Positions 1 through 36,931 of a stretch of DNA of 36,931 nucleotides are shown one piece after another. The position numbers were made by a program, and so were the translations under genes. Every line of letters begins with the position of its first letter. Within the stretch, counting starts at the first letter, position 1. The notes below the pieces were generated by a model. The model did not search any database. It was not told the DNA's origin and worked only from the letters and a program-made list of their open reading frames with translations. Origin of the DNA: Planctomycetota bacterium (GTDB taxonomy: Bacteria > Planctomycetota > Planctomycetia > Planctomycetales > Planctomycetaceae); contig QWPB01000072.1 of NCBI GenBank assembly GCA_003671275.1, positions 1 through 36,931 of the forward strand, in the 5' to 3' direction.

Positions 1-1012
1 AGGGGGTATTTCCACCACTTTGGATCAGAACCTGGGCTTCCCGGCCTTCGCCGTCAACAACTAGATGACCGTGCGTATCACGCACCATCTGGAAGACACC
101 TGGCGATCCCAACTCTTCCGGATCGGTATTCGCAAAGCGGTAGGTGCCAAAATAGGTTCCGATCACCATCAGCCCAATCAGGAATCCAAAGTCCCCGACG
201 CGGTTCATGATGAATGCCTTGTTGGCCGCGTTGCTGGCAGATTTTCGCTCGACGTAGAAACCGATCAGAAAGAAGCTGCAGACACCGACCAATTCCCAGA
301 AGATGAACACCTGGAAAATATTCCCGGCGAGAACCAGTCCCAGCATCGAGAAGCAGAACAGAGACAGAAAAGCGAAGAATCGGTAGAACCGCCCGGGGCG
401 ATGGAAGTGTCGGCCTCCGGAGAGATGCACCTGGTGATCTTCGTAATGCTCGGTCAGTTCATCGCTCATGTAGCCTGTGGCGAAGATATGGATACAGGTC
501 GCAATCAGGGTGACCATGGCGAACATCAGCACGGTCAGGCCATCGATGTAGTAGTCGATGGAAACGACAAAGCTGCCGAACCGGGCCAGTTGATAAAATT
601 GACCGGTGAACGTGGTTCGCAGCGGGTCAAAGGCCGCATGGTCGGCGTGAACGTGAGGATTGGCCTTGTCGATATCGGCTAGTGGGCCATGATTGGCGTG
701 ATCGTGTGGAGCCGTGGCCGCAGGGTGATCGGCGTGATCCGCAGCGGAATGATCGTCATGGGCATCCAGGGCGGCAGCCTGTTCTTCGCGGATGCTGCTC
801 GTGGCGCTCCGCCAAGTCATCAGGGCAGAGAAGCTCAAGAGGAAGCTGGTGGCGATGCACGCGACGGCAATCCACGCGGCGGTCTTGCTCTTCCGGCTGC
901 CCCAATGGCCGCCGAAGATTTCAATGACAAACCCGAGCAGCGGCAGAAGCCATGCAGCTCCGAGCAGCCATTTCAGTGTTGTCGCTGTCTGGTGGTAATC
1001 GTCCGGAGTCAT
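1..1012 (-). CDS. nuoL: NADH-quinone oxidoreductase subunit L (5' part; cut by window edge)
   Basis: This is the N-terminal 337 residues of the proton-pumping antiporter-like subunit of complex I in the cytoplasmic membrane; the 3' end lies left of the window. It starts at an ATG whose first residues are MTPDDYHQ. Two membrane helices occupy about residues 13-33 and 44-65. Recognisable NuoL segments follow: FQVFIFWELVGVCSFFLIGF, then NAANKAFIMNRVGDFGFLIG. Between helix 2 and the next conserved part (about residues 84-125) there is an unusual segment with ten histidines in 41 residues. It is the last gene in this window of a minus-strand run hemY-nuoH-J-K-L. The family assignment is firm from the motifs; the role of the His-rich loop is unknown. 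Confidence 0.93.
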   Translation of the reverse strand, partial: MTPDDYHQTATTLKWLLGAAWLLPLLGFVIEIFGGHWGSRKSKTAAWIAVACIATSFLLSFSALMTWRSATSSIREEQAAALDAHDDHSAADHADHPAATAPHDHANHGPLADIDKANPHVHADHAAFDPLRTTFTGQFYQLARFGSFVVSIDYYIDGLTVLMFAMVTLIATCIHIFATGYMSDELTEHYEDHQVHLSGGRHFHRPGRFYRFFAFLSLFCFSMLGLVLAGNIFQVFIFWELVGVCSFFLIGFYVERKSASNAANKAFIMNRVGDFGFLIGLMVIGTYFGTYRFANTDPEELGSPGVFQMVRDTHGHLVVDGEGREAQVLIQSGGNTP

Positions 1013-1088
1013 GAAACCGGTCTTCCCCGCAGGGACTGGGCCAAAGGTCAGTCTGTACCGGAGCGAACCCCGGTTCTCGGATCAGGCG

Positions 1089-1400
1089 TTACCCTCGCAG
1101 GTCATCCGCCCGGTCGACATCGATCGACAAATGGTTGTTGTAGAAGTTCAGGGCGATTGCCAGGGCCACTGCCGCTTCGGCGGCAGCCAGGACAATTACG
1201 AACATCGAGGCAATCTGGCCATCCAGCCCCAAGGGGGTGTGGCGTGACAACGCGACGAAGTTCACGTTGGCACCGTTCAGAACCAGCTCGACTCCCATCA
1301 GCATGCCAATCGTGTTGCGTTTCGTGGCCATGCAGACCACGCCGCACACGAAGAGCATCGCGCCGACAAAGAGATAGTGTTTCAGTCCCACGGGATCCAT
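1089..1400 (-). CDS. nuoK: NADH-quinone oxidoreductase subunit K
   Basis: A small three-helix membrane subunit of complex I that forms part of the proton-translocating arm. The 103-residue product matches the usual length of about 100. Both glutamates expected within membrane helices are present: E38 in GMLMGVELVLNGANVNF and E75 in AAAEAAVALAIALNFY. I chose the ATG at 1400 (MDPVGLKHY) over an upstream in-frame start that would add 49 residues, because a GGTGGAG ribosome binding site sits just before it and the extra residues are unlike NuoK. It lies between nuoJ and nuoL, separated from nuoJ by 94 bp that contain a 16-bp tandem repeat. Confidence 0.95.
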   Translation of the reverse strand: MDPVGLKHYLFVGAMLFVCGVVCMATKRNTIGMLMGVELVLNGANVNFVALSRHTPLGLDGQIASMFVIVLAAAEAAVALAIALNFYNNHLSIDVDRADDLRG

Positions 1401-1424
1401 CGATCTTCTCCACCCGATTCGCAG

Positions 1425-1466
1425 TGTTGTCGTTTCGCCGTGTTGTCGTTTCGCCGTGTTGTCGTT
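1425..1466. repeat. 16-bp tandem repeat, about 2.6 copies, in the nuoJ-nuoK spacer
   Basis: The unit TGTTGTCGTTTCGCCG occurs at 1425-1440 and 1441-1456, followed by a partial copy at 1457-1466. It lies between the stop codon of nuoJ (1495) and the start of nuoK (1400), so it would be transcribed within the nuo operon as untranslated spacer. Confidence 0.9.
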
Positions 1467-1494
1467 GCGGTGCTTCCCTCGCCCGATTGTCGCT

Positions 1495-2115
1495 TCAGGC
1501 TGCCGGGCTCGACTGCGAAGGTGCCACCCGCCGCTTGGCCCGGGCAAGGTACGACGCCCCTACCAGCACCACCAGAAGGTGAACCGACACAATTTCAAAC
1601 GGCAGCAAATAGCCCGGACGCTTCAGATTGCGACCGTCCCGCAGCGACTCCGTTCGAATCCCGGAAAGGGCAGCCCCCATTCGGCGGACCGAACTGCCTT
1701 CATCTTGCTGGTTGTAACCAGCCACTTGCGTGGAAGCAGAACCGAACTTCCGCTCGATCTGATCGCTGTTGGCGTCCCAGTCGACACCGGTGAACGCCGC
1801 CACCAGCATGGCAAACACGGCTCCGCCGACGGCGAGCGCGAGAACCATCTCGCCGGGATTGGTCTTCAGGTTGGTATACGGCCCCTGAGCCGTGAGCATC
1901 ACCCCAAAAATCAGCAACACTACGGTGCCACCCACGTAGATCAGGAGCTGGGTCGCCCCAACGAAGTCAGCATTGAGCAGGAAGAACAATCCCGCCACGG
2001 AGCTGAGCGAAATGATCAGCCAGAAGGCCATCCGCACGACGTTCTGCGAAAGAACGACTGCGAGGGCTCCTCCGCAGGCGGCCAATGCAAAGATGGTGAA
2101 GACGAGAACACCCAT
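1495..2115 (-). CDS. nuoJ: NADH-quinone oxidoreductase subunit J
   Basis: A membrane subunit of complex I, 206 residues, near the usual size for the family. The N-terminal half carries the conserved pattern: helix 1 at about residues 2-21, then VVRMAFWLIISLSSVAGLFF and GATQLLIYVGGTVVLLIFGV, the region that contains the mobile pi-bulge helix in known complexes. A less conserved, mostly soluble stretch of about 60 residues (roughly 108-170) precedes a final membrane helix near residues 175-192. The ATG lies two bases after the nuoH stop codon, with a G-rich ribosome binding site inside the end of nuoH, so the two are probably translationally coupled. In most nuo operons nuoI would sit between these two genes; here it is absent. 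Confidence 0.93.
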   Translation of the reverse strand: MGVLVFTIFALAACGGALAVVLSQNVVRMAFWLIISLSSVAGLFFLLNADFVGATQLLIYVGGTVVLLIFGVMLTAQGPYTNLKTNPGEMVLALAVGGAVFAMLVAAFTGVDWDANSDQIERKFGSASTQVAGYNQQDEGSSVRRMGAALSGIRTESLRDGRNLKRPGYLLPFEIVSVHLLVVLVGASYLARAKRRVAPSQSSPAA

Positions 2116-2117
2116 GG

Positions 2118-3701
2118 TTAGCGTCCCCCCCGCAGAGTGACTTCCTGTACCGGATTCACGGCAGGTGCTTGCCCCGTATGACCAGGAGCTTCGTGGCTAC
2201 TTGGTCCATGGGGATGCCTATGATCGAGGTGGTCATGATGGTCGCCATGTCCGTGATCGGAGTGCACCGGAACTTGAGTCGGGTCCACTGACAGCACCTG
2301 AACACGATTTCCGATCGACTGTCCCGGCAGCATCGTCGGGCGACCGGCGACACTCAGCCAGAACAATGGCCAGATAACAGAACCGATAAACAGGAAGCAG
2401 CTGATCGGCACCAGGTACTTCAGGCAGGTCGTCATGACCTGGTCAATTCGCAAGCGAGGTAGTGTCCAGCGAATCCAGATTTGAACACAGACCAGCAGGC
2501 CAGCCTTGCTCAACAGGACGAGCATCCCCAGAACCCTGCCCGGATAACCTTCCAGCATGGAATGGAGTGCGGAGTCCAGGGGAGCAATTCCTGTCCACCA
2601 ACCGCCGAGGAACAACAGCGAGCCAATGGCACTGACAAAGTACATGCTGGCATATTCGGCCAGAAAGAAGAACGACCAGCGCATCCCGCTGTACTCAGTG
2701 TGGAAGCCACCGACCAGTTCGCTTTCCGCCTCCGCCAAGTCGAACGGGGCCCGCTTGTTGCTGGCCAGCGTGACCGTGAAGAACACAAAGAACGCCACGA
2801 ACGTGAACGGGCTGTGAAAGATGAGCCAGTTCGTGAACCAGCCGCTCTGCATATGAGCGATCTCGTTCAGGTTCATCGTGCCGCAAATCAGCACCGGAAT
2901 CACGGCCGTGATCCCCAGCGGCACTTCATAGCTAACCATCTGGGCGGTTTCACGCATCCCACCGAACAGGGACCACTTTGATCCGCTGGAGTAACCGGCG
3001 AGAACGACCCCCAGAACTTCGAGAGACAAGACGGCCATTCCAATGAACAGTCCGCAGTCCAAGGCCACAGCCACCCAACCGTCACTGAATGGAAGGATCA
3101 GAAAGGAGGCGAAGGAGGCGATCACCACCAGATAGGGGGCCAGCCGAAAGAGCATCCGATCTGCGGCAGCGGGAGCCAGATCTTCCTTCTGAATCAGCTT
3201 GATCCCGTCGGCGAGCGATTGCAGCCAGCCGAAACGGCCACCGCAATGGGTCGGTCCCAGGCGGTCCTGAATCCGGCCCGAGATTTTTCGTTCAGCCCAG
3301 ATAAATGCAAATGCCGGTAACCCAAAGAACGCCGCCAGCATCCCAATGTGAATGGACACCACGGCCAGCAGGATCAAATCTTCATTAGATGCCGGAGATG
3401 CCGGCCTCAGGCCGTAAAATACGGCCAGACAGCCCACTCCCAGGATCACCAGAAGCATCGGCCCCCAGGGCTGTCGCCATGCTCGATTTGAGGGACTCCC
3501 TGGGCTCAATCGAGACCAAATCCACTGGGTCAGTCGAAGCAGAACTCCCAGGGCAACGAGCACACCCCCCAAAGTGGGAACCACATACACGTCGCCGACA
3601 AACGGCAAAGTGCAACTCGCTGACAAGCCAGTGCGCAAACTCTCAACGAGCCAAGTTGCAGCGCTTTGGATGAACGAGATGTCAGCCGGTGACGGCGTCA
3701 T
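2118..3701 (-). CDS. nuoH: NADH-quinone oxidoreductase subunit H, with extra N-terminal helices and a His-rich C-terminus
   Basis: The membrane subunit that joins the quinone site to the proton-pumping arm of complex I. The core motifs are clear: ERKISGRIQDRLGP, then FGWLQSLADGIKLIQKED, ETAQMVSYEVPLG, and NKRAPFDLAEAESELVGG followed by FHTEYSG. The product is 527 residues from the ATG at 3701, longer than the roughly 320-430 usual for NuoH. About 110 extra residues with two predicted membrane helices precede the canonical first helix, and the last 48 residues form a tail with eleven histidines in 29 residues. The frame stays open upstream to 3860, but that extension would overlap hemY and lacks membrane character. 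It is followed directly by nuoJ. Family assignment is firm; the extensions are unexplained. Confidence 0.93.
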   Translation of the reverse strand: MTPSPADISFIQSAATWLVESLRTGLSASCTLPFVGDVYVVPTLGGVLVALGVLLRLTQWIWSRLSPGSPSNRAWRQPWGPMLLVILGVGCLAVFYGLRPASPASNEDLILLAVVSIHIGMLAAFFGLPAFAFIWAERKISGRIQDRLGPTHCGGRFGWLQSLADGIKLIQKEDLAPAAADRMLFRLAPYLVVIASFASFLILPFSDGWVAVALDCGLFIGMAVLSLEVLGVVLAGYSSGSKWSLFGGMRETAQMVSYEVPLGITAVIPVLICGTMNLNEIAHMQSGWFTNWLIFHSPFTFVAFFVFFTVTLASNKRAPFDLAEAESELVGGFHTEYSGMRWSFFFLAEYASMYFVSAIGSLLFLGGWWTGIAPLDSALHSMLEGYPGRVLGMLVLLSKAGLLVCVQIWIRWTLPRLRIDQVMTTCLKYLVPISCFLFIGSVIWPLFWLSVAGRPTMLPGQSIGNRVQVLSVDPTQVPVHSDHGHGDHHDHLDHRHPHGPSSHEAPGHTGQAPAVNPVQEVTLRGGR

Positions 3702-3801
3702 GCAATTGTTCCGAGGGGGGTTGCGGACGCACAGCGCACCGCTGCTCCTGAGGGAACGGAGAGTTATGACAGAACCCCCGATGGCTTTCAAGCAACCGGT
3801 T

Positions 3802-5238
3802 TCAGCCCGGTCGAGCCGCTCTCGCCACATCCCAGATTCGTTCCGCAGCGTTCTCACCACTGAGAATTGAATCTGGTAATCCCACCCCTCCCAATGTATT
3901 GCCCGCGATTTGAATCGTGGGTGTCAGTTGCAGGGTTGTGCGGATTCGCTGGACGCGATCCATGTGTCCCACATGGTACTGGGGCATGGCTCGCTCATAG
4001 CGGGCGACGAGGGCAAACTGTGGTTCCGACCGTACATCGAAGATTGAACGAAGTTCACGCAGCGTGGCCTCGATGAGCTGACCATCTGACAGGGCCATCT
4101 TTTCAGGCTGCATGGCTCCCCCGATAAAGGTTCGCAGGATTGCCTGACCCGAAGGAGCCCGCTCGGGAAACTTTCGATGCAGGAAAGAAACGGAGAGAAT
4201 CTCGCGTTTCTCAACGGCAGGAATCACCAGGCCAAAGGCATTCAATGGATGGCCGATTCCCGCGTGATCGTGTCCGGTAATCACGATGGCACTCGACGCG
4301 TACTCAATCGCCGACAGCTCCTCCGCCGCCGCCGGATTCACAGTCCGGCACAGGTCGCCCGCGAGGTAAGCGGGTGTTGCGAGCACAATTCCATCGACAT
4401 CCGACTGGGACTGTTGGCCGTTCCCATCCGTCCAGTGAATTTGAAATCGCTGGGCCGCCTCACCCGGGAGTGGAATGATCGCCGTGGCCCGCGAACTGGT
4501 GTGGACTCGGGCCACCTGGCGGACTCGCGCCGCCAGTGCATCGATCAACTGGGACATCCCGTGGCGGAGCGACGCAAACAGCCCATAGCGGGCTCCACTG
4601 GCGGCTTTTTCCGCCGCGCCGGTTTCAGCAGCCTGCATCCCCTCGAACAGGCTGCCATAGCGGCGTTCCATGTCCAGAAAACGCGGCAATGTGGCTGCCA
4701 GGCTGAGCTTCTCAGGGTCGGCGGTGTATATCCCCCCCACCATGGGCTGAACAATCCGATCCAGCATCTCTTTCCCCAGTCGGCGACGGGTGAACGAGGC
4801 CAAACTCTCGTCGCCGCCTTCTTTCCGCTGTGGAATCAAGGGTTCCAGCAGGCATCGCAATTTGCCACGCCAGGAGAGAATTGGCGTCTTGAGAATGGAC
4901 CACGCCCCTCCGGGAGCGATCAGGTTCAGGCCTTCCGGGGTTTCGATCGGTCGACCTCGAGACAGAATCAGCGACCGCCGATTCTTGTCATCCGTGCCGA
5001 TCAGGTCGTTCTCCAACCCGAGCTTGCGGCACAGTTGGACGCCGCCCGGCTTGTTGGTGATGAAGGAGTCGGCCCCCCGCTCGATCAGGCAATCCCCGAT
5101 GGATTCACTGGCCACTAGCCCCCCCAACTGGGGAGCCGCTTCCAGCAGGAGGATTTCACTGTCGACAGCAATCTCACTCAGGCGTAAAGCCGCCGTCAGA
5201 CCACTAATCCCCCCGCCAATGACGGCCAGTCGTTTCAC
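3802..5238 (-). CDS. hemY: Oxygen-dependent protoporphyrinogen oxidase (HemY/HemG type)
   Basis: A flavoenzyme that oxidises protoporphyrinogen IX (or coproporphyrinogen III in the related bacterial branch) during haem synthesis. The N-terminus is a Rossmann FAD-binding motif, VIGGGISGLTAALRLSE, followed by the ERGADSF segment typical of this family. Near the C-terminus IAGNTLGGVGLPDSILSG matches the second FAD-contacting motif. I chose the GTG at 5238 (478 residues) because GGAGAGG lies five bases upstream and it places the FAD motif at the very N-terminus; an in-frame ATG at 5322 would add 28 unlikely residues. It lies 100 bp upstream of nuoH on the same strand, so haem supply and complex I genes may share a transcript. 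Which porphyrin is the true substrate cannot be decided from sequence alone. Confidence 0.93.
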   Translation of the reverse strand: MKRLAVIGGGISGLTAALRLSEIAVDSEILLLEAAPQLGGLVASESIGDCLIERGADSFITNKPGGVQLCRKLGLENDLIGTDDKNRRSLILSRGRPIETPEGLNLIAPGGAWSILKTPILSWRGKLRCLLEPLIPQRKEGGDESLASFTRRRLGKEMLDRIVQPMVGGIYTADPEKLSLAATLPRFLDMERRYGSLFEGMQAAETGAAEKAASGARYGLFASLRHGMSQLIDALAARVRQVARVHTSSRATAIIPLPGEAAQRFQIHWTDGNGQQSQSDVDGIVLATPAYLAGDLCRTVNPAAAEELSAIEYASSAIVITGHDHAGIGHPLNAFGLVIPAVEKREILSVSFLHRKFPERAPSGQAILRTFIGGAMQPEKMALSDGQLIEATLRELRSIFDVRSEPQFALVARYERAMPQYHVGHMDRVQRIRTTLQLTPTIQIAGNTLGGVGLPDSILSGENAAERIWDVARAARPG

Positions 5239-5446
5239 AGCTGCCTCTCCGACGAATACGTTGATGCCGCGTTTCAGGCGATTCCTTGCGGTCGGCAGTG
5301 ATCCCCCAACGGCGTTCCGCAATTGAGATTACCCAGCGTCCAGTCCGCATGACACTACACGCTCCCCACTTCCCAGCTGCGGGATCAAGGGCACATGCCT
5401 CGCAGGCCGACATGAGTGCTGGCTGTGTACAACGTCCCATGGCTGC

Positions 5447-5475
5447 TTGTTCCCCGTGGTCCCGAGCCGTAAGAT
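5447..5475 (+). promoter_or_regulatory. Possible promoter of the tRNA-Arg gene
   Basis: TTGTTC at 5447-5452 and TAAGAT at 5470-5475 are separated by 17 bp. This resembles a sigma-70 promoter (3/6 and 4/6 matches) and would place the transcription start about 30 bases before the tRNA. It is a weak call based on spacing and position. Confidence 0.3.
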
Positions 5476-5511
5476 CTGAATCGAGGATGGCTGCAATCCA
5501 CCACCTCGCAG

Positions 5512-5585
5512 GCTCCCGTAGCTCAGCTGGATAGAGCGCTGGTTTCCTAAACCGGAGGTCGTGGGTTCGAATCCCGCCGGGAGTA
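5512..5585 (+). tRNA. tRNA-Arg (anticodon CCT)
   Basis: The 74-nt sequence folds into a complete cloverleaf. The acceptor stem GCTCCCG pairs with CGGGAGT (one G-T pair at the end), the D arm is GCTC...GAGC, and the T arm is GTGGGTTCGAATCCCGC with the invariant TTCGA. The anticodon arm has the seven-base loop TTCCTAA, which gives anticodon CCT and reads AGG codons. The discriminator base is A5585. The CCA end is not encoded. Confidence 0.95.
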
Positions 5586-5640
5586 CTCGTTCAATTTCAC
5601 GAACCGCGAGTGCCCCACGGATTGGCTCGCTGGGCTATTG

Positions 5641-5660
5641 GGGGATCGTTACTGATCCCC
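5641..5660 (+). terminator. Hairpin downstream of tRNA-Arg, possible terminator
   Basis: GGGGATC (5641-5647) pairs perfectly with GATCCCC (5654-5660) around a six-base loop, about 55 bases after the tRNA. Only a weak T-rich run (GTTGCTTCC) follows, so intrinsic termination is possible but not certain. Confidence 0.4.
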
Positions 5661-5774
5661 GTTGCTTCCTCCATCCCTGCCAGATGTTGCGATATACGAT
5701 CGCTCTCGGGGGAATCTCTCTACGCCCTCAAGGCCCCGATTCCGATAGTTCGTCCCTCGATCCATTCCCTTCGA

Positions 5775-5943
5775 CTAGTGGTCCGTCAACGCTTGATTGG
5801 GGGGGCGCATTGATCGGGAGGGCGAGGCTCCTGCCGAGTCGCTGGCGCGAGTTGAGGTGTCCTCTGGCTCGGGGCTCAGCCGGAGCTTCGCCCTCCCGGG
5901 CGGGCTCGGATTACCCTCAAATCAAGCGTTGACGGGACACTAG
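5775..5943. mobile_element. MITE-like element with 24-bp terminal inverted repeats
   Basis: The left end (5775-5798) and the reverse complement of the right end (5920-5943) agree at 22 of 24 positions; both contain CCGTCAACGCTTGATT. The interior is also an inverted repeat: 5815-5831 matches the reverse complement of 5882-5898 at 16 of 17 positions, so the whole 169 bp could fold into one long hairpin. There is no coding capacity. A TA dinucleotide sits at both ends (5776-5777 and 5941-5942), as expected for elements moved by IS630/Tc1-type transposases. The transposase family is inferred only from the TA. Confidence 0.8.
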
Positions 5944-6342
5944 CGTTACGGGGATTGAATGGTTTTGGCGGATGGCGGCAGACAGACTCACCGGATTACG
6001 ACGACACCATCTCCCAGGTCGCAATCGGGAATCGTGAGAAGTTTGTGATCGCTTTCCAAGGACGCCTCCTGCGAATAGATACAATCGCAATCGAGGCTGT
6101 CACTTGGGCTTTTCGAATGGGCGGCATGAATCCGCTGATCCGACGCCCCGGTCATGAAACGTCAGTCCTGGCTTTTCGTCTCATTACCAAGTCCACGAAT
6201 CGATTCACACCGATGCTCGCACGGATGGCTGGCGATCACGACCCGTTTACCCATAAACTCCCAATGACCGGGCTTCGAAACGCTCCTCAAGGCCCGGTGA
6301 TGGCCATTTTCTCGTGTTTCCTCGTCTTTTTGGATTCGCGTC

Positions 6343-7440
6343 ATGCGCGCGCTTGCAGTTCGTCCAGGCATCCAGCACTCCGCCCATATCGCTGAACTCC
6401 CAGAGCCCCAACTCGACAGCATTCCCGACGGACGGGGCGTGCTGGTCCGCACCTTGCAAGTCGGCGTTGATGCAACGGATATGGAGATCAACGAGGCACT
6501 CTATGGCCGGGCTCCGGAAGGGTTTGATTTTCTGGTGCTGGGGCACGAGGTGTTTGGCGTTGTTGAGGCTGTGGGGCCCGCGGTAACGCATGTCAAACCC
6601 GGCGATTATTGCACCTGTACCGTGCGGCGTCCCGGTCCGACGATCTATGACCTGATCGGACGAAATGACATTACGGGACATGAAGAGTACTACGAACGCG
6701 GGATCAACCTGCGGCATGGGTTTATGACCGAACGATGGGTCGATGACGCGGAGTTCGTCGTCAAAGTGCCCCAAGGACTCAAACATCTCGGCGTGCTGTC
6801 GGAACCAGCCAGCGTCTGCGCCAAAGCCATTGAGCAAGCCTACCTCACTCAGAAACGACTTCAAGTCTGGGAACCGAAGCTGGCCTTTGTGATGGGTGCC
6901 GGACAGATCGGTCTGCTGACGACACTGATGCTGCGGCTTCGCGGTTTGCAGGTATTCACGGTGGCCCGGACCCCCAATCCCGGCATGAAGGAAGAGATCT
7001 GCAATGCCTATGGCGCGACCTATGTCAGCACCAAGGAAACATCCCTCGACGATCTGGTCAAGCGGGTCGGGAAACCTGACCTGATTGTTGAGGCCACCGG
7101 ATCGAGTGCCGTCGCGTTTGATGCCATGCGAGTCCTGAATATCAACGGGGCTCTCGTCTGGACCAGCGTCACTGGCGGTAAGAAAACTACGGAAATCCCT
7201 TCCGATGTCATCAACCTGGAATGGGTACTTGGCAACAAACTGCTGGTCGGGTCCGTGAACGGGAATCGCCACCACTTTGCTCAGGGATTGGCCGATCTGG
7301 CACTTGGTGAAGTGATGTTCCCCGGAGTGACATCCCGGATTCTGACAACTCCCGTAAATGGCTTTGATGACCCCCAGAGAATCATGACCCTCCTGGGCGA
7401 CTCCAGTCAGTTGAAGGTTTACATCAAAGTCGCGGAGTAG
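6343..7440 (+). CDS. Zinc-dependent glucose 1-dehydrogenase-like oxidoreductase (MDR superfamily)
   Basis: Likely oxidises an aldose such as glucose or galactose to the lactone with NAD(P)+. The 365-residue protein has the medium-chain dehydrogenase layout: a catalytic domain, a Rossmann domain with [14 protein letters not shown] (near residue 186), and a C-terminal segment resembling archaeal glucose dehydrogenases. Expected zinc ligands are visible: D43 in GVDATD (where alcohol dehydrogenases have Cys), H68-E69 in [13 protein letters not shown], and a downstream glutamate in LSEPASV. The segment TVRRPG and the absence of the structural-zinc cysteine cluster also fit the glucose dehydrogenase branch, where Asp replaces Cys in halophilic enzymes. 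No clear ribosome binding site precedes the ATG. The sugar substrate is an inference; a sugar-acid kinase gene lies 1.7 kb downstream. Confidence 0.82.
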
Positions 7441-7728
7441 TCCCGTTCACGGTGCGTGCCGCAGAAACGTATGGTGTGTCGGACCGGCCATCCTGCCGGC
7501 CCCTCGATGGGAGAGGGTCAGGGCCATTGGGGGCATGCGGCAGACAGGATTGCCTGTAGTTCCGACTTTTCCGGACGCCCAGGCATTCGCTGGCGGACTG
7601 TCTGGGCCTTGCAGTTCATGCCGTCGCATGAAATGCTGTCGAGGAGTGATCGCAGGCATTTTCCCGGTGGGACAGAAAATCCGGGAATAATCTGCCGCAG
7701 TTCGACTCTTTTCCCTTGAGGGAATGGG

Positions 7729-8307
7729 ATGGCTGGACCATTGGCGCCTAACTTGGCGGAACTGGTCGACCCGCATTACCGCGCGGTCTTTGGCTACGCC
7801 TATCGCCTGACGGGTTCAGTGGTTGAGTCAGAAGACCTGACACAGCAGACATTTCTGCTGGCTCAGGCCAACCTGTCTCAACTGCGCGAGCCCAAGGCGG
7901 CGCGGTCGTGGCTGTATACCATTGCGCGGAATGAGTTCCTTCGACGACGCCCGACGGTTTCCATCACGACACTCGATGATGTGGCGGAACCCACTTCCCC
8001 CGAGTCAGACTTGGGACTGCACGCGGAGGGCGGCCTGATCGGTGGTGATCTCACCTCAGAGCAGTTGCAGACCGCGCTGCGGACGATTTCGCCCGAGTTT
8101 CGAGTCCCACTGGTGATGTTCTTCCTCGAAGAACTCAGCTACCGCGAGATTGCCGATCGGCTCCAGCTGCCGATCGGAACTGTGATGAGTCGGCTTTCCC
8201 GTGGGAAAGGCCAGCTTCGACGAAAGCTGGAACCCTACTTGTGTGAGTCAGTGAACAGCGTCGTCCCGCCTTCTCAGCAACCCCTAACTCCTGATGGAAT
8301 CGCCTGA
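7729..8307 (+). CDS. ECF-type RNA polymerase sigma factor
   Basis: A 192-residue alternative sigma factor that would direct RNA polymerase to a specific promoter set. Region 2 is seen at about residues 12-72 (HYRAVFGYAYRLTGSVVESEDLTQQTF, with the -10 recognition helix ending in SWLYTIARNEFLRRR). Region 4 is at about residues 120-165, with the helix-turn-helix ELSYREIADRLQLPIGTVMSRLSRGK. GAGGGA lies five bases before the ATG. The next gene starts six bases after the stop and encodes an anti-sigma factor, so the pair is almost certainly one regulatory unit. The 288 bp upstream hold no gene I can support and probably carry its promoter. Confidence 0.93.
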   Translation: MAGPLAPNLAELVDPHYRAVFGYAYRLTGSVVESEDLTQQTFLLAQANLSQLREPKAARSWLYTIARNEFLRRRPTVSITTLDDVAEPTSPESDLGLHAEGGLIGGDLTSEQLQTALRTISPEFRVPLVMFFLEELSYREIADRLQLPIGTVMSRLSRGKGQLRRKLEPYLCESVNSVVPPSQQPLTPDGIA

Positions 8308-8313
8308 ACTGTC

Positions 8314-9054
8314 ATGGATTGTCAGACAGCCCGCACATTGATCGACACCATCCCCGCCGGCAGCCCCGAATGGCGGTCTGCCGAGGGGATGGCTGCGGAG
8401 CGGCATCTGGCGGTTTGCCCGGACTGTCAATCAGTGGCCCATGAAATTCGTGAGCTGGATGATCGGCTCAGCCGTCTGATGGCCGATGTCCCGATTCCAG
8501 TGGGCCTGCCGGAGCGTCTGCGGGCCATCGCTGTCCCCGCGACAGGGTCGGCTAATCCGGCAGCGTCACGACGCATTGGCCAGCGGGTTCTTGGAGCGGT
8601 CGTGGCCCTGGGACTGATGGTGACCATCGGGATTTCGCTCTGGTGGTTCCGACCTGTCCAATTCACCGTAGCACAGTATGCCACCGCAGCTGCCGACTGG
8701 CTCAACACGCGGACCGGTGCCGCTCCCGGCGCATTTGATGGCTCATTCAACTCGCAACTGCGTGATGAACGGTGGCAGTCGGTATGTGAAGGTCCGGCGG
8801 TCGGGTGGGATTTGGATGGCCGTCCAGGACACGACGTCGCTGCGTATCGAATTCGCATTGACGATTTACGAATGACGGGCTGGCTGCTGGTGATCCCCGT
8901 CAACCGCGTGAGCGACCTCCCCGAGTCGCATACCCCTGAAAAGATTGCTTACACTCAAGCCGCCTGGCGCACGGAGAACCATCTCCTGATTTGCGTCTCC
9001 GATCGCACGGGGATCGAGCGGTTGATCGCGGCCTGGTCGCAAACAGCTGCTTAA
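8314..9054 (+). CDS. Membrane-anchored zinc-finger anti-sigma factor
   Basis: Predicted to hold the preceding sigma factor inactive at the membrane. The 246-residue product starts MDCQTAR and carries the ZAS motif H31-x3-C35-x2-C38 (HLAVCPDC), with C3 as a likely further ligand. One membrane helix spans about residues 90-112 (LGAVVALGLMVTIGISLWWF), leaving a domain of about 130 residues outside the cytoplasm that could sense a signal. Its start lies six bases after the sigma factor stop. I recognise no sensor family in the C-terminal domain. The dgoK gene follows after 39 bp and may be in the same operon. Confidence 0.88.
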   Translation: MDCQTARTLIDTIPAGSPEWRSAEGMAAERHLAVCPDCQSVAHEIRELDDRLSRLMADVPIPVGLPERLRAIAVPATGSANPAASRRIGQRVLGAVVALGLMVTIGISLWWFRPVQFTVAQYATAAADWLNTRTGAAPGAFDGSFNSQLRDERWQSVCEGPAVGWDLDGRPGHDVAAYRIRIDDLRMTGWLLVIPVNRVSDLPESHTPEKIAYTQAAWRTENHLLICVSDRTGIERLIAAWSQTAA

Positions 9055-9093
9055 TCACAGTAGGACCGACTCTCATCTGGGGCTGAGGTTTGC

Positions 9094-10053
9094 GTGTCTC
9101 TGATCTGCATCGACACCGGAACAACCAGCTCGCGAGTCTGGCTGGTTGAAAACGGAGAGATCCAATACGGGGTTGCGGCTGACGTCGGAGTCCGCGATAC
9201 GGCCCGTGACGGAAACAACCATCGGCTGCGAGAAACGCTCGGTAACCTCCTCCGCCAGGCGCGGGACCGGGCCACCGTCCCCGTAACACAAATTGCCGCA
9301 GCTGGGATGATTACGTCGGCACTCGGGCTGCGCGAGGTACCGCATGTGGCAGCTCCGGCAGGCTGCTGCGAACTATCCGCTGGGGCCGTTCAATATGTGG
9401 ACGACGAACTGGGCGACCTCCCCATCACGCTTTTCCCAGGTGTCCGCAGTGGCCCATGGGGTGATCCTGCGTCAATCGCCGACACCGATATCATGCGAGG
9501 GGAGGAGACGCTCTGTCTGGGGCTGATCGCTCAACGGCCCGGGTCGCTGCGTACCGTGATCAACCTGGGTTCGCACTGGAAGACCATCCTCCTGAACGAT
9601 CTGGGGCAAATCACCTCCAGCCACACGACACTTTCGGGTGAACTGCTGCATGCGATCATGACCCAGACCGTCCTGGCGAGTGCCGTCCCGTCGGGACGTC
9701 CCGGGTCGATTGACAACGCATGGTGCCTGCAGGGAGCCCACGCGTTTGCCTCCATGGGGCTCAGCCGGATGCTGTTTACTGTCCGACTGTGGGAGCTTCA
9801 GGCTTCCGAGGTCACGCCGCGGCAGCGGCTGTCTTACCTGATCGGCGGACTCGTCGCCGAGGCGCTCACGGCTGTTCTTCGCAGGGCCTTACCGGGGGAG
9901 TCGGTGCTGATCATTGGCGAAGGGGGCATCGCCCAGGCGTGGCGTCTGCTTCTCGCTGAATCAGGTATTGCCAGCGAAATTCTGCCGCCCGAGGCCACTT
10001 CGGTGGCGTTCGTTCATGGGATTCTGACATTACTCGCAGCCACCCCCTCTTGA
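9094..10053 (+). CDS. dgoK: 2-dehydro-3-deoxygalactonokinase
   Basis: Phosphorylates 2-keto-3-deoxygalactonate with ATP, a step of galactonate catabolism (De Ley-Doudoroff route). The 319-residue protein matches DgoK from end to end: an N-terminal phosphate-binding DTGTTSSRVWLV, then AAAGMITSALGLREVPHVAAP, PGVRSG, DIMRGEETLCLGL, VINLGSHWKTI, SHTTLSGELLHAI, and a C-terminal IIGEGGIAQAW. The start is the GTG at 9094, with a GAGG ribosome binding site seven bases upstream; no ATG gives the conserved N-terminus. It lies 39 bp after the anti-sigma gene. The sugar dehydrogenase at 6343 could catalyse an earlier step of the same pathway, but galactonate dehydratase and the aldolase are not in the window. 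Confidence 0.92.
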   Translation: MSLICIDTGTTSSRVWLVENGEIQYGVAADVGVRDTARDGNNHRLRETLGNLLRQARDRATVPVTQIAAAGMITSALGLREVPHVAAPAGCCELSAGAVQYVDDELGDLPITLFPGVRSGPWGDPASIADTDIMRGEETLCLGLIAQRPGSLRTVINLGSHWKTILLNDLGQITSSHTTLSGELLHAIMTQTVLASAVPSGRPGSIDNAWCLQGAHAFASMGLSRMLFTVRLWELQASEVTPRQRLSYLIGGLVAEALTAVLRRALPGESVLIIGEGGIAQAWRLLLAESGIASEILPPEATSVAFVHGILTLLAATPS

Positions 10054-10201
10054 CCGATTGATCGACGAGTTCATCCTTTCTGGGATTTCGGGCGACTCGC
10101 CCTCGTTTTCCGGCTTGATTACACTGTGCGGTTCTTCCCCGGAGGCCAATAGGAACCAGTGGTGGTTTCGACGGTACTGGGTGGCATAAGGCAATGGTCA
10201 G

Positions 10202-11332
10202 ATGGTCAACAGCGCAACAATCGGTGCCACGAACTCCGCTACTAACAGCGGAAGCTGGATGCAGTGGCATTTGCTGGGCCAGCGTGTGCTGGGCGGACAT
10301 GCCCTGACGCGGGAAGAATGCCACGCGGTCCTCAATTGCTCCGATGTCGAGGTGCCGGATCTGCTGGCGGCGACATTCCGCGTGCGGCGCGAACATTTCG
10401 GTCTCAAGGTCCACTTCTACTATCTCAAGAATGCCAAGAGCGGCCTGTGCCCCGAGGATTGCGGTTACTGCTCGCAGTCGATCATTTCGACCGCGCCCAT
10501 TGAAAAGTACACGATCGCCAATGAGCGAGTCCTGCTGGAAGGGGCCCGCAAGGCCAAGGCCCTCAACGCTCGGACCTACTGCATTGTGGCCAGCGGTCGC
10601 GGCCCGACCGATCGTGAAGTCGACCATGTGTGCAGCACCGTACAGAAGATCAAGGACGAACTCGGCCTGCACATCTGTGCCTGCCTGGGGCTCCTCAAGC
10701 CGCACCAGGCCGAAAAGCTCGCCGCTGCGGGGGTCGACCGGATCAACCACAACCTGAATACCAGCCGTCGGTACTACGAAGAGATCTGCACGACCCACAC
10801 CTACGAAGATCGGGTGCAGACGCTGAACGTTGTCGCCAAGGCGGGGATGGAGCTGTGCAGCGGGCTGATCGTCGGCATGGGCGAGACAGAGCAGGATCTC
10901 GTCGATGTGGTGATGGAGTTCCGCCAACTGAAGGTCCACTCGATTCCGGTGAACTTCTTGAATTCGATCGAAGGGACGCCGCTCGAGGCGGTGCATGCCC
11001 TGAACCCTCGGTACTGTCTGAAGGTGTTGTGTCTGTTGCGGCTGGCTCACCCCCAGGTCGAGATCCGCATCGCCGGTGGTCGCGAGGTGAACCTCCGCTG
11101 GCTCCAGGCCATGGGGCTCTACGCAGCGAACTCGATGTTCGTGAGCGACTATTTGACAACGAAGGGTCAAGATCCGCAGGAAGATTTCAAGATGGTCGCC
11201 GACCTCGGTTTTGAAATCGTCACGGGCGACCACGTCTCGTCCGACGAGGTCTGTTCCCCCACCAACTGCGATGACGGGGCTGCCATCGCCACCGCCGACC
11301 ACAGCTGCGGCGGGCATACATGCGGCGGATGA
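10202..11332 (+). CDS. bioB: Biotin synthase, with a Cys/His-rich C-terminal tail
   Basis: A radical SAM enzyme that inserts sulfur into dethiobiotin in the last step of biotin synthesis. C83, C87 and C90 (CPEDCGYC) bind the [4Fe-4S] cluster. Candidates for the [2Fe-2S] ligands include C127 in ARTYCIVASGRGPT, a Cys in LHICACLGLL and the Cys in ELCSGLIVGMGET, with an Arg in IRIAGGREVN. NHNLNTSRRYY is a further family signature. The 376-residue length exceeds the E. coli enzyme by about 30. Part of the excess is a terminal stretch with four cysteines and two histidines in about the last 26 residues. The gene lies 148 bp after dgoK with no other biotin genes nearby. AAGG lies 8-10 bases before the ATG. 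The last 26 residues are not part of the catalytic barrel. Confidence 0.95.
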   Translation: MVNSATIGATNSATNSGSWMQWHLLGQRVLGGHALTREECHAVLNCSDVEVPDLLAATFRVRREHFGLKVHFYYLKNAKSGLCPEDCGYCSQSIISTAPIEKYTIANERVLLEGARKAKALNARTYCIVASGRGPTDREVDHVCSTVQKIKDELGLHICACLGLLKPHQAEKLAAAGVDRINHNLNTSRRYYEEICTTHTYEDRVQTLNVVAKAGMELCSGLIVGMGETEQDLVDVVMEFRQLKVHSIPVNFLNSIEGTPLEAVHALNPRYCLKVLCLLRLAHPQVEIRIAGGREVNLRWLQAMGLYAANSMFVSDYLTTKGQDPQEDFKMVADLGFEIVTGDHVSSDEVCSPTNCDDGAAIATADHSCGGHTCGG

Positions 11333-11346
11333 GAAGTCGGCCGGCT

Positions 11347-11399
11347 CCCCGGTTGTTTTGATGAGTCGACTGCGGATATCCGCAGGTCAACCGGCGGGG
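11347..11399 (+). terminator. Nested inverted repeat after bioB, possible terminator
   Basis: Just after the bioB stop, CCGGTTG (11349-11355) pairs with CAACCGG (11388-11394), and flanking C and G runs can extend the stem. Inside lies a perfect 16-bp palindrome, CTGCGGATATCCGCAG (11370-11385). The structure could end the bioB transcript, though no clear T run follows. The palindrome could equally be a protein-binding site. Confidence 0.45.
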
Positions 11400-11472
11400 C
11401 AATCTCAGGGAACACCCCTATAAAAGAGGGAGTCCGAGGGCCAATGCCAGTCTAGCCCGTCACTCCGGTCGC

Positions 11473-11514
11473 GAGGGCCCCTGACAGCCAGTTGAAAACG
11501 TGGAGAGGGGCCTC
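11473..11514. repeat. Inverted repeat between the convergent bioB and PSD1-type genes
   Basis: GAGGGCCCCT (11473-11482) pairs with AGGGGCCTC (11506-11514) with one bulged base. It sits just beyond the 3' end of the minus-strand gene that stops at 11533 and may act as a terminator for either strand. The loop contains GTTGAAAACGTGG (11491-11503), which recurs at 26960-26972. Confidence 0.5.
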
Positions 11515-11532
11515 CCATCCAGATACACGGGA

Positions 11533-14499
11533 TCAGTCCAGATACACGAACTCGTTGAGATTCAGCACCATCAGACAGTAGTACTTCTGGGCTGCCTCAT
11601 CGCTCATCTGATGCTGACTTTTCAAATCAGCAATCAGCATCACCCCTCGGACGATCTCCGCTTCGGTGGGCATTCGCTGCAATGCCTGACGCAGGACAGC
11701 AGCCACAAAAACCTTCGGGTCCGATCCGACGGAATGGCGAGTTTTTTGGGCAAGCAGTTCCGCCTGTTCATTCAGAAAGACGCTGTTGAGCATCGAAAGT
11801 GCTTGTGTCGGTTGCGTGGTCGCGAACCGAACGGGACAAACCGAATCCGAATCCGCGACATCGAAAGCCGCCAACAACGGGACCGTCAGCGACCGCTTGA
11901 TGTGAATGTAAATGCTGCGTCGAGCCTTGTCTTCGGGCGACGAGTTCTCCCATCCCGCCCCCGGCCGCGACTGTCCGGCCAGCACTTCGGCTTCGATGGT
12001 CGGGTAAATGCTCGGACCGTACATCTTGTCGATGTTCAGCGTACCGTTGGTGGCGAGAATCGTGTCACGAATCTCTTCTGCACGCAGCCGCCGCATATCG
12101 AAACGCCAGAACCAGGCGTTCAGCGGATCGGCTGTCAACGCCTGCTCCTGTCCTCGCGACGACATCCGATAGGTGTTGGAACTCAGAATCAGCCGATGGA
12201 TGTGCCGCAGATCCCAGTGGTGTTCGATGAGTTCCGCAGCCAGCCAGTTGAGCAGTTCGGGATGGGTGGGGGCATCGCCCTGCAGTCCAAAATTACTCGA
12301 TGACGCCACAATCCCCCGGCCAAAATGCCATTGCCAGATGCGATTCACAATCACCCGGGCGGTCAGTGGATTCTCGGGGCTCACCATCCACTCGGCCAGA
12401 GCCCGCCGCCGTCCCGTTGAGGCCCCATGATCCGGTACGCGGATCTCCGGAGTCGTGCTGGTTAGCACCGCCGGAAAGCCGGGTTGGACGGCATCCCCCT
12501 GAGCACGGGCATTCCCGCGAATCAGGATGTGCGTTGGCGGAGCGTCTTTCCCGTGTTCTTTCACGACCAGCGCCATCCCCTGACTCCGGGGTGGGTTATC
12601 CCGCAGTTGCTTCCGCTGTTGCCGCAGCTGGACATAGTCCTTGAACTGTTTCTGTGTCAGGAACTGTCCGACGTGGGGTTTCAAGACGCGTTCGCGAACG
12701 CTCTCTGCCTTGAAATCGTCGATTTCCCCGCCCTTGAGGTGTGGCTTCATCGATTCTTCGAAGGCCTCGATCTGTTTGTCAAGTTCTTCCAGCCGGGCAC
12801 GAAAGGCAACCTGCTCGGCTTCCATCGCAAGCTGTTCCGGAGACGAATTTCCTTCCAGCAACCCTACGTCGATGTACTGTCCGCCACCGGTTTGTTTGCA
12901 ATGAACCGCCAACACATTTTCGCCGTTGACCAGCATCTGGCGGGGCAGTTCGAGAGGAAGTACCGAGTAGCCGGTCGTATACCGTTTCTGTTCGAGTACC
13001 CGCGTCCCGTTCAGGTAGATCTCGGCGTCTTCGTCGTGGTGCAGTCGCACCGCCAGTCGAGACTCGGGACTGAATGCCGCTGGAGCCTGGAATGTTCTCC
13101 GTAGCCAGATGTCCGCAGTCTTCCATTCGGTACGGACAACGCTGCCCGGTGTCCCAGGAGAGCCAAAGCCACCGAGACCGGTCTTCCAGTCACTGGCGTC
13201 AAACCGAATTTGGGACCACCCCTCGGCGGGGGTCTCCGTGGTGTAGCTCCACGTCTGGCCGTCCTGCTCCGAAGTGGGAACCAGCGGAGTGGTCGACGCG
13301 GGAGCGGCGATCTGTGGAGTGATGTCGAGGAGCGACGCTCCGCCCCCATTGTCGAAATGCTGGACATTTCGAAAGAATGCGAGGAATCGGTAGTAGTCCG
13401 CCTGGGGGACGGGATCGAGTTTATGATCGTGACACCGGGCGCAGTTCAACGTCAGGCCCAGAAACGCCTGAGCGGTGGTCCCCACGATATCGTCCAGCCC
13501 GTCAAAGTAGGCCATCTCGCGATCGACCGGCTCATCATCCCAGAGTCCGAGTCGATAGTACCCGGTCGCAATCAGCGAATCGGGAGTGACGTGTTCCAAC
13601 TCGTCACCGGCGATCTGCTCCTTCAGGAATTGATCGTAGGGTTTATTTTCATGAATCGACCGAATGACATAGTCCCGGTATCGCCACACGTGTGGCTTGG
13701 GATTGTCGCGTTCATAGCTGTTGGTTTCGGCATACCGGACAAGATCGAGCCAGTAGCGTGCCCAATGCTCACCATGCTGCGGAGAGGTCAACAGTGACTC
13801 AACCAGCTCGCGATAGGCCTCGGCGCTGGGAGCTGACTCAAATTGTGTGACATCGTCCGGATGGGGCGGCAGGCCGATCAGATCGTAGTGAACCCGCCGA
13901 TACAGCTCGCGCGGAGCCGCCGCCGGGTTGGGAGTCAGGCCGTGGGTCTCCAGCTGCTTCAGAACGAAAGCGTCAATCGGATTGACGACCCAGCTGGGCG
14001 TTCCGACCGCCGGCACAACCGGCTTCTGGATTAGGCGAAACGACCAGTGATTGCGGGTGGTTTCGTTGACCTGCGGCACGCCGTGCGTGGAAGCGGCTGG
14101 GGCAGCTCCTTCGGGCATGGGCAGACCGATCTCGACCCAGCGGGTCAGGATGGCAATCGACTCCGCCGGCAACTTCCCGGACGGGGGCATCTCGAAACCG
14201 TCATAATTCACGGCTTGCAAGAGCAGGCTGTCAGCGGGTTTTTCCAAGGAGACCGCGGGTCCAGACTCGCCTCCCTGCAGCAGCGCTTTGCGTCCGTCCA
14301 GACTCAGGCCGCCCTTGGCCTTACCGTCAAGATGGCATTTACCGCAGTGCTGAGCCAGCAGGGGGCGGACCTTCGCCTCGTAAAAAGCCATGCTCTCAGC
14401 AGAGGGCACAGCCCCATCCGCAGCGTCACAGACGCGGACCGATCCCGCGACCATGCCCCACATGACCAGCCCATGAACAACGGAGCGCACAACACCCAT
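11533..14499 (-). CDS. Planctomycete cytochrome c / DUF1549 / DUF1553 protein
   Basis: A large secreted protein of a family amplified in Planctomycetes; its biochemical role is not established. A signal peptide (about residues 1-27, ending VCDAADG) precedes a PSCyt1 domain with the haem motif CGKCH and the MPP segment of an axial ligand. The DUF1549 (PSCyt2) domain spans about residues 160-375 and has the typical RVHYDLIGLPP and a second motif, CARCHDHKLDPV. Residues of roughly 410-550 look like a beta-sandwich sugar-binding insert (LHHDEDAEIYLNGTRV). DUF1553 (PSD1) follows, with RRALAEWMVSPENPLTARV and VNRIWQWHFGRGIV. Full length is 988 residues. Such genes usually sit directly beside a DUF1501 gene; here the DUF1501 gene is almost 5 kb away. 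A G-rich ribosome binding site precedes the ATG. Confidence 0.9.
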   Translation of the reverse strand: MGVVRSVVHGLVMWGMVAGSVRVCDAADGAVPSAESMAFYEAKVRPLLAQHCGKCHLDGKAKGGLSLDGRKALLQGGESGPAVSLEKPADSLLLQAVNYDGFEMPPSGKLPAESIAILTRWVEIGLPMPEGAAPAASTHGVPQVNETTRNHWSFRLIQKPVVPAVGTPSWVVNPIDAFVLKQLETHGLTPNPAAAPRELYRRVHYDLIGLPPHPDDVTQFESAPSAEAYRELVESLLTSPQHGEHWARYWLDLVRYAETNSYERDNPKPHVWRYRDYVIRSIHENKPYDQFLKEQIAGDELEHVTPDSLIATGYYRLGLWDDEPVDREMAYFDGLDDIVGTTAQAFLGLTLNCARCHDHKLDPVPQADYYRFLAFFRNVQHFDNGGGASLLDITPQIAAPASTTPLVPTSEQDGQTWSYTTETPAEGWSQIRFDASDWKTGLGGFGSPGTPGSVVRTEWKTADIWLRRTFQAPAAFSPESRLAVRLHHDEDAEIYLNGTRVLEQKRYTTGYSVLPLELPRQMLVNGENVLAVHCKQTGGGQYIDVGLLEGNSSPEQLAMEAEQVAFRARLEELDKQIEAFEESMKPHLKGGEIDDFKAESVRERVLKPHVGQFLTQKQFKDYVQLRQQRKQLRDNPPRSQGMALVVKEHGKDAPPTHILIRGNARAQGDAVQPGFPAVLTSTTPEIRVPDHGASTGRRRALAEWMVSPENPLTARVIVNRIWQWHFGRGIVASSSNFGLQGDAPTHPELLNWLAAELIEHHWDLRHIHRLILSSNTYRMSSRGQEQALTADPLNAWFWRFDMRRLRAEEIRDTILATNGTLNIDKMYGPSIYPTIEAEVLAGQSRPGAGWENSSPEDKARRSIYIHIKRSLTVPLLAAFDVADSDSVCPVRFATTQPTQALSMLNSVFLNEQAELLAQKTRHSVGSDPKVFVAAVLRQALQRMPTEAEIVRGVMLIADLKSQHQMSDEAAQKYYCLMVLNLNEFVYLD

Positions 14500-14678
14500 C
14501 CCGGAGTCCCCCTGGAGTTTCTTAGCAGTCCTAATTAAATCCTCGCTGATCGGTCGTCAAAACGCAAGCGCGACGGCCCTGCCGGGAAAGGTAGACGAAC
14601 CCAACAGTCCGGTCCGTGGAAGCCCCCTGACCACAGGGATTCCCGACGCAGGTTCAGAATTTGTCTTCAGATGACACC

Positions 14679-14725
14679 GACAGGAATGTCTGTCACTGAT
14701 CCAAGAGGGCAGGCATTCCTGTCTG
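14679..14725. repeat. Dispersed inverted repeat, copy 1
   Basis: CGACAGGAATGTCTG at 14679-14692 (plus one flanking base) faces CAGGCATTCCTGTCTG (14710-14725) as an imperfect inverted repeat. The same arms occur at 30704-30769, and both copies are preceded by GTCTTCAGA. It lies in the 256-bp non-coding gap upstream of the gene at 14499. Confidence 0.75.
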
Positions 14726-14755
14726 CCTCGACAGAAGATCATTTCTGAAAAAGCT

Positions 14756-15268
14756 CTAGTGGTGAGCGTCGGCGAGCAACACTTCGCCATGACCGTGGCC
14801 GTGATCGTCGCCATGGCCGTGTGAATCGTGGCCATGGGCATCCTGACCGTGTTCCTCTTCCGCAGAGTCTTCCCCGGAAAAATCGACCAGACCATCGAAT
14901 ACACCGGCCAGCTGGGCTGACCCGGCCAGAAACATGATGACAACCAGACCCACGACATAGACCAGCTTGCCAACAAAGTTCGACAGCGAGAGTTTGATGC
15001 CCAAAATTGGGTAGTAATGCTGTCCGTCAATCGGCGGAGCCACACTCCCCCAGACCAGCACCGCCAGCAGGGCCACCAGGGCAATTCCCAGAAAGCCCCC
15101 GGATCGGATCACCGACGAGAGACGCTGCCAGTTCACAGCCAGTCCCCAGAAGGCCGCCCAGGCGATCAGCGGGGTCCAGGGAATCAGCAGCGTCGCCGTG
15201 GCAACGACAACCTGCAGCACTGCGCCAAGCAGGTTCAGGAGAGCTTCGATCAACACCATGACAGTCAC
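14756..15268 (-). CDS. Small membrane protein with histidine-rich C-terminal tail, function unknown
   Basis: A 170-residue protein I cannot assign to a family. Three or four hydrophobic segments (about residues 5-30, 30-45, 57-75 and 97-120) are followed by an acidic and histidine-rich tail with ten histidines in about 31 residues. The pattern HGHGDDHGHGHG suggests binding of Zn, Ni, Co or Cu. The frame opens at GTG 15268; an ATG three codons later (15259) is an equally good start, and no strong ribosome binding site separates them. It lies alone between the PSCyt1/PSD1 gene and the YXWGXW gene, all on the minus strand. The consistent hydrophobic pattern supports a real gene; function is unknown. 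Confidence 0.72.
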   Translation of the reverse strand: MTVMVLIEALLNLLGAVLQVVVATATLLIPWTPLIAWAAFWGLAVNWQRLSSVIRSGGFLGIALVALLAVLVWGSVAPPIDGQHYYPILGIKLSLSNFVGKLVYVVGLVVIMFLAGSAQLAGVFDGLVDFSGEDSAEEEHGQDAHGHDSHGHGDDHGHGHGEVLLADAHH

Positions 15269-15385
15269 GTATCCGAACGGGACCAGAAATCTTGCCGCCA
15301 GTCATCAGCGACTTGCCTTGAGGATAACAAGGTTCGGGGGATGAATTCCATCCGAGAACCCCCGCTCCCGCCCTCAAGAACACCA

Positions 15386-15421
15386 GAAGCCGCCCCAGAA
15401 GTTTCTTTCTCGGGCGGCTTC
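15386..15421 (-). terminator. Terminator of the YXWGXW gene
   Basis: A perfect 10-bp stem, GAAGCCGCCC (15386-15395) with GGGCGGCTTC (15412-15421), lies 28 bases beyond the stop codon at 15449. The 16-base loop contains a further AGAA/TTCT pairing. A second nested hairpin (GGTTC 15331-15335 with GAACC 15356-15360, inner GGATG/CATCC) follows in the direction of transcription. T-rich sequence after the first stem is modest. Confidence 0.6.
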
Positions 15422-15448
15422 GAGGTGATTCCTCCGATCAAATGGTGA

Positions 15449-17860
15449 TCAATCCTTCCCCCGCTTGCGGGGCGGACCCGAATCCCGAGGCGCCCGTTCC
15501 ACGGGGGCTCGTTCGGCGGGAGCCCGTTCCGTGCGTTGAGGAACCTCCCGGGGAGCTCGCTCGACCGGAGCCCGTTCGGTTCGTTGAGGAGTTTCCCGAG
15601 GTGCCCTTTCCACTGGAGCCCGCTCGACGGGAGGCCGTTCCGTGCGGGGAGCTGGAGCCGGTTCGCGGCGGGGGGGGACGGGAACCGTCTTTTCCCGGGG
15701 GACCGGAGTCCGCTCGACGGGAGTTTCCCGAGGTGCCTTCCGTTCATCCACCCGCTGACGCGGATCTTCCACCAGGTCGGGACGTTGAGGATTCACAATC
15801 GCTCCGTTGTCAGGCCGGCGACTCTCTTCCCGGCCTCGAGGATTCGACTCGCTGGGGGGCCGTACGGGGCGAGGCTCAATCCCCCGTCCCGGTGCAGGGC
15901 CCGTTCCACCCGACGGTCGCCGAGCTTCCACGTCGGCATCGCGGGCGGCCTTGCGGGCTTCAATCTGCTGTCGCAACTGCTCTGCGCGTTCCTGAGCGGT
16001 GATGGACCGCTCGTCGAGTCCGGGACGCGGCGTACCGGGTTCGCCCGTTCGGCCAGGAGTCGTATCACGGGGCAACTTGCCATCGATCTGCCGACGCAGA
16101 TCGTCAGGTCGGCTGGAGCCATCCCCGCGTTTTGTATCCCCGCCCACGACCGACGGCTCGTCCCGCGTCTTCATCCGTTCGTCGATCAGACCGCTGTCGG
16201 GACGTCCTGTGCGTTCCCCCTCACGTCCCCGCGGACGATCCTGACCGGAACCTGGGCCGACCACTGCGGGGTCTCCGTCCGTATTGCGACCAATGACCCG
16301 GATGTCGCGTTCACCGCGATCCACTCGCTTCTGCAGATCGTCCGCCACACCGATCGACTCGCGAGTCTTTTCACGAACCGATTCCGGCAGATCACCCAGA
16401 ACCAGACGACCACGCTCCTTCATGTCACGACCAGTCCCGCCCTGGCCTCGCGGGCCGGTGCCCTCGCTGTTATCGCTTCGCGTTGGATTAATCAGTCCAT
16501 CGCGTTCTCCCTGACGACGGGCCAATTCGATGGTCCGGGTGGCCCGGGACACATCCCGCATGGCGTCCAGCTCACGGGCGTCGATCTGGCGGAACGACTG
16601 TCCAGAGCGAGGTTCTCGTACGACATCATCGAGCCGGTTGGTCAGTACCGCCAGTTCAGCGGTACGGTCGCCGCGATGCCGGGCCAGGAATGCATCCTGA
16701 TCGCGAATCATGTGCGGCGGACGCAGGTCGACATTGGTGGCATAACGCTGATGCCAGGTATTCACGCTGAAGAAGAAGTCCACACCCTGCCGACGAGAGT
16801 CGACGCGGTAAAAATCGAGGGTCGGATCATGATAGTGCCGACCGCTCCAGCCGTGGCGGTACCATGGCGAGAAGCCAAATTGTGCGTATTGATTTCCGTA
16901 GAAATCTCCGTAGTACAGGTGCCGCACCCGCGGACGCACAAACAAGTGAATCGCGAATCCTCCCAGACTCACGACATGCCGCGGGCGGTAGAACCACGGG
17001 CGGCCATACCCCGCGTACGAATGTCGGAACCGCACAGGGCAGAACAGCAACCCGCGACGGGCAAACCGGTAATCACGGTAACCGGGCACGTAGATGCATC
17101 CACGCGGTGTCCAGACATACTGTGCGGGCACCCACATGTAGTCGGTCTGGCAGAGATCCCAGTAACCCGGCGTCCAGCGGTAGTTGTAGTTCACATAGTT
17201 CCAGCAGCCAGGGATCCAGACGTGTTCTTCCGTGGGAGCCGGAATATTCGGACCAACATCCAGCGTCTGTGGCGGCTCCGGCACATAGGCCAGCTCCTTG
17301 GCCCGGGCATCGGACCAGAAGCCGGACACCCACTGATAGCCGCCCGTGACCGTGGCCCAGTATCCCGGAACCCAGCGGCGTCCGGGAGGCACATCCCGCC
17401 AGACCCCGCTGACCCACAGGTGATCCTTGGTTTCCACATCCCAGGCCCAGTAGCCGGGAATCCACTGCACATTCTCTCCCGTCGGGGCCTGTTCCGGAGG
17501 CAGTTCATCGACGACTTCCGGAGGTTGCAGCGTCACGATTTCGGAGGGGGTGGGGTTCCCTTCGTAGACATCGATAAACGCTTCATGCACCGGCCCTCGG
17601 GCATAGGCATCGGTCTCGTTCTCCGGGAACTCAACCGGAGCTGCCTGTCCGGTCGGCGGCAATTCAACGGGCCCCAAACCGGGAGCCGTGGGCAAGGTGT
17701 CGCTGAGCACTGGCTGCGGGTCCGGGATCGGGACCAGCTGGGTCAACCGAACAACGGTCGGTGGTTCGGGCGGATATTGAGCCTGCGCGACCGAAGCCCA
17801 GCCGGGGGTCGCCGCAATGAGAACAGCCCAAGACCGCAGGGATCGAAATGAGGCAACCAT
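15449..17860 (-). CDS. Secreted YXWGXW-repeat protein with a long low-complexity C-terminus
   Basis: An exported, probably envelope-associated protein of unknown function. I chose the ATG at 17860 because GCAGGAG lies nine bases upstream and it opens a clean signal peptide ending VAQAQ (about residue 28); the frame stays open to 18019. A proline-rich stretch leads into repeats of the YXWGXW type at about residues 130-270: WIPGYWAWD, LWVSGVWRD, WVPGYWATV, YQWVSGFWSD, VWIPGCWNY, YRWTPGYWD. A Tyr/Arg/His-rich segment follows (about 270-370). The remaining 400 residues are highly charged and disordered, ending in near-perfect repeats of ERAPVERAPRE and PQRTERAP (DNA 15470-15740). The product is 803 residues. 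The gene is flanked by its own terminator and by a divergent DUF1559 gene. The repeats may bind glycan or other wall material, but this is speculation. Confidence 0.85.
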   Translation of the reverse strand: MVASFRSLRSWAVLIAATPGWASVAQAQYPPEPPTVVRLTQLVPIPDPQPVLSDTLPTAPGLGPVELPPTGQAAPVEFPENETDAYARGPVHEAFIDVYEGNPTPSEIVTLQPPEVVDELPPEQAPTGENVQWIPGYWAWDVETKDHLWVSGVWRDVPPGRRWVPGYWATVTGGYQWVSGFWSDARAKELAYVPEPPQTLDVGPNIPAPTEEHVWIPGCWNYVNYNYRWTPGYWDLCQTDYMWVPAQYVWTPRGCIYVPGYRDYRFARRGLLFCPVRFRHSYAGYGRPWFYRPRHVVSLGGFAIHLFVRPRVRHLYYGDFYGNQYAQFGFSPWYRHGWSGRHYHDPTLDFYRVDSRRQGVDFFFSVNTWHQRYATNVDLRPPHMIRDQDAFLARHRGDRTAELAVLTNRLDDVVREPRSGQSFRQIDARELDAMRDVSRATRTIELARRQGERDGLINPTRSDNSEGTGPRGQGGTGRDMKERGRLVLGDLPESVREKTRESIGVADDLQKRVDRGERDIRVIGRNTDGDPAVVGPGSGQDRPRGREGERTGRPDSGLIDERMKTRDEPSVVGGDTKRGDGSSRPDDLRRQIDGKLPRDTTPGRTGEPGTPRPGLDERSITAQERAEQLRQQIEARKAARDADVEARRPSGGTGPAPGRGIEPRPVRPPSESNPRGREESRRPDNGAIVNPQRPDLVEDPRQRVDERKAPRETPVERTPVPREKTVPVPPRREPAPAPRTERPPVERAPVERAPRETPQRTERAPVERAPREVPQRTERAPAERAPVERAPRDSGPPRKRGKD

Positions 17861-18234
17861 GATAAGGCTCCTGCCTTGTTGAGGGGACAGTGACATTATT
17901 TCACTGCGGGCCATGCTGTCGACAGACATTTTTGAGGGTGCCCACCGTTGCCATGACCATCGGACATCGGTGCATGTCATGTGCCAATCGTCGTGAAATT
18001 GAACTCGTATCAAAGACACGTCAATTCCCTAGTCAATATTCACTTCACGACCGTACGGGTCTCTGCTCGCGAGATCAATTCAGCCACAAAGCGTCGTCAA
18101 TGCGACAACAATCTTTCCCGTCGTTTTTTATCCAATTCTTCAGGACAGTCATTCCCGATTCCTAACAGGGAGTCGGCATTCTTCGTTCGCATCACTGCTC
18201 GCTCGCTGTCTTCTACTCCTTCTCAGGAACGAAC
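17861..18234. other. Divergent intergenic region between the YXWGXW and DUF1559 genes
   Basis: This 374-bp region separates two outward-reading genes and must hold both promoters. It is AT-richer than its surroundings around 17990-18170. I see no convincing gene. The best -35-like box on the plus strand is TTGAAC near 18000, but its partner is weak, so I name no promoter. Confidence 0.6.
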
Positions 18235-19227
18235 ATGCTCAGGTCTCGCAAGTCCTCCGGATTCACGTTGATCGAACTTTTGGTCGTCATCGCGATCATT
18301 GCCGTGTTGATCGCCCTCCTGTTACCCGCCGTGCAGCAGGCTCGCGAAGCGGCTCGGCGCACTCAGTGCAAGAATAACCTGAAGCAAATCGGTCTGGCAC
18401 TGCACAATTACGAGAGTGCGATGCGCGTCTTTCCTCCCAGCCGGATCAACATCTCCAGCCCACGGTTCCAGATCAGCTGGGTCGTCATGTGCCTGCCGTA
18501 CATGGACCAGGCTCCAATGTACAATCTCTACAACGCGAACCTGAACTGGTATGACCCGGCCAACGATTCCGTCACGACCAACTTCCTGGAAACCATGGTC
18601 TGCCCGTCGACCGGTGGAGCACGGACTATACCATCGGCGGCCCTCTACACGAACATCTCTGGAGGAACCCGAACGGATACCCCGCTGTGGGCTCCCGCAG
18701 ATTACGGATCGGTGAATGCGGTTCGAAATGCGTTTAACGTCGTTTCCGGCGGGACTTCGTGGAGCGTCAAAGAGATGGATGGGGCCTTGGGCCGGGGGCC
18801 TCAAGGCGTTCGCATGGCACAGATCACCGACGGCACGTCGAACACCATCATGGTGGCCGAAGATGCCGGTCGCCCCAATCTCTGGGTCAATAAGCAGGTC
18901 ACGAACAATCCGAAGTCGGGTGCCGCCAGTGGTACCGCCTGGACCGAGGACGGTTGGGGTTGGGCCGATATCAATGCCGGCTTCAGCCTGGACGGTTCCG
19001 GCCCAACGGGGGTGAACAACGCGACCGCCAGCAATGGAACCACAACGATTCAGGGAGCCTGCTTGGTCAACTGTTCGAATGACTCCGAGCTGTACTCGTT
19101 CCACGTCGGTGGTGTGCAAGCGCTGCTCTGCGACGGGTCGGTCCGCTTCATCAGTGAAAACACATCGGGAACCACGCTGAGTGCGTTGGCCACTCGGGGG
19201 AACAGCGAAATCGTGGGGGATTTCTAA
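18235..19227 (+). CDS. DUF1559 prepilin-like protein (H-X9-DG family)
   Basis: A prepilin-like envelope protein of a family hugely amplified in Planctomycetes. The N-terminus has a short basic leader and the cleavage/methylation motif [20 protein letters not shown], cleaved by prepilin peptidase after the glycine. The DUF1559 head follows with [14 protein letters not shown] and [17 protein letters not shown]. The C-terminal signature H-X9-DG is present ([12 protein letters not shown]). The 330-residue length is normal. AGGA lies about seven bases before the ATG. A strong hairpin terminator follows 22 bases after the stop. Family assignment is firm; whether these proteins form fibres or act alone is not known. 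Confidence 0.95.
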
Positions 19228-19249
19228 CGAGTTTTGTCACAACCCATCG

Positions 19250-19280
19250 AAATCAGGCCGAAGGAAATTCGGCCTGATTT
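19250..19280. terminator. Bidirectional terminator between DUF1559 and DUF1501 genes
   Basis: AAATCAGGCCGAA (19250-19262) pairs perfectly over 13 bp with TTCGGCCTGATTT (19268-19280) around a five-base loop. The A-T pairs at the base plus the following CATTTC give a T-rich end on the plus strand, and the AAATCAGG arm does the same on the minus strand. It lies between two convergent genes. Confidence 0.85.
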
Positions 19281-19303
19281 CATTTCAAGAAGTCCACCGA
19301 AAA

Positions 19304-20662
19304 TCAGGCATAAAGCGGGGCAATCACGCGACCGGCATTCAGGCGGTTTGGGCGCCCAATGCGATCATAAACCGTGCTGTCGGGATCGATCCCTAGGGCA
19401 CTGTAAACAGTGGCTCCCAAATCGGCTGGATACCAACCGCGCGTGGCCGGGTAGGCCGCCTGAGCGTCGCTGGCCCCGATCACCTGACCACCTCGGATAC
19501 CGGCACCGGCATAGATCGCTGAGAAGACTCCCGACCAGTGATCGCGTCCGGCCCCCGCATTGATCTTGGGGGTGCGACCGAACTCACCGACGGCAATCAC
19601 CAGGGTTTCACCGAGCAAGCCGCGCTCTTCCAGATCCGACAGCAAGGCCGACACCCCCTGATCGAACGGCGGCAGCAACCGGTCCTTCAGCTGGGCAAAG
19701 TTACTGCCGTGTGTATCCCAGTTGTTCATCGAGCCCATATTGGCCTGCACAATGGGCATCCCCGCTTCAACCAGCCGTCGTGCCAGCAGCAGTGACTGTC
19801 CAAAGGCATGCCGTCCGTAACGGTCCCGCATCGCGGGGGTTTCACGATCCATCTCGAACGCCTCGCGAAACTGCCCCGCAGCAGTCAGCAGCCCATACGC
19901 CTGGCCACTCGACCGACTCAGATTCTGCGAAGCCGCCTGCGTGTCCAGATCCCGCCGCTGCTGGTCCAATCCCTCCAGTAACGCACGGCGATCATCGACG
20001 CGACCAATGGTCAGTCCCGGTTGCAGTGTCAGTTCATCGAGCTTGAAGTCCGCGGCATTGGGATCTTTCTTGACATGCCAGGGGTCGTACTGGCTACCCA
20101 TAAAGCCGCCTGTCTGCCCTGAAAATCCATACCCGTTATGCAGGTAGGTGGGCAGCATCACCCCCGCCGGCAAGCCATCGTTGCGCGGACGCAATGCCTG
20201 AACCCCGGCCGCGTAACAGGGCCAGTCACTCCGGCTAGCCATGTGGGTGGCCCCCGGGGGCAGCTGATTGATCCCCGAGAGGACGAAGTGCGTTGCCTGC
20301 TCGTGGCCGGGCAGGTCGTGCGTCATCGACCGGATGATCGCATACTTGTCTGCGATCGACGCCAGCCGGGGGATATGTGGCCCCACTTGAATGCCCGCGA
20401 CATTGGTGTCAATCGGGGTGAACTCCCCGCGGACCTCCAGGGGAGCTTCCGGTTTCAGATCCCAAATATCCTGATGGGAGGGAGCCCCAGTTTGAAAAAT
20501 CAGAATCACACTTTTCGCCCGGCCAAATCCCGCTGCGCCCCCCTCCGCCCGCGCCCGGCCTGCCATCAAGTGCGACAGCCCCAGCCCCAGCAGGCCCGAA
20601 AACCCAACCTGTACTGCTTCTCGTCGTTCAAGCAATGAGCTGAAAAGGGAATGACGATTCAT
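19304..20662 (-). CDS. DUF1501 protein, sulfatase-like fold, exported
   Basis: A member of the DUF1501 family, common in Planctomycetes and usually paired with DUF1549/DUF1553 genes; its substrate is unknown. The product is 452 residues from the ATG at 20662. The N-terminus has a twin-arginine-like signal, ERREAVQVGFSGLLG, followed by a hydrophobic stretch ending GRARA. Family motifs include SVILIFQTGAPSHQDIWDLKP, RSMTHDLPGHEQATHF, NMGSMNNWDTHG, and VIAVGEFGRTPKIN followed by GRDHWSG. These Asp and His positions recall the metal site of the alkaline phosphatase/sulfatase superfamily. An upstream in-frame start at 20749 would add 29 residues before the signal and is unlikely. The htrA-like gene is upstream on the same strand, separated by 165 bp. 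Confidence 0.92.
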   Translation of the reverse strand: MNRHSLFSSLLERREAVQVGFSGLLGLGLSHLMAGRARAEGGAAGFGRAKSVILIFQTGAPSHQDIWDLKPEAPLEVRGEFTPIDTNVAGIQVGPHIPRLASIADKYAIIRSMTHDLPGHEQATHFVLSGINQLPPGATHMASRSDWPCYAAGVQALRPRNDGLPAGVMLPTYLHNGYGFSGQTGGFMGSQYDPWHVKKDPNAADFKLDELTLQPGLTIGRVDDRRALLEGLDQQRRDLDTQAASQNLSRSSGQAYGLLTAAGQFREAFEMDRETPAMRDRYGRHAFGQSLLLARRLVEAGMPIVQANMGSMNNWDTHGSNFAQLKDRLLPPFDQGVSALLSDLEERGLLGETLVIAVGEFGRTPKINAGAGRDHWSGVFSAIYAGAGIRGGQVIGASDAQAAYPATRGWYPADLGATVYSALGIDPDSTVYDRIGRPNRLNAGRVIAPLYA

Positions 20663-20827
20663 CAGAGGCACCTGATGGGAGGGGATTTGAGGTAGGGGCG
20701 GGCGAGCAGTACCGCAGCGTAGATCAATTATCGTTGATGAATCAACCACAGGCCCGGCATTTTTGGGATCGATCCCATTAAGAAATGGAAATTGCCGCCC
20801 CTCGTAGCGATTTGCGAAGGAATTCCC

Positions 20828-22369
20828 CTACTCCGCCGTGATCTCCACCATTCGACCGTCATCGAGTTGTAGCAGGACAACGCCATCCCGTGATTCGACG
20901 GCATCATGAAATTCATGGGGGGTTTGCACCGGTTCACGTCCCACTTGTCGAATAAAGTCCCCCACGTTCAGGCCCGCTCGCGCTGCGGGGCTGTTCTCTT
21001 CAATGGCCGTCACCACGACGGCTCGGGGATACCGACTGGTTAGATGGGCTGGCATGAACCGACGGCGCGAAGTGCAATAATCGACGCGCAGCCCCCTCCA
21101 CGCGGGATGACGCAGCTGGGGGGCAATGATTGAGCTGTCGTCATACACCGGCCACTTGCCCAGCCGGACGGCGACCTCTGATCGGTTCCGTGTGCGGGGC
21201 CGCCAGACGCTCAACTGAGCTTCCGTTTCTGGTCCCAGCAGCCCGACGCGCAGCATGAGATCGCTGTTCCCCAGCACCGGCTGACCGCTGACCGCCAGGA
21301 TGCAATCTCCCCGCTGCAATCCCGCCTGATCCGCGGGTGAATCCTCGGCCACACTCACCAGTACCGCAGCCGACGGCGGGAGCGGCTGCCCGTCGGCATC
21401 AAGCACACCCGCCAGCTGAATGTCGTCGGGACGAACTCCCAGAAAGCCATACTCCACCTCATGACCATCGAGCAATGCCTTCACGATCCGGCGTACATCG
21501 GCATCCAGCGGAATCGCAAACCCCGCAGATGATTCATAGCCCCGCAGTGCAGCCAGCGAAGTCCCCAGACCGACCAGTTTTCCCTGCAAATCGACGATCG
21601 CTGTCCCGCTGGTCCCCAACTGTAGCCGCAAATCAACATGGAGTAACGCGCCATACTCAAAGATGGTGCCCGACTCTTCGCCGGTCTCGTTTTCCGTTTC
21701 GCCTTCGACGGGACGGCGGGAGAGATTGCTGATCATTCCCAAGCTGACACTGGCGGAACCATCGCGGGCAATCGCATACGGATTACCAAGGCCGACGATC
21801 AGCTGGCCTTTCTTGAGACTCTCTCCGGCCCCGAGTGGCATCACGGGAACCTGTTCGACGGTCAGCCCGGAGCCTTCGAGTTCGAGTTTCAGAACTGCCA
21901 GATCGCTGCGTTCGTCCTGGTTATAGAGAGTTGCTGCGACGACATTCCGGGACGCCAGACGGACAAAGAACAGGGCTTCGGGATGGCCGTTTTTTTTTCG
22001 CAAGGCCGATCCCATGACAACATGGCGCGGCGTCAGGACAAACCGGGCATTGTCCCCTTCGCGTGCAAGGATGACTCCTGTTGCAAACTCGCGTGGAATG
22101 AACCCGGGGTCGGCAGGTGTCACCACACTTCGAAACCGAAACGGATTCCGCTGTTCCGGATCGCGTTGGATATCCTCCGGCAGCACGCGTGCGATGGCGA
22201 CGACCGCTCCCTCGGTTTGAGAGATTGCCTGAATCAGGTTTTGCTGAAACTCCCCGGCGATCGGTAACGCGGCGTCCTGCCCGATGACCTCCGGTCCTTG
22301 GGCCGGTCCCCCCAGCATGCCCACAAAGAGCCACAACACGCAGCGGCGGATCAAGCAGGGACGCGACAT
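20828..22369 (-). CDS. HtrA/DegP-like serine protease with two PDZ domains
   Basis: An exported trypsin-fold protease of the HtrA type that would act on damaged or misfolded envelope proteins. A signal peptide occupies about residues 1-31. The triad candidates are H116 (FVLTPRHVV), D156 (ERSDLAVLKLE) and S254 (LQLGTSGTAIVDLQGKLVGL). The motif around the serine is GTSGTA rather than the usual GNSGGP, so activity may be altered. Two PDZ domains follow at about residues 310-400 (SPADQAGLQRGDCILAVSG) and 440-510 (SPAARAGLNVGDFIRQVG). A run of nine A bases in the coding strand (21990-21998) encodes part of the loop after the catalytic histidine. GAGAGG precedes the ATG. Confidence 0.87.
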   Translation of the reverse strand: MSRPCLIRRCVLWLFVGMLGGPAQGPEVIGQDAALPIAGEFQQNLIQAISQTEGAVVAIARVLPEDIQRDPEQRNPFRFRSVVTPADPGFIPREFATGVILAREGDNARFVLTPRHVVMGSALRKKNGHPEALFFVRLASRNVVAATLYNQDERSDLAVLKLELEGSGLTVEQVPVMPLGAGESLKKGQLIVGLGNPYAIARDGSASVSLGMISNLSRRPVEGETENETGEESGTIFEYGALLHVDLRLQLGTSGTAIVDLQGKLVGLGTSLAALRGYESSAGFAIPLDADVRRIVKALLDGHEVEYGFLGVRPDDIQLAGVLDADGQPLPPSAAVLVSVAEDSPADQAGLQRGDCILAVSGQPVLGNSDLMLRVGLLGPETEAQLSVWRPRTRNRSEVAVRLGKWPVYDDSSIIAPQLRHPAWRGLRVDYCTSRRRFMPAHLTSRYPRAVVVTAIEENSPAARAGLNVGDFIRQVGREPVQTPHEFHDAVESRDGVVLLQLDDGRMVEITAE

Positions 22370-22579
22370 TCCAGCCTCTCAGATCGAAAGCATGAATCAG
22401 CCGAGACCATTACGTCCCGTCACCGTCCGAGGTCAGGATACCAACTCTGCCCGCAAAGACTCCAATGGACGCGACTCCCCGATCCCCTTTTACGGAACCG
22501 ACAACACGTCGGTCACGCTTCATTGCCCTCTTGGGTTCACTTAGACTGACGGGCAATCATTCCCCGTGAGTCCTGACGC

Positions 22580-23248
22580 ATGCTTCTGTTGCCCCCGGAA
22601 TTGCAGTTTCGCTGGATATTACCCGTTCCGCGAATCGACCAGCTGCCCGCTGATCAGAAGCGTCTGCGGACGTTGCCCGCCCAGTGCGTCCTGCCGATCC
22701 CGCGTGAGCTGGAGATCTCCTCCCCAGTGGTGTGGAAGGCTGCTTGGAACTCTGCCGGGTTGGCGATCACTGCCGAGGTGACCGGCGTGTCGCGGTGGGA
22801 CTGTGACCCGGATCGGCCCCTGACCTCCGACGGCATTCAAGTTTGGATCGACACCCGAGACACCCAATCTGTCCACCGTGCGACCCGGTATTGCCATCAG
22901 CTGGCGGCCCTTCCCAGCGGGGGCGGCGAGTCGGGACGCGACCCCGTCGTGGTTCCTCTGCCAATCCCCCGCGCCCAGGAGGACGCGAAACTGGCTGACT
23001 CCGATCGGTTTCTGATTCTCAGCCAGCAGACGAAAACCGGGTATAGCCTGGCTCTTTGGATTCCCACCAGCGTTCTCACGGGATTCGATCCTGTCGCTCA
23101 GCCACGCATTGGGTTCTTTGCCCAGTTGCGTGACCGCGATCTGGGGACGCATCCCCTCGCGCTAACGAGTGACTTTCCGTATGAAAGTGATCCGAGTCTG
23201 TGGGTCACGCTGGAATTGGTGGATTCCACGACAACCGCCCCGGCGTAA
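22580..23248 (+). CDS. Carbohydrate-binding family 9-like (DOMON-fold) protein
   Basis: A 222-residue protein resembling the CBM9-like domains often found in Planctomycetes. Recognisable elements are the first strand with WKAAWNSAGLAITAEVTG, the DGIQVWIDTRD segment, and the late TGYSLALWIPTSVLTGFDP and RIGFFAQLRDRDLG. The DG-x-x-x-W-x-D pattern is typical of the ligand- and metal-binding edge of the fold. No signal peptide is evident, so it may act in the cytoplasm or be exported in another way. It is divergent from the protease gene (210 bp apart) and ends 21 bp from the convergent MFS gene. The sugar or other ligand is unknown. Confidence 0.72.
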   Translation: MLLLPPELQFRWILPVPRIDQLPADQKRLRTLPAQCVLPIPRELEISSPVVWKAAWNSAGLAITAEVTGVSRWDCDPDRPLTSDGIQVWIDTRDTQSVHRATRYCHQLAALPSGGGESGRDPVVVPLPIPRAQEDAKLADSDRFLILSQQTKTGYSLALWIPTSVLTGFDPVAQPRIGFFAQLRDRDLGTHPLALTSDFPYESDPSLWVTLELVDSTTTAPA

Positions 23249-23269
23249 TTCGCAGACTCCGTCGGGAAA

Positions 23270-24838
23270 TCAATCCGGCAGTGGCTGGCCCTTGGTTTCC
23301 GGAGCAAACCAGATGGCGACCAGACCGAACAGGTAAATCATCGTCAGCATGGAGCAGGCGACCGGGTATTTGCCATCGAAATAGATGTTGATCAGATCGC
23401 CAATGTAGAGCGAGCCTGCTCCAGACATGATGCGGCCGAAGTTGAAGGCGAACCCTTGTCCGACGGCGCGAACCTTGGTCGGGAATAGCTCCGGCAAGTA
23501 CAGGGGCAGCCAGCCGTAGAACGAGGCACTGACCCCTCCAGCGACCAGGGCCGACACCAGGTACATGGTGTTGAACGTCGAATTGCCCAGGAAAAACCAG
23601 AGCATCGACGCGATCGATCCGATGCACAGCAACGAATACGCGGTCCGGCGGTTGAGTTTGTCACCCACCACGGCCGCGAGGATCGTTCCGATTACGGCCC
23701 CGATCCCGGTGGCGATTTGTGTCTGACTACGAGCAAAGGCGAGCTCACGTGAGTAGACCTTGGCCAGGTTCTCCGGAGCGACCTCGGGGTGTTCCAAGGC
23801 CAGATCGGCCTCACGTACGTGCCCGGCCCATGAGGGAGCCCGCTGGATCGCCCCCCAAGTCGCCAGCAACACGATCCCGCTCAGGATTGCCCCCACATAC
23901 ATCCGGCGAACGATCTCCTTCGGCGGAACGGAAATCGCCTGACCGTCGGTCGACCGGCTGAGGAACTTTTTGACCGGGTGCGAGTAGCCAACGACAGCCG
24001 CGAACAACCCCAGCGCCAGAGCCGCCAACTGAACGCCCAGCGGCATGTCCATGGCGTTGGCCAACACCATGAGCAGCGGCCCCAGACAGCCAATCGCCAC
24101 TCCCCAGAGATCCTTTGCTGCCCAGTGATTGGCCGTGACTTGGGCCTGGCTGTCCTGCCATTTCTTGGACTCGGGGACAAAGATTCGAATAAAGAATGTC
24201 AGCAGTGCCGGTAAAGCGCCGGCCAGCATCAGGAGACGCCACCCCGAATGCCGGGTCAGCAGTTCAATGAGTTCCGGTCCCATCCCGACCGTGGCCATCA
24301 TCCCGGCCAGCGAACTCACCACCACAGTCAGCCCCATACTGACCAGAGCCACCAGGATAAAGCCTACGTTCGAGGCCGCTCCGATCAAACCGGCCAGCCA
24401 GGCTCGCGACCGGCCCGGCCACAGTTCCATCACTAGCGACACCCCCAGTGACCACTCTCCGCCCATCCCCAGCGAGGCGATAAATCGAAAGAACAGCACC
24501 ATCCCCGCCGAGGTTCCCACGCCGCACAGGCCACTAAAGATGGCGAATGTCAACACACTCAGCGACATCGCCCGCACCCGGCCCAGCCGGTCACCCAGCC
24601 AGCCAAACAGCACTCCGCCGGTCGCCGCCCCAATCAGGAAGGCCGCATGCATGATCCCTTCCCATTTGGCGATGACATTGTCCGCAACGGGCGCTCCATT
24701 TCCCAGCAAGTCGGTCAGCGCGGGCTTCATCACCAGTGGGAACAGCCCCATCTCGAAACCGTCAAACAACCATCCCAAGATCGCGGCGGCCAAGGCCATC
24801 CACTGGCCCCGCTTGCTGGGCTCGTTTGCTGTTGTCAT
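23270..24838 (-). CDS. MFS transporter
   Basis: A major facilitator superfamily permease of the cytoplasmic membrane, probably for a sugar or organic acid with proton symport. Twelve membrane segments are expected in 522 residues. The signature loop between helices 2 and 3 is GWLGDRLGRVRAMSLSV, and FRFIASLGMGGEWSLGVSLV resembles helix 4-5 of the sialate/metabolite-proton symporter subfamily. A second loop motif is GDKLNRRTAYS. A long loop of about 80 residues (roughly 320-400) separates later helices, longer than usual. I chose the ATG at 24838 (MTTANEPSKRG) because the upstream extension to 24931 overlaps the end of mgtE; AGGA lies about ten bases before it. mgtE is upstream on the same strand. 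Confidence 0.87.
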   Translation of the reverse strand: MTTANEPSKRGQWMALAAAILGWLFDGFEMGLFPLVMKPALTDLLGNGAPVADNVIAKWEGIMHAAFLIGAATGGVLFGWLGDRLGRVRAMSLSVLTFAIFSGLCGVGTSAGMVLFFRFIASLGMGGEWSLGVSLVMELWPGRSRAWLAGLIGAASNVGFILVALVSMGLTVVVSSLAGMMATVGMGPELIELLTRHSGWRLLMLAGALPALLTFFIRIFVPESKKWQDSQAQVTANHWAAKDLWGVAIGCLGPLLMVLANAMDMPLGVQLAALALGLFAAVVGYSHPVKKFLSRSTDGQAISVPPKEIVRRMYVGAILSGIVLLATWGAIQRAPSWAGHVREADLALEHPEVAPENLAKVYSRELAFARSQTQIATGIGAVIGTILAAVVGDKLNRRTAYSLLCIGSIASMLWFFLGNSTFNTMYLVSALVAGGVSASFYGWLPLYLPELFPTKVRAVGQGFAFNFGRIMSGAGSLYIGDLINIYFDGKYPVACSMLTMIYLFGLVAIWFAPETKGQPLPD

Positions 24839-24906
24839 TACGGGAGATCCTGGAACGGGAGCCGGATGGAAAACGCGGTCCCACTGTAACGGAATCCCCG
24901 ACCGGG

Positions 24907-26259
24907 TCACACTGTCCCCGCCGTCAGCCAATGGGCCACACTGTAATACACGACGACCCCCAGCATATCACTGAGTGAAGCAATCAGCGGGTTGGACATC
25001 AAGGCCGGATCGACCCCGATCCGATCAAGCCCCAGCGGAAGCATCGCCCCAAAGAAGGTCCCGAAGCCGACCACCGCAAACACCGTCAACCCCACCGTCG
25101 AGGCATAGTCGCCCCGCCACAGCAGCAGCCACGCCATGGAAAACGCGATCACCGCCAGTACGGTGCCCAACACCGTTCCGATCCGGATTTCACGCCACGC
25201 GATCCGTCGTGCCTGCCCTTTCGTCTCGTTTTGCGATATCGCCCGCACGACGAGGGTCGCCGACTGGGAGCCTGCGTTCCCTCCACTGGCCAGCACCAGC
25301 GGCAGGAAGAGTACCATCCAGCTGGCATCCCCCGGCTCAAAGAAGTTCAGCACATGCGCGGTCAATGACGAGGCTCCCAGCAGAATCACCAGCCAGATGC
25401 CACGTTTCCAGGCCAGCGTGAAGAACGGCGTCTCCAGATACCCGTCGTCGAGGGGGGCCACAGCTGCCTGGCGATAGGCGTCCTGTTCGGCTTCCTGGTG
25501 CTGGACTTCAGCCGCATCGTCGTGAGTGATGATGCCGACGAGTTTCTTGTCCTTGTCGACTACCGGCATGGCAATGAAGCCATTGCGGAGGATTTCGTTC
25601 GCCGCCTGCTCGCGGTCATCATCCACGTTCAGCGACTTTACATCGCGCAGCATGATCTCGGACAGCCGCGAAGTCGGCTTGGCCAGAATCAGCTTCCGCA
25701 GTGACAGAAAGCCGAGCAGATGCCGTTGCTCATCTACGATGTAGACGTAGTAAATCGTCTCGCGGCTGGGGGCCTGAGACCGGAGTCGATCCAGGGCCTC
25801 CTGGACCGAGATATCGGCGGGCAGGGAGGCGTAGTCCGTCGTTAGCAGCGATCCGGCACTGTCTTCCGGGTACTCCAGCAACTTGAGAATGTCGACCCGC
25901 TCCGCATGCGCAATCAGCGGCATCAGGGTCTCGACCAGTTCCGGTTCCAACTGCCCGATCAGATCCACGCGATCGTCGTGGGCCATCTCCTCGATAATCC
26001 GAGAGAGGGCTTGATGGGGAATCGTGCGAACCAGGACCACCTGATAATCGAGAGGAAAATTTTCGAAGATTTCGGCCTGACGCAGGGGGGGGGCATGCGA
26101 CAACACCTCCCACGCCCGCTCTGATTCCATTCCCTCCAGCACTTCAGCAATGACGCTCGGATAGAGCTCCGTACAAAATGCATTGACCCCGACGTCGTCA
26201 TGCTGAGACAGCATTTCGCGCAAGTCTGGTTCCAGCAGTGTGTTAAAAGCTGACGGCAT
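24907..26259 (-). CDS. mgtE: Magnesium transporter MgtE
   Basis: A Mg2+-gated Mg2+ channel of the inner membrane. The 450-residue product has the full domain order: the N domain (about residues 1-125, with helical repeats such as LSRIIEEMAHDDRVDLIGQL), two CBS domains (about 125-255, with FLSLRKLILA and FIAMPVVDKDKKLVGIITHDD), and five membrane helices from about residue 275. The pore motif VLASGGNAGSQSATLVVRA is canonical, as is the aspartate in SLSDMLGVVVYYSVA. I chose the ATG at 26259 because GGAG lies five bases upstream; an in-frame start at 26328 would add 23 residues not typical of the family. It is divergent from tsaE. Confidence 0.95.
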   Translation of the reverse strand: MPSAFNTLLEPDLREMLSQHDDVGVNAFCTELYPSVIAEVLEGMESERAWEVLSHAPPLRQAEIFENFPLDYQVVLVRTIPHQALSRIIEEMAHDDRVDLIGQLEPELVETLMPLIAHAERVDILKLLEYPEDSAGSLLTTDYASLPADISVQEALDRLRSQAPSRETIYYVYIVDEQRHLLGFLSLRKLILAKPTSRLSEIMLRDVKSLNVDDDREQAANEILRNGFIAMPVVDKDKKLVGIITHDDAAEVQHQEAEQDAYRQAAVAPLDDGYLETPFFTLAWKRGIWLVILLGASSLTAHVLNFFEPGDASWMVLFLPLVLASGGNAGSQSATLVVRAISQNETKGQARRIAWREIRIGTVLGTVLAVIAFSMAWLLLWRGDYASTVGLTVFAVVGFGTFFGAMLPLGLDRIGVDPALMSNPLIASLSDMLGVVVYYSVAHWLTAGTV

Positions 26260-26470
26260 CTCGTCTCCGGCGGAGCAGATGTCCCTCGGGGGCCGGGACT
26301 GACGCGAATGGGGAATCTTATCGACCACTCAGGGATTCGTCCCGGACTCCCTCAAAAATTCTCAATGGGCCACGCTGAAGCCATTCGCTGGAACTCTCGG
26401 ACTCCCTCCGAGCACGAGTTTCACGGGCCAACTCGCGACACTTTGGACCGATGGCCTGCTTGTTTCTAAC

Positions 26471-26953
26471 ATGGACAGCATGTCACTGATCGTGGAATCA
26501 CATTCCGAAGACGACACCCGATCGCTGGGGCGAGATCTGGCCAGGCATCTGCGACCGGGGGATGTCATCGCACTTCAAGGTCCGCTGGGGGCTGGCAAGA
26601 CGCGTTTTGTCCAGGCTGTCGCAGCGGCTTGTGGCTGTGATCGTTCCTTCGTGGTTAGCCCCACCTTTACGCTGATTCATGAATACGATGGCCGAATTCC
26701 GGTCTACCACGTGGATGCCTATCGATTGAAATCACCGGAAGAATTCCTTGACATGGGGGGCGGAGAATTGCTGGAGGGCGATGGTGTGTGCCTCGTGGAG
26801 TGGGCGGACCGCATTGCCCCGCTGCTGCCCCGCGATCATCTGCGCATCGACATGGAAGTTCTCGGCCCCGAATGGCGGCGTTGCCTGTTGTACGGCAGCG
26901 GCCCCCATTCCCAGCAGATCGTCGGGCAACTAGCAGCAGACAGAGGTCTCTAA
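26471..26953 (+). CDS. tsaE: tRNA threonylcarbamoyladenosine biosynthesis ATPase TsaE
   Basis: The ATPase that works with TsaB and TsaD to make t6A at position 37 of ANN-decoding tRNAs. The 160-residue protein has the typical Walker A, GPLGAGKTRFVQ, then SPTFTLIHEYDG, the YHVDAYRL segment and CLVEWADR. Length is normal. A second ATG three codons later (26480) is also possible. No obvious ribosome binding site precedes either. The gene stands alone, divergent from mgtE and convergent with the AsmA-like gene. Confidence 0.95.
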   Translation: MDSMSLIVESHSEDDTRSLGRDLARHLRPGDVIALQGPLGAGKTRFVQAVAAACGCDRSFVVSPTFTLIHEYDGRIPVYHVDAYRLKSPEEFLDMGGGELLEGDGVCLVEWADRIAPLLPRDHLRIDMEVLGPEWRRCLLYGSGPHSQQIVGQLAADRGL

Positions 26954-26957
26954 CCGT

Positions 26958-27047
26958 CCGTTGAAAACGTGGGACAGGCTTCCCGACAGTCGATATTCTG
27001 AAGGGATTGACAAGGCTGGAACCTATCCCACAGCGTTCTTCAACAGG
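26958..27047. repeat. Imperfect inverted repeat between convergent tsaE and AsmA-like genes
   Basis: The left arm (26958-26978, CCGTTGAAAACGTGGGACAGG) matches the reverse complement of the right arm (27022-27047) with a few insertions; both contain GTTGAA and TGGGA-AGG. It fills most of the 97-bp gap and could end both transcripts. The left arm shares GTTGAAAACGTGG with 11491-11503, suggesting a dispersed family. Confidence 0.6.
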
Positions 27048-27050
27048 CTA

Positions 27051-30000
27051 CTAACGCCCGGCAGGTCCGCTGGGCGGGCGACTGCGCGGCACCTGATTTT
27101 GCAGTCGAGCCTGCCGCGCGGTGGGGTTTTCCATAAAGGCTCCAAATGCCGCATCCAGGACCGGAACACGCGGTTCAATCAGCGCCCGGTTGTTATCGAT
27201 CGTGCCATCCACCCGAACCCGAATCCAGCGGCTCGCGACCTGACGGACGATCGGTTCGATCACCGGAATTCGATTCCGAGCCTCCGTGTAGAAATCGAAT
27301 CCCAGCTGGCGTTCCTGGGGGCCACCGAAACCGATAAATCCCTTGCCAACGAGGCTGATGGCATCCCCAATGACTTCAATGTTCGTGAAGTCGAACAGAC
27401 CATCATGCAGCGCAATGTCGGCATACAGATACTTGAAGGCCTTGTCGGTTGGTGAACGCAGGTTCGGCAGCGAAAAGATCTGCATGAACACGGGTAAGTC
27501 GTACAGATGAGCCTGGGTCACCTGAGCCCAGCCCTCTCCGCGAATCGTCTGCGGAGAGGTTCCCTGGCCGCTGATGTTGAGCTTGCCATTGACCGTGCCC
27601 CACAGATGTTCCCGCCGCCCCTGATGCTGGGCCCACTGCTGCAACTCTCCATCCCGCAGATTGATCGATGCCGTATACGAGGTATTGTCGACCTGAACCG
27701 GATCAACGAGGACATGCGCATTCACTTCGAACTTTCCGCCATACAGATCTCCGGTAAGCTCTTCGGTACTGGCAGGCATTCGAGAAGGCGGGGCGGGCAT
27801 ACTGTCCGGGGGCAATCCGGTGGCCACCTGATTCCCGATCACCAGAAACGGCCCTTGCACATTGGAAATTGGCAGCTCCAGTGTCTCCGCACTTGTCAGG
27901 TTGATTCGACCGGCAATCGTTGAAGATGTCCCGTCCCAGCGACCATCGGTCACCTCCACGGTCCCAAACGCCTTATCGACCGTGACCCCCGCATTGAAGC
28001 GGTTGTTCGACAGATCCGCCCGCAATTTCCATGCGGCAGTGAGCATGGGCTCGGGCGTCCGGTACTGCTTCAGATCCAGGGCCATTCCCAAATCCAGGGG
28101 GCCTCGCGGATCCATCTGGATTACCACATCCTTGATCTCCTCCGGCAGAGTATTCCGTAGGCTGTCATCCACCAGCGCTCGGCGGACGGAAATATTGGGC
28201 AGATGCAACCTCCAGTCGATCCCCGCAGCGGGGGCAACTTCAAAGTACGGCTCGCGGTTTTCTCCGGTACCATCGATTCGGACAAAGGTGGAACCGTGCC
28301 AGCCTTCGATCTGCTCGATGCGGGCCCTTCGTCCGTCCCAGGAAAGCGCCCCAACGACCCGATCCCAGGGATACGGAAACGCCTCCATCCGGATGACGCC
28401 CCCCCGTACCGCGATAGACGGCAACTGTATCTGTGGCACGCTGCCCGGTGACCAGCGAATATCGATCTCGTGCAAATCGAGAATCCCCGCTCCCGGATTC
28501 AGTTGATCCCAGACTGCCTGCAACGAATCACTGGCCGTCAGGCAGGCCGCCTTCAATGAGGCATCCACGGGAACATCGGTCGCGTGCAGGTCCAACTGCA
28601 AGGCCCCTTGATTGTTGACTGTGCGATAGCTGCCCGAGCCCCAGACATTGGTCTCTCCGCGTTCCGCCTTGAGACCGGTAAACGACCAGACCGCCTGCTC
28701 GGGGTCATGATGGATATGTCCGACAAGCTTGTTGAGTGTCATGGGAAAGCGAACGTAACTCATCTCGCAATCGTGGATGTCTCCATCCAGATAGACTTGA
28801 AATTTCTGTCCCAGTCCGGCGGGTTTGCGAAAGCTCATATCGACATCCCCAGCTCCGCGAATCCGCATCTGCCGAATGGTCGTGGCGATCGGTGTCAACC
28901 GGGGAGTTTCAAATGCTTTGGAGAGTGTTTCATCAAAGGGAATCCCTTGGGCCACCACTCGCAAATCGACTTCGGCATCAGCCGACATACCGCGGATCAT
29001 TCCCGTGATGCGTCCCGGTCGCCCCGACCCGGTTCCGGTCATCTCAATCTGAAAGGCATCCCCCGCCTGCTTGATCGTTCCCTCGATCTTCTCCACCGGG
29101 TAGGGAAACAGCTTGTGCAACATACTTCCGTCATGCACTCGAAACTCGCGTAGCGTCACGGGGCGGTCCGCCGCTCCGTCATAGGTCACATCCACGTCGA
29201 ACTTGCCGGCGGGCGAGAGGTACTCGAACAGTTTCCTGGTTCCCGGCGTCAGATCGCGAATCCGGTTGTCGATCGGCAGATGGGAAGCCGTGAGATCGAC
29301 CCGGGGCGGTGCCGTGTTCAGGCCCCGTGGAATCACACCATCAATCCGCAGCTGGCTGTCGGCATTCATTGCCCGCAGATTCTTGATCTCGATCAGGCTG
29401 CGTGTAGCGTGAATTCGTCCCTGGACCTGAAAGAGCGGGACGGGCAGCAACTGGGTCAGTTCGCCGTTTTCAATTTGAGCATCGAGATCGTATTCACAGG
29501 GAGACTCAAACCCGTCGGACCAGAGACGGCATTCGAGCACCACGTCAGCCCGCAAACCAAACTTGGGAATCAACTCCGAGGGAACGGCCCCCGCCAGATC
29601 CCGTTCCACGGGAGCGAGAGCCCCGATCACTTCGTCCGCAGTTCGAATCTGACCATCCGATGTATTCTCCGAAGTCCCTGCGTCCAGGGCCGCAGACTGG
29701 AATGATGGTTGGTCGCGGAGCGTATTGGTTACGCGAAGCAGCTGATCCCTGACCGTCCCGGATAGCTCCGAGGCCACACCGACCATGTGATCGGCCGCCT
29801 GAATGTGACGGGCCAGTGCGGTAATCTTCCACCGACCGGTGTTGATGTCGGCACTGCCCTGAAATTCGACGGGACCGATCGGCTCCAATTGTCCTTGGCC
29901 AACCACTTCACTGCGCCCGCGAGCGGTGGGAACGATGCGGGCATTCAGGTTCGTCAGTCGAAATTCGATGGGCATCGAAGAATCGCGGTGGGTCCGCAGT

Positions 30001-30452
30001 ACCGCCTCCGCCCCCTGGATCTCCACTTCGGGCCAGGCCACCCCGGCGGGTTGTGGAATCGGCAACCCTTCCCAGTTCCAGGTTCCATCGGACGACTGTT
30101 CGAGTGTGACGCGCGGCCGACTGATGACCACCCGCTGTACAGAGATGGCCCGATGCGACACCAGCAGATCGCGGTCTGGGTAGATCACCACCTCGGGCAA
30201 TTCAATCAGGGGCTCCCCGGCTTTCGACGAGGCGATCACCACGTGGGTCAGCCGCACGCGACCATCGGACTCCAGCGACGCCCGCTGATACGTCAACGGC
30301 AGGTTGGGGGCCAAACGTTGCAGTTGGGCATTCAGTTCACTGGCCAGCAGACGATCGCCTTCCCCCCAAACCCAAATGACCACTCCCCCACCAACGATCA
30401 CCAGGATCGCGACGAGTGTGAGCAGCCATTGCAAAGTTTGACGTATCGGCAT
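27051..30452 (-). CDS. Very large AsmA-like protein, membrane-anchored
   Basis: A 1133-residue protein with an N-terminal membrane anchor (about residues 7-29, LLTLVAILVIVGGGVVIWVW) and a long repetitive beta-rich body, resembling the AsmA/YhdP/TamB class. Those proteins span the periplasm and are thought to carry lipids between membranes. AsmA-like features include the early TYQRASLESDGRVRLTHVVI, SRPRVTLEQSSDGTWNWEGL, and the C-terminal GTVNGKLNISGQGTSP followed by RGEGWAQVTQAHLYDLPVF. I prefer the ATG at 30452 because AGG lies five bases upstream and the anchor starts at once; ATG 30467 and an open frame to 30644 are alternatives. The lipid-transport role is inferred from the family, not shown here. 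It stands alone on the minus strand. Confidence 0.8.
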   Translation of the reverse strand: MPIRQTLQWLLTLVAILVIVGGGVVIWVWGEGDRLLASELNAQLQRLAPNLPLTYQRASLESDGRVRLTHVVIASSKAGEPLIELPEVVIYPDRDLLVSHRAISVQRVVISRPRVTLEQSSDGTWNWEGLPIPQPAGVAWPEVEIQGAEAVLRTHRDSSMPIEFRLTNLNARIVPTARGRSEVVGQGQLEPIGPVEFQGSADINTGRWKITALARHIQAADHMVGVASELSGTVRDQLLRVTNTLRDQPSFQSAALDAGTSENTSDGQIRTADEVIGALAPVERDLAGAVPSELIPKFGLRADVVLECRLWSDGFESPCEYDLDAQIENGELTQLLPVPLFQVQGRIHATRSLIEIKNLRAMNADSQLRIDGVIPRGLNTAPPRVDLTASHLPIDNRIRDLTPGTRKLFEYLSPAGKFDVDVTYDGAADRPVTLREFRVHDGSMLHKLFPYPVEKIEGTIKQAGDAFQIEMTGTGSGRPGRITGMIRGMSADAEVDLRVVAQGIPFDETLSKAFETPRLTPIATTIRQMRIRGAGDVDMSFRKPAGLGQKFQVYLDGDIHDCEMSYVRFPMTLNKLVGHIHHDPEQAVWSFTGLKAERGETNVWGSGSYRTVNNQGALQLDLHATDVPVDASLKAACLTASDSLQAVWDQLNPGAGILDLHEIDIRWSPGSVPQIQLPSIAVRGGVIRMEAFPYPWDRVVGALSWDGRRARIEQIEGWHGSTFVRIDGTGENREPYFEVAPAAGIDWRLHLPNISVRRALVDDSLRNTLPEEIKDVVIQMDPRGPLDLGMALDLKQYRTPEPMLTAAWKLRADLSNNRFNAGVTVDKAFGTVEVTDGRWDGTSSTIAGRINLTSAETLELPISNVQGPFLVIGNQVATGLPPDSMPAPPSRMPASTEELTGDLYGGKFEVNAHVLVDPVQVDNTSYTASINLRDGELQQWAQHQGRREHLWGTVNGKLNISGQGTSPQTIRGEGWAQVTQAHLYDLPVFMQIFSLPNLRSPTDKAFKYLYADIALHDGLFDFTNIEVIGDAISLVGKGFIGFGGPQERQLGFDFYTEARNRIPVIEPIVRQVASRWIRVRVDGTIDNNRALIEPRVPVLDAAFGAFMENPTARQARLQNQVPRSRPPSGPAGR

Positions 30453-30703
30453 CCCTACCTGCGTCATCTCATCAGGTGATGCGTCGGGACTCCCCCCGGA
30501 CCTCGCGATCAACCGATCTGGAATTCTCCCCGGATTCGGAAAACGACGCAATGGGCATTTACTACCAGCGAGTGTGTCGGGGGTGAGACGCATTTTGTGG
30601 GTGCGGCGGACCGTCTTCGCTGTCGAGGCAAATTTCCTCATCATTCAGGGGGTAAACACGGCGGGACACCGAGCAAGAGCAGAATCGGTCTTCAGAATGC
30701 ATA

Positions 30704-30769
30704 GACAGGAATGTCTGCCACTGGTGGAATGGCCTGTGCTGCGGAATCAGTGAGGCAGACATTCCTGTC
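30704..30769. repeat. Dispersed inverted repeat, copy 2
   Basis: GACAGGAATGTCTGCC (30704-30719) is the perfect 16-bp reverse complement of 30754-30769. The same arms and the upstream GTCTTCAGA occur at 14679-14725. The loop here is longer (34 bases against about 17), so the two copies share arms but not spacer. Confidence 0.8.
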
Positions 30770-30789
30770 GGCCCGGCCTTGTACTTGCT

Positions 30790-30860
30790 CTCACTTCAAG
30801 AGCCCCCCGGAGTGGCGTCACGGGGCTCCGCGGAAGTGAGGGAGAAACGTATTCCCTCAC
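30790..30860 (+). promoter_or_regulatory. Overlapping, mutually exclusive hairpins
   Basis: CTCACTTC (30790-30797) pairs with GAAGTGAG (30833-30840), enclosing a second stem GAGCCCC (30800-30806) with GGGGCTC (30822-30828). GTGAGGGA (30836-30843) also pairs with TCCCTCAC (30853-30860). The two folds share bases 30836-30840 and cannot form together. This is the geometry of attenuators and some riboswitches, but no family is recognised and the strand is assumed. Confidence 0.4.
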
Positions 30861-31125
30861 CGACATTGGCGACCGACACCCGTTGATGCTGAGGAAGTCG
30901 CGGTGTTCCCCGCCGGAACGAAAACCGGGACGACAAACGCCATGTGTATCGACGATCGGAGTTCGGTGGTCTCCGCATCACCCTGGGCGTTTCGTACTCA
31001 GGATACCCGTGCTTTCGCTGCTTAGGCCGGATTATCCGGCGAAGGTTCCGAAACGCGGCCTCATTGCCTTCGGGTGTGATCGATAATCAGAGAGTCTATG
31101 ACCGCTCGACGGAGGAGTCTTGGAA

Positions 31126-31314
31126 ATGCCCACGAAACGATCCCATCGACCGCAACGCATCAACCGTAGCGAAGGCGAATCGGCTCTGCGTCACCGGGCT
31201 CTCATCGATGCCACAGCCTACGAGGGCCTGCCAGGTGGCGACCTGGACAGGATCAACGTTCCTCGACTGACACTGTTCCTCTCAATTCGGCGAACCATCC
31301 CCCGCATCGGATAG
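31126..31314 (+). CDS. Possible small protein of 62 residues, function unknown
   Basis: An open frame beginning MPTKRSHRPQRINRSEGE. It is preceded by GGAGGAG eight bases before the ATG, the strongest ribosome binding site in this interval. The product is basic at its N-terminus and has no signal peptide or membrane helix. I recognise no family. It may be real, or the remnant of a longer gene. A frame-shifted overlap with a 108-residue open frame (30944-31270) means at most one of the two is coding. Confidence 0.35.
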   Translation: MPTKRSHRPQRINRSEGESALRHRALIDATAYEGLPGGDLDRINVPRLTLFLSIRRTIPRIG

Positions 31315-31536
31315 GGTCGGGGACTCCGGCGCCCTCCGTGGGCTTGAATCGGGAGAAACATTCCGATCGTCAGGCTCAGAGAGGCGAATCGTCATCCAGT
31401 TACTCGTGTTATGTGGCATTTGGGGCACGGATGTTTCTCTTTTGCACCAATCTTAACAAATACGGATTGACGGGATGGGTTATCGGCCTAGGGTTCCGCA
31501 TCTGCTGACTCGCCCTCCTTTGCCGCCTGCTCCCCA

Positions 31537-32040
31537 ATGCCTCGCCCCAATTTGCTCCTGCCCCGTAAGCAGACCTCGCGCCCGGTCCTGGACTACCTTT
31601 GTATTGTCTCTGCCGTGTTTGCGATGGTGATTACTGCGATCCCCTCCATGCAGTCGCTCTGGTCCCGATCAACCTACCCCACCCTGGCCCGCATGGATCA
31701 GCAGTTGGAACGGTATGGAGTCACCCTGCTTCCCGCACGGTTGCCCGCCGATGTAACAACACGCCCGATGATGGCAGTAATTCTGGGCAAGTTCGAGCCG
31801 GAGCGGGCGGAACAAAAGGCGATGCCTCCCTCTGTCGAAGCGTTGCCGCCGCATTCTTCCAAATCCATCGTGGTTCCCGCTTCCTGGAGCCCGCTGACTG
31901 CGGTCCCCCGCTGTACGGAGATCGAATATCCGGTAATCGACGGGCAACGAATTCGCGAAACCCTGGACTGTCGACACCCTCTGGAACGGGAGCTGCGACA
32001 TTGGGAGCGAGTGGAACTTATGCCGTCTTGCCTTCCGTAA
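31537..32040 (+). CDS. Hypothetical protein with one membrane helix
   Basis: A 167-residue open frame with a membrane helix at about residues 20-38 (LCIVSAVFAMVITAIPSMQS) after a basic N-terminus, then a proline-rich soluble part. I recognise no family. There is no clear ribosome binding site. Its last 23 bases overlap the end of the convergent ABC transporter gene, which is unusual but possible. The hydrophobic segment after a basic start argues for a real membrane-anchored protein. Confidence 0.45.
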   Translation: MPRPNLLLPRKQTSRPVLDYLCIVSAVFAMVITAIPSMQSLWSRSTYPTLARMDQQLERYGVTLLPARLPADVTTRPMMAVILGKFEPERAEQKAMPPSVEALPPHSSKSIVVPASWSPLTAVPRCTEIEYPVIDGQRIRETLDCRHPLERELRHWERVELMPSCLP

Positions 32041-32950
32041 GCTTCATGAAGGCGGTTTCCATATCCATCGCTTCGGGTTGGAACATGCGAATGCGGCAAC
32101 CCATTTTCATCATGTCGTCCAACAGCGCTTCGGCCCCGGTTTCGGTGGCCTGCATCTTGATCGCAACCCGATCGGACTGACGTTCGACCTCCTGCACGCC
32201 CGGCAACGATCGGATCAGCCCCAGAATCCGATCATCCACATTCAAGACCTGTACATGGATAATCTGTAGCAACCCTAACTGGGCATAGATTTCGTCGAGA
32301 GAGCCTTCGGCCACTAGCTGACCAGCCTCCACAATTCCAATGCGAGTGCAAAACTGGGCCAGTTCGTGCAGGATGTGACTGGAAATAATGATGGTCTTGC
32401 CCATGGCCTTGAGCGCCTTCAACAATTCCCGGACTTCGATACGCGCGCGCGGGTCCAGTCCGCTGGCAGGTTCATCGAGCAGCAGGAGATCGGGATCGTG
32501 CAGAAGTACACGGGCCAATCCCAACCGCTGCTTCATGCCGCGAGACAGGGAATCGACAGCGGAATCGGCCTTGTGGTTCAGGTCCGTCAACTGCAGAACG
32601 TCGGCAATTGACCGTTCCCGCGATGCCCGAGGCAGCTGATACGCGGCCGCAAAGAAATGCAGGTACTCTCCCGCCGTCAGATCTTCATAGGTGCCGAAAT
32701 AGTCGGGCATGTACCCGATCTTTCGGCGAATCTCCATCGGGTTCTCAGGAACACTGATCCCGTCGATCTTCACGATACCGGAATTTGGTCGAATCAAGGT
32801 GGCCAGCACTTTGATCGTGGTCGACTTTCCCGCTCCGTTGGGGCCAATGAACCCGAAGACATCCCCTTTAGGGATCTCAAACGAGATCCCTTTGACAGCC
32901 TGAAGAGAGCCGTAGGAGACCTTCAGTTTTTTGATCTGCACGAACGACAT
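32018..32950 (-). CDS. ABC transporter ATP-binding protein
   Basis: The ATPase of an ABC-2-type transporter or a related membrane machine. The product is 310 residues from the ATG at 32950. Walker A is GPNGAGKST (36-44), the signature is LSRGMKQ (135-141), Walker B is LLLLDEP (155-161), and the switch histidine lies in SSHILHE. A C-terminal domain of about 90 residues (HVQVLNVDDRILGLIRSLPG) is typical of the CcmA/GldA-like subgroup. An upstream in-frame start at 33133 would overlap the previous gene and add 61 unlikely residues. No permease gene lies next to it. The upstream gene on the same strand (33034-35130) encodes a large membrane protein that is the likely partner. Confidence 0.92.
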   Translation of the reverse strand: MSFVQIKKLKVSYGSLQAVKGISFEIPKGDVFGFIGPNGAGKSTTIKVLATLIRPNSGIVKIDGISVPENPMEIRRKIGYMPDYFGTYEDLTAGEYLHFFAAAYQLPRASRERSIADVLQLTDLNHKADSAVDSLSRGMKQRLGLARVLLHDPDLLLLDEPASGLDPRARIEVRELLKALKAMGKTIIISSHILHELAQFCTRIGIVEAGQLVAEGSLDEIYAQLGLLQIIHVQVLNVDDRILGLIRSLPGVQEVERQSDRVAIKMQATETGAEALLDDMMKMGCRIRMFQPEAMDMETAFMKLTEGKTA

Positions 32951-33033
32951 GGCAATCTCTATGACCTGGGAAAGGCGATCAGGTTCGAATGCAAGAAACG
33001 TCGCTGTCCGTAAACGACGGGTGTGAACCGCCG

Positions 33034-35130
33034 TCAGTTCCGCTCTCGGGGAGGGTAGATCACCCGTGTGGCCAGAAAACGCCCCGGCTCGACTTCCTGA
33101 ACCACGATCAGGCTGGGCTGTGAGGTCAGGCACAGGTCTTCACACTCCGGACTGGCCGTCGGAGCCAACTCCGTAATCAATGCAAACACACCGGGAGACG
33201 GTTCGGGGTACGAGGTCAGATTCTGGATCAGGGTCAAAATCGCCGCTTCGCGTCCCCCTCCCGGTGAAGGGGCCTCCGACTTCCGGGGAGAAGTCCAGGC
33301 CGTCGCCTGAAAATCCTTTCGTCGATCCAACCACCAGCTCGCATCCGGAAAATCCTTCTCCAGCGCCGTGACCGCCTGCAGCAGATCCCCCTGGGTGGGC
33401 TTCTCAAGTCCCCCCCAGTCCGCGCGCGGCAATGGGTATTTTTCCAGTGCGGGGTCCGCCCCCAGTGTGGTGATCCGCTGCAGACGCGGGGACCACTGCC
33501 GGACCGGCTCCAGGACTTTGTAGTTCGCGGGAACGGCTCCCTCATATGTCAGTCGAGGCCCAAGATCCGGGTATGATCGAGGCTCATACTGATTGTAGAA
33601 GCCGTACTGCTGGGCTTGGGCCCACCCCAGATCGTCCTGCCGCAAGTCAGTCCACCACTGGCTGTGAACATCATGGACCACATGGCGACTGCTGGAGCCG
33701 TAATTGAGTTCAATCCGCGTCGTTCGCAATACCTCATTTTCGGGGGTGATGTCGACGATGCTAACCCAGCTCCGTGTGTCGTTCTGGCCATTGTGCTCAG
33801 CAGCCAGCTGAGCCATCCAAGCTGTAAATCCCAGGGTAATCAGGGGGAACATCACCCAGGTCCACCGACGACGACGAATCAGTCCTAACAGGAGAAAATC
33901 TGCCGGACCGATACACAGGACGCACGCGGCCAATACCCCGGCTGCCAGACCAAACGGCATCCCTCGAATTTCCTGGGGCATCATTTGCGGAGTCAGCTCA
34001 TCGACATTGATGCGAGACAGCGGACGGAGAGGTTGCGTCGAACTCCGGGGGCTGCGGGGATCACTCCACGGCTGGTTGCCATTTTGTGGCTGAACCGAGG
34101 ACGATCGTAGCTCCTCCCACGGCATCAGCATTCGCCCTCCAGCGTTCAAGGAACGGCGGCTGGAGCCATGCAGCCGCAGCAGATCCCAGGCCACGACTTT
34201 CCACCCCTCGGATTCACCACTCAAGGCGTTCACAGTATGAAAAAAACGGCCCAATCCGGGGGCAAATACCTGCATCCCGGCGGGCCAGCGGGGGTCGCGA
34301 CGACGAATCAAGGTGTAGTCGTTGCGTGAAAGTGATCGCACCAGCAATTCCGCATCGCGTTGCAGAGGTCCGGTTTGCAGCAGCAAGAGATTTCCACCAG
34401 CGAGAACCCATTTCTGGACAGCGGCCCGCTGATCAGGCTTCAACAGATTCAACGTGTCATGGGCGATGATCAGTGCATCCAGCCCCAGATATCGCAGCGA
34501 ATCGCTGGGCAGATCGGTGTACTTGATCCGCGTATTATGAACGAACAGGGCTGATGCATCTTCGGGGGCCAGTCGTTGTTGCAGGGTTAAGGGCTGTTCG
34601 TAGGCGACCCGGTCCTGGTTCGAACCGATCCCCATGGGGATCGCTCCCGGCTGACTCACGACGGCGGCCACGACAAAATCACGGCGGTTATACTCCCATG
34701 CCTCGATGTCCAGTTCTTCAACCGGAAACGATTGCTGGGGACTGAGAAACTCGGTTTTCAGAATATATCTTTCGCCGGTGTAACGTAACATCGGGCTGGG
34801 CAACATGAACCAGAAGTGTTGTTCGCTGCCCGCCAGTGCCGTCTCGGGCCCGGTCCAGACCCCCATCGTTTGCTGCTCCAGAAACCCTTCAACCCGTATT
34901 CGTCCCTCCAGTAAACGCGGGTCAGACCATCCGGCAAAAACACGCAGGCTGACCGGGGCGCAGGAACGAGCCCCCTCCCACTCCCGGCGAATGGAAAGTT
35001 TCAACGGAGTCTGCTGAGCAGCTACCGGAGATATCCCCCCCGAGACGATTGCCAGTAACCAGCAGGCTGCAAAGATCCATGCCGTCCGCTTTGTCCAGAA
35101 TCGTGGTCTCTGTCGGGCATTGACGGGCAT
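33034..35130 (-). CDS. Large membrane protein, probable partner of the ABC ATPase
   Basis: A 698-residue protein of no family I can name with confidence. The start at 35130 is preceded by GGAG eight bases upstream; 35169 is the other in-frame choice. A signal peptide or anchor lies at about residues 14-38, followed by a beta-rich exported region. A Rossmann-like segment resembling the amidotransferase-like fold of GldG-type proteins follows (LGLDALIIAHDTLNLL, then AVQKWVLAGGNLLLL). Two membrane helices lie near residues 400-450 (FGLAAGVLAACVLCIGPADF and WVMFPLITLGFTAWM). The remainder is a soluble C-terminal domain. The ABC ATPase gene follows after 83 bp. The arrangement suggests a membrane complex, perhaps for secretion or envelope assembly; this is inference. 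Confidence 0.75.
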   Translation of the reverse strand: MPVNARQRPRFWTKRTAWIFAACWLLAIVSGGISPVAAQQTPLKLSIRREWEGARSCAPVSLRVFAGWSDPRLLEGRIRVEGFLEQQTMGVWTGPETALAGSEQHFWFMLPSPMLRYTGERYILKTEFLSPQQSFPVEELDIEAWEYNRRDFVVAAVVSQPGAIPMGIGSNQDRVAYEQPLTLQQRLAPEDASALFVHNTRIKYTDLPSDSLRYLGLDALIIAHDTLNLLKPDQRAAVQKWVLAGGNLLLLQTGPLQRDAELLVRSLSRNDYTLIRRRDPRWPAGMQVFAPGLGRFFHTVNALSGESEGWKVVAWDLLRLHGSSRRSLNAGGRMLMPWEELRSSSVQPQNGNQPWSDPRSPRSSTQPLRPLSRINVDELTPQMMPQEIRGMPFGLAAGVLAACVLCIGPADFLLLGLIRRRRWTWVMFPLITLGFTAWMAQLAAEHNGQNDTRSWVSIVDITPENEVLRTTRIELNYGSSSRHVVHDVHSQWWTDLRQDDLGWAQAQQYGFYNQYEPRSYPDLGPRLTYEGAVPANYKVLEPVRQWSPRLQRITTLGADPALEKYPLPRADWGGLEKPTQGDLLQAVTALEKDFPDASWWLDRRKDFQATAWTSPRKSEAPSPGGGREAAILTLIQNLTSYPEPSPGVFALITELAPTASPECEDLCLTSQPSLIVVQEVEPGRFLATRVIYPPRERN

Positions 35131-35361
35131 CGGGGAGACTCCAGCAGGGGACAGTCCGTGAAACCACATCGTCGCAACTTGCAGTCGCGTTGCACAGCCT
35201 ATGACACTTGCTCATCGATACGCTGTCGGGTCTGGAATTGCTGGCCCTGTTTCATGAAAATCTCGATTGCCCCCGACCGCCGTGAAGCCCCGCGCTTGAC
35301 TTCACCAGTCCGTCCGATGACAACCACCGCGTTCGGATCGGTTGGACAGTCACACGACACC

Positions 35362-36795
35362 ATGCCCGAGACACCATTCTCCCCCTTCGTCCAGGAACTG
35401 ACCCCCGCACCGGAATTGAGTTCCGTGGTTGCGGCGTTCGGGCATTGGCCAGGGCTGGTGGTGTTTGATAGCGCTCGAAGATCGTCCCGGCTGGGGCGAT
35501 ACAGCTTCATCTGTGCCGGGCCTTACCAGCAGTTCGAACAAGAGCAAGCTCTCTGCGGAACGGACCCGTTCGCCCCCCTGCGACGGGTATGGCCCCGATC
35601 CGCCGAAGTGGCCGTGCCGGGACTGCCTCCCTTTCAAGGGGGGGCTGCGGGGGTGCTGGGGTACGAGCTGGGGCAGGCGTTCGAACAGTTGCCGTCTCCC
35701 CGCCATGATGAGCTGTGTCTCCCGGTATTGTCGGTGGGGCTCTATGACTGGGTAATCTCCTGGGATCATGAGCAAGGGCGTAGCTGGCTGATCTCGCAAG
35801 GCTGGCCAGAAACCGATCGCGAGCGGCGGACCACGCGGGCTCAACAGCAGGCGGAATGTGTGCTGCAGACCTTAATCCGGGGGGGCCAGGGGACCGCACT
35901 GCTCGGCAATTCGTTCCCCCCCACCTCTCGCCAGCCATTGACCTCTGCCAGCTACCCCGCGCCGGGACCGAAGGGGCTGGTCAGCAATTTCACACGTGAG
36001 CAGTATCTGGCGGCTGTCGAACGAGTGATCGAGTACATCCGCGCGGGCGATATCTTCCAGGCCAATCTTGCTCAGCGACTGATGTTCCCATGCGATGCGG
36101 ATCCAATTCCGCTCTATCTGCGGCTGCGACGCGAGAATCCGGCTCCCTTCGCGGGACTCTACCGCGGGACGGATTGGTCAATTCTGAGTGCTTCGCCGGA
36201 ACGGTTCCTCCAGCTGGCAGGCGATCAGGCGGAAACGCGTCCCATCAAGGGGACACGCCGCCGCAAACCACACCCCGAGGCCGATCTGTTTGTGGGCGAT
36301 GAGTTGCGGGAAAGTCAAAAGGACCGAGCCGAGAACTTGATGATTGTGGACCTGCTGCGGAATGATCTGTCGCGGGTTTGCCGTCCGGGGACACTCCGTG
36401 TTCCCCAGTTGTGCGAGGTGGAGACCTACGAGACGGTGCAGCATCTGGTGTCGGTGATCCAGGGACAGTTGCGGCCGGAGCAAACGATCTGGGATCTGTT
36501 GGCGGCCACCTTTCCGGGGGGCTCGATTACCGGGGCCCCCAAAGTTCGGGCCATGGAAATCATCTCCGAAATCGAACAAGTGGCCCGTGGACCGTATTGC
36601 GGTTCACTGTTTTACGCGGGGTTCCACGGACACTGCGACAGCAACCTCCTGATTCGAACGTTCGTGCAACGAGGAGGCTGGGTGCAATGTTCCGTCGGAG
36701 GGGGGATTACCATCCAGTCCCAACCCGCCGCCGAGTACGACGAAACCCTCGCCAAAGCGGCGGGTATGCTGCGAGTCTGGGAGGGGCTACCGTGA
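35362..36795 (+). CDS. pabB: Aminodeoxychorismate synthase component I
   Basis: With PabA it converts chorismate and glutamine to 4-amino-4-deoxychorismate for folate synthesis. The chorismate-binding domain is clear: [76 protein letters not shown] and [18 protein letters not shown]. The lysine in PIKGT is the PabB type; TrpE has alanine (PIAGT). The start is uncertain: the frame is open from 35158, and ATGs at 35317 and 35362 both lack a good ribosome binding site. I chose 35362 (477 residues) because family similarity begins soon after it. It overlaps the next gene by four bases (GTGA), a sign of translational coupling. Confidence 0.9.
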
Positions 36796-36931
36796 TCCTC
36801 CTGATCGACAACTATGACAGCTTTGTCCACAACCTGGCCCGCTATCTGGCGGAACTGGGGACCGATCCGCTTGTGGTTCGGAACGATGCGATGACCGTCG
36901 ATGATGTCATGGCACTAAAGCCCGAGGCGAT
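36792..36931 (+). CDS. pabA: Aminodeoxychorismate/anthranilate synthase component II (5' end; cut by window edge)
   Basis: The glutamine amidotransferase partner of PabB. Only the first 46 residues are in the window, starting at GTG within the GTGA overlap with pabB, with GAGGGG five bases before it. The N-terminus [20 protein letters not shown] is the conserved start of TrpG/PabA proteins. The catalytic Cys-His-Glu residues lie beyond the window. The name pabA is chosen from the pabB partner; in many bacteria the same protein also serves TrpE. Confidence 0.9.

Follow-up and report, generated by a model that had tools for sequence, protein, structure and literature searches.

A His-rich loop of NuoL is a trait of a whole planctomycete family and belongs to a wider pattern on proton machines

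The NuoL protein whose gene opens the window (i.e., the whole stretch of 36,931 nucleotides analysed here, from a Planctomycetota bacterium) belongs to a known protein family and carries, between TM2 and TM3, a His-rich loop that is a real, family-wide trait and fits into a pattern extending to other proton machines. The first-pass annotation had described a His-rich insert with ten His in 41 residues, and this is exactly what is found at residues 85-125 (HDDHSAADHADHPAATAPHDHANHGPLADIDKANPHVHADH). The placing of the insert in the TM2-TM3 stretch stands as well, but its extent has to be enlarged, the whole loop covering residues 69-134 (611-808). Rather than a single oddity of one genome, the loop is a trait of the family and of most of the class, and such segments occur on more than one complex. 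The reading proposed below, tentative and given somewhat less than an even chance, is that this arm of NuoL, probably disordered and titratable by pH, may buffer or relay protons at the exit of complex I and may be one of several such arms in these bacteria. The features of the window are collected in Table 1.

Table 1. Location of the NuoL segments and of the neighbouring features in the window.
Feature	Position	Strand	Remarks
nuoL, 5' part	2..1012	-	337 aa, ORF open at contig start
TM1, residues 3-37	902..1006	-	AlphaFold2 model
TM2, residues 44-70	803..883	-	AlphaFold2 model; helix extends to 86
Inserted TM2-TM3 loop, residues 69-134	611..808	-	66 aa, 10 His, net charge -9 with neutral His
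His-rich core, residues 85-125	638..760	-	10 His in 41
Beta-hairpin before TM3, residues 135-156	545..610	-	AlphaFold2 model
TM3, residues 158-181	470..541	-	AlphaFold2 model
Second insert, TM3-4 loop, residues 183-208	389..466	-	His/Asp fixed in position
nuoK	1089..1400	-	start about 1400; no His-rich segment
nuoJ	1495..2115	-	TM4-5 loop long, not His-rich in the window's genome
nuoH	2118..3860	-	window ORF and profile matches
NuoH C-terminal tail, His-rich	2178..2264	-	
Small membrane protein, no NCBIfam/Pfam match	14756..15268	-	His-rich C-tail 14759-14881

The remainder of nuoL, in a 494-aa frame, opens contig C112 of this genome. The window ORF matches the NCBIfam NuoL model with an E value of 1e-50, and both Pfam models, Proton_antipo_N and Proton_antipo_M, exceed their cut-offs. 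Being partial, the N-half stays below the cut-off set for the full length; the C-half alone reaches 417 bits against TIGR01974 (cut-off 407.5). The genes nuoH, nuoJ and nuoK are the upstream neighbours of nuoL in the window; on C112, nuoL is followed by two frames whose place and size suggest nuoM and nuoN. The window protein has in common with NuoL/ND5 of complex I the sequence family, the order of the TM helices, the hairpin before TM3 and the operon order H-J-K-L. It differs from NuoL/ND5 elsewhere in that NuoL of the window's family has a second insert, located in the TM3-4 loop.

The AlphaFold2 model of the N-terminal window protein with 48 relatives (49 rows) has a mean pLDDT of 71.7, while that of full-length NuoL with 10 rows is poor (mean pLDDT 46.8). 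Besides the elements listed in Table 1, AlphaFold2 places a small hairpin in the TM3-4 loop, followed by TM4 (residues 209-229). In Foldseek, the N-half matches NuoL/ND5/NdhF chains (E 3e-6), with TM-scores of only 0.36-0.40. Over residues 91-130 the pLDDT is about 51-56; such low model confidence is as expected of disorder and suggests that the loop is disordered. By family topology, the TM2-3 loop of NuoL is taken to be on the P-side (periplasmic). The distribution of positive charges agrees with this, i.e., 3 K/R in the 13-residue TM1-2 loop vs. 5 in the 92 residues from TM2 to TM3, and the periplasmic location proposed in the first pass is therefore retained as probable.

In the second insert, His and Asp are arranged differently from those of the first, being fixed in position. 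The motif EDHxVHxxxGxHFHRxGRF is present in 47/125 parsed NuoL segments, and every listed segment from outside the family is without it; D201, H202, H205 and H211 (numbering of L036) are invariant in 10 rows. The TM3-4 insert is a better candidate metal site than the TM2-3 loop.

The His content of the TM2-3 loop is far from the background of the genome. With an own-genome level of 2.34% His (103,893 aa, 273 own ORFs), the binomial probability of finding at least 10 His among 41 residues is 2.8e-8. At least 10 His in 41 residues are found in 4/1341 own ORFs (1.68 Mb, i.e., 33% of the genome), all four being located either within the window or on a contig selected for its nuoL.

In the 76 distinct loops of the family, the number of His ranges from 3 to 22 (median 11): 70/76 loops have at least 5 His, 60/76 at least 8 and 49/76 at least 10, and at least 8 His lie within 41 residues in 54/76; these shares are biased upward because two of the search patterns came from the window's loop itself, the 76 loops being the 30 nearest matches plus loci found by pattern (7/83 family loci, with identical loops, were dropped), and the weaker family matches are only partly covered; L095 has 4 His only. 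The median length is 67 residues in the loop table, which includes L002 and L086 (no His in either). As the first pass had stated, ordinary NuoL is short at this place: E. coli, Sinorhizobium, Bacteroides, Paenibacillus and others have 16-35 residues with 0-2 His. Measured by the same rule, the TM2-TM3 stretch has a median of 84.5 residues and 11 His, vs. a median of 21 residues in other phyla.

The comparison of NuoL across planctomycetes and other bacteria leads to the following shares of parsed distinct loops with at least 5 His: 68/74 in f1 (presumably Planctomycetaceae), 8/10 in f2, 2/10 in f3, 2/3 in f5, 11/12 in f70-f78, 2/33 outside the class (L168 and L170; best NuoL match per genome only; L187 and L167, with a misplaced anchor, give an empty and a 4-residue loop, respectively) and 0/9 in other phyla (L261, with an empty loop, was dropped as a duplicate), 15 loci being unparsed (4 f4, 1 f72, 7 outside the class, 2 f1 and 1 of other phyla). 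The His-rich loop is thus rare outside the class, and similar His content is not a property of ordinary NuoL of many phyla. The f4 loops, judged by eye, are His-rich (7-15 His in 95 residues, some of these stretches including TM3). The f3 loops are long with little His (median 1), so that the long loop is more widespread than the His content. An assembly or MAG artefact is ruled out, as Thalassoglobus neptunius KOR42 (L036), whose record is not marked as MAG, has a loop with 17 His.

Second copies of NuoL were also met. L087, the second NuoL copy of another genome, has its own His-rich TM2-3 loop. A second nuo-like gene set with its own NuoL is located on contig C63 of the window's genome (G000; locus L211), so that two types of complex I are apparently encoded in this genome. 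Its second NuoL has no His in the TM2-3 loop and a very His-rich TM13-14 loop, which we take to be on the N-side. A very His-rich TM13-14 loop is also seen in the ordinary NuoL of Sphingomonas parapaucimobilis (L257). Both are like the window's loop in composition but not in place; the TM13-14 loop is shorter in Thermosynechococcus, and those family relatives whose NuoL was read over its whole length have a short version only.

The family loops contain 16.5% His, 4.6% K+R and 20% Ala. Their length and residue order change fast, and the tandem units they contain (e.g., SHDSHDSHD, AEAGHAEAGH) differ from genus to genus; the His content is kept, contrary to what lack of conservation among close relatives would give. 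In 17 independent close pairs, 320/362 aligned His cells are identical (88%), vs. 1256/1672 for the other residues (75%). The non-synonymous/synonymous counts are 21/51 for His (0.41), 23/27 for Asp (0.85), 24/19 for Glu (1.26) and 38/103 for Ala. The ratio of His differs from that of D+E+N+Q together (p = 0.0008) and from that of Glu (p = 0.006); it is not clearly different from that of Asp alone (p = 0.08), and retention of His does not differ from that of Ala (p = 0.75). A codon or DNA-repeat artefact was considered and rejected: the His codons of the loops (CAC 464, CAT 385) resemble those of the rest of NuoL (1190 and 916, respectively), although tandem expansion does occur.

Neutral drift of an unconstrained loop would account for the rapid change of length and order. 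It is nevertheless highly improbable: (i) at least 5 His are kept in 70 of the 76 family loops; (ii) a similar gain is seen in the second copy L087 and, outside the class, in L168 and L170; (iii) the non-synonymous rate of His is lower than that of D, E, N and Q taken together, all with two-fold codons.

It is also conceivable that the loop is a soluble, low-complexity spacer poor in K/R, in which H, D, E, A and G merely fill a P-side loop, slippage alters the length and His has no task of its own. The low K+R and high Ala contents are in line with it, P-side loops avoiding K/R, and so are the tandem units, the good retention of Ala and the long f3 loop with little His. The spacing of His relative to local shuffles can be read in the same manner, since a spacing of 5 is commoner (z +5.6) and a spacing of 1 (HH) rarer (z -6.0). 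On the other side, His is present at sevenfold its own-ORF level and is better conserved than D, E, S, T, N and Q (with the reservation on Asp alone given above). These latter points make the spacer rather unlikely, and the survey of other proteins presented below bears on it as well.

His/Asp-rich flexible loops are known from metal transporters, and by binding Zn, Cu, Ni or Fe the arm might likewise serve as a periplasmic metal store or sensor, or as a structural clamp. The likeness lies in a flexible loop of a membrane protein rich in His with Asp/Glu, and HxH and HxxH do occur in it. However, besides the rarity of HH, the metal-type clusters are not enriched over local shuffles (HxH, z -1.9; HxxH, z +0.75, i.e., chance), no His position is fixed in the TM2-3 loop and such segments presumably lie on both sides of the membrane. 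Moreover NuoL, unlike the transporters, is not a metal transport protein, and to our knowledge neither NuoL nor ATP synthase, both hosts of such segments, has a redox or transition-metal cofactor. Metal binding by this loop is accordingly judged improbable. The loops have a median net charge of -9 as long as His is neutral and of +2 once every His is protonated; the His fraction increases with net acidity (rho 0.43), decreases with S+T+N+Q (rho -0.52) and does not follow Ala/Gly. Spacing, charge and the trend with acidity are more in line with scattered titratable groups than with clusters for metal. Between the two functions offered in the first pass, metal binding or buffering, buffering is the one favoured, the other proton machines pointing in the same direction; metal binding finds no support in these data.

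The survey of the own genome covered the same 1341 ORFs, 190 of them with at least 2 predicted TM. At least 8 His in 41 residues are reached, among these multi-TM ORFs, by the second NuoL, NuoH, the NuoL N-half, the NuoL C-half, the small membrane protein, CtaD and AtpB, the first five being encoded within the window or on contigs chosen for their nuoL. The remaining contigs contribute 172 multi-TM ORFs, of which CtaD and AtpB alone attain this value. The cut-offs of 8 and 6 His were set after the data had been seen. A match of the small membrane protein is present in 31/41 family genomes, own included.

In relatives (for AtpB, CtaD and SecY, the best 30 of the 40 genomes with a match), AtpB has at least 8 His in 41 residues in 22/30, at least 6 in 25/30 and fewer than 6 in 5/30; the N-tail of CtaD has at least 8 in 9/30 and at least 6 in 25/30. 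SecY, the only unrelated membrane control, has 0/30 at both cut-offs. Of the AtpF proteins, 15/29 have at least 5 His in the 70 residues preceding the TM helix, 9/29 rows without TM anchor being counted on the first 70 residues and identity being checked for two members. Among the genes flanking nuoL, at least 8 His are found in 0/50 NuoM (named in relatives by its place after nuoL), 0/50 NuoK, 2/50 NuoH and 3/50 NuoJ; at the ctaD loci, 0/48 multi-TM frames reach 8 His (one frame being CtaD itself).

The segments differ in place. In AtpB, the ATP synthase subunit a (L285:4676-5668 (-); loci L304-L333), a His-rich loop follows RDEVVRPxIG in most relatives, and in the window's genus it is the C-tail that is His-rich. 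In AtpF, the ATP synthase subunit b (L304:470-1396 (-), L318:2445-3263 (+)), the His-rich part lies between a signal-like start and the TM helix. The TM4-5 loop of NuoJ is His-rich in few relatives (L036, L037, L042 and L045), with 9 His in L036 and 14 in L037. NuoH was discarded as a general second site, its His tail being common to 2/48 NuoH only, both of the same genus (L033, L034). Presumably the NuoL loop, NuoH tail, NuoJ loop and AtpF segment are on the P-side, and the AtpB loop and CtaD tail on the N-side; this was partly checked by K/R.

These results count further against the spacer, as the AtpB and CtaD segments of the N-side have a like make-up although K/R are allowed there, and nothing comparable is found in the NuoM and SecY relatives. 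They also bring in another explanation, namely that the arms are sticky, pH-dependent polyampholytes which tie the respiratory complexes and ATP synthase to each other or to another periplasmic part. Several complexes do carry arms, whose charge is near neutral with protonated His; but one and the same ATP synthase would have arms on opposite sides, so that this explanation is very unlikely.

The preferred reading remains that of a proton buffer at the exit of complex I. Dispersed His, together with Asp/Glu, in a disordered arm on the periplasmic face of NuoL would take up and give off protons around neutral pH, the pKa of His being near 6-7. Lying beside the exit, the arm would then pass the released protons along the membrane surface, i.e., it would act as a proton antenna run as acceptor. 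This may be a wider habit, like arms being carried by ATP synthase subunits a and b and by the N-tail of CtaD. A review gives NuoL as the only periplasmic proton exit of complex I (PMC10212512); a different mechanism has been proposed by another group (PMC8357420). The lack of an arm on NuoM, a homologue which is not the proposed exit, fits the exit idea.

A loose analogy is offered by the PG domain of CAIX, acidic and 59 aa long, which is reported as a proton antenna (PMC6021347). Both segments comprise about 60 residues, are crowded with titratable side chains and lie, presumably in the case of NuoL, beside a proton path; they differ in that the PG domain uses Glu/Asp (26 acids) instead of His and has a measured effect, whereas the NuoL arm is known from sequence, and no homology is claimed. 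The antenna trait of dense titratable residues in a flexible segment is found in the window's loop, with 10 His and a charge of -9 in 66 residues and low pLDDT.

Several observations are counted against the buffer. Arms are presumably present on both membrane sides, those of AtpB and CtaD being opposite to that of NuoL, which does not fit a single collecting antenna. The f3 median of 1 His, together with the 5/30 AtpB with fewer than 6 His (best 30 of 40 genomes), indicates that the arms are dispensable. Moreover, Ala is retained as well as His, and His is absent from the TM2-3 loop of the second NuoL of this genome. A distributed buffer, in which the arms on the exit of complex I, on ATP synthase subunits a and b and on cytochrome oxidase would hold protons at the surface between pump and turbine, the NuoL arm marking the exit, is an extended form of the reading and is considered unlikely.

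In one open-access library, searched partly by titles and beginnings of abstracts, no description of a His-rich loop of NuoL in planctomycetes was found; none was found there either on a His-rich planctomycete ATP synthase or a His-rich CtaD N-terminus. Two points are debated, namely (i) whether protons, once pumped, remain close to the membrane surface and (ii) whether NuoL is the only route by which complex I releases them. Cultured planctomycetes with the loop exist, e.g., Thalassoglobus neptunius (L036). If the proposed reading is true, these bacteria would possess a natural, removable titratable arm on NuoL and not on NuoM, with others on ATP synthase and cytochrome oxidase, and both debates would become testable by deletion.
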